Positions 1-64,000 of a stretch of 64,000 bases of DNA are shown here, piece by piece. The first letter of the stretch is position 1; each line of letters starts with the position of its first letter. Below the pieces are notes generated by a model. It saw only the letters and a program-made list of their open reading frames with translations. It made no database searches and had not been told where the DNA came from. The DNA lies in contig WGMR01000005.1 in the NCBI GenBank assembly GCA_016124955.1, forward strand, positions 1 through 64,000, given 5' to 3'. The translations under genes were made by a program, and so were the position numbers. The DNA comes from Alphaproteobacteria bacterium. GTDB lineage: Bacteria > Pseudomonadota > Alphaproteobacteria > UBA9219 > RFNS01.

Positions 1-225
1 TCGTCGTTCTCCAGGAACGGGATCAGCGCCGCCGCGACCGAGACCAGCTGCTTCGGCGAGACGTCGATATAGTCGATCTGGTCCGGCTTCAGCATCTGGA
101 AGTCGCCGTTGATGCGGCAGCTCACCAGTTCGCTGGTGAAGCGGGCGTCATCGTCCAGCTCGGCATTGGCCTGGGCGATGGTGTATTTGCCCTCTTCCAT
201 CGCGGTCAGATAGAACACTTCCTCG

Positions 226-239
<14 letters not shown>
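1..239 (-). pseudogene. rpoB: Inverted internal fragment of rpoB (RNA polymerase beta)
   Basis: Read on the minus strand from 239 down to 1, this is an open frame of about 79 codons that matches the middle of bacterial RpoB: it contains the stretches [38 protein letters not shown] and IPFLENDD. In an intact RpoB these residues lie a short distance upstream of the segment that begins at about 226 on the plus strand. The fragment therefore points the wrong way relative to the rest of the gene. The residues that should follow IPFLENDD would lie beyond the left edge of the window. The switch of strand falls on the palindrome at 227-236. The homology is clear; whether the inversion is real or an assembly artefact cannot be decided here. 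Confidence 0.9.
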
Positions 240-2247
<2,008 letters not shown>

Positions 2248-2253
2248 GCTTAA

Positions 2254-6462
<4,209 letters not shown>

Positions 6463-6507
6463 GGGTAGGCCCATGGCCACGAACAACCGCCGGGCAGGAG
6501 GGTTGCA

Positions 6508-7404
6508 GTGGCCACGGACATGACCGATAACGCCTTCGTGCGCATGCTTCCCGCCGGGCTGCGGCCCTATGCGCTTTTGGCGCGGCTCGACCGGCCGATC
6601 GGCACATGGCTTTTGCTGCTGCCATGCCTTTGGTCGCTTGCGCTGGCTTATGACGGCCTTCCGCCTTCCGGTACCGTGCTTCTTTTTATCGTCGGCGCGA
6701 TTGTCATGCGCGGCGCCGGCTGCACCTTAAACGACATCATGGATCGCGGCATCGATGCGCAGGTGGAGCGTACGCGCATGCGCCCGTTACCCAGCGGGCA
6801 GGTCAATGTGAAACAGGCCGCCGTTTTTCTTTTGATCCTTCTTCTGGCCGGTTTTGGCATCCTTATCTGCTTCAATCATCTCACGATCGTGCTTGGGGTC
6901 ATCTCGCTGGCGCTGATCGCCGTTTATCCGTTGATGAAGCGCATTACATGGTGGCCGCAACTGTTCCTCGGCATCACCTTCAACTGGGGTGCGCTGATGG
7001 CATGGGCGGCGGCCAACGGCACGCTGGAAGCGCCGGGAGTGCTTTTGTATCTCGGGGGCGTGTTCTGGACGCTTGGCTACGATACCGTTTATGCAAGGCA
7101 GGATATGGAAGACGATGCGTTCGCGGGCGTGAAATCGACCGCGCTTTTGTTCGGCGATAATGTGCGCGATTTTATCATCGCTGCCTATTTCCTTGCCGCG
7201 CTTTTCATGGTGGCGGCGGGCTATGCCGCGGGGCTGCACTGGGCATTTTATATCGCCATGCTGGCCCCGGCGGCGCATTTGGGGTTCCAGATCAAGCGGC
7301 TGGATTTGAATGACCCCGCCAGCTGTCTGACGATTTTCCGCGCAAGCCGCGATTTCGGCATCCTGGCGCTGGCGGCCATTACGCTTGGTAATCTGCTGGG
7401 ATAG
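6508..7404 (+). CDS. ubiA: 4-hydroxybenzoate polyprenyltransferase
   Basis: This 298-residue integral membrane prenyltransferase attaches the polyprenyl chain to 4-hydroxybenzoate in ubiquinone synthesis. The first Asp-rich motif is NDIMDRGIDAQVERTRMRPL at about residues 75-94, and the second is the YARQDMEDD segment at about 195-203; both bind the magnesium-diphosphate of the prenyl donor. Many hydrophobic helices alternate with these loops. GTG 6508 is chosen as start because a strong AGGAGG lies five bases upstream; the next ATG at 6520 would be too far from it. The position directly behind rpoC suggests read-through from the rpoBC promoter. A MenA-like substrate choice is possible in principle, but the motifs and length fit UbiA. 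Confidence 0.92.
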   Translation: MATDMTDNAFVRMLPAGLRPYALLARLDRPIGTWLLLLPCLWSLALAYDGLPPSGTVLLFIVGAIVMRGAGCTLNDIMDRGIDAQVERTRMRPLPSGQVNVKQAAVFLLILLLAGFGILICFNHLTIVLGVISLALIAVYPLMKRITWWPQLFLGITFNWGALMAWAAANGTLEAPGVLLYLGGVFWTLGYDTVYARQDMEDDAFAGVKSTALLFGDNVRDFIIAAYFLAALFMVAAGYAAGLHWAFYIAMLAPAAHLGFQIKRLDLNDPASCLTIFRASRDFGILALAAITLGNLLG

Positions 7405-7421
7405 AACGGGCAGGAGCCAGA

Positions 7422-7469
7422 AAAACTCACGGCCTTCACGGCGCCAATATCCAGGTGCCGGAAGGCCGT
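7422..7469 (-). terminator. Intrinsic terminator of the sciP-like gene
   Basis: A hairpin with about 16 base pairs (arms acggccttc/gaaggccgt outside, cggcgcc/ggtgccg inside, one bulged A, eight-base loop) is followed on the minus strand by a run of five T at 7427-7422. It lies about 50 bases past the stop of the minus-strand gene at 7522. On the plus strand no T run follows, so it is less likely to stop ubiA transcription, although the stem would also form there. Confidence 0.7.
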
Positions 7470-7521
7470 AAGATTCAAACAGGACTTAGAGTACGCTATA
7501 ACTCAGGTTGAGACGCCTTGG

Positions 7522-7851
7522 TTATTCCGCGACGCTGGTCGCCCCGTTCAAATGATCGTCCGTACTACGGTATTCCTTGATGCGCGTGACCCGCAGCGCA
7601 CGAACGCCATGGCTGTCGAGCAAACGGGCCCACGTCTTGAACTCTTCTTCCGAAATGCGATAACGCTGGCAAGCCTCTTCCATCGAAAGCAGGCCCTTGC
7701 GCACGCCGTTGACCACCTGGGCCTTGCGGCGCATCACCCAACGCTTGGTGTCGGGCGGGGGCAGTTTGTCTATTTCCTTCTGCCGGTCGGAAAGGCGGAC
7801 TATCTTCGCCTGCTCCCCGTGCATGCCGAAACCGGGTTTATCGTTTTGCAT
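7522..7851 (-). CDS. sciP: SciP-like CtrA inhibitor (DUF1153)
   Basis: A 109-residue protein with the DUF1153 hallmark LPPPDTKRWVMRRKAQVV followed by LLSMEEACQRYRISEEEF, a helix-turn-helix-like segment. In Caulobacter, SciP binds the master regulator CtrA and blocks its activation of target promoters in G1 cells; that function is transferred here by family membership. ATG 7851 has a good GGGAG ribosome site about ten bases upstream; a later in-frame ATG (MHGEQ) is possible. The N-terminal 25 residues and the C-terminal 15 are variable. It stands alone between a terminator and a promoter region with a candidate CtrA site. The family call is firm, the exact regulatory role inferred. Confidence 0.88.
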   Translation of the reverse strand: MQNDKPGFGMHGEQAKIVRLSDRQKEIDKLPPPDTKRWVMRRKAQVVNGVRKGLLSMEEACQRYRISEEEFKTWARLLDSHGVRALRVTRIKEYRSTDDHLNGATSVAE

Positions 7852-8114
7852 AATACTTGCTCCCTCAAATGCCTTGTCGGTAAAAATCCGTACGCGCTAT
7901 GATTTGACATTAGCGCGAGGCACTTAAAAAAAGTCTAATTATGCTTAAAATGCGGGTTACCATAACCCCAATAAACAAAGGGTTTTCTCTAACATCCTGC
8001 GCTTGCAGGCGTTCCTGCCGGTGCCGTGTTTTTGCCTAAAATTGTTTGCATCGAGTTTGTGCGATGATAACCTGCCCCTATGTGCCGCGCGGCGGGAGAA
8101 TCAGGGTCTTTTTC
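7852..8114. promoter_or_regulatory. Divergent intergenic region between sciP and a membrane protein
   Basis: This 263-base stretch is richer in A and T than its surroundings and separates two divergent genes. It contains TTAA-N7-CTAA at 7924-7938, one base off the CtrA half-site pair TTAA-N7-TTAA, and a further TTAA at 7945-7948. A small repeat with a 5-base core (gcgct near 7896, agcgc near 7912) is also present. Promoters for both genes must lie here, but I could not fix clear -35/-10 pairs. No additional gene is visible. Confidence 0.45.
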
Positions 8115-8657
8115 ATGGCTGTATCGAAAAATAAATTTGCAAATATGTATTCCGAAAATTGGGCCGGCATAGTCAGCTTTACGGGCTCGCTCATCCTTCT
8201 GCTCGCGAGCGATGTGCCTAGCTTATACGCCGTGGCGCTGTTTTTTGCGGCAGAGGCCATGCTGTTCCGCGCCGGTCACCGGGCTGGCGGCTATGCGCTT
8301 GCCTGCATTATGTTCGCGCTGGGCGATCTTTTGCTTATGTTCTCGCAGGCGACCGAAGGCAATATGGCGCTTAAGGCCGCGCTCGCGCTGCAGGCTGCGA
8401 TCTGGTTGGTCGGGGTTTTGCGCGTGCCGTTTGAAGCGGTCGGGCGTGTGCAATGGTCGGCCAACCTGCAACATGGCGTGGGCTTGCTGAATATTGTGCA
8501 GCGCGTGCCGCTGATTCTGGCCGCCGTGGCGGGGGGAAGCTGGGTTATGCTGGTAGCGGCCATGTTCTGGGCCGCGTCTGATATTCTGGCCGGGCGTTTG
8601 CAATGGCTTGCGGCAGTTTCGGTCCGGCGCTGGTTTGGCAGCAATATGCTGGTTTAG
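8115..8657 (+). CDS. Unknown integral membrane protein
   Basis: A hypothetical protein of about 180 residues that I do not recognise. After a short polar N-terminus (MAVSKNKFANMYSENW) it consists of about five or six hydrophobic segments: IVSFTGSLILLLAS, YAVALFFAAEAMLF, ALACIMFALGDLLLMF, a segment around LALQAAIWLVGVL, then VPLILAAVAGGSWVMLVAAMF. The end is basic. ATG 8115 is chosen because the frame upstream (to 8046) is less hydrophobic and unlike a membrane protein start; the ribosome site is weak. The stop overlaps that of the convergent protease gene by four bases. No operon partner is present, so there is no clue to function. Confidence 0.6.
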   Translation: MAVSKNKFANMYSENWAGIVSFTGSLILLLASDVPSLYAVALFFAAEAMLFRAGHRAGGYALACIMFALGDLLLMFSQATEGNMALKAALALQAAIWLVGVLRVPFEAVGRVQWSANLQHGVGLLNIVQRVPLILAAVAGGSWVMLVAAMFWAASDILAGRLQWLAAVSVRRWFGSNMLV

Positions 8658-9304
8658 GCGCGCACCCATGCCTTGCCGTAGAAATACCAACCCAGCCCCA
8701 GCGTAAAGACAAGGCAACCATAGAGCGCGTGCTCGAGACAGGCCAGCGCCAGCGATTTGTGACGGCGGTAGGTGTGCGCAAACATCAAGCCGCCCGCAGC
8801 GGAAAAGACAATCGCAATCCAGTTCAGGAACAGAATATGCGCATAGCCGAACAGAATGGCGGAAGCGATGGCGTAGGCTTGCGGGCCGGGAAATAACGAT
8901 CCGTAACGCCAGGAAAGAAAGCTGCGGAACAACAGTTCTTGCGGCCATACCGAAAGCACGGGGTAGAGCAGCATAACGGCGGCCCACACCACCGGCCTTT
9001 CGCGCGGGAAGGAAAATAATCTTTCCGGGTCGTGCCATGCCGTGAATATAAGAAGGAAAAGCGACAGGATAATAAAGCGTGCCAAAACGGGCGCGATACC
9101 CGCCTTCACGCCCGCCAAATTCCACTCCCGGCGATGGTTGAAGCCTTGCAGTTTCTTCATGGCAACAACGGCGAAGGCCGCGCCGAGCCACAGCGCCACG
9201 AGCATAAGCCAGCGCTGCCCCGCCAGCATAATAAGCGGCGGTATGCCGATGAATATGACGGCGATTTCAAGCCAAAGGCGTAGCCTGCGTGTTTGGTCGG
9301 GCAT
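8654..9304 (-). CDS. CPBP-family intramembrane protease (CAAX protease-like)
   Basis: A 216-residue membrane protein with the signature of the CPBP (Abi/CAAX protease) family: PQELLFRSFLSWRY at about residue 125, AILFGYAHI and LACLEHALYG further on. These supply the Glu and His residues thought to form the active site. In the first motif the usual EE pair is QE, a variant I believe is common in this branch. Start ATG 9304 (MPDQTRR) is preferred over the longer frame from 9346. Members process prenylated proteins or peptides in some bacteria, but the substrate here is unknown. It is convergent with the upstream membrane gene. Confidence 0.75.
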   Translation of the reverse strand: MPDQTRRLRLWLEIAVIFIGIPPLIMLAGQRWLMLVALWLGAAFAVVAMKKLQGFNHRREWNLAGVKAGIAPVLARFIILSLFLLIFTAWHDPERLFSFPRERPVVWAAVMLLYPVLSVWPQELLFRSFLSWRYGSLFPGPQAYAIASAILFGYAHILFLNWIAIVFSAAGGLMFAHTYRRHKSLALACLEHALYGCLVFTLGLGWYFYGKAWVRA

Positions 9305-9439
9305 GGTCCGGCAGCTCCGAAGGGTCGAAAAAGTGATTCCGAACATAAGGTTAGCGGGTTTCTGCCGATTTATCTTGCTTTCCTGCCGGTTAAATGTAGT
9401 ATCCGCCCCGAGTTTAGATGTAACTCTCGCTTATGCATG

Positions 9440-9564
9440 GCCGGTCTTATAACCGGCACCACCCGTCGCTTCTTATGGCGGGTCTGAGAGCAAGGCTTTA
9501 GCAAAGCCCTTTCCCCGCGTTTGCCCAAGAGTTTGATCGATATGGCGCATGAAATTCATGTGCC
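9440..9564 (+). promoter_or_regulatory. Hairpin-rich region upstream of the cold-shock gene
   Basis: Four consecutive inverted repeats occupy the region before the cold-shock gene: 9440-9457 (six-pair stem, gccggt/accggc), 9461-9483 (seven pairs including one G-T, acccgtc/ggcgggt), 9494-9507 (ggcttt/aaagcc) and 9544-9564 (eight pairs with one G-T, ggcgcatg/catgtgcc, loop aaatt). cspA-type genes in other bacteria carry long structured leaders that act as temperature switches. If transcription starts before 9440, this would be such a leader. A possible extended -10 (TGCTATGCT, 9571-9579) would instead give a short leader, so the role is uncertain. It belongs to the 325-base gap 9305-9629, which holds no gene I can see. 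Confidence 0.45.
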
Positions 9565-9629
9565 GTGTTTTGCTATGCTCTATCGGCGTCATGATGAGGC
9601 CGGTATTCGTTTAATGTAAAGGAAAGACT

Positions 9630-9842
9630 ATGGAAAACGGTAAAGTTAAGTGGTTCAACCCGACCAAGGGTTTCGGTTTCATCCAGCCCGATCAAGGCGG
9701 CTCCGATGTGTTTGTGCACATCAGCGCGCTTGAACAGGCGGGTCTGAACAGCCTTAACGAAGGCCAGTGCGTCAGCTACGAAATGACGACGCACAATGGC
9801 AAGACTTCGGCCACCAACCTTAAGCTGGCCAACGCAGCCTAA
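9630..9842 (+). CDS. Cold-shock domain protein (CspA family)
   Basis: A 70-residue single cold-shock domain. RNP1 (KGFGFI, residues 13-18) and RNP2 (VFVHI, about 31-35) are both intact, and the start [10 protein letters not shown] is typical. Such proteins bind single-stranded RNA and DNA and melt secondary structure; some are cold-induced, others constitutive. A good AAGGAAAG ribosome site precedes ATG 9630. A DEAD-box helicase, another RNA-remodelling protein, follows on the same strand behind a hairpin. Confidence 0.95.
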
Positions 9843-9865
9843 TCACCCCATAAACAAACAGTGAG

Positions 9866-9890
9866 CGGATGGCGGCATGGCCGCCATCCG
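9866..9890 (+). terminator. Strong hairpin between csp and helicase genes
   Basis: A perfect 11-pair stem (cggatggcggc/gccgccatccg) with a three-base loop lies 23 bases past the cold-shock stop. Only three T follow, so it is a weak intrinsic terminator or an attenuator and mRNA stabiliser that separates a highly expressed small gene from the helicase gene. Confidence 0.55.
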
Positions 9891-9901
9891 TTTGCAGCAA
9901 G

Positions 9902-11140
9902 ATGGACATGACACAGGATTTTTCTCAATTCGGCCTTCCGGCCAAACTAATGCAGTCGCTGGTGCGGATGCAGTTCACCGCGCCCACGCCGGTTCAGGCG
10001 CAGGCGATCCCCATCGCCATGGCGGACAGGGACATTCTCGGTTCCGCCCAGACGGGCACGGGCAAGACGGCAGCCTTCGGTATTCCGCTGGTTGCCAAAA
10101 TGATGGAAAGGCCCGAGGGCAACGCTCTCGTGCTCGCGCCAACGCGCGAGCTGGCCGCACAGGTGCAGGCGACGCTTTGCCAGCTGATCCCGGTGCAGGA
10201 TATCAGAACCGCGCTGCTGATCGGCGGCGAACCGATGCCGCGGCAGTTCAGGCAGTTGCAAAACCGCCCGCGCATCATCGTCGGCACGCCCGGCCGCGTG
10301 AACGATCACCTTATGCGCGGCACGCTCAAGCTCGGGAGCACGCGCTTCCTCGTGCTCGATGAAATCGACCGTATCCTCGATATGGGTTTCGCCGCGCAGC
10401 TGGAAAAGATCATCAAGCAGGTGCCGGTCGAACGGCAAACGCTGATGTTCTCGGCCACGCTGCCCGACAAAATCGTGAAGCTGGCGGCGCGTTACCTGCG
10501 CGATCCCGAACGGATTGCGGTGGGTTCCACCACCACGCCTTCTGCGAAAATCGTTCAGGAGCAGATCCAGACGACGGACGGCGAGAAGTATAAAAGCCTT
10601 CTGACCCAGCTTGGCCAACGCAGCGGCTCGATCATCGTGTTCGTGCGTACCAAGCACGGTGCCGCACGCATGGCCGACAAGCTATGCCGCGATAAGCATC
10701 CGGCGAGCGCGATCCATGGCAATCTGAAGCAGAGCCAGCGTGATCGCGTGATCCAGGGCTTCCGTGACCGCAAGCACCGCATTCTGGTGGCGACAGACGT
10801 CGCCGCGCGCGGTCTGGATATTCCGCATATCGAGCATGTCATCAACTATGATCTGCCGCAGTGCCCGGAAGACTACATCCATCGTATCGGCCGTACGGCG
10901 CGGGCGGGGGCGGAAGGTGCCGCCGTCAACCTGATCACGCCGAGCGACGGTGAAAAGTGGCAAGCGATCAACTGGCTGATGAACCCGCATGAAAAACCTG
11001 CGAACCCCGGCCGTTCCGGTCCGCGCAACAAGCGCTTCCGCAAAAGGTTCAGGCATGGTGGCGGCAAGAACCATCGTGGCCGTGGCGGCGGCGGGCGTAA
11101 TTCCGGTGCGCCGGGCACGCAACCCCGCGCCGCAGCCTAA
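9902..11140 (+). CDS. DEAD-box ATP-dependent RNA helicase
   Basis: An RNA helicase of about 412 residues. In order: Q motif region (FSQFGLPAKL, PTPVQ), motif I AQTGTGKT, Ia PTRELAAQ, TPGR, motif II VLDEIDRILDMGF (DEID instead of DEAD), SAT, then the second RecA domain ending with HRIGRTARAG. The last 50 residues are Arg/Gly-rich, an RNA-binding tail like that of RhlE. Start: ATG 9902 or 9908; an ATG at 9869 lies inside the hairpin stem and would add residues unlike the family. Neighbouring csp suggests a shared role in RNA unfolding, for example at low temperature or in ribosome assembly. Function within the family (RhlE, CsdA, SrmB) is not settled. Confidence 0.92.
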   Translation: MDMTQDFSQFGLPAKLMQSLVRMQFTAPTPVQAQAIPIAMADRDILGSAQTGTGKTAAFGIPLVAKMMERPEGNALVLAPTRELAAQVQATLCQLIPVQDIRTALLIGGEPMPRQFRQLQNRPRIIVGTPGRVNDHLMRGTLKLGSTRFLVLDEIDRILDMGFAAQLEKIIKQVPVERQTLMFSATLPDKIVKLAARYLRDPERIAVGSTTTPSAKIVQEQIQTTDGEKYKSLLTQLGQRSGSIIVFVRTKHGAARMADKLCRDKHPASAIHGNLKQSQRDRVIQGFRDRKHRILVATDVAARGLDIPHIEHVINYDLPQCPEDYIHRIGRTARAGAEGAAVNLITPSDGEKWQAINWLMNPHEKPANPGRSGPRNKRFRKRFRHGGGKNHRGRGGGGRNSGAPGTQPRAAA

Positions 11141-11163
11141 GCATCACTGATTTGACGTTTTCG

Positions 11164-11202
11164 CCCCGCTCCGGGTTTGCCCCGGGGCGGGGTGATTTTT
11201 TT
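11164..11202 (+). terminator. Intrinsic terminator after the helicase gene
   Basis: A GC-rich 12-pair hairpin (ccccgc-t-ccggg / cccgg-g-gcgggg with one T-G pair, loop tttgc) is followed by tga and seven T at 11196-11202. It lies 23 bases past the helicase stop and has every feature of a Rho-independent terminator. Confidence 0.88.
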
Positions 11203-11325
11203 GCCTATGAGGGGATATATCTTCCCCGTCCCCGGCTGCTCGAGTCGGAAAAACACAATACATATCAGCATGATAAGCCGTAATTCTTTCGGCACGGTAA
11301 TTGCTTTGAATATAGGTGGATACAT

Positions 11326-12312
11326 ATGCCCGCAATCTTGCGGCCAGACGGAGTTCGCCCCATGGACAAAGACGCCCTTGAAGCCCGTAAAATTTCATCC
11401 GATTTGCTGGTGAGCATGCTCGCGCAGGCGCGGCATCAAAGCGGCGCCCCGGCGGCACCCGCACGCGGCGGGCGGCCCGAACGCTATTCGCGCATCGCGG
11501 TCTGGAGCGCGGCGCTGACTTTTCTTCTCATACTCGGTGCGGTCGTGGCGGGTACGCACGATATGCTGGCCTTCTTTAACATCGAAGGGTTGCTGATTGT
11601 GGTTGGCGGTGCCATCGCCGTCGCGTTCATGAGCTTCCAGTCGAAGGATGTCATCAAGGCGTTGAAAGCGATCAAGCAGATATTCACGGAACAACCGCCC
11701 GCCGCGCGCAATCTGCAGCGCGATATCGCCAACATCATGGCATGGGCCCGTATCGTCAAGGCGAAGGGCATGCGCGGTCTGGAAGAAGAGGTGGGTTATA
11801 TCCCCGATCCGTTCGTCCGCTACGGGCTGAACATGGTTGTCAGCAACTACACGCCCGAAGAAGTGCGGGCCATGATGGAAACGGCCGCCGAAGCTTATTA
11901 CGAGCGCGATATCACGCCCGCAAACGTGCTGAGCGCCATGGCGGGCCACGCGCCCGCCTTCGGCATGATCGGCACGCTGGTTGGCATGGTGATCATGCTT
12001 TATAATTTTCAGGAAGATATGGCCGGGGTCGGCCCCGGTCTCGCGATCGCGTTTTTGTGCACGCTCTATGGCGTGATCTCTGCCCGCATGGTTTATATCC
12101 CCGCCGCATCGCGCCTGATGCAGCAGCAGGATGCCATTCGTTTCCGCAACCACCTGATCATCGAAGGTCTGGTCATGCTGGTCGGCAACAAATCCCCGAA
12201 CTATATCCAGGACAGGTTGAACAGCTTCCTGCGGCTTGAAGAAATCCATGACAGCCTTGCGGCCGATATAGGATTGCGCCCGTCCTCGCCGCGGCTCAGG
12301 GCTATTCGATGA
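11326..12312 (+). CDS. motA: Flagellar stator protein MotA (PomA-like)
   Basis: Channel subunit of the flagellar motor stator, 328 residues. Four membrane helices can be placed: about residues 60-80 and 84-104, then 204-224 and 233-255. The stretch GHAPAFGMIGTLVGMVIML and the following AIAFLCTLYGVISA match the conserved MotA/PomA helices 3 and 4 that line the ion path. The cytoplasmic loop between helices 2 and 3 binds the switch complex. An N-terminal extension of about 50 residues, rich in Ala and Arg, is longer than in E. coli. ATG 11326 has an AGGTGG site; ATG 11362 has GGAG eight bases ahead and is equally possible. It overlaps motB by four bases (ATGA). Confidence 0.88.
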   Translation: MPAILRPDGVRPMDKDALEARKISSDLLVSMLAQARHQSGAPAAPARGGRPERYSRIAVWSAALTFLLILGAVVAGTHDMLAFFNIEGLLIVVGGAIAVAFMSFQSKDVIKALKAIKQIFTEQPPAARNLQRDIANIMAWARIVKAKGMRGLEEEVGYIPDPFVRYGLNMVVSNYTPEEVRAMMETAAEAYYERDITPANVLSAMAGHAPAFGMIGTLVGMVIMLYNFQEDMAGVGPGLAIAFLCTLYGVISARMVYIPAASRLMQQQDAIRFRNHLIIEGLVMLVGNKSPNYIQDRLNSFLRLEEIHDSLAADIGLRPSSPRLRAIR

Positions 12313-13130
12313 ACCGCCCCGGCGTCTTTCCGCGCAAGAGCGTACGGCCCAATCATAGCGATGATTGGCTGATGACCTATGCCGATCTGATCACGCTTTT
12401 GCTTTGTTTCTTCGCGCTGTTTCTCTCCATTTCCATGCCGAAGATGTATGAAAAGGTGCATGAACCGGTCGGTAACAAACCGGCATTGCCGCAACTTGAA
12501 CAGCCGCCGGTGCAACGGCAGGCGGTGCCGCTCATGCTGCTGCCGGACGATAATGCCGTTCCGCTCGGCACCGTGATCGCGCGCGTCGAGATTACGAAGG
12601 AAGAAACGCCGGTGGTTGCCGAAGCGCCCGCCGCGCCGCCTGAGCTGGAAGATCTCCCGCCCGTGCAGCAAACTGCGCCGGCCGAGGATGTTTTGCCGCC
12701 GCCAGAAGCTCCGCTTGTGGAGGGCGGCGACCGGCTGACCACGATTGAAATGAGCAGCGCGGCGGTTTTCGCACTCGGCTCCGCCACGCTCAGCCCGGAA
12801 GGCGGCGCGATGCTGGCCGATGTCGCGCGCCAGCTTAAAGCCGCTCAGTTCAGCGATTATATGGTCACGGTCGAAGGCCATACGGACGATAACCCGGTCG
12901 AAACGCCGCAATTCCCGTCCAACTGGGAACTTTCAACCGCACGTGCCGCCGCCGTCGTGCGCTATTTTCTTGAACAGGGCATAAATCCGCAAAAGCTGCG
13001 CGCCGCAGGCTATGCCGAAACCTTTCCAAAGCTTCCCAACCGCGATGCGGCGGGCAACGCGATCCCGGAAAACCAGGCCCAGAACCGGCGCGTTGTGATC
13101 AAGCTGGAAAAAGTGGAAAAGGCGGGTTAG
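12309..13130 (+). CDS. motB: Flagellar stator protein MotB (OmpA-domain)
   Basis: A 273-residue peptidoglycan-anchored stator subunit. A single N-terminal helix (DDWLMTYADLITLLLCFFA, about residues 18-36) carries the conserved Asp of the ion path in TYAD. A Pro/Val/Glu-rich linker spans about residues 60-140. The OmpA-like domain follows with VEGHTDDNPVETPQFPSNWE, STARAAAVVRYF and NRRVVIKLEK, which bind peptidoglycan. The helix resembles the PomB/MotS type more than E. coli MotB, but the ion cannot be called from this. No other flagellar gene is in the window. Confidence 0.9.
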   Translation: MNRPGVFPRKSVRPNHSDDWLMTYADLITLLLCFFALFLSISMPKMYEKVHEPVGNKPALPQLEQPPVQRQAVPLMLLPDDNAVPLGTVIARVEITKEETPVVAEAPAAPPELEDLPPVQQTAPAEDVLPPPEAPLVEGGDRLTTIEMSSAAVFALGSATLSPEGGAMLADVARQLKAAQFSDYMVTVEGHTDDNPVETPQFPSNWELSTARAAAVVRYFLEQGINPQKLRAAGYAETFPKLPNRDAAGNAIPENQAQNRRVVIKLEKVEKAG

Positions 13131-13131
13131 C

Positions 13132-15027
13132 TCAATTCGCCTGCGCCGCGCCTGTGCGCATATCTTCAAGCTCAAGCCAGCGGCGCTCGGCACGGTCGAA
13201 CCTTTGTTTCGCTTCTTCCAGCCGCTTGACTGTTTCGTGGAACGTGTCCGGCTCCTTTTCATAAAAAGTCGGATCGTGCAGCAACGCTTCGCAATCCGCT
13301 ATTTCCTTTTCCAGCGCCTCGATTTTTGCGGGAAGCTTTTCCAGCTCGTGCACCAGTTTGTATGACATGCGCTGCGGTTCCTTGGCTGGCGCGGTTTCCT
13401 TCGGCGCCTCCACGGGTTGCGGTTTTATAACAACCGGGGCGGGCTTCGCGGCTACCGGTGCCGGTTTCGCGGCCGCCTTGTTCCTGCTGGCGAGGTAATC
13501 CTTGTAATCGCCGACGCAGGCTTCGATCTTGCCGTCACCTTCAAACACCAGGAGTTTCGTGACGGTCTGTTCGAGGAAATCGCGATCATGGCTGACGACG
13601 AAAAGCGTGCCGGTATAGCCCGCCAGCATGTCTTCGAGCATATCAAGCGTATCCATATCGAGATCGTTGGTGGGTTCATCGAGGATAAGCAGCCCGCCGG
13701 GGTTGGCCATGATCTTGGCCAGCATAAGCCGGTTTTTCTGCCCGCCCGAAAGTGTTTCCACCGCATTGGTCGCGAGCTGGGGATCGAACAGAAAATCCTT
13801 GAGATAGCCGCAAACATGACGTTGCTTGCCCATCACATCCACGTAATCGCCGCCCGTGGGGCATAGCGTGCGCCATAGCGAATGTTGCGGGTTCAGGTCC
13901 TTTCGTTTCTGATCGAAATAGGAAACCACGACCTCGCGCGAACGCTTCACCTTGCCGCGGTCCGGCGCCAGCTCGCCCACCAGAAGCTGTAAAAAGGTGG
14001 TTTTCCCGGAACCGTTCTTGCCGACGATGCCGATACGGTCGCCGCGCATCACGCGCAGGCTGAAGCCATCAAGGATGGTTTTCGGTTTTTCGCCGCTGGC
14101 GGGCGGGAAGGATTTTCCGACCCGGTACATTTCCGCCACCACCTGCGTGGTGGGGTCGTTGACGATAGGCGTCCATTCGATTTTCGCAAGCATGCGCGCG
14201 AGCGCGTTTTTGTCGGATTTCAGCCGCTTGCGCTCCTCCCGCATCAGATCGACGCGGCGCACGTTGCGTTTGCGCCTGCCGCTGACGCCGCGGTTGGCCC
14301 ATTCCACCTCGCGATCGAGGATTTTCTGGCGGTTCTGCAGCTCGCGCTGCTCCTGTTCGATCAACATGGTGGCCCATTCCTCGAAATGCTCGAAGCCGCG
14401 CGGGCAAACCCTGAGCTTGCCGCGATCGAGCCAGAACACCTTGTCGGAAATGCCGTTCAGGAACGCGCGGTCGTGGCTGACGCAAACCACGGCGCCGCGA
14501 TAGCTTTTCAGATAACCTTCCAGCCATTCGATCACATCAAGATCGAGATGGTTGGTGGGCTCGTCAAGCAAAAGAATATCCGGGTCTTCGACCAGCGCGC
14601 GCGCGAGCGCGGCCCGGCGCAGCTGCCCGCCTGAAAGCTTGTCCATATGGGCGTTGGCATCAAGCTCGAGCGGCGTGACGACGTAATCGACCTTATAGGT
14701 CTGCATCGCGGCATGCATTTCGGCATCTTCGGGCTTCGGCGCTTCTATGCCGGAAAACACGTAATCGTGCACCGTCTGCCCCGGCTGCGGGTGCACTTCC
14801 TGCTGCAAATATCCGATCTTGATGCCGGGCAGCAGCCAGCGTGTGCCGCCGTCCATCTCGCACTTGCCGGTAATAATGTTCATGAGCGTGGATTTGCCCG
14901 CGCCGTTGCGGCCTACAAGGCAGATTTTATTGCCGTCATGGATATTGAACGAAAGCCCGTCGAACAGAACTTTCTTGCCGAATGCGATTTGCGCATCCTG
15001 TACGCTTAGTAAAAGATTGGAAGCCAA
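13132..15027 (-). CDS. uup: ABC-F ATPase, Uup-like
   Basis: A soluble tandem-ABC protein of 631 residues. First cassette: Walker A GRNGAGKST, signature LSGGQLRRAALARAL, Walker B ILLLDEPTNHLD. Second cassette: GKNGSGKTT, LSGGQKNRLMLAKIM, LLILDEPTNDLD. A linker rich in Lys, Ala and Pro at about 525-565 leads to a C-terminal coiled coil, the layout of Uup. ABC-F proteins act on the ribosome or nucleic acid; Uup has been linked to precise excision of transposons and to ribosome assembly. No membrane helices are present. The gene is convergent with motB, with one base between the stops. Confidence 0.88.
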   Translation of the reverse strand: MASNLLLSVQDAQIAFGKKVLFDGLSFNIHDGNKICLVGRNGAGKSTLMNIITGKCEMDGGTRWLLPGIKIGYLQQEVHPQPGQTVHDYVFSGIEAPKPEDAEMHAAMQTYKVDYVVTPLELDANAHMDKLSGGQLRRAALARALVEDPDILLLDEPTNHLDLDVIEWLEGYLKSYRGAVVCVSHDRAFLNGISDKVFWLDRGKLRVCPRGFEHFEEWATMLIEQEQRELQNRQKILDREVEWANRGVSGRRKRNVRRVDLMREERKRLKSDKNALARMLAKIEWTPIVNDPTTQVVAEMYRVGKSFPPASGEKPKTILDGFSLRVMRGDRIGIVGKNGSGKTTFLQLLVGELAPDRGKVKRSREVVVSYFDQKRKDLNPQHSLWRTLCPTGGDYVDVMGKQRHVCGYLKDFLFDPQLATNAVETLSGGQKNRLMLAKIMANPGGLLILDEPTNDLDMDTLDMLEDMLAGYTGTLFVVSHDRDFLEQTVTKLLVFEGDGKIEACVGDYKDYLASRNKAAAKPAPVAAKPAPVVIKPQPVEAPKETAPAKEPQRMSYKLVHELEKLPAKIEALEKEIADCEALLHDPTFYEKEPDTFHETVKRLEEAKQRFDRAERRWLELEDMRTGAAQAN

Positions 15028-15068
15028 GGGATATCCTCAAAAAATCCGTACCTGCCGCGCAGATGATG

Positions 15069-15096
15069 TGGTTGGGGCGGGAAAGATCGAGCCCCG
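15069..15096 (-). repeat. Degenerate copy of the 3' end of tRNA-Gln
   Basis: Fourteen bases at 15069-15082 (tggttggggcggga) repeat exactly the acceptor 3' end of the tRNA-Gln gene at 15147-15160, 78 bases apart in the same orientation. Similarity continues weakly through atcga. The T stem in this copy would not pair well, and no anticodon arm follows, so this is a fragment and not a gene. It could be a decayed duplicate or an integration scar. Confidence 0.6.
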
Positions 15097-15124
15097 GCGC
15101 GCACCGCGCGCAACATAAACAATG

Positions 15125-15137
15125 CGGAGGTTCGATC
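15125..15137 (+). repeat. Inverted 13-base copy of the tRNA-Gln T arm
   Basis: The 13 bases cggaggttcgatc on the plus strand are the exact reverse complement of 15163-15175, the T arm of the adjacent tRNA-Gln. In the primary transcript of the tRNA this trailer could pair with the T arm. Confidence 0.65.
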
Positions 15138-15146
15138 AAAGTGTTT

Positions 15147-15221
15147 TGGTTGGGGCGGGAGGGATCGAACCTCCGAATGGCGGAATCAAAATCCGCTGCC
15201 TTACCGCTTGGCTACGCCCCA
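15147..15221 (-). tRNA. tRNA-Gln (anticodon TTG)
   Basis: A 75-base tRNA gene with encoded CCA. The acceptor stem pairs tggggcg with cgcccca, the discriminator is A, the D arm reads agccaagcggtaaggca, and the anticodon loop ttttgat gives TTG, which reads CAA and CAG glutamine codons. The T arm is ggagg-ttcgatc-cctcc. The gene is on the minus strand between uup and the RcdA-like gene. Confidence 0.95.
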
Positions 15222-15260
15222 ACGGAGCGGGGAAGGGCCCCGCAAATCCGCCCGTTATGG

Positions 15261-15276
15261 TAAACAAACCCTTAAC
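15261..15276. promoter_or_regulatory. Candidate CtrA-binding site upstream of rcdA
   Basis: The bases taaac-aaaccc-ttaac match the CtrA consensus TTAAC-N6-TTAAC with one mismatch. It lies 150 bases ahead of the RcdA-like start. In Caulobacter rcdA is under CtrA control, which fits, but the site is inferred by eye only. Confidence 0.4.
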
Positions 15277-15426
15277 GCAGAGACGCAAATTAGCCTGCCG
15301 CAAGGGCTTAGGCAACATGCGAAAACGCCAGTGATTTATACATAATTTTAATCATTGGCTGCGAAGGTGGGTAGTGAAGCCGCCGCGGATTCGCGTGCCG
15401 GGCCAATAATAACAAGGATTACCGCG

Positions 15427-15885
15427 ATGCCGCGCCATGAAAGCCTGATCGACAAAACCTTTGAAGAAGGCGTGGCGCTGACCGTCGAGGCGCGCAACTA
15501 CATCGCCTATCACGAACAGGCCGATCGCCGCACGATCGATCTTCCCGGCTGTTTGCATGTCGGCTACCAGCATACCCGCGTTTCCGCCCGCCTGATCCAG
15601 TCCATGACATGGCTGCTTGCGATCAAGGCGCTGTTGCAGGGCGAGATTACGCGCGACCAGTTCGTTTCGCCCCAGTTCGCGCTCGGCGGCGGCGAGGAAT
15701 GCACGGACCCTTCGGGCCCCGAAATGGCGGATCTGCCCACGGGCCTGCGCAGCCTTCTGGAACGCAGCCATCAGCTTTACATGCGCGTTCAGCGCCTTGA
15801 TACGATGGTGCGGAGAAGGATCGAAAACGGCGAAACGCCGGAAGAGGTTCTGGGTACGGCGCAGCCGAAGCTGTACCTGGCCTAG
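15427..15885 (+). CDS. rcdA: RcdA-like protein (DUF1465), CtrA degradation adaptor
   Basis: A 152-residue protein of the DUF1465 family, which includes Caulobacter RcdA. RcdA helps deliver CtrA to the ClpXP protease together with CpdR and PopA. Visible here: a helical N-terminus with LTVEARNYIAYHE, a central STARLIQSMTWLLAIKALL-type region (RLIQSMTWLLAIKALLQGE), and a C-terminal helical hairpin with SLLERSHQLYMRVQRLD. Start ATG 15427 (MPRHESL) has an AAGGA site; the frame is open upstream to 15355 but reads as non-protein. The stop overlaps that of the convergent membrane gene by four bases. Family membership is likely; the adaptor role is inferred. Confidence 0.78.
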   Translation: MPRHESLIDKTFEEGVALTVEARNYIAYHEQADRRTIDLPGCLHVGYQHTRVSARLIQSMTWLLAIKALLQGEITRDQFVSPQFALGGGEECTDPSGPEMADLPTGLRSLLERSHQLYMRVQRLDTMVRRRIENGETPEEVLGTAQPKLYLA

Positions 15886-16286
15886 CGCGGGATAAGTGCC
15901 ATCAGATACATTGCTGACTGAAGAGCGGATGAATACAGCAATCCGTCCCTAAGGCCGTTGCTGATATGGCCGTGTTTTCCGAAAAGCTGTTTGTGCTGCA
16001 TGAACTTGTATTGGAACGCTCGGTCGAGCGGTTGGTATCCCATTAACGTCATGTTGCGGCTTACGTCCCACATATAGCGCATGATTCGCGCTGATTTGAA
16101 TAATATGCCGCTTGCCGCTGCGCCGGCCAAAATGATAGCGGCAACGTGTGGCAATACAAGGCTCGCCAGGGAATAAATGCCGTAAACGGCAAGGCCATTC
16201 ACAGTAAGCGCCGTGGTGGCCTGTGTGATGCCATATGCAGTCGTGGCATAGCTTTTCAGCAATGCGTGAGGCGTATTGAAATCCAT
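15882..16286 (-). CDS. Unknown small membrane protein
   Basis: A 134-residue hypothetical protein. A hydrophobic region at about residues 25-62 (AVYGIYSLASLVLPHVAAIILAG inside it) gives one or two membrane helices, followed by a polar Arg/Lys/His-rich part and a weakly hydrophobic C-terminus (ALQSAMYLMALIP). I do not recognise the family. Codon use looks slightly less GC-rich than the neighbours. It stands alone, convergent with the RcdA-like gene. Confidence 0.5.
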   Translation of the reverse strand: MDFNTPHALLKSYATTAYGITQATTALTVNGLAVYGIYSLASLVLPHVAAIILAGAAASGILFKSARIMRYMWDVSRNMTLMGYQPLDRAFQYKFMQHKQLFGKHGHISNGLRDGLLYSSALQSAMYLMALIPR

Positions 16287-16388
16287 ATCGGCCTCCCGTG
16301 CGACACAGGCGTTCGCCCGATCGTACGGCTAAAGAAATTTCCTACCTAATAAAATGACAGCAATAATATCCGGCTACAGCCGGTTGCC

Positions 16389-16697
16389 TTACTTCTTTTT
16401 CGCCGGGCCGGTGGTCAGCTTGATCTTCGGCGCGTCTGCGCCTTCGGTGCCGGTCGCCTGTGCGGGGGCGTCTTCGCCCTTCTTGCCAAGGCCGGAAAAG
16501 CGCTTGTTGAACTTCGCGAGCTGGCCGCCGCGGTCCAGCATGCGATGCTGGCCGGTCCATGCCGGGTGCGTCTTGGGGTCAACATCAAGGCGCATCGTGT
16601 CGCCCGCCTTGCCCCAGGTGCTGCGGGTCTTGAATTCCGAACCGTCTGTCATGATGACGGTGATTTCGTGGTAATCGGGATGGCCTTGCGTTTTCAT
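16389..16697 (-). CDS. rpmE: 50S ribosomal protein L31, cysteine-free type
   Basis: A 102-residue L31. The core [32 protein letters not shown] and [11 protein letters not shown] is clear. The positions that hold the zinc-binding CxC pair in E. coli L31 are MTD here, and the other cysteines are also absent, so this is a zinc-independent form. A C-terminal tail of about 30 residues ends in basic KKK. ATG 16697 has AGGAAG five bases upstream; the longer frame to 16766 is unsupported. Confidence 0.88.
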
Positions 16698-16886
16698 GTC
16701 TTCCTGCCGGTATATAAGCTTGATTGCCGAGGGGGCTTTGTAAGGCAAAAGCGCCCCGGAAAGCAAGGGTTAAGGGTTTTTTCGGCGCATTAAGGATTTG
16801 TAGCCGCATCCACCTGATTTTATTGCCCTATTTCGGGCGAGCTTTCGGTTGACGTTCGGGGCCTTAAACCGCTACAAAACCGCCAT

Positions 16887-16961
16887 CCCTAACCACTTGT
16901 GGTTTAAGGGTTGCTGCCTTGGCAGCGATCTCGGCCAGTCCCCGCGTTGCGGGCACTGGCC
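16887..16961 (+). promoter_or_regulatory. Three tandem hairpins upstream of ffh
   Basis: Between the divergent rpmE and ffh genes lie three adjoining inverted repeats: 16887-16910 (ccct-aaccac/gtggtt-aaggg), 16913-16926 (gctgcc/ggcagc) and 16933-16961 (ggccagt and cccgc arms with gcggg and actggcc, one C-C mismatch). If transcribed they form a compact structured leader ending 25 bases before the ffh ribosome site. The 296-base gap 16698-16993 otherwise shows no gene. Confidence 0.5.
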
Positions 16962-16993
16962 TGCACCTGCTTTGTGCTGGTTTTTGGAGCCCT

Positions 16994-18370
16994 ATGTTCG
17001 AGACGCTTGGTAACAGACTGAACGGCATTTTCGACCGCCTCACCGGTCGCGGCCATCTTTCCGAAGATGACGTGAACGAAGCGCTGCGCGATGTGCGTAT
17101 CGCGCTGCTCGAAGCCGATGTCGCGCTGCCGGTCGCCAAGGATTTCATCGATGGCATAAGGGCAAAGGCGGTTGGCGAAGCCGTCCTGCGCTCGGTTACG
17201 CCGGGCCAGCAGGTGGTCAAGATCGTCCATGACGGCATTGTCGATCTTCTGGGCCGCGAAAGCGTGCCGCTCGATCTCAATGTCAACCCGCCTGCCGTGA
17301 TCCTCATGCTCGGTCTGCAGGGTTCGGGCAAAACAACCACTTCGGCCAAGCTGGCGCGGCGCTTGAAGGAAGAAGACAAGAAAAAGGTTTTGCTCGCTTC
17401 GCTCGATACGCAGCGCCCCGCGGCGCAGGAACAGCTTGCGGTGCTGGCCGGCCAAATAGGCGCCGGCATCCTGCCTGTCGTGGCGGGCGAAAACCCGGAA
17501 AAGATCACGAAGCGCGCGCTCGAAGTTGCGCGGCTGGAAGGTTATGATGTTCTCGTGCTCGATACCGCCGGCAGGCTTTCGATCGATGCCGCGTTGATGG
17601 CCGAAGCCGCCGCAGTGAGCAAGCTGGCGCAGCCTTCGGAAAAGCTTTTGGTCGTCGATGCGATGACGGGGCAGGACGCCGTGAACACGGCGCGCAATTT
17701 CCACGAACAGATCGGCGTTACCGGCATTGTGCTGACGCGGATCGATGGCGATACGCGCGGCGGCGCCGCGCTTTCCATGCGCGCGGTGACGCAACAGCCG
17801 ATCAAGTTCTTCGGCACCGGCGAAAAGACCGGCGCGCTCGAAGTGTTTCACCCCGACCGGCTCGCGGGCCGTATTCTGGGCATGGGCGATGTTGTGACGC
17901 TGGTTGAGAAAGCGGCCGCTTCGATCGATCAGGAAAGCGCGGCCAAGACAGTCGAGAGAATGCAAAAAGGCCAGTTCGATTTCGAAGATTTGGCGGACCA
18001 GTTCCGTCAGATGCAGCGCATGGGCGGGATCGGCGGCCTGATGGGCATGCTGCCCGGCGTGGGCAAGCTGAAGGAACAGATTGCGGGCGCCAATATCGAC
18101 GACAAGATGGTCAAGCGGCAGGAAGCGATTATTTTGTCGATGACGAGGGCGGAGCGCCGCGATGTCGGGCTTTTAAACGGTTCGCGCCGCCGCCGGATCG
18201 CGAACGGAGCCGGGGTTGATGTCGCCGACGTCAACCGGCTCGTGAAACAGTATCTGTCGATGCGCGACATGATGCGCAAGGTCGGCAAGATGAACAAGAA
18301 GGGTCTTTTAGGAAATCTCGGCAAGAATTTGCCGGGTATGTTGTCACAATCAACTCACAAGTCTAACTGA
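16994..18370 (+). CDS. ffh: Signal recognition particle protein Ffh
   Basis: The 458-residue SRP54 GTPase that, with 4.5S RNA, delivers ribosomes making membrane proteins to the receptor FtsY. N domain, then G domain with [15 protein letters not shown] (G1), [16 protein letters not shown] (G3) and [10 protein letters not shown] (G4/G5), then the methionine-rich M domain ([19 protein letters not shown]) that binds signal peptides and RNA. ATG 16994 has GGAG just upstream; the frame is open to 16919 through the leader hairpins but carries no homology. First gene of an operon with rpsP, rimM, trmD and rplS, a classic grouping. Its partner gene ftsY lies at 59790. Confidence 0.97.
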
Positions 18371-18386
18371 AGAAGGAGTACCGAGT

Positions 18387-18896
18387 ATGCTGGTAATGCG
18401 TATGTCAAGGCGCGGAACGAAGAAGCGCCCGTTCTATCACATCGTCGTGGCCGACAGCCGTTTTCCGCGCGATGGCCGTTACATTGAAAAGATCGGCACC
18501 TACAACCCGATGCTGACCAACGACAACCCGCAGCGTCTGACGCTGAATGCGGAACGTGCGAAGCATTGGTTGTCGCAGGGCGCGCAGCCGTCCGATCGCG
18601 TCGGCCGTTTCCTTCATCTGAAGGAACTGGGCCCGAAGCCGACCTGGAACGAAACGCCGCAGAAATCGGCGCCCAAGGCCAAGGCGCAAGAGCGCATGAA
18701 GGCCGAGGAAGAAGCCAAGCTGGCCGCCGCCGAAGCCGCCAAGCAGGCTGCGGAAGACGCCAAGAAGGCCGCCGAAGCGCCGGCAGAGGCTCCGGCTGAA
18801 GCCGCCGCCGAACCCGCCGCTGAAGCAGCGCCGGTCGCCGAAGAAGTGCCGGTTGAGGCGCCTGCAGAAGCTCCGGCTGAAGAAAAGCAGGCCTGA
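18387..18896 (+). CDS. rpsP: 30S ribosomal protein S16 with long Ala/Glu tail
   Basis: A 169-residue S16. The first 85 residues are the ordinary ribosomal protein ([27 protein letters not shown]). The second half is a low-complexity tail of Ala, Glu, Lys and Pro with repeated APAEAPAE units. Such extensions are known in alphaproteobacterial S16; their function is not clear. AAGGAG lies eight bases before ATG 18387, and the gene is 16 bases behind ffh. Confidence 0.96.
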
Positions 18897-18918
18897 GGCG
18901 GAAGCGGGAAAGGCAGCC

Positions 18919-19509
18919 ATGGCGACGGACCGTAAAATCTGCATCGCACAAATCACCGGCGCGCACGGCGTGCGCGGTCAGGTGCGCGTGCGCGCGTTTA
19001 CGGAAAAGCCCCGCTCGGTTGCCGCCTATGGCCCGCTTTGCGATGCGGAAGGCGTGCGTACCTTCACGCTTGCCGTCAAGGGCAGTGCCCCGGGCGGCCA
19101 GATCATCGCAACGCTTTCGGGTGTCGATAACCGCAACGCAGCTGAAGCGCTCAAGGGCGTGCGGCTGTTCGCCAGCCGCGCGCGTTTGCCGAAACCCGGC
19201 AAGCGCGAATATTACCATGCCGATCTGATCGGCATGGCTGCGGTTACGGCTGGCGGTCGCAAGATCGGCAAGGTAAGCGCGTTGCACGATTTTGGCGCCG
19301 GACCGGTGCTGGAGATCGAGCGTGCGGGCAGCGCAAGCATCATGCTGCCCTTCACCGATGCCGTTGTGCCCGAAGTGGATGTGGCGGCGGCGCGCATGGT
19401 GGTCGATGTGCCCAAGGGTTGGCTCGATGGGGCCGAAAAGCCCGCCCGCAAGCAGGCGGGCAAATCTTCCGGCAAGCGTGCAACGCAGCCGCAGGAGGAC
19501 AGGCCATGA
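18919..19509 (+). CDS. rimM: Ribosome maturation factor RimM
   Basis: A 196-residue 30S maturation factor that works with S19 in assembly of the small-subunit head. The N-terminal RimM barrel begins ICIAQITGAHGVRGQVRVRAF, and the PRC-barrel domain includes REYYHADLIGM and VSALHDFGAGPVLEI. The C-terminal 25 residues are Lys/Ala-rich. Start ATG 18919 fits the family; an upstream in-frame ATG at 18853 lies inside rpsP. The stop overlaps the start of trmD (ATGA). Confidence 0.95.
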   Translation: MATDRKICIAQITGAHGVRGQVRVRAFTEKPRSVAAYGPLCDAEGVRTFTLAVKGSAPGGQIIATLSGVDNRNAAEALKGVRLFASRARLPKPGKREYYHADLIGMAAVTAGGRKIGKVSALHDFGAGPVLEIERAGSASIMLPFTDAVVPEVDVAAARMVVDVPKGWLDGAEKPARKQAGKSSGKRATQPQEDRP

Positions 19510-20258
19510 CCGCAAGGCTGCGTTTCGATGTGCTGACCCTGTTCCCGGAAATGTTTCCGGGGCCGCTTGGGCAAAGTTTGCCCGGCAAGGCGCTGGCGCA
19601 GGACATATGGGCGCTGAACGTGATGGATGTGCGCGACGCGGCGCAAGACAAGCATCGCACGGTCGATGATACGCCCTATGGCGGCGGCGCAGGCATGGTG
19701 ATGCGGCCCGATGTGGCCGCGGCCGCGCTGGCGTTGGCAACCGAACGTTTCGGCGGGGCCTCGCGCCGCATTTATCTTTCGCCGCGCGGCAGGAAGATCG
19801 ATCAGGCGCTGGTGCAGGACCTGGCGGGTGCCGGTTCCGTATTGCTGATGTGCGGGCGCTACGAAGGCATCGATGAACGCGCGATTGAAGCCGGCGGCCT
19901 TGAAGAAGTCAGCCTCGGGGATTTTGTCCTTGCGGGCGGCGAGTTGGCCGCCATGGCGCTGATTGAGGCGTGCACGCGGTTGCTGCCGGGCGTGCTTGGT
20001 AACGAAGAAGCGGTGAAAGAGGAAAGCTTCGCCGCAGGGTTGCTTGAATATCCGCATTACACCCGCCCGGCCGTCTGGGAAGGCCGCGCGGTGCCGGAAG
20101 TGCTGATTTCCGGGCATCACGAGAAAGTTCAGGCCTGGCGCAGGGCCGAAGCCGAACGCATCACCCGCGAACGCCGCCCCGATTTATGGCAGCGTGCGGC
20201 TGGTCAAAAGGTCATAACAGGTTTATCAACTGGTTTAACAAAGGAGAAAGTATCATGA
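19506..20258 (+). CDS. trmD: tRNA (guanine-N1-)-methyltransferase TrmD
   Basis: A 250-residue SPOUT-fold enzyme that methylates G37 of tRNAs, preventing frameshifts. Signature segments: [13 protein letters not shown] at the N-terminus, [28 protein letters not shown] and [15 protein letters not shown], which form the trefoil knot that binds S-adenosylmethionine. It overlaps rimM upstream and rplS downstream by four bases each, so translation is probably coupled along rimM-trmD-rplS. Confidence 0.97.
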
Positions 20259-20737
20259 ACTTGCTGCAGAAGATCGAAGCCCGTCAGATGGCGAAGCTTC
20301 AGGAAAAGGCCCGTCTGGCCGATTTCGGGCCCGGCGATACCGTGCGCGTGAACGTCAAGGTGGTTGAAGGTACGCGTGAACGTATTCAGGCCTATGAAGG
20401 CGTATGCATCGCCCGTAAGAACGCGGGGCTGAACTCGTCTTTCACTGTCCGTAAAATCTCGCACGGCGAAGGTGTGGAACGCGTGTTCCCGCTCTACAGC
20501 CCGCGCGTGGATTCGGTCGAGCTGGTGCGCACCGGCGATGTTCGCGGCTCGAAGCTTTATTACCTGCGCGGCCGTCAGGGCAAGTCCGCCCGTATCGCCG
20601 AGCGTTCCGACAACCAGGAAGCGCTCGCGGCCGCCGCAGTGGCGACCGAGCAGGTCGTTGAACCCAAGGCCAAGAAGGCCAAGGCAGAGGGTGCACCCGA
20701 AGCCGCCGAGGCCAAGGAAGAAGCCAAGAGCGCCTGA
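20255..20737 (+). CDS. rplS: 50S ribosomal protein L19
   Basis: A 160-residue L19, located at the subunit interface. Core segments: [52 protein letters not shown] and [15 protein letters not shown]. The last 45 residues are an Ala/Lys/Glu-rich extension similar in style to that of S16 in the same operon. An AAAGGAG site lies in the 3' end of trmD. Confidence 0.97.
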
Positions 20738-20751
20738 GCGCGGAGCAGTCG

Positions 20752-22173
20752 ATGACCAATCCGCGTACCCTGTTCGACAAGATCTGGGACAGCCACATCG
20801 TCACCCGGCAGGAAGACGGCACCTGCGTGCTGTATATCGACCGGCATCTGGTGCACGAAGTCACGAGCCCGCAGGCCTTCGAAGGCCTGCGGCTCGCGAA
20901 GCGCCGCGTGCGCCGTCCGGATGCCACGCTTGCGGTGGCCGACCATAACGTGCCCACCAGCCATGACCGGCTGCAGGGCATCCGCGAAAAGGATTCGCGC
21001 GTGCAGGTCGAAACGCTCGAACAGAATGTGCGCGATTTCGGCATCGAATATTATGCCATGAGCGACGCGCGGCAGGGCATCGTGCATGTGGTGGGGCCGG
21101 AACAGGGCTTCACGCTGCCGGGGGCCACCATCGTATGCGGCGACAGCCATACCTCCACCCACGGCGCGTTTGGCGCGCTTGCATTCGGCATCGGTACTTC
21201 GGAAGTCGAACATGTGCTGGCGACACAAACACTCCTGATGCGTCCGGCCAAGAACATGCGCGTGCTGGTCGATGGCGATTTGCCACTCGGTATCACATCG
21301 AAAGACATGATCCTCGCGATCATCGGCAAAATCGGCACGGCGGGCGGCACCGGTCACGTTATCGAATATTGCGGCAAAGCGGTGCAGGCGCTTTCTATGG
21401 AAGGCCGCATGACCGTGTGCAACATGTCGATCGAAGGCGGCGCCCGCGCGGGCCTGATCGCGCCCGACGAAACCACTTTCGCCTATCTGAAGGGCCGCGA
21501 CCGCGCGCCGCAGGGCAAGGCGTGGGACGATGCCGTGGCGTGGTGGAAGACGCTGCCTTCCGACAGTGGCGCCCGCTATGACAAGGATATAACGCTGGCG
21601 GCGGGCGATATCGCGCCGCAAGTCACGTGGGGCACTTCGCCCGAAGACGTGCTGCCCGTCACCGCTTCGGTGCCGGATCCGGCAAGCGCGTCCGACCCCG
21701 GCAAAAAGGCGGCGATGGAACGCGCGCTTGCCTATATGGGGTTGAAGCCCGGCATGAAGCTGGCTGATGTGAAGGTGGATAAGGTTTTCATCGGTTCCTG
21801 TACCAACGGCCGGATTGAGGATTTGCGCGCGGTCGCCAAGCTGGCCGAGGGGCGTAAGGTGGCCGAAAATGTTTATGCAATGATCGTGCCCGGCTCCGGG
21901 CTGGTGAAGCAGCAGGCGGAAGAAGAAGGCCTGCACAGGATATTCATCGAAGCCGGGTTTGATTGGCGCGAGCCGGGCTGCTCGATGTGCCTTGCGATGA
22001 ACGAAGACCGGTTGAGCCCGGAAGAACGCTGCGCCTCCACCTCGAACCGCAATTTTGAAGGCCGGCAAGGCCGCGGCGGGCGCACCCATTTGATGAGCCC
22101 GGCGATGGCCGCCGCCGCCGCCGTAACCGGCCGGCTGACCGACATCCGCGAATTTGGCAAGGAGGCGTCATGA
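20752..22173 (+). CDS. leuC: 3-isopropylmalate dehydratase, large subunit
   Basis: A 473-residue aconitase-family protein that with LeuD converts 2-isopropylmalate to 3-isopropylmalate in leucine synthesis. The [4Fe-4S] cluster ligands are in [14 protein letters not shown] and GCSMCLAMN. Other landmarks are the N-terminal DKIWDSHIV and [20 protein letters not shown]. It follows rplS after 14 bases, so it may be read from the ribosomal operon, and overlaps the next small gene by four bases. Confidence 0.97.
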
Positions 22174-22382
22174 AGGAATATAAGGTCATCATCTACCGCG
22201 AACCGCTGCTTGGTTCGATCCTGCTTGGCGGCGCCAAGGTGAACCCCGAACGCTACACGCAATTTCTGAACGAAAACGCCGAACAGGGCTGGCGCGTTAT
22301 CACGATGGAGCGCGAAAGCCGCCGCGAATTGCTGTTCTTCAAGCGCGAAGCGTTCCTGACGATCCTTGAACGCGATAAATAG
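22170..22382 (+). CDS. Small DUF4177-like protein
   Basis: A 70-residue protein with the pattern of DUF4177: [10 protein letters not shown] at the start, then [18 protein letters not shown] and a terminal strand ELLFFKRE. These small two-strand/one-helix proteins have no established function. It overlaps leuC by four bases and is therefore probably translated with it. Confidence 0.65.
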
Positions 22383-22394
22383 GGAGGCCAAGTC

Positions 22395-22613
22395 ATGAAC
22401 CGTTCAACCCTTATGCGTGCCCTGATGGGCGTTATCGTGGTGGCGGGTGCGCTCGGCATCCTCGATATCTGGTTCGATATTTTCTCGCGCGAAGTGTTCG
22501 GTAAATTCCTGCTTACCTGCATCATCGTTGCGGGCGTTATCGCGGCCGTGCTCGCGATCCGCAACGATATCGACGACGAAGACCGCAAGAAAAAAGACGG
22601 GTACCTGAACTGA
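22395..22613 (+). CDS. Small two-helix membrane protein
   Basis: A 72-residue hypothetical protein with two hydrophobic segments ([19 protein letters not shown] and [17 protein letters not shown]) and a charged tail [14 protein letters not shown] do not recognise it. A GGAGG site precedes ATG 22395, and its last base is the first base of the leuD start codon (TGATG), so it is embedded in the leu operon. Confidence 0.6.
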
Positions 22614-23236
22614 TGAAACCTTTCACCGTATTGACCGGGGTTGCCGCGCCGATGGCGCTGATGAATGTCGATACCGACATGATCATCCCCAAGCAATTCC
22701 TGAAAACCATCAAGCGCACGGGGTTGGGCAAGTTTCTGTTCAACGACATGCGCTTCACGCCGGACGGCAAGGAAGTGCCGGATTTCGTGCTCAACAAGCC
22801 TGCCTACCGCAAGGCCGAGATATTGGTGGCGGGCGCGAATTTCGGGTGCGGTTCAAGCCGCGAACATGCGCCGTGGGCTTTGCTCGATTTCGGCATCCGC
22901 TGCGTGATCGCGCCGTCTTTCGCCGATATTTTCTACAATAACTGCTTCAAGAACGGTATTTTGCCGATCGTGCTGCCGCAGGCGGATATCGACAAGCTGA
23001 TGGACGATGCTTCGCGCGGCGCCAATGCGGCCGTGACGATCGATCTGGAAAAGCTGGAAATCCGCGGCCCCGATGGCGGCTGCATCAAGTTCGAGGTGGA
23101 TGCCTTCCGCCGCGATTGCCTGCTAAGGGGGCTTGACGATATCGGCCTGACGGAAAAGCACGTAAGCGAGATTGAATCCTTTGAAAACCGGCAGCGGCAG
23201 GAACGCCCCTGGTTCTGGAACAAGAAAGCGTCCTGA
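22613..23236 (+). CDS. leuD: 3-isopropylmalate dehydratase, small subunit
   Basis: A 207-residue swivel-domain partner of LeuC. Segments [33 protein letters not shown] and [14 protein letters not shown] are diagnostic. Together with leuC and leuB it covers steps two and three of leucine synthesis; leuA is not in the window. Confidence 0.97.
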
Positions 23237-23249
23237 GGTAGCGAAAAGC

Positions 23250-24356
23250 ATGAGCGCGAAGAAAATCCTTCTTCTTCCCGGTGACGGGATCGGCCCCGAA
23301 GCCATGGGTGTGACCCGTAAGGTTATCGAATGGTTTGGCGCAAAACGCGGGTTGAAGTTTGAAATTTCCGAACGTCCCGTCGGCGGCGCTTCGATCGATG
23401 CGCATGGCGAGCCGGTGACGGATGCTGCGCTGGCCGAAGCGAAAGCGGCTGATGCCGTGCTGCTGGGCGCCGTAGGCGGCCCGAAATGGGACAAGGTCGA
23501 TTACAAAATCCGGCCCGAAGCCGGCCTGCTGCGCTTGCGCAAGGAGCTGGATTTGTTCGCCAACCTGCGTCCCGCGCTGGTGTTCGATGCGTTGCTCGAT
23601 GCCTCGACCCTGAAGCCGGAAATCGTGCGCGGGCTTGATATCATGATCGTGCGCGAATTGACGGGCGGCGTTTATTTCGGCGAACCGCGCGGCATCACCG
23701 ATCTTGGCAGCGGCAACCGCCGCGGCGTGAATACACAAGTTTATACAACCCCGGAAATCCACCGCGTCGCGCGCGTGGCGTTCGAACTGGCGCGCAAGCG
23801 CGGCAACCGCGTCTGTTCGTGCGAAAAGGGCAATGTGATGGAATCGGGCCGCTTGTGGCGCGAAGACGTTACGGCGCTGCATGCGGCCGAATATAAGGAT
23901 GTGGAATTGACGCATATGTACGCCGATAACGCGGCGATGCAGCTTTTGCGCAATCCGCGCCAGTTCGATGTGATCGTCACCGATAATCTGTTCGGCGATA
24001 TTTTGTCGGACGAAGCCGCGATGCTTACGGGTTCGCTCGGCATGCTGCCTTCCGCCTCGCTCGGCGCAGCGCATGCGAACGGCAAGCGCCTCGCCATGTA
24101 CGAGCCGGTGCACGGTTCCGCGCCCGATATCGCGGGGCAGGATAAGGCCAACCCGCTGGCCACGATTCTCAGCTTCGGCATGATGTTGCGTTATTCGTTC
24201 GATCTGGGCAGCGAGGCCGATTTGCTTGAAGGCGCGGTCAAAAAGCTGTTGGATGAAGGCGTGCGCACCGGCGATATCGCTGCTCCCGGTACAAAGCCCG
24301 TCGGCACGCAGGCGATGGGCGCGGCATTGCTTAAGATGCTGGAAAAGCTTATCTAG
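23250..24356 (+). CDS. leuB: 3-isopropylmalate dehydrogenase
   Basis: A 368-residue NAD-dependent decarboxylating dehydrogenase. [14 protein letters not shown] at the N-terminus, the substrate loop [17 protein letters not shown], and [43 protein letters not shown] and [13 protein letters not shown] are all present. Start ATG 23250 is chosen because the family begins with this motif; the open frame upstream lies in the end of leuD. Separated from lepA by only five bases. Confidence 0.97.
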
Positions 24357-24361
24357 TATCC

Positions 24362-26167
24362 ATGTTTCCCAAAGAACGCATCCGCAACTTCGCCATCATC
24401 GCCCATATCGATCATGGCAAATCCACGCTGGCCGACCGGCTGATCGAGCGTTGCGGCGGCTTGGAAACGCGCGAGATGCGCGAACAGATCCTCGATAGCA
24501 TGGATATCGAGCGCGAGCGCGGCATCACCATCAAGGCGCAAACTGTCCGTCTCGGCTACAAAGCAAAAGATGGCGAGCTCTATCAGCTCAATCTGATGGA
24601 CACGCCGGGCCATGTCGATTTCGCCTACGAAGTCAGCCGCAGCCTCGCGGCTTGCGAAGGTTCCATCCTTGTGGTCGATGCCTCGCAGGGCGTTGAGGCG
24701 CAAACGCTGGCGAACGTCTATCAGGCGCTCGATAACCACCATGAAATCGTGCCGGTTCTGAACAAGATCGATCTGCCCGCGGCGGAGCCGGAGCGCGTGA
24801 AAAGCCAGATTGAGGATGTGATCGGTATTGATGCATCCGATGCCGTGCCGATCTCGGCCAAAACCGGGCAGGGTATCGATGAAGTGCTCGAAGCCATTGT
24901 TACCCGGCTGCCGCCGCCCAAGGGCGATCCGGCCACGCCGCTCAAGGCGCTGCTGGTCGATAGCTGGTATGACAGCTATCTCGGGGTCGTCGTGCTGGTG
25001 CGCGTGATCGATGGTGTTTTGAAAAAAGGGCTGAAGGCCCGCTTCATGGCCACGGGGGCGGCGCGGGAAATCGACCGCGTCGGCGTCTTTGCGCCCAAGA
25101 AGCTTGAGGTGGACGAACTTGGACCCGGCGAAGTCGGCTTCATTACCGCCGGTATCAAGCAAATTGCCGATACCAAGGTGGGCGACACCATCACGGAAGA
25201 CCGCCGCCCGGCTGATAAGCCGCTGGCCGGCTTTAAGCCTTCTGTCCCCGTCGTGTTCTGCGGTCTGTTCCCGACCGATTCATCGCAGTTCGAGCATTTG
25301 CGTGAATCGCTCGGTAAGCTCGCGCTGAACGACGCCAGTTTTCAATACGAGGCGGAAACCTCGGCCGCGCTGGGTTACGGGTTCCGCTGCGGATTCCTCG
25401 GGTTGCTGCATCTCGAAATTATCCAGGAGCGGCTTGAGCGCGAATTCAACCTCGATCTCATTACCACCGCGCCTTCGGTCATTTATCATATGCATCTTAC
25501 GAACGGGGATTTGCTGCAATTACACAACCCTGCCGATATGCCGGACCCCGTGAAGATTGACCGTATCGAGGAACCCTGGATCAAAGCCACGGTATTCACG
25601 CCCGATGAACATCTCGGCAGCATTCTTGCGCTCTGCAACGATCGCCGCGGCGAGCAAATTGATCTGACATATGTCGGTAGCCGTGCAATGCTTGTGTATC
25701 GCTTGCCGCTTAATGAAGTGGTATTCGATTTCTACGACCGGCTGAAATCCATCAGCCGGGGCTATGCCAGTTTCGATTATGTGATCGACGAATACCGCGA
25801 AGGCGATCTTGTGAAGATGGGTATTCTTGTGAACGGCGAGGCGGTGGATGCGCTTTCCTCGGTCGTGCATCGCGGCACGGCGGAAAAGCGCGGGCGCCAG
25901 CTGTGCGAACGGCTGAAAACATTGATACCGCGGCAATTGTTCAAAATCGCGATTCAGGCCGCGATCGGCGACAAGATCATCGCGCGCGAAGACGTTTCCG
26001 CGATCCGCAAGGACGTGACGGCGAAATGCTACGGCGGCGACGTTTCGCGCAAGCGCAAATTGCTGGACAAGCAGAAAGAAGGCAAGAAGCGCATGAAGCA
26101 GTTCGGGCAGGTCGAAATCCCGCAATCCGCCTTCATCGCCGCGCTGCGCATGGACGATAATAAATAA
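24362..26167 (+). CDS. lepA: Elongation factor 4 (LepA)
   Basis: A 601-residue ribosome-binding GTPase thought to back-translocate or rescue stalled ribosomes and to assist 30S assembly. G1 [10 protein letters not shown]2 [11 protein letters not shown]3 DTPGHVDF, G4 NKIDLP. LepA-specific C-terminal domain ends with [18 protein letters not shown] and a short tail. It may share a transcript with leuB. Confidence 0.97.
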
Positions 26168-26176
26168 GAGGCTTTC

Positions 26177-26938
26177 ATGGACCGCTTTGCCGAAGCTGCT
26201 TTCTATTACAAGTATCGTCCGGCATGGCCTGAAGATCTGATTGCCGAGCTGGCGCGTGTCGTGAATACGTCACGGAATGAAGGTATTTGCTGGGATATCG
26301 GTGCCGGCACGGGGTCGCTTACTATCCCGCTTTCCCGCCATTTCCGCGTTGTGCATGCGGTCGAGCCTTCCGTTCCCATGTTAGCCGAACTTGAAAAAGA
26401 TGCTGCGGCGGGTGAGGGCAAGATCGTCATTCACCGCCTGTCGGACAAGGATTTGCCCGCCAATCTGCCATCGTTTAACCTGGCGGTGTTTGGGCGTTCA
26501 TTTCACTGGATGGATCGCAATCGCCTTCTCGATGTCATGTACGATATGACTTTGCCCGGCGGCGCTGTCGCCATTCTCAGCGATGCATCTTATGATCAGG
26601 ATTCCGAGCCGTGGCAAAGCGCAACGCGTGATGTTATGAAACGTTATGTCGGGGAAATTGGTTGGGACAAACCGCAAGACTGGCTGCCGCATAAAGAGCT
26701 TCTGGCAAGCAGGAATGATTGGCGCATGACCGACATAAGCCGTACCGTGCGACGGCATGCAACGGTCGAGGAAATCGTAAACCGGTGCCTGTCCTATTCT
26801 TGGTGTGCGCCCTCCGCGCTTGGCGAAAAATGTGAAGAGTTTGTTGAAACAATGCGTTCCGAGTTATCAGGCCATGCACAAGAAGGCCTGTTGCACGAAA
26901 ACGCTGAAATCACGGCATTGCTGCTAAGACCGGTTTAA
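26177..26938 (+). CDS. Class I SAM-dependent methyltransferase
   Basis: A 253-residue putative methyltransferase. Motif I is WDIGAGTGSLTIPLS at about residues 38-52; VHAVEPSVPML supplies the acidic residue after strand 2, and NLAVFGRSFHWM is the post-II region. The start EAAFYYKYRPAWP resembles the family of small-molecule methyltransferases with an N-terminal YxxxRP motif. The substrate is unknown. Codon use is slightly more AT-rich than in lepA, which ends nine bases upstream, so acquisition by transfer is possible. Confidence 0.78.
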   Translation: MDRFAEAAFYYKYRPAWPEDLIAELARVVNTSRNEGICWDIGAGTGSLTIPLSRHFRVVHAVEPSVPMLAELEKDAAAGEGKIVIHRLSDKDLPANLPSFNLAVFGRSFHWMDRNRLLDVMYDMTLPGGAVAILSDASYDQDSEPWQSATRDVMKRYVGEIGWDKPQDWLPHKELLASRNDWRMTDISRTVRRHATVEEIVNRCLSYSWCAPSALGEKCEEFVETMRSELSGHAQEGLLHENAEITALLLRPV

Positions 26939-26943
26939 CGCGT

Positions 26944-27588
26944 CTACGCCACCCGGTAATATCCCTTCATCGCGACGCTGGAGCCGAATTTTTCGGCGCG
27001 CGCTTGGTCGTAAACCAGCCGCCCGGGGTTTTGCTTTACATAAGCGTCGATCGCCTCCATCGGGCCGGGGCCGTGTTCGGGCCGCACAAGGTGGCCGTTG
27101 ACGATGGTATCTTCCACGATCAGGTAATCGCCGCTGCGCAGGAACGGAACGTGCGCCGCAAGCTCGCGCGCCACATGCTGCGCGCTGTGGTCGGCATCGA
27201 GGATCAGGAAAAGCGGCCCGCGCGGCTCGGGGATCTGGCGGTAAACGCTGGCGGCCACGTCGGTCGCGCCGCTGTCGGCCTTGAGCCATACGAGGTTTGG
27301 CACGGCGGTATGATCGAGCTGCCATTCGGCCATCGGGTCAATGGTGAAAACCTTTCCCTTGCGGCCGAGATTGGTGAACAGATCGGCAAAAAACAGCGCC
27401 GAGCCGCCGTGGCGCGTGCCGGTTTCCACAATCCATTCGATTTTATGTTCGCAGATGATTTCCTGGTAATTCCACATGTCCGGCGGGTATTTCAGCGTGC
27501 GCACGCCGCGATAGCTCATGTGCTTCCATACGTTGGTTTCGTGGAACCAACGCAGGTAGTCCCATGCCGGGCCGGTCGGTTGTGTCAT
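26944..27588 (-). CDS. CmcI-like methyltransferase/hydroxylase family protein
   Basis: A 214-residue protein of the cephalosporin hydroxylase (CmcI) family. IVETGTRHGGSALFFADL at about residues 52-69 is the SAM-binding glycine-rich loop, FTIDP follows strand 2, and FLILDADHSAQHV contains the metal-binding Asp-x-Asp-His of the family. Members are mostly O-methyltransferases acting on sugars or natural products, often in polysaccharide loci. It overlaps the following epimerase gene by four bases, suggesting a joint sugar-modifying role. Family call good, substrate unknown. Confidence 0.75.
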   Translation of the reverse strand: MTQPTGPAWDYLRWFHETNVWKHMSYRGVRTLKYPPDMWNYQEIICEHKIEWIVETGTRHGGSALFFADLFTNLGRKGKVFTIDPMAEWQLDHTAVPNLVWLKADSGATDVAASVYRQIPEPRGPLFLILDADHSAQHVARELAAHVPFLRSGDYLIVEDTIVNGHLVRPEHGPGPMEAIDAYVKQNPGRLVYDQARAEKFGSSVAMKGYYRVA

Positions 27589-28463
27589 GCGCTTTTCTCC
27601 GGTGCCAGTGCCTGCAGTCCTTCACGGTAGGTAGGGTATTTCAGCTTTATGTGCAACGCCTGTTTGATGCGGTCGTTCCGCACCTTCCGGCTTTCGGCGT
27701 AAAACCCGCGCGCCATGGGGGACATGGCGGCCTCGGCTTCCGCCAGCGGCACCAGCGGCGGCGGCTCCATGCCCAGAAGTTCGGCGGCGTATGCCACCAT
27801 CTCATGCCCCGGCGCGGGCTGGTCGTCGGCGAGGTTATAGATCGCGCCCGGCTCGGGCCGGTTCATCGAAGCGCACAACACCTGCACGATATCTTCAACA
27901 TGGATGCGGTTGAAGATATGTCCCGGTTTGTCGATGCGCGTGGCCGTGCCGCGTTGCAGGTTTTCAAGTGCGTTGCGGCCGGGCCCATAAATTCCGGCAA
28001 TGCGGAATGTGTGCACGGGCACGCCGTATTCCTGCAACCCGCGCCAGCGGTTTTCGGCTTCCAGCCGCGCGCGGCCGTTTTCGCCGCCGGGCGCAGGGGG
28101 CGTTTGCTCGTCAACCCAGCCGCCTTGCCGGTCGCCATATATGCCGGTGCTGGAAAGATAGCCGAACCATTTCATTTGCGGCGCGTGGCCGACGATATCG
28201 CAATCATGGATATCGAAAACCGGGTCGCCGAACCTGTCGGGCGGGATGCTGTGCAGGATGTAATCCGCCCCCGCCAGCGTGGCGGGCAGCGCCCTGATGC
28301 CCTGGCCGCGGTCGAACAGATAGCCTTCGATACCGAGCCGCTCAAGGTCGCGCAGCTTGCTTTCGCGCCGCGTTGTGCCGGCCACATCCCAGCCGTAACT
28401 TCTTAGCTGACCGGCCAGCGCCAGTGCGGTATAACCAAGGCCGAAGATGAAAATGCGTGCCAT
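27585..28463 (-). CDS. NAD(P)-dependent epimerase/SDR family protein
   Basis: A 292-residue extended-SDR protein. The N-terminal FIFGLGYTALALAGQL is a dinucleotide-binding Gly motif (GxGYxG-like, similar to YeeZ). LSSTGIYGDRQGGWVDE contains the catalytic Ser/Tyr region, but the usual YxxxK is replaced by a divergent segment. FRIAGIYGPGRN is the conserved substrate-side motif. It is transcribed with the CmcI-like gene, and divergent from the TPR protein gene. The reaction is unknown. Confidence 0.75.
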   Translation of the reverse strand: MARIFIFGLGYTALALAGQLRSYGWDVAGTTRRESKLRDLERLGIEGYLFDRGQGIRALPATLAGADYILHSIPPDRFGDPVFDIHDCDIVGHAPQMKWFGYLSSTGIYGDRQGGWVDEQTPPAPGGENGRARLEAENRWRGLQEYGVPVHTFRIAGIYGPGRNALENLQRGTATRIDKPGHIFNRIHVEDIVQVLCASMNRPEPGAIYNLADDQPAPGHEMVAYAAELLGMEPPPLVPLAEAEAAMSPMARGFYAESRKVRNDRIKQALHIKLKYPTYREGLQALAPEKSA

Positions 28464-28481
28464 GACGGAGCCACTCTAGGC

Positions 28482-29150
28482 ATGAAAACACCCGCGCTCA
28501 AGCATATACATGGCCTTTCTGCGCTGTGCCTTATCGCCGCCTTTACGGCGCCGGCGCTTGCCGCGCCGCCGTCGCAACAGCTGCAGGATTGCCTGAAGCG
28601 CAGCGAAGAAGCGCCGGACGAAGCCTATGCCGCCGCCCTTGTGTGGGAAAAACAGGGCAAGGGCGGGCGCGAAGCGTCCACCTGCCTCGCGATGGCGGAA
28701 TTCAATCGCGGCAACTTTGCCGAAGCTGCGCCGCGCCTTGCCGCGCTGGCGGCGGGGGAGAAGGATGCGGCAAAGGCTGCCGCGATCTTTAACCGCGCAG
28801 GCTGGGCGTGGGTGCGCGCGGGCATGGCCGAAAAAGCGGAAGCGCAATTTTCCAGCGCGATCGAAAAGGCGCCGGACGATCCGGTCAACTGGACCGATCG
28901 CGCCGTCGCCGCGATGGACGGCGAGCGTTACTGGGATGCGCTTGATGATCTGAAACAGGCCATCAAGCTCGATAAAACCTCGGCCGACGCCTATGCGTGG
29001 CGCGCCAGCGTGTGGGACAAGCTCGGCAACGGCACCAATGCCCGGCTTGATGCCGAAGCGGCCCTTGGCCGCGACCCGAAGCAGGCGCTCGCGCGGCAAT
29101 TGTATGAAAAGTATCCGCGCAAAAAGGCGCAGGAAGCGGCGGCGGAATGA
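28482..29150 (+). CDS. Exported TPR protein
   Basis: A 222-residue protein with a signal peptide (hydrophobic LSALCLIAAFTAPALA, cleavage probably after ALA near residue 27) and three to four tetratricopeptide repeats, for example AAIFNRAGWAWVRAGMAEKA and NWTDRAVAAMDGERYWDAL. Probably a periplasmic scaffold. Its stop overlaps the start of gluQ by four bases, although no functional link is evident. Confidence 0.75.
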   Translation: MKTPALKHIHGLSALCLIAAFTAPALAAPPSQQLQDCLKRSEEAPDEAYAAALVWEKQGKGGREASTCLAMAEFNRGNFAEAAPRLAALAAGEKDAAKAAAIFNRAGWAWVRAGMAEKAEAQFSSAIEKAPDDPVNWTDRAVAAMDGERYWDALDDLKQAIKLDKTSADAYAWRASVWDKLGNGTNARLDAEAALGRDPKQALARQLYEKYPRKKAQEAAAE

Positions 29151-30004
29151 CAACCGTAACCCGTTTCGCACCCAGCCCCACGGGGCATCTGCATCTCGGT
29201 CACGCCTATTCGGCGCTCTATGCCGCGCAAGCGGCGCAGCAGGCGGGCGGAAAGTTCTTGCTGCGCATTGAAGATATTGACCCGACCCGTTGCCGCCCGA
29301 ACTACACCGAAGATCTGCTCGAAGATCTCGCCTGGCTCGGGCTGGTATGGGAATACCCGGTGCGCAATCAATCGAAACATATGGCGGATTACGAAGCCGC
29401 GCTGAACCGGCTGCGCGGCATGGGGCTTATCTATCCATGCTTTTGCACCCGCAGGGAGATAGAGGCCGAAGTTGCCGCCGCTGGCCACGCGCCGCACCTG
29501 CCATCCCGTGGGGGGCCCGACGGGGCCGTCTATCCCGGCATTTGCCGCGGCATGGATGCAGCGGAAGCCGATATACGCATCAAAAGCGGGGACGGGCACA
29601 GCTTCCGGCTCGATATGGAAAAGGCCGCCGCCATGACCGGGCCGCTTGTTTGGCAGGATCGCGAACGCGATACCGTAACCGCGCAGCCGCAGGATTTCGG
29701 CGATATCGTGCTGGCGCGCAAGGAAACGCCAACCTCATACCACCTTAGCGTTACGGTTGATGACGCGTTGCAGGGCGTTACGCTGGTGACGCGCGGGGAA
29801 GATTTGCTGCGCGCGACCGATATCCACCGTTTGCTGCAGGCGCTTCTTGGCTACGAAACGCCGGCCTATGACCATCACAAGATGCTTTCAAACCGGGAGG
29901 GGGAGCGTCTTTCGAAACGCGATGGCGCGCTTACGCTGCGCCAGTTGCGTGCCGCCGGTCATTCGGCGGCGGAAGTGCGCGCCATGGCTGGTTTTGGCGG
30001 CTGA
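29147..30004 (+). CDS. gluQ: Glutamyl-Q tRNA(Asp) synthetase
   Basis: A 285-residue truncated glutamyl-tRNA synthetase paralogue without an anticodon-binding domain. It attaches glutamate to queuosine in tRNA-Asp. HIGH-type motif HLHLGHAYSALYA at about residues 14-26, RIEDIDPTR, a zinc-type Cys pair in YPCFCTRREIE with a further Cys in YPGICRG, and the KMSKS-type RLSKRDG near 256. Full-length GltX would be about 470 residues, so the short length is diagnostic. The last 46 bases overlap the convergent Nudix gene. Confidence 0.9.
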   Translation: MTTVTRFAPSPTGHLHLGHAYSALYAAQAAQQAGGKFLLRIEDIDPTRCRPNYTEDLLEDLAWLGLVWEYPVRNQSKHMADYEAALNRLRGMGLIYPCFCTRREIEAEVAAAGHAPHLPSRGGPDGAVYPGICRGMDAAEADIRIKSGDGHSFRLDMEKAAAMTGPLVWQDRERDTVTAQPQDFGDIVLARKETPTSYHLSVTVDDALQGVTLVTRGEDLLRATDIHRLLQALLGYETPAYDHHKMLSNREGERLSKRDGALTLRQLRAAGHSAAEVRAMAGFGG

Positions 30005-30852
30005 CGGTTTAGTCCGATCGCAAGTGCCTCATATTCCGGTTCGTCGCGTGCGATGATGCCGTGGCGCATCAGAAAATCTATTTGCACCAGATTGACGTTG
30101 AATTTGAATTTATCGGTATCGCGCACAATTGCCATCACTTCGGGCGCGGGCAAAAGATGGAAGGCGGCCACTTCGCCGTCACGGTTTTGCGGCACGAAGC
30201 TTTCCGGCAATTCAAGGTCATAGATAAACAGCGTGTCTTGCCGCAGGCCCTCGGCCTGTTCGTACAAATAGCTGATATCGCCTGCGGCAATGGCTTTGCC
30301 GGCCATTTCCGGGCTCATGCCGGCTTCTTCGGCCGCTTCCTTGCGCAAATTTTCCTCGGTCGTCAGGCCAAAGGGCTGCCCGCCGCCGATGATGTTATCG
30401 AACTTGCCGGGCGCCACAAACCTGTCGGCGGCGCGTTCGCCCAGCCAAATATGCAATGCACCGTGCTTGCGCACGAAGCCGTTCACATGCACGCCCCAGC
30501 TATGGGTGCCGAACCATGGTACGGCAGCGCGATCGAGCACGGCGAGCGGCTCGGCTTCATAGGCGGTTGTTACAGGGTAATATTCGCCGCGCATTTGCGG
30601 TGGCGGCGTTTGGCGCGCGGCGATCAGCGCGGCGGCTTCGGCCAGCGCGGCAGTGCGTTCCTTGAAGTTGTCGAGCTTTTCCGAAAGCGCGATGCCGTTG
30701 CCGGAAGCCGTAAAATTTTGTCCGCTTGATGCAAGCATGTCTGCCAGCGTTTCACGCATCCAGCCGACTTGTGCGCCCGCCACTATAAAGGGGCGGTATG
30801 GCTTCAGATCATGCTTGTTGCAGGCGGAAATGTGGCGGAGAAAACCGGGCAT
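29959..30852 (-). CDS. DUF4743 and Nudix domain hydrolase
   Basis: A 297-residue protein with an N-terminal DUF4743 region and a C-terminal Nudix fold. The Nudix helix region reads GGGQPFGLTTEENLRKEAAE followed by EAG; the first Arg of the standard box is Lys, a pattern typical of this branch, which is related to yeast YJR142W and the Nudix half of plant/fungal thiamine-pyrophosphate-like hydrolases. It starts four bases behind sdhB and is probably co-transcribed with the sdh operon. Its 3' end runs 46 bases antisense into gluQ. Substrate unknown. Confidence 0.82.
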   Translation of the reverse strand: MPGFLRHISACNKHDLKPYRPFIVAGAQVGWMRETLADMLASSGQNFTASGNGIALSEKLDNFKERTAALAEAAALIAARQTPPPQMRGEYYPVTTAYEAEPLAVLDRAAVPWFGTHSWGVHVNGFVRKHGALHIWLGERAADRFVAPGKFDNIIGGGQPFGLTTEENLRKEAAEEAGMSPEMAGKAIAAGDISYLYEQAEGLRQDTLFIYDLELPESFVPQNRDGEVAAFHLLPAPEVMAIVRDTDKFKFNVNLVQIDFLMRHGIIARDEPEYEALAIGLNRQPPKPAMARTSAAE

Positions 30853-30856
30853 AATC

Positions 30857-31639
30857 TCAGGATTGCCGCTCCGCCATCATTTGCTTCATTTCCCCGATCG
30901 CCTTCGCGGGGTTCAGCCCCTTGGGGCAGGTGTTGGTGCAATTCATGATCGTGTGGCAGCGATAGAGCCGGAACGGATCTTCAAGCTCGTCAAGCCGCTC
31001 GCCCGCCATTTCGTCGCGCGTGTCGATCACCCAGCGATAGGCCTGCAAAAGCACGGCGGGGCCGAGATAGCGGTCGCTGTTCCACCAATAGCTCGGGCAG
31101 CTGGTCGAACAACAGAAGCACAGAATGCATTCATATGCGCCATCGAGCTTCGCGCGTTCTTCGGGCGATTGCAGCCGCTCGCGGTCCGGCGGCGGCGGGG
31201 TCTGGCTTTGCAGCCACGGCTTGATCGAAGCGTACTGCGCGTAAATTTGCGTCAGATCGGGCACCAGGTCTTTCACAACCGGCATATGCGGCAGCGGATA
31301 GACCTTGGCGGTGCCGCTGATTTCGTCGATGTGTTTCAGGCAAGCAAGCGTGTTGGTGCCGTCCACATTCATGGCGCAGCTGCCGCAAATGCCTTCGCGG
31401 CAGGAACGGCGGAAGGTCAGCGTGCTGTCGATATCGTTTTTGATATGGATTAGCGCGTCCAGCACCATCGGCCCGCATTTATCGAGATCGATCGTGTAGT
31501 CATCGACGCGCGGGTTTTCGCTGTCGTCGGGGCTCCAGCGGTAGATGCTGAAGGTCTTGGTGCGCGTCGCGCCTTCGGGCGCGGGGTAGCTTTTGCCTTT
31601 CTTGACCTTGGAATTTTTAGGCAATGTGAATTCAACCAT
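30857..31639 (-). CDS. sdhB: Succinate dehydrogenase iron-sulfur subunit
   Basis: A 260-residue electron-transfer subunit of complex II. [2Fe-2S] ligands in [12 protein letters not shown] with a later Cys in ACLKH; [4Fe-4S] in [11 protein letters not shown]; [3Fe-4S] and final ligands in [17 protein letters not shown]. The N-terminal about 20 residues are Lys/Pro-rich. Last core gene of sdhCDAB, ten bases behind sdhA. Confidence 0.97.
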
Positions 31640-31649
31640 GGCGGCCCCC

Positions 31650-33443
31650 TTAGTAAACGCGCGCTTTGGGCGGGATGGGTTTCACCTCGTCCGTCAGCGT
31701 GTTCATGTGTACCGGGCGGTAATCGATCTTCGTTTTGCCCTTTTCGTCGATCCATATGACCGTATGCTTCATCCATTCCTTGTCGTTGCGGTCCGGGAAA
31801 TCTTCGCGCGCGTGCGCGCCGCGGCTTTCCTTGCGATTGGCGGCGGCATCGATCGCGGTCACGGCCTGTGCCATAAGGTTATCAAGCTCGATGGTCTCCA
31901 TGAGATCCGAATTCCATACGAGCGTGCGGTCGCCGACCCCAAGCTTCTCCCGTTTGGCCCACGCGCCCTGTATTTTCTTGCGCCCTTCTTCCAGCGCATC
32001 GCCGGTGCGGAACACGGGGCAATAGGTCTGCATGGTTTTCTGCATCTCGAGCCGCAGATCGGCGGTGCGCACATCGCCCTTGGCGTTGCGCAGCCGGTCG
32101 AGCCGCTCAATGGCAAAATCACCGGCATCCGCGGGCAATTCCTTATGCCCCTGTCCGGGCTTGATCACGTCGGCGGCGCGGTTGGCGGCGGCGCGGCCGA
32201 ACACCACGAGATCGAGCAGCGAGTTGGAGCCGAGCCGGTTCGCGCCATGCACCGAAACGCAGGCGGCCTCGCCGATCGCCATCAGCCCCGGCACAACGGC
32301 GTCCGGGTTGTCTTTTACCGGGCGCACCACTTCGGTCTGGTGGTTGGTGGGGATACCGCCCATGTTGTAATGCACGGTCGGCAGAACGGGGATGGGTTCC
32401 TTCGTTACATCCACGCCCGCGAAGATGCGCGCGGTTTCGGCGATGCCGGGCAAGCGCTGATGGATCACGGCGGGATCGAGATGTTCGAGATGCAGGTGGA
32501 TATGGTCCTGTTCCTTCCCGCAGCCCCGGCCTTCACGGATTTCGATGGTCATGGAGCGGCTGACGACGTCGCGGCTGGCAAGGTCCTTGGCGCTTGGCGC
32601 ATAGCGTTCCATGAAACGCTCGCCGCTCGCATTGGTGACATAGCCGCCTTCGCCGCGCACGCCTTCGGTGATCAGGCAGCCGGCGCCGTAAATGCCGGTC
32701 GGGTGGAACTGGATGAATTCCATGTCCTGCAGCGGCAACCCGGCGCGCAACACCATGGCGTTGCCGTCGCCCGTGCAGGTGTGGGCGGACGTGCATGAAA
32801 AGTATGTACGGCCATAACCGCCGGTCGCGAGCACGACCGTGTGCGCGCGGAAACGGTGGATCGTGCCGTCATCAAGGTTCCAGGCGACAACGCCGCGGCA
32901 TGCGCCTTCTTCGTCCATAATGAGATCGAGCGCGAAATATTCGATGAAGAATTCGGCATCGTGCTTCAGCGATTGCTGATAGAGCGTGTGCAAAATGGCG
33001 TGGCCGGTGCGGTCGGCGGCGGCGCAGGTGCGGTGCGCGGCGGGACCGGTGCCGAATTTCGTAGTCATGCCGCCGAACGGGCGCTGGTAGATCTTGCCCG
33101 CTTCGGTGCGGCTGAAGGGCACGCCGTAATGTTCAAGTTCGATCACGGCGGGAATGGCCTCGCGGCACATATATTCAATTGCATCCTGGTCGCCGAGCCA
33201 GTCGGAGCCCTTCACGGTATCGTACATATGCCAGCGCCAGTCATCCTCGCCCATATTGCCAAGGGCTGCCGAAATTCCGCCCTGCGCCGCCACGGTGTGG
33301 CTGCGGGTCGGGAATACTTTGGTGATGCAGGCGGTTTTAAGACCCTTGAGCGCCATGCCGAAGGTCGCGCGCAAACCCGCGCCGCCGGCGCCGACGACAA
33401 CGACATCATAGGTGTGGTCGATATATTCGTATGCTTTCGGCAT
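31650..33443 (-). CDS. sdhA: Succinate dehydrogenase flavoprotein subunit
   Basis: A 597-residue catalytic subunit that oxidises succinate to fumarate. [16 protein letters not shown] binds FAD, and the His of [10 protein letters not shown] carries the covalent flavin. Catalytic regions [15 protein letters not shown] and [14 protein letters not shown] are present. ATG 33443 is taken as start; the codon before it (TTG) is also in frame. Confidence 0.97.
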
Positions 33444-33446
33444 CAA

Positions 33447-33848
33447 TTACGCTCCGGCCCCCAGAAAAATTTTCAACACCGCCAGCACGCCCGCAAGCGC
33501 CAGCGCCACGGCGCCAAGCTTGATCGCGACAAAACTGGCGGTTTTTGTAACTTCGCAATGCACGTAATCTTCGATCACTTCCTTGATCCCCGCCGCGCCG
33601 TGGTGGAACCCGGCGGCAAGCAGCAAGATCATAAGCCCGGCGCTGACCGGGTTGTGCAGCCATTCGGTCACGGCAGCGCGGTCGCCCGCTTGTACGCACC
33701 AAACAAGGCTGCCTGCAAACCAGAGGCTAAGCGGAATGAGCGCGAGCGCGCTCAGGCGCATCGCCATCCATGCCCTTGCGCCGCTTTTGGCGGAACCGAT
33801 CCCGCGCACGCGGGCCAGCGGGGTGCGCATGCTGTTCTTGTTCTTCAT
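33447..33848 (-). CDS. sdhD: Succinate dehydrogenase membrane anchor subunit SdhD
   Basis: A 133-residue anchor with three membrane helices (about MRLSALALIPLSLWFAGSL, AGLMILLLAAGFHHGAAG and AIKLGAVALALAGVLAVL). The FHHG segment supplies His near the haem/quinone site, and the VIEDYVH motif is typical of the family. Start ATG 33848 overlaps the sdhC stop (ATGA). Confidence 0.93.
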   Translation of the reverse strand: MKNKNSMRTPLARVRGIGSAKSGARAWMAMRLSALALIPLSLWFAGSLVWCVQAGDRAAVTEWLHNPVSAGLMILLLAAGFHHGAAGIKEVIEDYVHCEVTKTASFVAIKLGAVALALAGVLAVLKIFLGAGA

Positions 33849-34249
33849 GGCGCAAACCCCCAAAGCGGTGCCCAGGCGAGCAACGTAAGGGCGGCGGACA
33901 CAATCAGTGCGAGATAGCCGGTCGTATAGACTTGCTTGATTTCAAGAAAGAGCCCGGCGTCCCAGAACAGATGGCGTATGCCGGAACACAGATGATAGAA
34001 AAACGCCCACACCCATCCCGAAAGCAGCGCAAGCCCGATGCTTGAGGAAAATGCGGCGCTGATCTGCGCGAAGCATTCGGCGCTGAACGCGGCTGCCCAC
34101 AGCCACGCGACCAGCACAGGCAGCCCGAGCAACAGGCCGACACCCGTCATGCGGTGGAAAATCGACATGCCCGAGGTCAGTTGCGGGCGGTAAACCTGAA
34201 GATGCGGTGAAAGCGGGCGCGGGGTTTTGGCTGGCTGCTGAGCTGGCAT
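33845..34249 (-). CDS. sdhC: Succinate dehydrogenase cytochrome b556 subunit SdhC
   Basis: A 134-residue subunit with SPHLQVYRPQLTSGMSIFHR, the conserved N-terminal motif, and the haem-ligand region FYHLCSGIRHLFWD. Three membrane helices. First gene of the sdhCDAB operon; the promoter must be in 34250-34417. Confidence 0.95.
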   Translation of the reverse strand: MPAQQPAKTPRPLSPHLQVYRPQLTSGMSIFHRMTGVGLLLGLPVLVAWLWAAAFSAECFAQISAAFSSSIGLALLSGWVWAFFYHLCSGIRHLFWDAGLFLEIKQVYTTGYLALIVSAALTLLAWAPLWGFAP

Positions 34250-34417
34250 TGCGAACCTTGGCGAATAATTCCGGGCGGGATGATTCTATAACGCCAAGCA
34301 TCCTAGGCGCTGGAGCCGGAAACCGCAATATCCTTGTGGAACAGGGGGTTAGTGATACCGGTTCTTATCTGATATGCCGGTATGGTTGGAACGCCGTAAA
34401 TTGCCCCCGGGCCGCAA
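34250..34417. promoter_or_regulatory. Divergent promoter region, sdhC and a methyltransferase
   Basis: These 168 bases separate sdhC (minus) from the methyltransferase gene (plus). They contain a seven-pair inverted repeat (ataccgg at 34355-34361, ccggtat at 34377-34383) close to the methyltransferase start. No clear promoter pair could be fixed. Confidence 0.4.
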
Positions 34418-34999
34418 ATGATCGACCATATTTATGTAGCCTTTGCCTGCTTGTTCGTTACAGTTTTGTGTCTTGGCCTGTATTACGAAAAAAAGGCCAA
34501 GATAGGCGCTGTTCCCACATTGTCGCCCGCTGCAAAAAAAATGCTTGCGCTGGCCGTCGCACACGGTAATGCCGCGCGGCCATTGCGCATTGCCGACTTG
34601 GGTTGTGGTTGGGGCGGGCTGCTTATGCGCTTTGCCCGGCATTACAGAGATGCGGATATAACCGGCTATGAGGTTTTTCCGTTCGCTTTTCTGGTTTCAA
34701 AGATGCGTGCGTTTTTATCGCGGCGTAACCGCGGCAGCATAACAGTGCTGAACCGTGATTTCATGCAAGACGATCTTGGCGCGTATGATCTCGTATTATG
34801 CTACCTGTCGCCGCGCCTGATGGAGGCGCTTGAGCAAAAATTCGTGCAGGAACTGAAGCCCGGAGCATGCGTCATATCCAACGCGTTTGCGTTGCCCGGC
34901 ATACGTCCGCTGGAAACCGCGGAGGTGACAATTTTGGGCCTCGGGATACCGGTTTATCTGTATCGTCAGCCACTTGCCAAAAACGGCGCGGGGTCGTAA
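34418..34999 (+). CDS. Membrane-anchored SAM-dependent methyltransferase
   Basis: A 193-residue protein with an N-terminal membrane helix (HIYVAFACLFVTVLCLGLYY, residues 4-23) and a class I methyltransferase domain: IADLGCGWGGLLMRFA at about residues 58-73, GYEVFPFAF after strand 2, and YDLVLCYLSP. Resembles unclassified methyltransferases of alphaproteobacteria. Codon use is more AT-rich than nearby genes. Nine bases separate it from dapD, but no link to lysine synthesis is suggested. Confidence 0.72.
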   Translation: MIDHIYVAFACLFVTVLCLGLYYEKKAKIGAVPTLSPAAKKMLALAVAHGNAARPLRIADLGCGWGGLLMRFARHYRDADITGYEVFPFAFLVSKMRAFLSRRNRGSITVLNRDFMQDDLGAYDLVLCYLSPRLMEALEQKFVQELKPGACVISNAFALPGIRPLETAEVTILGLGIPVYLYRQPLAKNGAGS

Positions 35000-35008
35000 C
35001 AAAAACAT

Positions 35009-35851
35009 ATGCAAACAGAACAGCTTCAAACCATTATCGACAAGGCGTGGGAAGACCGCGCCGCCGTCACCTCCGCCACGAAGGGGGAGGTGCGGGATGC
35101 CGTGGAAACCGCTTTGTCCGGGCTCGATAGCGGCGCGTTCCGCGTGGCGGAAAAGGCGGGCGATGCGTGGCGGGTCAATCAATGGCTGAAGAAGGCGGTT
35201 TTGCTGTTCTTCCGGCTCGAAGACATGGCAATGATCTCCGGCGGCCCCGGCGGCGCACACTGGTGGGATAAGGTCCCGTCCAAGTTCGATGGCTGGGGGC
35301 CGGAACAATTCAAGGCCGCCGGCTTCCGCGCCGTGCCGGGCAGCATCGTGCGCCGCTCGGCCTATATCGCGCCCGGCGTGGTGCTGATGCCTTCTTTCGT
35401 CAATCTTGGCGCCTATGTCGGCGAAGGCACCATGGTCGATACGTGGGTTACCGTCGGTTCCTGCGCGCAGGTCGGCAAAAACTGTCATATCTCGGGCGGC
35501 GTCGGGATCGGCGGCGTGCTGGAACCGTTGCAGGCAGGCCCGGTGATTATCGAAGACGATTGTTTCATCGGCGCGCGCAGCGAAGTTGTGGAAGGTGTGG
35601 TCGTGGGGCGCGGCTCCGTGCTTTCGATGGGCGTTTTCATCAGCTCGACCAGCCGGATCGTCGATCGCGCGACGGGCGAAGTGTTCGTCGGCCGCGTGCC
35701 GCCTTATTCGGTAGTTGTGCCGGGCGCCATGCCGGGCAAGCCGTTGCCGGACGGCAGCGCGGGCCCGAGCCTCGCTTGCGCCGTGATCGTGAAACGGGTC
35801 GATGAAAAGACCCGCGCCAAAACATCGATCAATGAACTGCTGCGCGACTAG
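35009..35851 (+). CDS. dapD: Tetrahydrodipicolinate N-succinyltransferase
   Basis: A 280-residue left-handed beta-helix enzyme that succinylates tetrahydrodipicolinate in the lysine and diaminopimelate pathway. The hexapeptide-repeat core contains [40 protein letters not shown] and [14 protein letters not shown]. The N-terminal domain WEDRAAV and YKVPSKF-like [10 protein letters not shown] are family features. Near dapA, asd and (distant) dapF. Confidence 0.96.
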
Positions 35852-35875
35852 CGCCGCGCATAAGGGGTACCCACG

Positions 35876-36493
35876 GTGCATATCACGCTGATCGGCATGT
35901 CGAACATCGGCAAAAGCCACTGGGCCCGCCGCTTGGCCGCAGAGCGCGGCTTCGAGTATGTCGATTGCGACCTTCTGGTCGAGCGCAGCCTTGGCCCCGA
36001 GATGGCGGAATTCGGCGAAGGCCTCGCGAACGTCGCAAAATGGCTGGGCCAGCCATACGACACGCGCTACGCATCGGCCAGCCGGCAGTATATTGAACAC
36101 GAAACGCAGATTATGCGCGATGTATTGGAGCAGATTCGTGCCCATCCGGACGATGCCCCGCTGGTAGCCGACACCACGGGCAGCGTGATTTATGTGGACG
36201 GTAAAATTCTTGCAGAATTGCAGGCGCTGACGCGCGTGATCTATCTCGAAGCCTCGCCCGAACATACCGCGCATCTGTTCGAAACCTACATCGCCACCCC
36301 AAAGCCGGTGATATGGGGCGATGCCTTTGTCCCGCAGCCGGGCGAAGCGCCGGGCGATGCGCTGAAGCGCTGCTACCCGGCCTTGCTTGAAGCGCGCGCG
36401 AAGCGCTACCGCGAACTCGCGCACGTCACCATACCGTTCGAACAGCACCGGCAGCCGTCCGGCGGGCTCGATTTACTGGTCGGGAAGGCCTGA
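35876..36493 (+). CDS. P-loop kinase, shikimate kinase-like
   Basis: A 205-residue P-loop protein with Walker A GMSNIGKSHWARRLA at about residues 7-21, and YVDCDLLVE where shikimate kinases have the shikimate-binding Asp. The rest diverges from AroK, which is usually about 170-180 residues, so it may be a different small-molecule kinase. It begins with GTG 35876; no better start is near. Placed between dapD and dapA, on the same strand. Substrate unknown. Confidence 0.65.
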   Translation: MHITLIGMSNIGKSHWARRLAAERGFEYVDCDLLVERSLGPEMAEFGEGLANVAKWLGQPYDTRYASASRQYIEHETQIMRDVLEQIRAHPDDAPLVADTTGSVIYVDGKILAELQALTRVIYLEASPEHTAHLFETYIATPKPVIWGDAFVPQPGEAPGDALKRCYPALLEARAKRYRELAHVTIPFEQHRQPSGGLDLLVGKA

Positions 36494-36520
36494 AAACCCC
36501 TTTAAACGGCAATAAGCTGA

Positions 36521-36549
36521 TTGAATTAACCATGGCGGGCGGCTATTAT
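36521..36549 (+). promoter_or_regulatory. Sigma-70 type promoter of dapA
   Basis: TTGAAT at 36521-36526 and TATTAT at 36544-36549 are separated by 17 bases, close to the housekeeping consensus, and end 28 bases before the dapA start codon. Confidence 0.6.
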
Positions 36550-36577
36550 ATTGTCATCGAAACAAGGAAGGTCGGTC

Positions 36578-37501
36578 ATGGCACAGAAGGCTACGCAAAC
36601 GGAATTTTACGGCTCCATTACAGCCCTTATCACCCCGTTCCGGGATGGCAAGGTCGATGCCGCGCAATTCCAGAAGTTCGTGCAATGGCAGATCGATGAA
36701 GGCACCCACGGTCTTGTGCCCTGCGGCACCACGGGCGAAAGCCCGACGCTAAGCCACGAAGAACACCATCAGGTGATCGAACTGTGCATCGAAGCCGCGA
36801 AGGGCAAAGTGCCCGTGATCGCCGGGTGCGGTTCCAATGCGACGGCCGAAGCCATTAGCCTGACGCAGCACGCCGAAAAGGCGGGCGCGGATGCCGCGCT
36901 GCAGGTCACGCCTTATTATAACAAGCCCACGCAGGAAGGCCTCTATCAGCACTTCAAGGCCATCCATGATAACAGCGGCCTGCCCATCATCATCTATAAC
37001 ATTCCCGGCCGCAGCGTCGTGAATATGTCGGTCGAAACCATGGCGCGTCTGGCCGAATTGCCGCGCATCGTGGGCGTGAAGGACGCCACGGCGGATCTGC
37101 AGCGCCCGGCGCTGCAGCGCGTCGCGTGCGGCGATGATTTCTGCCAGCTTTCGGGCGAAGATGGCACGGCGCTCGCGTTTCTCGCGCAGGGCGGCGTGGG
37201 GTGCATCTCGGTCGCTTCCAACATCGCGCCGCGCCTGTGCAGCGAAATGCAGGTGGCCTGGCGTGCGGGCGATATCGCCAACGCCACGCGCATCAATGTC
37301 CTGCTGACGCCGTTGTTCCAGGCTTTGTTCGTGGAATCTTCCCCCGCGCCGGTGAAGTTCGGCGCTTCACTGCTGGGCCTGTGCCGCAACGAGCTGCGCC
37401 TGCCGCTCGTGGCCGCAAGCAAGGCAACGGAAAAGCTGATGCAGGATGTGATGCAGAAAGCGGGCCTGCTGCCGGCCAACCTTAAGGCATTCGGCGGCTG
37501 A
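36578..37501 (+). CDS. dapA: 4-hydroxy-tetrahydrodipicolinate synthase
   Basis: A 307-residue TIM-barrel aldolase that condenses pyruvate with aspartate semialdehyde. GTTGESPTLSHEEH near residue 50, QVTPYYNKPTQEGLYQHF, IIYNIPGRSVVNM (Tyr) and VGVKDATADLQR with the Schiff-base Lys are all visible. ATG 36578 follows an AAGGAAGG site and a good promoter. Its substrate is made by the product of the convergent gene asd. Confidence 0.96.
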   Translation: MAQKATQTEFYGSITALITPFRDGKVDAAQFQKFVQWQIDEGTHGLVPCGTTGESPTLSHEEHHQVIELCIEAAKGKVPVIAGCGSNATAEAISLTQHAEKAGADAALQVTPYYNKPTQEGLYQHFKAIHDNSGLPIIIYNIPGRSVVNMSVETMARLAELPRIVGVKDATADLQRPALQRVACGDDFCQLSGEDGTALAFLAQGGVGCISVASNIAPRLCSEMQVAWRAGDIANATRINVLLTPLFQALFVESSPAPVKFGASLLGLCRNELRLPLVAASKATEKLMQDVMQKAGLLPANLKAFGG

Positions 37502-37516
37502 TAGCCGCGCGCAGCG

Positions 37517-38536
37517 CTATTTCAGATAATCTTTTGCCAGCAGTTCCGCTATCTGGATGGCGTTAAGCGCCGCGCCCTTGCGCAGATTGTCGGCCACGAC
37601 CCAGATAGTCAGCCCGTTTTCCACGGTCATATCCTCGCGGATACGGCTGACAAAAACCGCATCTTCGCCCGCGCATTCGACCGGCGTCACGAAGCCTTCC
37701 TCGTTATGCTGGTCAATCACGGTGATGCCCGCGGCCTTTTTCAGCGCGGCGCGCGCTTCGGTCGCGCTCACCGGGTTCCCGAATTCTATATTCGCGCTCA
37801 CGGCGTGGCCGATGAACACCGGCGCACGCACGCATGTGGCGGTAAGCTTGATCTTGGGATCAAGGATTTTCTTGGTCTCCACCATCATTTTCCATTCTTC
37901 CTTGGTGGAGCCGTCCTCCATGAACACATCGATCTGCGGAATGACGTTGAAGGCGATCTGCTTGGTGAACTGTTCTTTCTTGATCTGGTCGTTCACGTAA
38001 ACCGCGCGCGTCTGGCTGAACAGTTCGTCCATCGCTTCCCGCCCCGCGCCGGAAACCGATTGATAGGTCGCGACCACGACGCGGTTTATTTTCGCAAGGT
38101 CGTGCAGCGGCTTCAGCGCCACGACAAGCTGGATGGTCGAACAGTTGGGGTTGGCGATGATGTTTTTCTTGGCATAACCGGCGATCGCCTGCGGGTTCAC
38201 TTCCGGCACCACCAGCGGCACATCCGGGTCCATGCGGAAATGCGACGTGTTGTCGATCACGATGCAACCGGCGGCGCCCGCGCGCGGCGCAAATTCGGCC
38301 GATATTTTCGCGCCGGCGGAAGAAAGGCAGATATCCACGCCGCGGAAATCGAATTTCGCGAGGTCCTGCACCTTCAGCGTTTCGTCTTCGCCGAAGCTGG
38401 CCGTGCCGCCGGCCGAGCGCGCGGAGGCAAGCGCATACACTTCCGAGACCGGAAATTTGCGCTCCGCCAGCGTCTTGAGCATTTCCTGACCCACGGCGCC
38501 AGTGGCCCCGACAACCGCTACCTTGTACTTCCCCAT
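37517..38536 (-). CDS. asd: Aspartate-semialdehyde dehydrogenase
   Basis: A 339-residue NADPH-dependent enzyme. VAVVGATGAVGQEM binds nucleotide; the catalytic Cys is in NPNCSTIQLVVALKPL; SVSGAGREAMDEL and the C-terminal active-site His region AHAVSANIEF-like VFIGHAVSANIEFG are present. ATG 38536 is preferred to the open frame up to 38575. Converts aspartyl phosphate to the semialdehyde for lysine, threonine and methionine. Confidence 0.96.
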   Translation of the reverse strand: MGKYKVAVVGATGAVGQEMLKTLAERKFPVSEVYALASARSAGGTASFGEDETLKVQDLAKFDFRGVDICLSSAGAKISAEFAPRAGAAGCIVIDNTSHFRMDPDVPLVVPEVNPQAIAGYAKKNIIANPNCSTIQLVVALKPLHDLAKINRVVVATYQSVSGAGREAMDELFSQTRAVYVNDQIKKEQFTKQIAFNVIPQIDVFMEDGSTKEEWKMMVETKKILDPKIKLTATCVRAPVFIGHAVSANIEFGNPVSATEARAALKKAAGITVIDQHNEEGFVTPVECAGEDAVFVSRIREDMTVENGLTIWVVADNLRKGAALNAIQIAELLAKDYLK

Positions 38537-38611
38537 ATCTTTCCGCCGTTCAAAATCGTTTGTGCAGCGCAACATCGCGCGCCATTGATATAACCAGAGC
38601 GGCGGATTTTA

Positions 38612-38620
38612 TGCTATAAT
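38612..38620 (+). promoter_or_regulatory. Extended -10 promoter element
   Basis: TGCTATAAT is an extended -10 hexamer (TGn plus the full consensus TATAAT) 30 bases before the start of the Mpo1-like gene. No good -35 is visible, as expected for an extended -10 promoter. Confidence 0.5.
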
Positions 38621-38650
38621 TATTTAGCGTTTTTGAGGCGGGAGGCGGCA

Positions 38651-38980
38651 ATGACAAAGGCCTATACCACCTACGAAGACTTCTGGCCCTTTTATCTGTC
38701 GCAGCATGCGCGGCGCGGCACGCGGGCGCTGCATCTGTTCGGCACCGGGGTCGCTATCCTATATATCGGCAAGGCGGTTTTCAGCTTCAACCCCTTCTGG
38801 CTGCTTGGCGCCGCTTTCATGGGCTATTTCTTCGCCTGGATCGGGCATTTTTTCATCGAAAAGAACCGGCCCGCCACCTTCAGCTACCCGTTATGGTCGC
38901 TGCGCGGGGATTTTCACATGTTCTATCTGTGGGCCACGGGGCGGCTGGGCGACGAGCTACGCAAGCATGGCCTTGGGTGA
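38651..38980 (+). CDS. Mpo1-like (DUF962) membrane protein
   Basis: A 109-residue protein of the DUF962/Mpo1 family. His residues sit in YLSQHARRGTRALHLFGTG and WIGHFFIEKNRPATF, with SYPLWSLRGDFHMF at the end; in yeast Mpo1 such His residues bind iron for oxidation of 2-hydroxy fatty acids. Two hydrophobic segments lie between them. ATG 38651 has a GGAGG site; the frame from 38633 is also open. Bacterial function is unproven. Confidence 0.8.
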   Translation: MTKAYTTYEDFWPFYLSQHARRGTRALHLFGTGVAILYIGKAVFSFNPFWLLGAAFMGYFFAWIGHFFIEKNRPATFSYPLWSLRGDFHMFYLWATGRLGDELRKHGLG

Positions 38981-39094
38981 CGCCCACATGCGGCTGCACG
39001 GCGTAACCATTTCTTAATCCTTGTTTCACCAATATGAATTGTTTGGCCTATACTACTGCAGCAGCCCGCCCGAAGGCCATGCCCGAGGTTTGCA

Positions 39095-40234
39095 ATGAAG
39101 CCAGTCGTCATCGCCGGTTACGCCCGTTCACCCTTCTGCTTCGCCGCCAAGGGTGAGCTTGCCAAGGTGCGGCCGGATGATATCGCCGCCGCCGTTGTGC
39201 GCGGCCTGCTTGAACGCACGAAGGTCGATCCGAACGCGATCGAGGATCTGATCGTCGGTTGCGCTTTCCCGGAAGGGGAGCAGGGTTTGAACGTGGCGCG
39301 GCTGATCGGTTTTATCGCCGGGCTGCCGCAATCGGTCGCGGGCGTAACGGTCAACCGTTTTTGCGGCTCTTCCATGCAAAGCATTCACATGGCCGCCGGC
39401 GCGATCCAGATGGGCGCGGGCGATGCCTTTATATGCGCAGGCATTGAAAGCATGACGCGCATTCCAATGGGCGGCTACAACACGCTGCCCAACCCCGCCT
39501 TGTATGAAACGCTGCCTGCCGCCTATATGGGCATGGGCGAAACGGCGGAAAATGTCGCGCGCAAATACAAGATATCGCGCAAGGAGCAGGAAGAATTCGC
39601 GGTTGTGTCGCACGCCCGCGCAAGCGCGGCGCAGGAAGGCGGCAGACTGACGGCCGAAATTGTGCCGGTACAGGCGCCCGAAGGCATGGTGGAAAAAGAC
39701 GGCTGCATCAGGCCCGGCACCACCGCGGAAAAGCTCGCGACGCTTAAACTTGCGTTCGATGAAAGTGGCTCCGTTACGGCGGGCACATCTTCGCCGCTGA
39801 CCGATGGCGCGGCGGCCACGCTGGTCACGAGCGAGGAATTCGCACGCACGCACAGGCTCCCCATTCTGGCGCGGATCAGGTCTGTCGCCGTTGCCGGATG
39901 CGCGCCCGAAATCATGGGTATCGGCCCGGTGGCCGCCACGCGCAAGGCGCTGGCGCGCGCGGGGCTTGAAGCCAAGGATATGGATGTGATCGAACTGAAC
40001 GAAGCGTTTGCTTCACAGTCCATCGCTTGCATCCGCGATCTCGGGCTCGATCAAAGCAAGATCAATATTGATGGCGGCGCGATCGCGCTCGGCCATCCGC
40101 TGGGCGCCACCGGCGCCCGTATCACCGGCAAGGCGGCGCAAATCATGCAGCGGGAAGGCAAGCGCTATGCGCTGGCCACGCAATGCATCGGCGGCGGGCA
40201 GGGGATCGCCACCATCCTTGAAGCGGCGGAGTAA
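39095..40234 (+). CDS. fadA: Acetyl-CoA C-acyltransferase (thiolase)
   Basis: A 379-residue thiolase. Catalytic Cys in NRFCGSSMQSIHMAAGAI, GHPLGATGARI with the conserved His near residue 337, and the second Cys in CIGGGQGIATI. The last step of beta-oxidation cleaves 3-ketoacyl-CoA. It leads an operon with a dehydrogenase/hydratase and an acyl-CoA dehydrogenase, which points to fatty-acid breakdown, not to acetoacetyl-CoA synthesis. Confidence 0.92.
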   Translation: MKPVVIAGYARSPFCFAAKGELAKVRPDDIAAAVVRGLLERTKVDPNAIEDLIVGCAFPEGEQGLNVARLIGFIAGLPQSVAGVTVNRFCGSSMQSIHMAAGAIQMGAGDAFICAGIESMTRIPMGGYNTLPNPALYETLPAAYMGMGETAENVARKYKISRKEQEEFAVVSHARASAAQEGGRLTAEIVPVQAPEGMVEKDGCIRPGTTAEKLATLKLAFDESGSVTAGTSSPLTDGAAATLVTSEEFARTHRLPILARIRSVAVAGCAPEIMGIGPVAATRKALARAGLEAKDMDVIELNEAFASQSIACIRDLGLDQSKINIDGGAIALGHPLGATGARITGKAAQIMQREGKRYALATQCIGGGQGIATILEAAE

Positions 40235-40243
40235 GCGGCGGCA

Positions 40244-42580
40244 ATGGCGAACGAGATCAAGCAGGTTGCGGTTATCGGTTCGGGCGTGATGGGCAGCCAG
40301 ATCGCGGCGCATGTCGCCAATGCGGGCATTCCCGTGTTGCTGCTCGATATCGTGCCGAAAGGCGCGGAAGACCGCAGCCAGCTCGCGAAGGGTGCGATCG
40401 AAAAGCTGCTGAAGATGGACCCGGCGCCCTTCATGCACAAGAAGAACGCCCGTCTCGTCACCCCCGGCAATATCGAAGACGATTTGCCCAAGCTGAAGGA
40501 TGTCGATTGGGTGGTCGAAGCGGTGCTGGAAAATCCGCAAATCAAATCCGACCTGTATAAAAAGGTCGATGCAGTGCGCAAGCCGGGTTCAATCGTATCG
40601 TCCAACACCTCCACCATTCCGCTTGAAGTGCTGATAAAGGACCAGTCAGCCGCCTTCGCGCGCGATTTCCTGATCACGCATTTCTTCAACCCGCCACGCT
40701 ACCTGCATCTGCTTGAACTGGTTGTCGGCCAGAAAACCCGCGATGACGCAATTTCCACCATCAGCGCGTTCGTCGATATCCAGCTGGGCAAGGGCGTCGT
40801 GCGCTGCAAGGATACGCCCGGTTTCATCGCCAACCGGCTCGGCACCTTTTTCATGCAGACCGCGATCAATGCCACGCTCGATCTCGGCCTTTCGGTGCAG
40901 GAAGCGGATGCGGTGTGCAGCCGCCCCATGGGCGTCCCGAAAACCGGCGTGTTCGGTTTGATCGATCTTGTCGGGCTCGATCTCATGCCCTTGATCGCCA
41001 AAAGCTTCATGGGCACGCTGCCCGCGGATGACGAATACCGCAAGATTTACCGCGAGCCGGAACTGTTCGGAAAAATGATCGCCGATGGTTATACCGGCCG
41101 CAAGGGCAAGGGCGGGTTCTATCGCCTGAACCGCGAGGGCGGTAAAAAGGTCAAGGAAGCGATCGATCTGAAAACCGGCCAATACAGCGAAGCGGGCAAG
41201 CCCAAAATCGCCGCGCTGCAGAATGCGGGCAAGGATCTGCGCAAACTTTGCGAAACCGATGACGAACACGGCAAGCTCGCTTGGGCCGTGCTCGGGCAAA
41301 CGCTTTCCTATGCCGCCTCGCTGGCCGGGCAAATTGCCGACGATATCGTTTCCATCGATAACGCCATGCGCTGGGGTTACAACTGGAAGTTCGGCCCGTT
41401 CGAGCTGATCGATCAGCTCGGCACAGCTTGGTTCACCGAACGCCTGAAGAAGGAAGGCCGCCCGGTGCCGCCGCTGCTTGAAGCCGCGAAGGGCCGCCCG
41501 TTCTACCGTATCGAAGGCAGGGCGTGCGAATACCTGACGTTGCAGGGCACTTACGCACCCGTTACGCGGCCCGAAGGCGTGCTGCTGCTGGCCGATATCA
41601 AGCGCGGCGCGAAGCCGGTATTGAAGAACGGTTCCGCCAGCCTTTGGGATATCGGTGATGGCGTCGCCTGTTTTGAAATCCACACCAAGATGAATTCGTT
41701 CGACCCCGATGTGCTCGGGCTCGTGCTCAAATCGGTCGATCTGATTGCGTCCGACCGTTTGCGCTGGAAGGGCATGGTCGTCCATAACGAAGGCGATAAT
41801 TTCTCCGCCGGCGCCAATCTCGGGCTCGCGTTGTTCGCGCTCAATATCGGCTTGTATCCGGCGATCGATAGTCTTGTTGAACAGGGCCAAAAGGCTTTCC
41901 GCGCGTTGCGCTTCGCGCCGTTCCCCAGTGTGGGCGCGCCGTTCAACCTCGCGCTCGGCGGCGGGTGCGAAGTTAATCTCGGCTGCAGCGCCGTGCAGGC
42001 GCATGCCGAACTTTACATGGGCCTTGTCGAGGTCGGCGTCGGTATCGTTCCCGGCTGGGGCGGCTGCGCGCAAATGCTGATGCGCGCCTTCAGCAGCAAG
42101 AAGCGTTTCGGCGGCCCGATGCCGCCGCTGGCGCAGGTGTTTGAAACCGTCGGCACGGCCAAGGTTTCGCGCTCCGCCGCCGAAGCGAAGGATTTGATGT
42201 ATCTGCGCAAATCCGATGGCATTACCATGAACCGTGATAGGCTTTTGTTCGATGCCAAGCAAAAGGTTTTGGCGCTGGCGCCGGGCTACAAGCCGCCGGA
42301 AGAAATGAAATTCAGGTTGCCGGGCAAGGCCGGGCGCGCCGCGCTTTCGCTCGTGCTACAAGGCATGCGGCTTGCGGGCAAGGTGACGCCGCACGATATG
42401 GTTGTCAGCTCTGCGCTCGGCAATGTGCTCACGGGCGGCGATACCGATATCACGGCAGAATTGACCGAAGCCGATATCCTCGCGCTTGAGCGCAGCGAAT
42501 TCATGAAACTGGTGAAAACGCCCGGCACGCTGGCGCGGATCGAGCATATGCTCGGCACCGGCAAGCCGCTAAGGAATTAG
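40244..42580 (+). CDS. fadN: 3-hydroxyacyl-CoA dehydrogenase/enoyl-CoA hydratase fusion
   Basis: A 778-residue bifunctional beta-oxidation protein. The dehydrogenase part comes first: VAVIGSGVMGSQIAAHVANAG binds NAD, SSNTSTIPL and THFFNPPRYLHLLE carry the active site, followed by the dehydrogenase C-terminal domains. The hydratase/isomerase-like part is C-terminal: SAGANLGLALFA and ALGGGCEVNLGCSAVQ, with MGLVEVGVGIVPGWGG. This order is opposite to E. coli FadB and matches FadN-type proteins. The nine-base gaps on both sides show a tight operon. Confidence 0.88.
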   Translation: MANEIKQVAVIGSGVMGSQIAAHVANAGIPVLLLDIVPKGAEDRSQLAKGAIEKLLKMDPAPFMHKKNARLVTPGNIEDDLPKLKDVDWVVEAVLENPQIKSDLYKKVDAVRKPGSIVSSNTSTIPLEVLIKDQSAAFARDFLITHFFNPPRYLHLLELVVGQKTRDDAISTISAFVDIQLGKGVVRCKDTPGFIANRLGTFFMQTAINATLDLGLSVQEADAVCSRPMGVPKTGVFGLIDLVGLDLMPLIAKSFMGTLPADDEYRKIYREPELFGKMIADGYTGRKGKGGFYRLNREGGKKVKEAIDLKTGQYSEAGKPKIAALQNAGKDLRKLCETDDEHGKLAWAVLGQTLSYAASLAGQIADDIVSIDNAMRWGYNWKFGPFELIDQLGTAWFTERLKKEGRPVPPLLEAAKGRPFYRIEGRACEYLTLQGTYAPVTRPEGVLLLADIKRGAKPVLKNGSASLWDIGDGVACFEIHTKMNSFDPDVLGLVLKSVDLIASDRLRWKGMVVHNEGDNFSAGANLGLALFALNIGLYPAIDSLVEQGQKAFRALRFAPFPSVGAPFNLALGGGCEVNLGCSAVQAHAELYMGLVEVGVGIVPGWGGCAQMLMRAFSSKKRFGGPMPPLAQVFETVGTAKVSRSAAEAKDLMYLRKSDGITMNRDRLLFDAKQKVLALAPGYKPPEEMKFRLPGKAGRAALSLVLQGMRLAGKVTPHDMVVSSALGNVLTGGDTDITAELTEADILALERSEFMKLVKTPGTLARIEHMLGTGKPLRN

Positions 42581-42589
42581 GGGGAAGCG

Positions 42590-44383
42590 ATGCCGATATA
42601 CAAAGCCCCGCACGCGGATATCAATTTCGTCCTGAACGATCTGTTGGGTATCGAAGGCCTTTCGAAGCTCCCGGGGTATGAGGAAGCGACGCCGGAGATG
42701 TTCGAAACCGTGCTCGAAGCCGCGGGGCAGGTGTGCGAAGAAGTATTGCAGCCGCTGAACCAGAGCGGCGATCTGGAAGGCTGCGTCTATGAAAACGGCG
42801 TGGTGCGCACGCCCAAGGGCTTTCCCGAAGCCTATAAGACGTTCTGCGAAAGCGGCTGGCCCGGCCTTTCCTGCGATCCGGCTTATGGCGGGCAAGGCTT
42901 GCCTTTGCTGCTTAACTTCGTGATCGATGAAATGGTTTGTTCGGCCAACATGTCGTTCGGCATGTATCCAGGCCTCAGCCACGGCGCATATAATGCGATC
43001 CACACGCATGGCGGTGACGAACTGAAACAGCGCTATCTGCCGAAAATGGTCACGGGCGAATGGACCGGCACGATGTGTCTGACCGAACCGCATTGCGGCA
43101 CCGATCTTGGCCTTATTCGCACTAAGGCGGAACCGAATACCGATGGCAGTTTCAAGATCAGCGGCACCAAGATATTCATTTCAGCGGGTGAGCACGATCT
43201 GGCCGATAACATCATCCATCTCGTGCTCGCCAAGCTGCCCGATGCCTTGCCGGGCATCAAGGGCATCAGCCTGTTTCTTGTGCCGAAATTCCTCCCCAAA
43301 GAAGATGGCACGGCCGGCCCGCGTAACGGCGTTGCATGCGGGCGGATCGAACACAAAATGGGCATCAAGGCTTCATCCACCTGCGTCATGAATTTCGAAA
43401 ACGCGACCGGCTGGCTGGTCGGTAAGCCTAACAGCGGCATGAAGGCCATGTTCACGATGATGAACGAAGCGCGCCTTGCGGTCGGGCTTCAGGGTCTTGG
43501 CCTTGCCGAGGTCAGCTACCAGAACGCCGTGCAATACGCGCATGACAGATTGCAGGGCCGCGGGCTCAAAGGCCCCGTGTACCCGGATAAACCGGCGGAC
43601 CCGTTGATCGTGCACCCGGATATCCGCAAAAACCTTTTGACCATGCGCGCCTATGTTGAAGGTTGCCGCGCGCTGGCCTACTGGATCGGCTATCAGCTCG
43701 ATATCGCCGCCAAGCACGGCGATGCGCAAGCCCGGCAGGATGCCGAAGATCTGGTGGCGCTGCTGACGCCGATTATCAAATCCTTTCTCACCGATGTTGG
43801 TTTCGATGTCGCCAATATCGGCGTGCAAATCTATGGCGGCCATGGCTATTGCCACGATTTTGGCATGGAACAATTCGTGCGCGATGCGCGTATCACGCAA
43901 ATCTATGAAGGCGCCAACGGCATTCAGGCACTCGATCTCGTCGGCCGCAAGATGGGCGATAATTACGGCCGCCTGATGCGCCGTTTCTTCCACCCCGTTT
44001 TGGCCTTCATCGAAGCGGAAAAAGAAAACCCGGCGCTGGCCGAATTGCTGCCCCTGTTCATGAGCGGCTTTGGCAAGTTGCAGATGTCTTCGCTCACGGT
44101 TGCCACGCGCGGCTTCGTGAACCCGGAGGAAGCGGGCGCGGCTGCCAGCGATTACCTGAAGCTGTTCGCGCTCGTGGCGGTCGGGTACATGTGGCTCAAG
44201 ATGGCGGCGGTGGCGGCGGCAAAGCTGCCGCAGGCGGAAGGCGCGCAAAAGGCGTTTTATGAAACCAAAATCAAGACCGCGCGCTATTATGTTCTGAAAC
44301 TGATGCCGCAGGTCAATGCGCTTAACCTCGCTATTATGTCTGGCGCGAAACCGATTATGGACGTGCCGGCCGAGGCGTTCTAG
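42590..44383 (+). CDS. Acyl-CoA dehydrogenase, long form
   Basis: A 597-residue flavoprotein that introduces the first double bond into acyl-CoA. TMCLTEPHCGTDLGLIRTKA contacts flavin, QIYEGANGIQALDLVGRKM holds the catalytic Glu, and about 130 extra C-terminal residues form the acyl-CoA dehydrogenase C-terminal domain found in long members. Size and architecture are also shared with DmdC-type 3-methylmercaptopropionyl-CoA dehydrogenases, so chain-length and substrate are open. Its place behind fadA/fadN supports ordinary beta-oxidation. Confidence 0.88.
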   Translation: MPIYKAPHADINFVLNDLLGIEGLSKLPGYEEATPEMFETVLEAAGQVCEEVLQPLNQSGDLEGCVYENGVVRTPKGFPEAYKTFCESGWPGLSCDPAYGGQGLPLLLNFVIDEMVCSANMSFGMYPGLSHGAYNAIHTHGGDELKQRYLPKMVTGEWTGTMCLTEPHCGTDLGLIRTKAEPNTDGSFKISGTKIFISAGEHDLADNIIHLVLAKLPDALPGIKGISLFLVPKFLPKEDGTAGPRNGVACGRIEHKMGIKASSTCVMNFENATGWLVGKPNSGMKAMFTMMNEARLAVGLQGLGLAEVSYQNAVQYAHDRLQGRGLKGPVYPDKPADPLIVHPDIRKNLLTMRAYVEGCRALAYWIGYQLDIAAKHGDAQARQDAEDLVALLTPIIKSFLTDVGFDVANIGVQIYGGHGYCHDFGMEQFVRDARITQIYEGANGIQALDLVGRKMGDNYGRLMRRFFHPVLAFIEAEKENPALAELLPLFMSGFGKLQMSSLTVATRGFVNPEEAGAAASDYLKLFALVAVGYMWLKMAAVAAAKLPQAEGAQKAFYETKIKTARYYVLKLMPQVNALNLAIMSGAKPIMDVPAEAF

Positions 44384-44392
44384 TCTTTGGCC

Positions 44393-46042
44393 ATGGCAAA
44401 GCCCCGGCAACAGCAGCCCAAGCAACCTGTGCGCGATCTCGGCCTCGATGGCATGGCGGCGCATCAGCGCGGCGATCTGGCGAAGGCCGAAGAATTTTAT
44501 ATCAAGGCCCTGACGCTTAACCCCCGCACGCTGACGGCGCTGAACGGGCTCGGCGTTCTGCGCGCAAGCGAAAAGAAATTTTCCGAAGCGGCCGATTTGT
44601 TCCGCCGTGCGCACGCGGTCGATGCCAACGTGCCGGAATTCCGCCAAAACCTCGGCAGCGCATGCTTCGAACATGCCCGCCTGTGCGAACGCGAGGAAAA
44701 GAAGGAAGAGGCGATAAAATATTACTGGGAGGCGCTTGCGCATATGCAAGGCCATGTCGAAAGCCTGACCAATCTTGGCGAACTTTTGCGCGACAAGCGC
44801 GAATTGCCGGAAGCGGAAAAGTTGCTCGAAGAAGCCTTGCGGCAAAGGCCGGATCATTACGGCGTGGTCAACAACATGGGCATGTTGCGGCAAACGCAAA
44901 ACCGCTTGCCCGAAGCGGCCGATTTGTTTCGCCGCGTTGCCGCTCTCAATCCCGGTTTCGTGAAGGGGCACGGCAACCTTGGTGTCGTGCTTCAGGATAT
45001 GGAAGATTTTGAAGGCGCGATCGCGGCCTATGATGCCGCGCTCAAGCTTGATCCCGGCGATCTGCTCACGCTCTATAACCGCGCCCTGTGCTTGCTAACA
45101 TTCGGCAGGCTGGCGGAAGGGTGGGATACCTGGATCGCGCGCCACAAGCTGAAGAACAAGCGCAACTTCCCGCAACCCTTGTGGGATGGAACGCCGCTCA
45201 AGGGCAAGCGGGTCGTGCTGTGGGGCGATCAGGGTATCGGCGAGGATATTATTACCTTCAGCACGATCGACGATCTGCTCGCGCAGGGCGCGCAGGTGAT
45301 GGCGGAAATGTCCGAACGGCTTATTCCCATATGCAAACGCAGCTATCCGCAGGTCGATTGCGTGGTCAAACCGCCGATGCCGGACCCGGAGCATATCCGC
45401 GACGATCTGACAGATAAGCGCGCGCTCGATCCCGCGATCGATTTTCAGTGCCCGACCTTCTGGCCCGCGATCCACCTGCGCCGCAGCTTCGATGCGTTTC
45501 CCGTATCGCGCCGCGCGTTCCTGAAGGCGGATGCGGAAAAAACAGCTTCCATCCGCGCACGTTATGAAGCCTTGGGCAAAAAGCGCATCATTGGCATCGC
45601 GTGGCGTTCGGGGGCAAAGCTGGGCAAATACAAAAGCAGCCCGCTGGCCGAATGGCTGCCGCTTTTGCAAACGCCGGATACCGCCTTTATCGATCTGCAA
45701 TACGGCGATACGGCGGCCGAGCGCGCAGCCTTCGCCGCCGCCCATTCCGGCATCACCCTGTTTCACGATGATGCGGTTGATCAGGCAAGGAACCTCGATG
45801 ATTTTGCGGCGCAGATCATGGCATGCGATTGCATCGTTTCCATCAGCAACACGACTGTGCATATGGCCGGCGCGCTGGGGAAGGAATGCCACCTGATGCT
45901 GCCGCGCGGGCTTGGATCGCTATGGTACTGGTTCCGCGACCGCGCCGATAACCCGTGGTACCCATGCATCAAAATTTATCGCCAATCGGCGGTGGGGAAT
46001 TGGGGTGATGTGGTTGCGGACGTGGCGAAGGCGCTGGGCTAG
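44393..46042 (+). CDS. TPR protein with glycosyltransferase-like C-terminal domain
   Basis: A 549-residue protein. Residues about 15-230 are six to seven tetratricopeptide repeats (for example GDLAKAEEFYIKALTLNP and NLGVVLQDMEDFEGAI). From about 240 a GT-B-like domain follows: LWDGTPLKGKRVVLWGDQGI near 255, KRIIGIAWRSG, and ISNTTVHMAGALGKECHLML near 500, which resembles the nucleotide-sugar-binding motif of heptosyltransferase-type (GT9) and TPR-linked transferases. The architecture recalls proteins that glycosylate flagellin or other proteins. It starts nine bases behind the acyl-CoA dehydrogenase. Not recognised as a named gene. Confidence 0.78.
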   Translation: MAKPRQQQPKQPVRDLGLDGMAAHQRGDLAKAEEFYIKALTLNPRTLTALNGLGVLRASEKKFSEAADLFRRAHAVDANVPEFRQNLGSACFEHARLCEREEKKEEAIKYYWEALAHMQGHVESLTNLGELLRDKRELPEAEKLLEEALRQRPDHYGVVNNMGMLRQTQNRLPEAADLFRRVAALNPGFVKGHGNLGVVLQDMEDFEGAIAAYDAALKLDPGDLLTLYNRALCLLTFGRLAEGWDTWIARHKLKNKRNFPQPLWDGTPLKGKRVVLWGDQGIGEDIITFSTIDDLLAQGAQVMAEMSERLIPICKRSYPQVDCVVKPPMPDPEHIRDDLTDKRALDPAIDFQCPTFWPAIHLRRSFDAFPVSRRAFLKADAEKTASIRARYEALGKKRIIGIAWRSGAKLGKYKSSPLAEWLPLLQTPDTAFIDLQYGDTAAERAAFAAAHSGITLFHDDAVDQARNLDDFAAQIMACDCIVSISNTTVHMAGALGKECHLMLPRGLGSLWYWFRDRADNPWYPCIKIYRQSAVGNWGDVVADVAKALG

Positions 46043-46044
46043 CT

Positions 46045-49000
46045 TTATTCCGCCGCGACCAGATCGTCGATATTTTCCGGCACTTCGCCGTCCCTGATCG
46101 CCTCGGCCTGGCTGAGATTGACGGACACGAGCTGCGAAACACCCTTTTCCATCATCGTCACGCCGAACAGGCGGTCCATCCGCGCCATAGTCAGGCGTTG
46201 ATGGGTGATGATGAGGAAGCGGGTTTTGGTTTCGGTCGCGACCTCGCGCACCAGTTTGCAGAACCGGTCCACGTTGCTTTCATCCAGCGCGGCTTCGGCT
46301 TCGTCGAGCACGCAGATGGGCGAAGGGTTGGTCTGGAACACCGCGAACAGCAACGCGAGCGCAGTCAGCGTGCGTTCGCCGCCCGAAAGCAGGGATAGCA
46401 CCTGCACCTTTTTGCCCGGCGGCGCGGCAAAAATTTCAAGCCCCGCATTCAGCGGGTCTTCATCGTCGATCAGCTCCAGATGCGCCCGCCCGCCCGCGAA
46501 CAGGCGCTGGAACAGGGCCTGGAACTTCTCGTTCACGGAAACGAACGCATTTTGCAGCCGTTCGCGCGCTTCCTTGTTGAGCTGGCTGATGCCCTGCCGC
46601 AGCTTGGCGATAGCGGCCACCAGATCGTCCTTTTCCGCCTGCAGGCGGTCAATTTCGCCCTGCACGGTGTCCGATTCCACCTCGGCGCGCAGGTTCACGG
46701 GGCCCATATTGTCGCGTTCGCGCAAATGGCGTGCCAGCTTGTCTTCCAGATCGCGCATATCCGGCGCGGTTTCGCCTTCCGCCAGCTCGGCTACCTGCAA
46801 AAGCTGGTCTGCCGTGCAATCCAGCTTTTCGGTGATGCGTTCCTGCAGGTCCTTCAGATGTTCTTCGGCTGCCTGCACGCCGGCTTCATAGCGCACGCGG
46901 TTTTCACGCGCGCCCGCCAAGGCGGCTTCGTCGCGCTTCAGCTTCTGTTCCACCTCGGCCAGCGCGGTTTCCGCCGTCATCAGCTTTTCCGCCGCCGCGC
47001 CGCGCAGTGTTTCGGCTTCGCCCAGCTGATCGAGCAAGGCGCTGCGTTCGCTTGCGATTGCCGCCGGGCGCTGGCGCAACCCGATAAGGCTTTCTTCAAG
47101 TTCCATGATGCGCGTCGCCAGCTCATCCAGCTTCGCGAACGCTGTTTGCGAACGCTGCTGCCACGATGCGGTCTCGCTTGTTACGGTCTCTGCACGTTCG
47201 CGCAAGGCGGTCAGTTCGTGCGTGATGCGGTCGAGCTCGCTGCGGCTGATGGTTTGCCTGGCGCGTTTTTCCGTCAGCGCTGCGCGCTGCCTGTCGATCT
47301 CGGGGCGGCGGGTTTCAACCGCGCGGGCAATTTCAAGCTCGCGCGCCGCGCCTTCCATACGCTCCGTGACATGACCGAGATCGTGGTTGGCGTGCAAAAG
47401 CGCATCTTCCAGCGCGGCCAGCTTTGAATTGGCGGCTGCGGCGGCTTCGGCCTTTTCGCTATAGTTGCGGCGGGCATCATTCAACGCGGCAAAAGACTGC
47501 TGCATCGCTTGCCGGGTGGTTTCGACTTCGCGCCGGTATTCGCCAAGCGTGCTTTCCGCCATTTCAAGCGCTTCGCGCGCGCCGCTCGCGGCGGCCTCGG
47601 CTTCGGCGATGTCGCCTTCCAGCGCCGCCAGCCGGTTGCGCTGCTTCAGGCGCACGGCGTATGCGGTGGGGGTTTCGGGGGTGACGGTGTAACCATCCCA
47701 GCGCCAGGCCCAGCCTTCGCGGCTAACCAGAATTTGCCCCGGCTTCAGCTGCGCCGCGAGCGCATCGCCCTGTTCGGTGCCGTTCACGAGCCCGATTTGC
47801 GACAGACTGCGCGCCAGCGCTTCCGGCGCGGTGATCTGGGCCGCAAGCGGAGCTGCGCCCGCCGGCAGCGGCTGCGGGTTGTCATAGGCAGGAAGATCGC
47901 GCCAGTGCGCCGCCTTGTGCGCGCCAACGGGCGCCGTCAACGCTTCGCCAAGTGCGCTGGCCAGCGCGGCTTCGAAGCCGGGCGCAACGTTAATGACATC
48001 GATCAGCTTCTCGCCGTCCTGGTCGGTATCGGCCAAAAGGGTTTTGATCGCGCCCGCCTCGGCCTGCAGCTTGGTGATGTGGGCATCGGCCGCCCGCGCG
48101 CCTTGCTGTGCCGTTTCAAGCGTTTGTTCCGCCTGTTTGCGGAAAGTTTCGGCCCTTTCGTTCGCCGCCTGCCGCTTGGTGAAATCGGCCTCGGTCGCTG
48201 CCAGCATGGATTGCGCCAGCGCCAGTTCGGGCCGCGCGCCGCTTTCGGCCGCGAGCACGTCGCGCTGCTGTTCCAGTTCGGTGCGGCGTTGTTGCAAGGT
48301 CTTTTGCTGGCCGGTCAGCTGTTCGATTTCGCGTGTCAGCGTGGTGCGGCGCGCCTCGGCGTTCGCAACTTCCTCGGTCAGCCGGTCGAGCGCGTCCTGA
48401 AGCGCCGCAACCTCGCCGTCAATCGTTTCCAGCGAAGCCGCGAGCGAAGGCTGCAGCGCCGTCAGCGTGCCCAGTTTCTTTTCAAGCTGCTCGCCCTCCC
48501 GCTGCAGCCGCTCGGTCGCGGCATCGGCATCGCTGCGCAATCCCTGTTCACGGGCGTGGTCCTGCTGCGCCTCGGTCAGGCGCTGTTCCTGCGTCGCGGT
48601 ATCGTCGGCAAGGCGCTTGGCCTCGCTTTCAAGCTGTTCGCGCTTCAGCGTCAGCCGCTGCACGACGGCGGCGGCGGCGGCTTCGGCCTGCCGCAAACCC
48701 GGCAGCCCGGCGGCGGCTTCGGTGCGGTCCGTATTGCCGCGCGTCACGACGGCAAGGAATTCGTTGGCGGCCTGCTCGGCCTGCTGCAGCGCGGCGCGGT
48801 TTTGTTCAAGCTGTTCTTGCCCGGCGGTCCAACGCAGATGCATCAAGGCCGCTTCGGTGCGGCGGATATGTTCGGCAAGGTTGCGGTAGCGCGAAGCCTG
48901 CCGCACCTGTTGCTTCAGCCCGCGCAACTGGGTATCGAGCGCGGCAAGCACGTCATCGACGCGCGTAAGGTTTTGTTCGGCGCCCTTGAGCTTCAATTCG

Positions 49001-49545
49001 GCTTCGTGCCTGCGGGCCTGCAACCCGGCGGTGCCCGAAGCTTCTTCAAGAATCTGGCGGCGGTCCTGGGGTTTGGCGCGGATCAGCGCATCGATCTGGC
49101 CCTGTCCGACAAGGCTGGTGGAATGCGCGCCCGTCGCCTGATCGGCGAACAGAAGCTGAATGTCGCGCTGCCGCACCGGGCGGCCATTGACGCGGTATTC
49201 CGAACCCGCTTCGCGTTCGATCTTGCGGGTGACCACAAGCTCGTCCGTATCGTTGAATTCGGCGGTCGCGCTGCGCTGCGTGTTGTCGAGGCTGAGCGAA
49301 ACTTCACCAAGGTTGCGCGCCGGGCGCGTGGCCGTACCGCCGAAGATTACATCATCCATGCCGCTGCCGCGCATGCGCTTGGGGGATGTTTCGCCCATGA
49401 CCCAGCGCAAAGCTTCGACAAGGTTGGATTTGCCGCAGCCGTTGGGGCCGACGATTCCGGTCAACCCGTTGTCGATCAGCAGATCGGTCGGCTCGACGAA
49501 GGATTTGAAGCCGTGCAGATGGAGTTTTGAAAAATGCAGCGCCAT
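46045..49545 (-). CDS. smc: Chromosome segregation ATPase SMC
   Basis: A 1166-residue SMC protein that compacts and aligns sister chromosomes. N-terminal Walker A GPNGCGKSNLVEALRW at about residues 33-48; long coiled coils at about 170-500 and 650-1000; a hinge near 510-630 (INVAPGFEAALASALGEAL inside it); the C-terminal signature LLSGGERTLTALALLFA and Walker B PICVLDEAEAALDESN. Walker B usually reads DEVDAxLD; here it is DEAEAALD, keeping the catalytic DE. ScpA and ScpB partners are not in the window. The gene starts 27 bases behind the DsbA-like gene in a conserved mutY-dciA-dsbA-smc neighbourhood. Confidence 0.97.
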   Translation of the reverse strand: MALHFSKLHLHGFKSFVEPTDLLIDNGLTGIVGPNGCGKSNLVEALRWVMGETSPKRMRGSGMDDVIFGGTATRPARNLGEVSLSLDNTQRSATAEFNDTDELVVTRKIEREAGSEYRVNGRPVRQRDIQLLFADQATGAHSTSLVGQGQIDALIRAKPQDRRQILEEASGTAGLQARRHEAELKLKGAEQNLTRVDDVLAALDTQLRGLKQQVRQASRYRNLAEHIRRTEAALMHLRWTAGQEQLEQNRAALQQAEQAANEFLAVVTRGNTDRTEAAAGLPGLRQAEAAAAAVVQRLTLKREQLESEAKRLADDTATQEQRLTEAQQDHAREQGLRSDADAATERLQREGEQLEKKLGTLTALQPSLAASLETIDGEVAALQDALDRLTEEVANAEARRTTLTREIEQLTGQQKTLQQRRTELEQQRDVLAAESGARPELALAQSMLAATEADFTKRQAANERAETFRKQAEQTLETAQQGARAADAHITKLQAEAGAIKTLLADTDQDGEKLIDVINVAPGFEAALASALGEALTAPVGAHKAAHWRDLPAYDNPQPLPAGAAPLAAQITAPEALARSLSQIGLVNGTEQGDALAAQLKPGQILVSREGWAWRWDGYTVTPETPTAYAVRLKQRNRLAALEGDIAEAEAAASGAREALEMAESTLGEYRREVETTRQAMQQSFAALNDARRNYSEKAEAAAAANSKLAALEDALLHANHDLGHVTERMEGAARELEIARAVETRRPEIDRQRAALTEKRARQTISRSELDRITHELTALRERAETVTSETASWQQRSQTAFAKLDELATRIMELEESLIGLRQRPAAIASERSALLDQLGEAETLRGAAAEKLMTAETALAEVEQKLKRDEAALAGARENRVRYEAGVQAAEEHLKDLQERITEKLDCTADQLLQVAELAEGETAPDMRDLEDKLARHLRERDNMGPVNLRAEVESDTVQGEIDRLQAEKDDLVAAIAKLRQGISQLNKEARERLQNAFVSVNEKFQALFQRLFAGGRAHLELIDDEDPLNAGLEIFAAPPGKKVQVLSLLSGGERTLTALALLFAVFQTNPSPICVLDEAEAALDESNVDRFCKLVREVATETKTRFLIITHQRLTMARMDRLFGVTMMEKGVSQLVSVNLSQAEAIRDGEVPENIDDLVAAE

Positions 49546-49572
49546 GACAATAACCTTTGTTTCCCTGTTATG

Positions 49573-50286
49573 TTACTTGGTCAATTTGTTGATTTCTTCG
49601 GCAAATGCCTCGATCGGCATCGCGCCCTGAACACGCCCGGTGCCGTCGTTTAAAATGAAGGTCGGCGTGGCGGTTACTTCGAATTCCTGCTGGGCTTTAA
49701 GCCGGATGTTGCTGATACCTTCCTGCAGCGCCGCATCGTTGGCGCAGGCGCGCGCCGATTCCTCGCTCAGCCCGCCAAGCTTCGCATAACGCACAATGCT
49801 GTCAAGCGGGTCGGGCAGGGTGCTCCATTGCTCCTGTCCCTTCATCAAGATGCTGATGAAGGCATAGAACCGTTCCGGCGGCATGCAACGCGCGACCGCG
49901 GAAGCCTGCAACGAGGTGCCATCCAGCGGAAAATCGCGGAAGATGAACTTGACCTTGCCGGTATCGATGTAATCTTCCTTCAGCTTGTCGAAAATTTCCT
50001 TATGGAAATGCGAACAATGGCTGCAGGTCAGCGAAGCGTATTCGATGATCGTCACCGGCGCATCGGCGCTGCCAAGTATGCGGTCAGCCAGGCGCGCGTC
50101 GCCGCTCGTTTCGGCGGTCGTGGTTTCCGGCGCGGTTTCTGCGGGCGCGGCGGTGTCGGCGGCTACGGCTTCGCCGGCCGTTTTTCCGTCTTCCTGTGCC
50201 TGCGTGCTGCCGGTGAAGTAAAAAGCCCCGCCTACGGCCAAAGCCAGTGCTACCAGCGCACCTATAACCCATTGATGCATATTCAT
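49573..50286 (-). CDS. Exported DsbA/Com1-family thioredoxin-fold protein
   Basis: A 237-residue periplasmic protein with an N-terminal hydrophobic anchor (VIGALVALALAVGGAFYF), an Ala/Thr/Glu/Pro-rich linker to about residue 70, and a thioredoxin-fold domain. The redox site is CSHC in EYASLTCSHCSHFHKEI; the cis-Pro loop is TATPTFILNDG near 205. DsbA-type Com1 proteins oxidise or isomerise disulfides in the envelope. Directly upstream of smc; the association is conserved in alphaproteobacteria but its meaning is unclear. Confidence 0.88.
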   Translation of the reverse strand: MNMHQWVIGALVALALAVGGAFYFTGSTQAQEDGKTAGEAVAADTAAPAETAPETTTAETSGDARLADRILGSADAPVTIIEYASLTCSHCSHFHKEIFDKLKEDYIDTGKVKFIFRDFPLDGTSLQASAVARCMPPERFYAFISILMKGQEQWSTLPDPLDSIVRYAKLGGLSEESARACANDAALQEGISNIRLKAQQEFEVTATPTFILNDGTGRVQGAMPIEAFAEEINKLTK

Positions 50287-50369
50287 TTATCCATTTTGAT
50301 TCGCAGAATCACAGTTTATCTGAAAGCAGCGCGCGGCCACAAGCGCCGCGTGCGATAAAAATTCCGGCG

Positions 50370-50861
50370 TTAACCTTGTTTTTTTGCCTGCATTGCAACG
50401 GCTTGGCCAAATGCTGCGGCGGCTTCGCGCAGCGCCGGGTCGGCTATGGCAGCGGCGGCCTGTTCGATCCGCTCTATTTCCTGCGCATCCAATGCTGCTT
50501 CCGGCTGTGCTTGTTCCGGCGGTTTTGCCGGCTTGTTGTCGTGCTCCAGCACAATGCGGGTGATGGCGTCATAGCCGAAAAAGCCGTTCACGCGCGCCTG
50601 CACCTGATGCAGCTTGTATTGCATTTCCATAGCCAGCCCGCGCGGCAACTTTATATGCAGCGTGCCGTTTTCGCGCTTGTTGCGCGGCCCCGGCGTTCCG
50701 CCTGCCAGCACGATTTTCACGGGCATGGTGTGCGCCGCCAGCTCCTGCCCGACGATATCGCGCCAGTTATCGAGCAAGGTGGCGTAAAGCGACCAATCCC
50801 GGCCGATCACCTGTCCGGCGACCTGGTTGACGGCGTTCTTGAGCTGGCGTGGCTGCGACAT
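50370..50861 (-). CDS. dciA: DciA-like protein (DUF721)
   Basis: A 163-residue DUF721 protein. WRDIVGQELAAHTMPVKIVL and GTLHIKLPRGLAMEMQYKLH form the KH-like domain, followed by a Glu/Ala-rich helical tail. DciA is the ancestral loader or operator of the replicative helicase DnaB in bacteria without DnaC. It is divergent from mutY with a 21-base gap and stands ahead of the dsbA-smc pair. Confidence 0.85.
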   Translation of the reverse strand: MSQPRQLKNAVNQVAGQVIGRDWSLYATLLDNWRDIVGQELAAHTMPVKIVLAGGTPGPRNKRENGTLHIKLPRGLAMEMQYKLHQVQARVNGFFGYDAITRIVLEHDNKPAKPPEQAQPEAALDAQEIERIEQAAAAIADPALREAAAAFGQAVAMQAKKQG

Positions 50862-50882
50862 CGCGCTATACTAAGGCATTCC

Positions 50883-52019
50883 ATGCCCAAAAAGCAGCAA
50901 AATAAAGCCAAGCCCGCCCGTGCCCGCCCCGTTCATGCCGGGCCTGCGGCATCTTTGCTGCTTGCCTGGTATGATCGGCACCGGCGGGTGTTGCCGTGGC
51001 GTGCGCTGCCGGGGCAAAGGCCGGATCCCTATCGTGTATGGCTGGCTGAAATTATGCTCCAGCAAACCACCGTCGCGGCTGTCGGGCCCTATTACGAAAA
51101 ATTCCTGCAGCGCTGGCCTACGGTGGGCGCGCTTGCGCGCGCGAAGCTGGACGATGTGATGCATGCGTGGGCCGGGCTCGGTTATTACCGCCGCGCGCGG
51201 CTGCTGCATGCCTGTGCCCGCGCTGTCGTTGCCGATCATGGCGGGCAATTCCCGTCCGATGAAGCGGCGCTGCGCGCGCTGCCGGGCATCGGCGCTTATA
51301 CGGCGGCGGCGGTGACCGCAATCGCGTTCGGCCGGCGCGCCAATGTGGTCGATGGCAATGTCGAGCGCGTGATGGCCCGTTTGTTCGCCGTAAAAAAACC
51401 GCTGACGGAATCCAAACGGCTCTTGCGCGCGCATGCGGAAAAACTTTTGCCCGCGTCGCGCTTCGGCGATTATGCGCAGGCGCTGATGGATCTGGGCGCG
51501 ACGGTGTGCACGCCGGGCAAGCCGCGTTGCTATCTTTGCCCGCTGCAAGGCGCTTGCGTTGCCTTTGCGCGCGGCATCGCCGCCGCATTGCCTGCGCGCG
51601 CCGTGAAAAAGGCCAAGCCGCTGCGGCAAACCACGGCTTACTGGCTGGTCAATCAGCGCGGCGAAGTGTTGTTGCGCCGCCGTCCGCCCGAAGGCTTGCT
51701 CGGCGGCATGGTCGAGGTGCCGTCGGCGCCGTGGCGAGAACGCGGCGAAAAGCAGCCGGTTCGGTTAAAAAAGAATAAAGACGGGGCAGAAAAAACCCAT
51801 GCGCCCGCACGTACGCGCTGGAAAATGCTTGCGGGCGACGTGCGCCACAGTTTTACCCATTTTGACCTTCATATTAGGGTTGCGGTAGGTAAGATAAGGT
51901 CAAGCCGTGCCGGCGGTTCCATACAAGGCTTCTGGGTCAAGCGCGGCGCGGTGGAAGATCAGGGCCTGCCAAGCGTGATGCGCAAAATCGCGCGCCATGC
52001 CCTGGCGGCATCGGGTTAA
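50883..52019 (+). CDS. mutY: A/G-specific adenine DNA glycosylase MutY
   Basis: A 378-residue base-excision repair enzyme that removes adenine opposite 8-oxoguanine. Catalytic Glu in WLAEIMLQQTTVAAV, helix-hairpin-helix LPGIGAYTAAAVTAIAFG, the catalytic Asp in VVDGNVERVMARLF, and the iron-sulfur ligands C-x6-C-x2-C-x5-C in CTPGKPRCYLCPLQGAC. The C-terminal Nudix-like domain (LVNQRGEVLLRRRPPEGLLG, HSFTHFDLHIRV) recognises 8-oxoG. ATG 50883 is used; the long open frame before it is antisense to dciA. Confidence 0.96.
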   Translation: MPKKQQNKAKPARARPVHAGPAASLLLAWYDRHRRVLPWRALPGQRPDPYRVWLAEIMLQQTTVAAVGPYYEKFLQRWPTVGALARAKLDDVMHAWAGLGYYRRARLLHACARAVVADHGGQFPSDEAALRALPGIGAYTAAAVTAIAFGRRANVVDGNVERVMARLFAVKKPLTESKRLLRAHAEKLLPASRFGDYAQALMDLGATVCTPGKPRCYLCPLQGACVAFARGIAAALPARAVKKAKPLRQTTAYWLVNQRGEVLLRRRPPEGLLGGMVEVPSAPWRERGEKQPVRLKKNKDGAEKTHAPARTRWKMLAGDVRHSFTHFDLHIRVAVGKIRSSRAGGSIQGFWVKRGAVEDQGLPSVMRKIARHALAASG

Positions 52020-52053
52020 TCGGTCGGGACAACCAAGCGGGGACATCACATCC

Positions 52054-52785
52054 GTGCAAGCCATGCGTCAATGCCTCTCCGGTTTTATGCTCTGGCTGCT
52101 TGCGGCGTGTATAGCGTTGCCCGCACAGGCGAGCGATGAATACGCCCCCGCGACGCCCACCACCATCATGCAGGTGCTGATCCGCTTCGGCGCGCTTAAC
52201 CCCGCCGACGACCGCGTGATCGACGAATACGGCAAGTTCAAGGAATGCGAACTCTATCAGGCTTTCCACGACAACGATTTTAAGTGGGAAAAGATCCGCA
52301 GCGGCTTGCGCAAGGAAATTGAAAAAAACCTTGCCCGCTTTCCGACCGGCTTTTTTGTGCGCGGCCGCCTCTATCTCGATCGCTACGATTTCGACCGCAA
52401 GATGTATAAGCTGGGGATCGATACCGGCATCCAGAACGTCAATATTCTCAATCTCGCGCGCGTGGAATTCAACGATTGCGGCGATCCGGCATCGCGCTTC
52501 GTGCCGCGCGCGTTTCAGGCCGCGCTCGACCGGCCCGTGACGGTCGAGGGGCTATATATCCCCGAAGAGGAAGCCAAGGCCCTTCTGGCCCGCATGACGG
52601 AAGCGGGCAACCTGACGCGGGAAATTTGGGTCAGGTTCAACATGCATGTCACGTTCGTCGAACAGCTCAACATGGATGACAAAATGCTGCAAAAGAACCT
52701 GTCGCGCATGGATGCGCGGCTCGAGAATATCGAATTTTATGAAGACAAGGATATGACGAAGCTTATCTATACTTTTGAGCCCTGA
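52054..52785 (+). CDS. Exported protein of unknown function
   Basis: A protein of about 243 residues. The N-terminus has a signal sequence (CLSGFMLWLLAACIALPAQA); ALPAQA-SDE looks like a signal peptidase I site, while LAAC could also serve as a lipobox. The mature part is soluble, mixed in structure and rich in Asp, Arg and Phe, with no motif I recognise. GTG 52054 has GGGGA ten bases ahead; ATG 52063 has none at a usual distance. It follows mutY by 34 bases and is convergent with ccrM, nine bases away. Confidence 0.6.
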   Translation: MQAMRQCLSGFMLWLLAACIALPAQASDEYAPATPTTIMQVLIRFGALNPADDRVIDEYGKFKECELYQAFHDNDFKWEKIRSGLRKEIEKNLARFPTGFFVRGRLYLDRYDFDRKMYKLGIDTGIQNVNILNLARVEFNDCGDPASRFVPRAFQAALDRPVTVEGLYIPEEEAKALLARMTEAGNLTREIWVRFNMHVTFVEQLNMDDKMLQKNLSRMDARLENIEFYEDKDMTKLIYTFEP

Positions 52786-52794
52786 TCGCCCTGA

Positions 52795-54003
<1,209 letters not shown>

Positions 54004-54005
<2 letters not shown>

Positions 54006-54624
54006 AGCCTCTTGCTTTAATTAGTTCATAGACTGGTGCAAAAGAGTCACGATGCCAGGGGGTGGGGCCCAATCGTTGCAATGCCGCAATATGTTCCGTG
54101 GTGCCATAGCCGGCATTGCGTTCCCAGCCATAGCCCGGGTGTTTTTGGGCCAATTTCGTCATGAACCGGTCGCGGCTGACCTTGGCGATGATCGATGCGG
54201 CGGCGATGGAAAGGCTTTTGCCGTCCCCCTTAACGATTGCCTGCGCAGGGCAGGGAAGCTTGGGGCAGCGGTTGCCGTCAATCAGTGCCATGGCGGGCGG
54301 GCGGGCCAGCGCGGCCACGGCACGCTGCATCGCCAGCATGCTGGCCCACAGGATGTTCAGCTCCGCTATCTCCGCCACGCTGGCCTCCGCCACCGCATGG
54401 GTGCAATGGCTGGTTAGTTCATCGAAGATCGCTTCGCGCTGCCGTGCGGTCATCTTTTTGCTGTCCGTGATTTTTGCGGCCAGCGCGGGTGGAAAATCGC
54501 CCGGCAAGATAGCCGCCGCCGCCAGCACCGGCCCGGCCAGCGGCCCGCGCCCGACTTCGTCCACGCCGCAAACAATCTTTCCGGCATCGCGCCCCGCCGC
54601 AATCTCGAAGGAAAAGTCAGGCAT
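54004..54624 (-). CDS. rnhB: Ribonuclease HII
   Basis: A 206-residue enzyme that cuts RNA in RNA-DNA hybrids and single ribonucleotides in DNA. Conserved [44 protein letters not shown] and [17 protein letters not shown] contain the acidic catalytic residues. ATG 54624 overlaps the stop of the upstream hydratase-family gene by eight bases, so the two are co-translated. It is read toward ccrM. Confidence 0.96.
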
Positions 54625-55723
54625 GGTCAAGCTCCGCCGGCAATTCCAGCGCGCCGTTCGGCGTATCCCATCGCGGGTCGAAATGGCGGTCAACGATATC
54701 CTGCGTCACGTCAGGCACGGTGGCGGGTTGCCATTTCGGCTTGCGGTCCTTATCGACCAGCACGGCGCGCACGCCTTCGAAGAAATCATGGTCCGCCAGC
54801 CGCGCCTGTCCCAACCTGTATTCACGTTTCAGGCAATCGTTGAAGGAAAGCGCCTTCGCTTCGTTGATCTGGCGCAGCACAACTTTCAGGCTGGCGGGCG
54901 ACATGCGCGCGAGCAGCGCAAGCTGTTCCTGTCCCCATGCGCCGTGGCGGGCAAGCCGTTCCATAATGGCTTCCACCGTCGGCTGGCTGAAGGCATCATC
55001 GACCATCGCGCGCACGGCCTCATACGGCGCAAGGCCCGGCGGCGCGCCGTAGGTACGCAAAAGCGTATCGATCGTACCCGGCGCGTCTTTATACAGGTCG
55101 GCCGCCGCAAGGTCTGCGATCAGCGCGGCTTTTTGCGCAGCGGGCACAATGTGTGACGCGATCCCGAGTTGTGCGCAATCGCCCGCTCCAAGGCGCGCGC
55201 CTGTCAACGCAAGCCAGATACCTGCGTGGCCGGGCAGGCGGGAAAGCACATAGCTTGCGCCGATATCAGGCACGAAGCCGATTGCGGTTTCCGGCATCGC
55301 CCATTGCGTATTTTCAGTGGCGACGCAGAAGCTGCTATGGACCGAAATGCCGACACCGCCGCCGAACGTCATGCCATCGATAATCGCGACCACGGGCTTG
55401 GGGTAGAAGCGTATTTTGTGGTTGAGCTGGTATTCGGTCCGGAAATAGGTGGCGGTGTAATAATCGTTGGTGTCGCGGTTTTCGGGGTATTGCGTGCGCA
55501 GCTCCCACAGCGCGCGCACATCGCCCCCCGCACAATAGGCGCGGCCTTCCTTGTGATGGATCACAACCGCGCATACTTCGTCATGCATGCGCCATGCGTC
55601 CAGCGCCGATGTGATCTGTTCGATCATCACGGTATCCAGTGCGTTGAGCGCGCCGGGCCGGTTGAGCGTGATGAGGCCAATCCGGCCCTTGATTTCGCTG
55701 ATGATGGGAAGGGGGTTGGTCAT
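54617..55723 (-). CDS. Enoyl-CoA hydratase/3-hydroxyisobutyryl-CoA hydrolase family protein
   Basis: A 368-residue crotonase-family protein. [15 protein letters not shown] and [21 protein letters not shown] are the two oxyanion-hole segments; [20 protein letters not shown] follows with the usual Glu. The length (crotonases are about 260) and the C-terminal extension fit 3-hydroxyisobutyryl-CoA hydrolase, the valine-degradation enzyme. ATG 55723 is taken; an ATG at 55750 would add nine residues. It precedes rnhB on the same strand. Confidence 0.85.
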
Positions 55724-55837
55724 GCCTGCGCCGCTTGTTGCGCCGCCCATTGTGCCGATAATCTGCCTGCTTGCAACTGCCTGGCGGCGGGTGCATTTTG
55801 TCTGCATTGCCGCCGGGGCGTGGATATGGGGTCGCCT

Positions 55838-56875
55838 ATGAACAAGGCCATTGTGAAACCAGTTATCAAACAAAACGAACAACAGGCGCCGGGTTTTCCG
55901 CGCACGCGCATGCGCCGCAACCGCACCGATGCGTGGGTGCGCCGGCTGGTCGCGGAAAACAGCCTTTCCGCCGCCGATCTTGTCTGGCCGGTTTTTGTGA
56001 TCGAAGGGAAGGGCGAAAAGCGCCCGATCGCTTCCATGCCCGGGGTCGAACGCTATACGGTCGATTTGCTGGGCGCGCAAATAAAGCGCGCGGCCGATCT
56101 GGGCATCGGCGCGGTCGCGCTTTTCCCGGCGCTCGATGAAGACCGCAAGGATGCGGAAGGGCGCGAAGCGCTCAACCCGGAAAATGTCGTGTGCCGTGCG
56201 ATCCGCGCCGCGAAGGAAGCCGTGCCGGATATGGGCGTGTTCTGCGACGTCGCGCTCGATCCCTTCACGACCCACGCGCATGACGGTTTATTGGTGGATG
56301 GCAGGGTGCCGAACGACGAAACGGTCGAAATACTGTGCAGGCAAGCGGTCGTGCAGGCGCAGGCGGGCTGCGATATCATCGCGCCGTCCGATATGATGGA
56401 CGGGCGCATCGGCGCGGTGCGCGATGCGCTTGATGCGTCGGGTTTCGGAGACGTAAAAATTTCATCCTACGCTGCCAAATACGCTTCCGGTTTTTACGGG
56501 CCCTTCCGTGATGCGTTGAACAACAACGGCAAGCTGGTGGGCGACAAGAAAACCTATCAAATGGACCCGGCGAACGGCGACGAGGCTTTGCGCGAAGTCG
56601 CGCTCGATATCGCCGAAGGTGCCGACATGCTGATCGTCAAGCCGGGCTTGCCCTATCTCGATATCGTGCGGCGGGTGAAGGAAGCCTTCGCGATGCCGAC
56701 ATTCGTTTACCATGTCAGCGGCGAATACGCGATGCTGAAGGCTGCGGCGCAGAACGGCTGGCTCGATTATGACAGGGTCATGATGGAAACCATGCTGTGC
56801 TTCAAGCGGGCCGGGGCCGATGCCATCTGGACCTATGCGGCGCTAGAAGCGGCGGAAATACTGCGTAAAAGCTAG
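55838..56875 (+). CDS. hemB: Delta-aminolevulinic acid dehydratase (porphobilinogen synthase)
   Basis: A 345-residue enzyme that condenses two aminolevulinate molecules in haem synthesis. The active-site Lys residues lie in VKISSYAAKYASGFYGPFRD and ADMLIVKPGLPYLD. The metal region reads CDVALDPFTTHAHDG, the Asp-rich magnesium-type version instead of a Cys-rich zinc site. ATG 55838 is chosen; an ATG four codons earlier (55826) is possible. It is divergent from the crotonase-family gene. Confidence 0.96.
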   Translation: MNKAIVKPVIKQNEQQAPGFPRTRMRRNRTDAWVRRLVAENSLSAADLVWPVFVIEGKGEKRPIASMPGVERYTVDLLGAQIKRAADLGIGAVALFPALDEDRKDAEGREALNPENVVCRAIRAAKEAVPDMGVFCDVALDPFTTHAHDGLLVDGRVPNDETVEILCRQAVVQAQAGCDIIAPSDMMDGRIGAVRDALDASGFGDVKISSYAAKYASGFYGPFRDALNNNGKLVGDKKTYQMDPANGDEALREVALDIAEGADMLIVKPGLPYLDIVRRVKEAFAMPTFVYHVSGEYAMLKAAAQNGWLDYDRVMMETMLCFKRAGADAIWTYAALEAAEILRKS

Positions 56876-57071
56876 GAAAAAATAATTCTTGGCATTGGCC
56901 GCATGTCCGCCTATTCTCGCCGCACTTGCGATGCCAAAGTCATGAATCGGCGGGCATCGAAACGTGGATGTATCGCACTGAAAACCCCGCGAAGGACGCG
57001 ACGGAACAGTGACCCCACGATGAACGGAAAACAAGTTAACCGGAAACGAACAACAGATCGGGATAAAGCGC

Positions 57072-57644
57072 ATGAGACAGGGTCCGAATGGTCGCCGTGG
57101 ACGCGGCCGTCATAATCATCAATCCGGCGGCGGTAACGGCGGTGGTGGCGGCAACAACAGCAACAGCGGCAACCATGGCGGCAACCGTCCGCGCTCACCC
57201 TCTTCCTTGCGTCATCAGACCTTCGACAGCAATGGCCCCGATGTGCGCGTGCGCGGCAATGCTTGGCAGGTCTATGAGAAATATCAGGCGCTCGCCCGCG
57301 ATGCGGCCTCGGCCAGCGATCGCGTTGCGGCTGAAAACTACCTGCAGCATGCCGAACATTATTACCGCATCATCGAAGCTATCAACGAAGCCACCGCGAA
57401 CGAACAGCGCGCGCGCGGTCAGCAACCCGATGCCCCGTTCTACCCCTCGCAACAGCAGCAGCAACAGCAGCAACAGCCGGGCGAAGGCGCGCAGCCTGCG
57501 GCTGCCAACGGCAAGGCGCAGCCTGAACCGGGCAACGAGGCGCAATCGAACGATAAGCAGCAGGGCGGCGGCAACCCCTTCTTCACGCCGGATGATGCCG
57601 AAGATGAAGACGGTGGCCCCACCCAGCTTGTGGCGCGTCGCTAA
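57072..57644 (+). CDS. DUF4167 protein with Gly/Asn-rich and polyglutamine stretches
   Basis: A 190-residue protein. The N-terminal 45 residues are Arg, Gly, Asn and His-rich, RNA-binding in character. The DUF4167 core (TFDSNGPDVRVRGNAWQVYE and NYLQHAEHYYRIIEAI) spans about 50-105. A run of nine Gln at about residue 128 is followed by an acidic, Pro-rich tail. Typical of alphaproteobacteria; function unknown, although RNA association is plausible. Confidence 0.82.
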   Translation: MRQGPNGRRGRGRHNHQSGGGNGGGGGNNSNSGNHGGNRPRSPSSLRHQTFDSNGPDVRVRGNAWQVYEKYQALARDAASASDRVAAENYLQHAEHYYRIIEAINEATANEQRARGQQPDAPFYPSQQQQQQQQQPGEGAQPAAANGKAQPEPGNEAQSNDKQQGGGNPFFTPDDAEDEDGGPTQLVARR

Positions 57645-57700
57645 ACTGCGCGTTTCCGCTGCCTGTGGAACTGCCCGGCGGTTTGGCCTATAAAAGCCGT

Positions 57701-58552
57701 ATGGACGTTCATTTCCGGAAAATGCACGGCCTCGGCAATGACTTTGTCATTCTCGATAGCCGCAAAACGGGCTTTGTGCCCGACCTTGCCATGCGACTTC
57801 ACCTTGCCGAAAGACGGCGCGGCATCGGCTGCGACCAGCTCATCGTCATGCTGCCGCCGCGCACAGCCGGGGCCGATGCTTACATCGCTATCTTTAACGC
57901 CGACGGCGGCGAGGAAAATACGTGCGGCAACGCGACGCGCTGCGTCGGGCGCTTGCTGTTCGAGGAAACCGGAAAAGATTCCGCCGTTATCGAAACCGCC
58001 GCAGGCCTGCTGCCCGTTCGTCGCGTGAATGATCTGGTCGAGGTTGACCTTGCGACCCCGAAAACCGGCTGGAATGAAATTCCGCTCGCGGTCGAACAGG
58101 ATACGCAGAAAGTCGATTTCGCAATGCCGCCGCTGACGGATCCGTGCTGCGTCAATGTCGGCAACCCGCATGCCGTGTTTTTTGTGCCCGGGGTCGATGT
58201 CATACCGCTTGCCGCGCTCGGCCCGCAGATCGAAACGCACCCGCTGTTTCCCCGCCGCGTGAATGTTGAAATCGCGCAGGTGCTGGGCCCGGAAAAAATC
58301 CGCATGCGGGTGTGGGAACGCGGCGTCGGCATTACGATGGCGTGCGGCAGCGGGGCGTGCGCCGTGCTGGTTGCGGCCGTGCGGCGCGGCTTGATTGCGG
58401 GGCGCGGCGCTGAAATTCTGCTCGATGGCGGCAGCCTGCGGGTCGAATGGCGGGAAAGCGATAACCGCGTCCTGCTTACCGGCGGCACGGCGCTTGTTTG
58501 CAGCGGCGTGATTGCGCCCGAACTGCTGGCGGCAGCGCGGCGGGCGGCATGA
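57701..58552 (+). CDS. dapF: Diaminopimelate epimerase
   Basis: A 283-residue cofactor-independent epimerase that interconverts LL- and meso-diaminopimelate. The two catalytic Cys sit in ENTCGNATRC and MACGSGACAVLVAA. The N-terminus MDVHFRKMHGLGNDFVILD is characteristic. ATG 57701 is preferred to a GTG at 57665. The stop overlaps mtaB by four bases (ATGA), a pairing common in alphaproteobacteria. Confidence 0.96.
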   Translation: MDVHFRKMHGLGNDFVILDSRKTGFVPDLAMRLHLAERRRGIGCDQLIVMLPPRTAGADAYIAIFNADGGEENTCGNATRCVGRLLFEETGKDSAVIETAAGLLPVRRVNDLVEVDLATPKTGWNEIPLAVEQDTQKVDFAMPPLTDPCCVNVGNPHAVFFVPGVDVIPLAALGPQIETHPLFPRRVNVEIAQVLGPEKIRMRVWERGVGITMACGSGACAVLVAAVRRGLIAGRGAEILLDGGSLRVEWRESDNRVLLTGGTALVCSGVIAPELLAAARRAA

Positions 58553-59793
58553 GCGCGGAACCTGAAATCGTTACCTTCGGTTGCCGGTTGAATATTCATG
58601 AATCGGAAGTCATCCGCATGCATGCGCGCGCGGCGGGCGCGGGCGATGCCGTGATCGTCAACACCTGCGCCGTGACGGCGGAGGCGGAGCGGCAGGCGCG
58701 GCAAACCATCCGCAGGCTGCGGCGCGAAAAGCCGGGCGCACGCATTATCGTCACCGGCTGTTCGGCACAGATCGATCCCGCGCGCTATGCGGCGATGGAC
58801 GAAGTTGATTATGTTGTCGGCAACGATGAAAAATTGCGCCCCGATACCTGGCGTGCGCTGAACGGCGGGAAAATAATCGTCAACGATATCGCGGCGGCGC
58901 GTGAAACCGCGGCGCATCTTGTCGGCGTCACCGGTATTCCGCGCGGATTCGTGCAAGTCCAGAACGGCTGCGACCATCGCTGTACCTTTTGCATTATTCC
59001 GTTCGGGCGCGGGCCTTCGCGCTCTGTTCCCGTCGGCGCTGTGGTAGAGCAGGCGCGCGCGCTGGTGCGCTCTGGCCATAGTGAAATCGTGCTCACGGGC
59101 GTCGATATCGCATCCTACGGGCCCGATTTGCCGGGACGGCCGACGCTGGGACAAATGGTGCGCCGCCTGCTGGCGCTGGTGCCCGAATTGCCGCGCCTGC
59201 GGCTTTCCTCGCTCGATCCCGCGGCGATCGATGATGATCTGTGGCGCTTGATTGGTGAAGAGCCGCGTCTGATGCCGCATCTGCATCTTTCTCTGCAAGC
59301 GGGCGACGACATGGTTTTGAAACGCATGAAGCGCCGCCACAGCCGCGCCGATGCGGTTGCCTTGTGCGCGCGGGCGCGGGCGTTGCGGCCTGATATTGCC
59401 TTCGGCGCCGATTTGATCGCCGGGTTCCCGACCGAAGACGAAGCAATGTTCGCGAACACGCTGCGCGCGGTCGAAGAATGCGGGCTTACATGGCTGCATG
59501 TATTTCCCTATTCGCCGCGCCACGGCACGCCGGCGGCGAAGATGCCGCAGGTCGCGCCGGATGTGCGCAAGCGCCGCGCCGCCGCATTGCGCACGCTGGG
59601 GGGTGTGATGCAGCGGCGGCACTGTGATGCGCTTGTCGGAACGCGGCAGGAAATTTTCGTCGAACAAGCGGGCATCGGCCGCACCCGCCAGTATGCGGAA
59701 GTGCGTTTCGCCGGCACGGCGCAAGCGGGGCAAATCAGAATGGCCGGGATTGTTTCACGTGAAACATCGCACATGGCGGGCAGGCTGGTATGA
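58549..59793 (+). CDS. mtaB: tRNA t6A37 methylthiotransferase MtaB
   Basis: A 414-residue radical-SAM enzyme that adds methylthio to t6A37 in tRNAs. The N-terminal domain VTFGCRLNIHESEVIRMH provides cluster-ligand Cys with NTCAVTAEAE and TGCSAQ. The radical-SAM triad is CDHRCTFC. LVGTRQEIFVEQAG begins the C-terminal TRAM-like part. The final codons I-V-S-R-E-T-S contain a perfect parS site (59751-59766). It overlaps ftsY by four bases. Confidence 0.93.
   Translation: MSAEPEIVTFGCRLNIHESEVIRMHARAAGAGDAVIVNTCAVTAEAERQARQTIRRLRREKPGARIIVTGCSAQIDPARYAAMDEVDYVVGNDEKLRPDTWRALNGGKIIVNDIAAARETAAHLVGVTGIPRGFVQVQNGCDHRCTFCIIPFGRGPSRSVPVGAVVEQARALVRSGHSEIVLTGVDIASYGPDLPGRPTLGQMVRRLLALVPELPRLRLSSLDPAAIDDDLWRLIGEEPRLMPHLHLSLQAGDDMVLKRMKRRHSRADAVALCARARALRPDIAFGADLIAGFPTEDEAMFANTLRAVEECGLTWLHVFPYSPRHGTPAAKMPQVAPDVRKRRAAALRTLGGVMQRRHCDALVGTRQEIFVEQAGIGRTRQYAEVRFAGTAQAGQIRMAGIVSRETSHMAGRLV
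59751..59766. promoter_or_regulatory. parS centromere site
   Basis: The 16-base palindrome tgtttcacgtgaaaca is identical to the canonical parS site bound by ParB. It lies within the coding sequence of mtaB, near its end. parS sites cluster near the replication origin and are conserved among bacteria; a chance perfect match is very unlikely. Confidence 0.9.
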
Positions 59794-60707
59794 GCTGGTT
59801 CAAGCGCTTGCAGCAGGGTTTGCAGAAAAGTTCCGGCAAGCTGGCGGACGGAATCGGCGGCATTTTCACCAAGCGCAAGCTTGATGCCGCGATACTGGAG
59901 GAGCTTGAGGAATTGTTGATTGCCGCCGATCTCGGCCCCGCCGTGGCGGCGCGTCTGGCGGCGGAATTCGGCAAGAACCGTTTTGGCAAAGAAGTGAGCG
60001 ACCGCGAGGTGCGCGAAGCGCTGGCGGAACAGATCGCCGCCTTGCTCGGTCCCGTCGCGAAGCCGCTTGAGATCGACCGGGGCAAGAAGCCGTTCGTCGT
60101 GCTGGTGGTCGGCGTCAATGGCGTTGGCAAGACAACCACCATCGGCAAGCTGGCGCAGCACTATGCGGGGGCGGGCATGAAGGTGATGATGGCGGCGGGC
60201 GATACCTTCCGCGCCGCCGCGGTACAGCAGTTGCAGATATGGGGCGAGCGCACAGGCGCGCCGGTTGTCGCGGGCAAAGAAGGCGCGGATGCCGCCGGGC
60301 TTGTCTTCACCGCGTTGGAGCGGGCGCGCGATGCGAACACCGATCTTCTGCTGGTCGATACCGCCGGGCGGCTGCACAACAAGGAGCATCTGATGGCCGA
60401 GCTGGCCAAGATCGTGCGTGTGATGAAGAAGCTGGATGAAAGCGCGCCGCACGCCACGCTGCTGGTGCTGGACGCCACCACGGGGCAGAACGCGGTGGCA
60501 CAGGCCGAAACCTTCGACAAGCTGACGCCGGTGACCGGCATGGTTGTGACCAAGCTGGACGGAACGGCCAAAGGCGGGGTATTGATTGCACTCGCGGACC
60601 GCTTCAAACTGCCCGTGCATGCCATAGGCGTGGGCGAAGCGGCGGAGGATCTGAAACCCTTCACCGCGCGCGAATTTGCCGCTTCGCTGCTGGCGCTGGA
60701 CAACTGA
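59790..60707 (+). CDS. ftsY: Signal recognition particle receptor FtsY
   Basis: A 305-residue NG-domain GTPase, the SRP receptor. N domain with LLIAADLGPAVAARL; G domain with VVGVNGVGKTTTIGKLAQ (G1), AAGDTFRAAAVQQL, LLVDTAGRLHNK (G3), TKLDGTAKGG (G4). The acidic A domain is absent, as usual in alphaproteobacteria. Overlaps mtaB upstream. Partner Ffh is encoded at 16994. Confidence 0.96.
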   Translation: MSWFKRLQQGLQKSSGKLADGIGGIFTKRKLDAAILEELEELLIAADLGPAVAARLAAEFGKNRFGKEVSDREVREALAEQIAALLGPVAKPLEIDRGKKPFVVLVVGVNGVGKTTTIGKLAQHYAGAGMKVMMAAGDTFRAAAVQQLQIWGERTGAPVVAGKEGADAAGLVFTALERARDANTDLLLVDTAGRLHNKEHLMAELAKIVRVMKKLDESAPHATLLVLDATTGQNAVAQAETFDKLTPVTGMVVTKLDGTAKGGVLIALADRFKLPVHAIGVGEAAEDLKPFTAREFAASLLALDN

Positions 60708-60717
60708 AGGACATTAC

Positions 60718-62229
60718 GTGCGCACTATCCGCCCGGACATCACCCGCTTCAAGCCCGAACTGTTCGATAACCCGGACAAGGCCTGCAAGCGGGTGCAGGA
60801 AATCTATGCCGAAAACACCAAGCATTTGCGCGAAAGTTTTCAGGCCTATGCCGCGGGCAAGGATATCGGCGGGCATGTCAGCGCCGGTTACCCCTATGTC
60901 GCGCTGACGACCGACAAGACCGACCATATCGATACATCGATGCGGTCATACGGTTTTATTTCCGGCCCCGGCCGCTATCGCACGACCCTGACGCGGCCCG
61001 ATGTGTTCGCGGATTATTACCGCGAGCAGTTCGCGCTTCTGCTTTCCAACCACCGCGTGCCGCTTGAAGTTGGTGTGAGCAACGTGCCGATCCCCGTGCA
61101 TTTTGCGTTCCCCGACGGCGTACATGTGGAAGGCGACCTGATGCCTGAGCGGATCGAAGCGCTGCGCGACGCCTTCGACCTTCCCGGCCTTGATATGATG
61201 AACGATAACATCGCCAACGGCATTTATCAGCAGGATGCCGACGGTTATTACCCGCTTGCGCTGTTCACCGCGCCGCGCGCCGATTATTCGTTGCACCGGC
61301 TGCGCCACTATACCGCCACGGGGCCGGAGCATTTCCAGAATTTCGTGATCTTCACCAATTATCAGTTCTATGTCGATGAATTCGTGCGCCATGCGCTCGA
61401 TACGATGCGCGCGAGCGACGATGTGGAAACGGCCGCGCGGCGCAAGCAGTACAAATGCTTCGTCGAGCCCGGCGGGCACGTTACGTGGAACGCGAACCTG
61501 ACGCAGGACAAGCCGACGGGCAGCAGGCTCGAACGGCTGCCGCAAATGCCCGCCTATCACCTTGTGTGCGACGACCATTGCGGCATCACGATGATCAATA
61601 TCGGCGTCGGGCCAAGCAACGCCAAAACGATCACCGACCATGTCGCGGTGCTGCGGCCGCACGCGTGGATTATGCTCGGGCACTGCGCCGGGCTGCGCGA
61701 CGCGCAAAAGCTTGGGGATTACGTGCTGGCGCACGCTTATGTGCGCGACGACCATATTCTGGACAGCGAACTTCCGGTCTGGGTGCCGTTGCCGGCGCTT
61801 GCCGAAATCCAGCGCGCGCTGGAACAGGCGGTTGCGCATGTGACCGGCACCAGCGGCAAGGCGCTGAAATCCGTCATGCGCACCGGCACGGTGGTGACGA
61901 CCGACAACCGCAACTGGGAATTGCTTGGCTACCAGAAGATGGTCGAACAGTTTTCGCAAAGCCGCGCGATCGCGCTGGATATGGAATCTTCGGTTATCGC
62001 CGCGAACGGCTTCCGCTTCCGCGTGCCGTACGGCACGTTGCTGTGCGTTTCCGACAAGCCGATGCATGGCGAAATCAAGCTGCCCGGCATGGCCAACAAA
62101 TTCTACAAGCAGCAGGTGGACCAGCATTTGCAGATCGGGCTGAAATCGATCGAGCTTCTGCGCGCCGGGGGCCGCGAAGCGCTGCACAGCCGCAAGCTGC
62201 GCGGCTTTGTCGAAACCGCGTTCCAATAG
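60718..62229 (+). CDS. amn: AMP nucleosidase
   Basis: A 503-residue enzyme that splits AMP to adenine and ribose 5-phosphate. N-terminal Amn-type domain (FDNPDKACKRVQEIY, SYGFISGPGRYRTTLTRPD) and C-terminal nucleoside-phosphorylase fold (NIGVGPSNAKTITDHVAVLR, ALDMESSVIAANGF). GTG 60718 has AAGGA seven bases ahead and fits the family N-terminus. It lies ten bases after ftsY. Confidence 0.92.
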   Translation: MRTIRPDITRFKPELFDNPDKACKRVQEIYAENTKHLRESFQAYAAGKDIGGHVSAGYPYVALTTDKTDHIDTSMRSYGFISGPGRYRTTLTRPDVFADYYREQFALLLSNHRVPLEVGVSNVPIPVHFAFPDGVHVEGDLMPERIEALRDAFDLPGLDMMNDNIANGIYQQDADGYYPLALFTAPRADYSLHRLRHYTATGPEHFQNFVIFTNYQFYVDEFVRHALDTMRASDDVETAARRKQYKCFVEPGGHVTWNANLTQDKPTGSRLERLPQMPAYHLVCDDHCGITMINIGVGPSNAKTITDHVAVLRPHAWIMLGHCAGLRDAQKLGDYVLAHAYVRDDHILDSELPVWVPLPALAEIQRALEQAVAHVTGTSGKALKSVMRTGTVVTTDNRNWELLGYQKMVEQFSQSRAIALDMESSVIAANGFRFRVPYGTLLCVSDKPMHGEIKLPGMANKFYKQQVDQHLQIGLKSIELLRAGGREALHSRKLRGFVETAFQ

Positions 62230-62238
62230 GCGGGCGGC

Positions 62239-62541
62239 ATGCGCGAACGATTGACCGACCGGGAGCGCGAAGCGGCATTGGCGACGTTGGACGGCTGGCA
62301 AATGGCGCAGGGCCGCGAGGCGATCAGCAAAACCTTCAGGTTCAGGAATTTCAGCGAGGCGTGGGGGTTTATGTGCCGCGCCGCGCTGGCAGCCGAACAG
62401 CTGGACCATCACCCCGAATGGTTCAACGTTTACAACCGCGTTGATGTAACGCTTGCCACGCATGATGCGGGCGGGCTAACCCAGCTTGATATCAAATTGG
62501 CGAAGAAGATGGACGCCATCGCGGCGCCCGGCGCGGCCTAG
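62239..62541 (+). CDS. phhB: Pterin-4a-carbinolamine dehydratase
   Basis: A 100-residue PhhB/DCoH-type protein. [20 protein letters not shown] carries the His-His-Pro and Trp-His features of the active site, and [14 protein letters not shown] ends the domain. In phenylalanine-hydroxylating bacteria it recycles the pterin cofactor; here no hydroxylase gene is adjacent. Starts nine bases after amn. Stop overlaps the convergent gene by four bases. Confidence 0.9.
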
Positions 62542-62984
62542 ACCGCGAAGCTGAACAGGCTGTCGGCGGCGATGGGAGAGTGTTGTTCCGCCGCGCTGTA
62601 GCGGTCGGCGGCATTGTTGTTCCTGACATAGGCGGGCTTGGATGCATCCGCTTCGTTTTTCAAAGACAGAAGCTGGCTTAAAACATCGGACGAAAGCGCG
62701 CCGCGCAGACCTTGTTTGGGCGGCGGTTCGGCTGCAGTCGCTTGCACGCCAAGCGAAGCGGGATTGAATTCGACCACAAGGCGCAACTCGGCACGGCCGG
62801 TTTGCTGGCCTGGCTGGTTGTAGGAAGATTTGTTCGATTGAATTGCTTGCAGCTGAAGATATTCGGATGCGTTTTGCGGGCCGTATCCGCGGTTCGGGCT
62901 CGCGGGATTGACGCGTGCGATCTCCCTGCCGGGAAGGGGCAGCGTTTTTTGCGGAATCACAAGCTCTACAGAATGTGGCTGCAT
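62538..62984 (-). CDS. Unknown polar protein
   Basis: A protein of about 148 residues from ATG 62984. Composition is rich in Ser, Ala, Asn, Gln and Pro with no membrane segment or signal sequence and no motif I know. The central stretch [20 protein letters not shown] looks folded, the rest disordered. The open frame extends to 63104, but that part reads as non-coding. Support is moderate: no strong ribosome site, alone on its strand. Confidence 0.45.
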
Positions 62985-63298
62985 CAAACTCGGGTCTGTT
63001 GTGTGATTAATGAACGGGTAAGGAAATGGAGACCACGACCAGCAAGCATGACCATACAGGCTGAATCGTATCAAATGGGTAAAGACAATACGCGGCAAAT
63101 CCAAGCGATTTGTCTTTTTTCCAGCTTTTCTGCGGTTTGTTGCGGTATCGGCGCCGCGCCGTTAAGCCCCGCTTAAACTGTGTTGATTCTTTCTTGCTAT
63201 ATCCTCAAAAAACCGTTGCCATGGCCGCAGTTGTGGCGCGGCTTATCCTATTGTATGAAAAAGGTTATTCATTTCTTGATTCGCGCGAGGTTGTCGTG
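62985..63298. other. Gap with an orphan terminator
   Basis: The 314-base stretch between the minus-strand unknown gene and the exported protein contains the terminator at 63096-63120 on the plus strand and otherwise low-GC DNA. A 14-codon frame starts at ATG 63255 and ends at 63299 in the TGATG that overlaps the next start. No other gene is visible. Confidence 0.4.
63096..63120 (+). terminator. Intrinsic terminator without an upstream plus-strand gene
   Basis: The stem caaatc/gatttg with a five-base loop is followed by tctttttt at 63113-63120. It is a textbook terminator shape, though the stem is only six pairs. A longer alternative stem uses aaagaca at 63081-63087 and tgtcttt at 63111-63117. 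The nearest plus-strand gene, phhB, ends 555 bases earlier with a minus-strand gene between. Confidence 0.5.
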
Positions 63299-64000
63299 AT
63301 GCGTGCTTGCCTGACCGCGGTTCTCTGCTGGCTTGTCGTCGTGCCATTGTTGCCTGCGCATGCGCGCGCCGCAGATTTGCCGCGCGCGGCTGAATCGCCG
63401 CTGTCGGGATTGGTGTTCGACGATAAACCGATTACCTTGCCGCTTGCGCGCAATTTTGAAATCGCAATGACGGCCGTAAGCCGTGAACTGGGCCGCAGCT
63501 GCAGCGCGGTCGAATCCTATGGCTGGCGTTTGGGGGCGGGCGAGCAAGGCAGGGTGAACCAGATCTTCGCGCAGACGGTGGACAGGCTTCGCGCTCTTGG
63601 CTATGCGGTCAAGCCGCAGGCGCCGCGCTCGGTTTCAAGCGATGTAACGGTTTTCACGGCCGCGCGGCCCGACCGTGATTTGATGTTTGTTTGGTCGGCG
63701 GGCGAGCTTGGGCTCGTGCTGCTGGTATGCGATGCGCAGCCGCCGGCACCCGCGAAAGACAAGGCCGTAAAGGCCGCCGGTGGCAAGAAGGGCGCGCTTA
63801 CGGCTGCGACCGTGCCGCTGCCCGAAGCCAAGGAAAAGGCCGCGAAGAAGGATTTCGTCGATCCCTATCCCAAATTTTCGCCCAAGGGCCGCTGGATCGG
63901 CGGTTATAGCTGTGCGCAAGGTTATACGGGCGGCACGCTGACGATCAGCAGCGTTTCCGGAGAATCGTTCAAGGGCGTGTTCCGTTTCTACCCCACGCCG
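63299..64000 (+). CDS. Exported protein of unknown function, cut by window end
   Basis: An open frame of 234 codons that continues past the right edge. MRACLTAVLCWLVVVPLLPA is a signal peptide, probably cleaved after AHARA near residue 26. The mature part includes an Ala/Lys-rich linker (about 140-175), then a segment with SPKGRWIGGYSCAQGYTGG and FKGVFRFYPTP. That Cys-containing SCAQG-type motif recurs in my memory of other alphaproteobacterial exported proteins, but I cannot name a family. ATG 63299 overlaps the stop of a 14-codon frame from 63255. Confidence 0.6.
   Translation, partial: MRACLTAVLCWLVVVPLLPAHARAADLPRAAESPLSGLVFDDKPITLPLARNFEIAMTAVSRELGRSCSAVESYGWRLGAGEQGRVNQIFAQTVDRLRALGYAVKPQAPRSVSSDVTVFTAARPDRDLMFVWSAGELGLVLLVCDAQPPAPAKDKAVKAAGGKKGALTAATVPLPEAKEKAAKKDFVDPYPKFSPKGRWIGGYSCAQGYTGGTLTISSVSGESFKGVFRFYPTP

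Follow-up and report, generated by a model that had tools for sequence, protein, structure and literature searches.

A perfect parS palindrome embedded in the end of mtaB in an alphaproteobacterial genome, a probable accessory ParB-binding site

The parS elements of Caulobacter crescentus are located in essential or high-fitness-cost genes and cluster ~8 kb from ori; the permissive zone spans ~500 kb, and the five strongest sites fall within 5 kb (PMC5815017). Nine of the ten Pseudomonas aeruginosa sites (parS1-10) are found in coding sequences, and six are dispersed and degenerate (PMC4368675). In vivo, P. aeruginosa ParB resides mostly on four ori-proximal sites, not on the dispersed degenerate ones, and oriC lies within a competence zone of 650 kb (PMC5098823). 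The genome analyzed here shares with the Caulobacter ParABS system (parS 1-7) the type of 16-bp element, the ParB recognition helix, the position of parS inside genes and a cluster near the origin, but only three of its sites are clustered, while four are dispersed on other contigs. With P. aeruginosa it shares parS in coding sequence and the occurrence of some sites distant from oriC; the dispersed sites of P. aeruginosa, however, carry two mismatches and are weakly bound, whereas here three of the four match perfectly and the fourth deviates at a single position. As parS is known from coding sequences of both Caulobacter and P. aeruginosa, its presence within genes is ordinary; that three dispersed sites are perfect is somewhat unusual. 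The Noc/NBS system of Bacillus also has a reader of a homologous family and dispersed sites, but the ParB described here lacks Lys/Arg at the positions equivalent to 179/184 (which are occupied by Met and Gly) and keeps the R173/G201 equivalents.

The window, i.e. the whole analyzed stretch of 64 kb, starts contig C5 of a 1.93-Mb assembly (11 contigs, 99% complete). A scan of the window identified the 16-bp parS palindrome TGTTTCACGTGAAACA at 59751-59766 with 0 mismatches (as a palindrome it is assigned to neither strand). The initial annotation had reported this exact canonical element and had noticed no second perfect copy in the window, which holds even when up to 3 mismatches are allowed: no further match was found within the 64 kb, where a shuffled-sequence control predicts 0.10 matches at ≤3 mismatches. 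The base composition predicts the exact sequence at a frequency of 7.5e-11 per position, or ~5e-6 per window. The element lies in mtaB (58549..59793, + strand), which encodes a tRNA t6A37 methylthiotransferase of 414 aa (TIGR01579, 410 bits vs the cut-off of 357), and it is read in frame as V-S-R-E-T (residues 402-406), as had been annotated. mtaB belongs to a dapF-mtaB-ftsY cluster, with dapF upstream (57701..58552, + strand; TIGR00652 above cut-off) and ftsY downstream (59790..60707, + strand; TIGR00064 above cut-off). The start codon of ftsY overlaps the mtaB stop, and the parS element ends 23 bp upstream of the ftsY start. The window also contains smc (46045..49545, - strand; TIGR02168, 814 bits vs the cut-off of 567), the product of which is the condensin that is loaded by ParB-parS complexes in other bacteria.

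The genome-wide scan that the initial annotation had proposed revealed six perfect parS sites and one with a single mismatch, thereby adding five perfect copies and one near-perfect copy to that in the window. Perfect copies are located in recJ (C2:31.0 kb), mnmG (C4:107.4 kb), the first codons of rsmG (two copies, C4:107.7 kb), mtaB (C5:59.8 kb) and ileS (C6:19.0 kb), and the copy with one mismatch in a gene for an M16-family peptidase (C8:96.0 kb), so that all seven are hosted by coding sequence. The expectation by chance is ~0.00014 perfect copies genome-wide, far below the six observed, and a control pattern (the 16-mer read backwards) gave zero matches in the genome. One of the reading frames of the palindrome is closed by TGA, while the two open ones encode VSRET, used by six of the seven sites, and FHVK, used by ileS. 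The sites in mnmG (one) and rsmG (two) adjoin a parA-parB operon (C4:108.6-110.4 kb) and constitute the cluster; the other four, three of them perfect, are dispersed.

The sole ParB-family gene of the genome (C4:109.4-110.4 kb) encodes a protein with the ParB_N, HTH_ParB and ParB_C domains and the motifs GERRWRA and ENIQR, which was aligned with the solved Caulobacter ParB via the recognition helix GKSRSHV and the GHAR motif. The residues equivalent to R173 and G201, on which specificity for parS over the Noc site depends (PMC7383237), are retained. The possibility that the palindrome is a Noc binding site (NBS) was rejected: the reader lacks the equivalents of Q173, K179, K184 and R201, and the sites are those of parS. 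The score of this ParB against the NCBIfam Noc model (225) is below the cut-off of 315. Directly upstream of parB, an ORF of 284 aa with the deviant Walker motif KGGVGKTTT corresponds to ParA; it matches the ParA/RepA models of NCBIfam, in all cases below their cut-offs. Several hallmarks of a chromosomal parS are present, namely the palindrome, a ParB with parS-type residues, an adjacent ParA and copies in excess of chance; parAB, on whose presence the annotation of the element as a centromere had been made to depend, is located on contig C4.

Judging from these sequence features, the mtaB element is very likely a genuine parS and a nucleation site for the chromosomal ParB of this organism, of accessory rank and one of four dispersed sites; it is probably active in that accessory role. 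ParB dimers would dock on the palindrome in mtaB and, having bound CTP, form closed clamps that slide over a few kb of mtaB-ftsY, giving rise to an accessory ParB/SMC focus, while the triple site in mnmG-rsmG beside parAB would serve as the main centromere for segregation. The position immediately before ftsY, 23 bp from its start, and the known capability of ParB to silence neighboring genes (PMC7333895) could alternatively point to a local regulatory role, in which ParB bound at the mtaB site modulates the expression of ftsY. We regard this as very unlikely, as the other six sites lie inside reading frames and share no position with respect to a start codon, the triple site beside parAB is self-explanatory as a centromere, and the start of ftsY and the stop of mtaB overlap, which suggests that ftsY is probably co-expressed with mtaB and not driven from parS.

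The interpretation of the mtaB element as an accessory parS agrees with the constraint visible at the level of DNA spelling. In sampled stretches of the organism's own genome (~0.55 Mb), all VSRET peptides in long open frames are spelled GTT TCA CGT GAA AC(A/G), i.e. they are the parS sites described here. This spelling combines rare codons (TCA accounts for 6% of Ser codons and ACA for 11% of Thr codons), and codon usage gives the exact parS spelling a probability of 1.3e-4 for each VSRET; that all sampled occurrences are nonetheless parS sites argues for selection on the DNA. The burden on the protein seems small, because in an alignment with 11 relatives the VSRET of MtaB falls into a variable loop near the C-terminus and is not conserved there. 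Thus, the earlier proposal that the site constrains both the DNA and the gene stands for the former, through codon choice, and hardly for the latter. In rsmG and the M16 gene the peptide occurs as DVSRETL, apparently at the starts of helices, and this placement of the sister sites suggests that VSRET is readily tolerated there. The ability of parS to reside in genes can accordingly be attributed to the suitability of its open frame VSRET for variable loops and helix starts, and the genome provides a clear case of a centromere element within reading frames for which the DNA-level constraint is quantifiable. That the palindrome in mtaB is a product of chance or a relic, devoid of any role in ParB binding, would be compatible with its lack of conservation in relatives and with the tolerance of the loop to many sequences. 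Given expected numbers of 5e-6 per window and 0.00014 per genome, against four sites away from parAB, and given the joint occurrence of the rare TCA and ACA codons, we find such an origin barely credible.

Comparison with relatives revealed no parS in any of 29 mtaB loci from the class or 80 from named Alphaproteobacteria (flanks included), which indicates from these loci that the mtaB copy is lineage-specific; conservation therefore cannot vouch for it. None of three genomes of the same family has a perfect parS. Across the class, perfect parS was found in 100 of 142 genomes, frequently as pairs ~2 kb apart, and VSRET recurs in relatives at the beginning of RsmG-like frames. Two distant relatives have a perfect and a 1-mismatch parS 0.4-0.9 kb upstream of mtaB (G042:C9:14582; L101:9065), which suggests independent gains in one neighborhood.

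The initial annotation had placed this end of the window within an origin-proximal ParB-loading zone, which our data do not establish. GC skew was sampled in 25 stretches on five contigs (C2, C4, C5, C6 and C8) and in the window. A switch from negative to positive values falls between ~95 and 117 kb of C4, around mnmG-rsmG-parAB, and the 64-kb window contains none. The skew is positive almost throughout C5, which implies that its left end is ori-proximal, negative in C2 and C6, which implies the same for their right ends, and weakly positive in C8. Under the assumptions of a single replicon and a correct assembly, and relying on small skews (0.02-0.05), the minimum distances to the parAB cluster are 82 kb for mtaB, 118 kb for the M16 gene, 132 kb for recJ and 260 kb for ileS; as the contigs are unordered, the 82 kb is a lower bound and the true distance of mtaB may be several hundred kb. 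On the same assumptions, the farthest parS stays at least 344 kb from the cluster however the contigs are arranged, and no more than two of the four distal sites can fall within a distance of 10% of the genome length.

The possibility that mtaB belongs to a compact ParB-loading region around oriC, as part of the main centromere, is favored by the uniformly positive skew of C5 with its ori-proximal left end, just 60 kb from mtaB, by the distance of 82 kb that would result if C5 directly followed C4, and by the distance of 60-200 kb between mtaB and parS/parAB in some relatives. However, the compact cluster consists of the three sites at parAB, with at most half of the distal ones within a tenth of the genome. 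C5 begins at rpoB-rpoC, and the distance between rpoC and parB is 0.3-1.9 Mb in those five relatives that have both on one contig. Distances from mtaB to parS/parAB in relatives range from ~60 kb to >0.8 Mb: mtaB-ftsY and parS are separated by 0.82 Mb in the closed genome of a Micavibrio, and ~0.2-0.3 Mb separate mtaB-ftsY from parB in two other closed genomes. On balance we consider the location in an origin-proximal zone doubtful, albeit worth keeping in mind. Because another parS is, by the skew-based bounds, at least 344 kb away, the presence of a site does not demonstrate that a locus of this genome is near the origin, and in general a lone parS should be regarded as unfit for such a prediction.

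An attempt to place the origin by the gene order of relatives was dropped, since the four distal host loci, or their neighbors, are found at varying distances from parB; the scatter of these orthologs in same-family and closed genomes makes the gene order non-transferable. The identification of the left neighbor of C5 via rpoB/rplA was likewise abandoned: the contig ends in a chimeric rpoB fragment, and the assembly lacks rplA. In positions 1-2247 of the window, the minus strand first encodes rpoB residues 546-629, after which the plus strand encodes residues 662-1238, so that this end reads as inverted and chimeric and lacks the rplKAJL-rpoB 5' part. At its other end (C5:276001-296000), the same contig exhibits near-zero skew and contains reading frames recognized by eye as a MobA-like relaxase and a type I restriction hsdM-like protein; this region is likely to be a mobile island.

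Returning to the accessory sites, a more far-reaching reading is that perfect gene-embedded parS elements extend over at least a third of a replichore, each a true ParB/SMC loading site, with the centromere formed by the dispersed set as a whole. We deem this unlikely on present evidence, yet if it were true, the rule that parS is origin-proximal only would fail in this lineage, and if all dispersed sites were occupied, the lineage would become a test case for the usual clustering of parS. From the sequences at hand, dispersed perfect copies are not unique to this genome. Alphaproteobacterium G111 has its cluster near parB (1922752-1927089) on contig C1, which accounts for 2.13 Mb of a 2.2-Mb genome, and additional perfect copies at C1:312429 and 901896, 0.5-1.6 and ~1.0 Mb along the contig from the cluster, respectively, the 902-kb copy being almost diametrically opposite to it.

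The ParB side of the system shows variation of its own. In family f3 of the same order (parB loci L046-L074) ParB is present and perfect parS is nearly absent. Most of these proteins have GKSR-P-H in the recognition helix instead of GKSR-S/T-H, and the position of Arg173, invariant elsewhere, is occupied by Ala or Phe in two; these changes may represent a drift of parS specificity. A search upstream of parB in relatives without canonical parS for a shared alternative palindrome yielded nothing convincing. In a genome with two ParBs (L196, G021:C111:1-6700), the member with GKSRSQ adjoins one perfect and one 1-mismatch parS, and the other member has GKSRPH.
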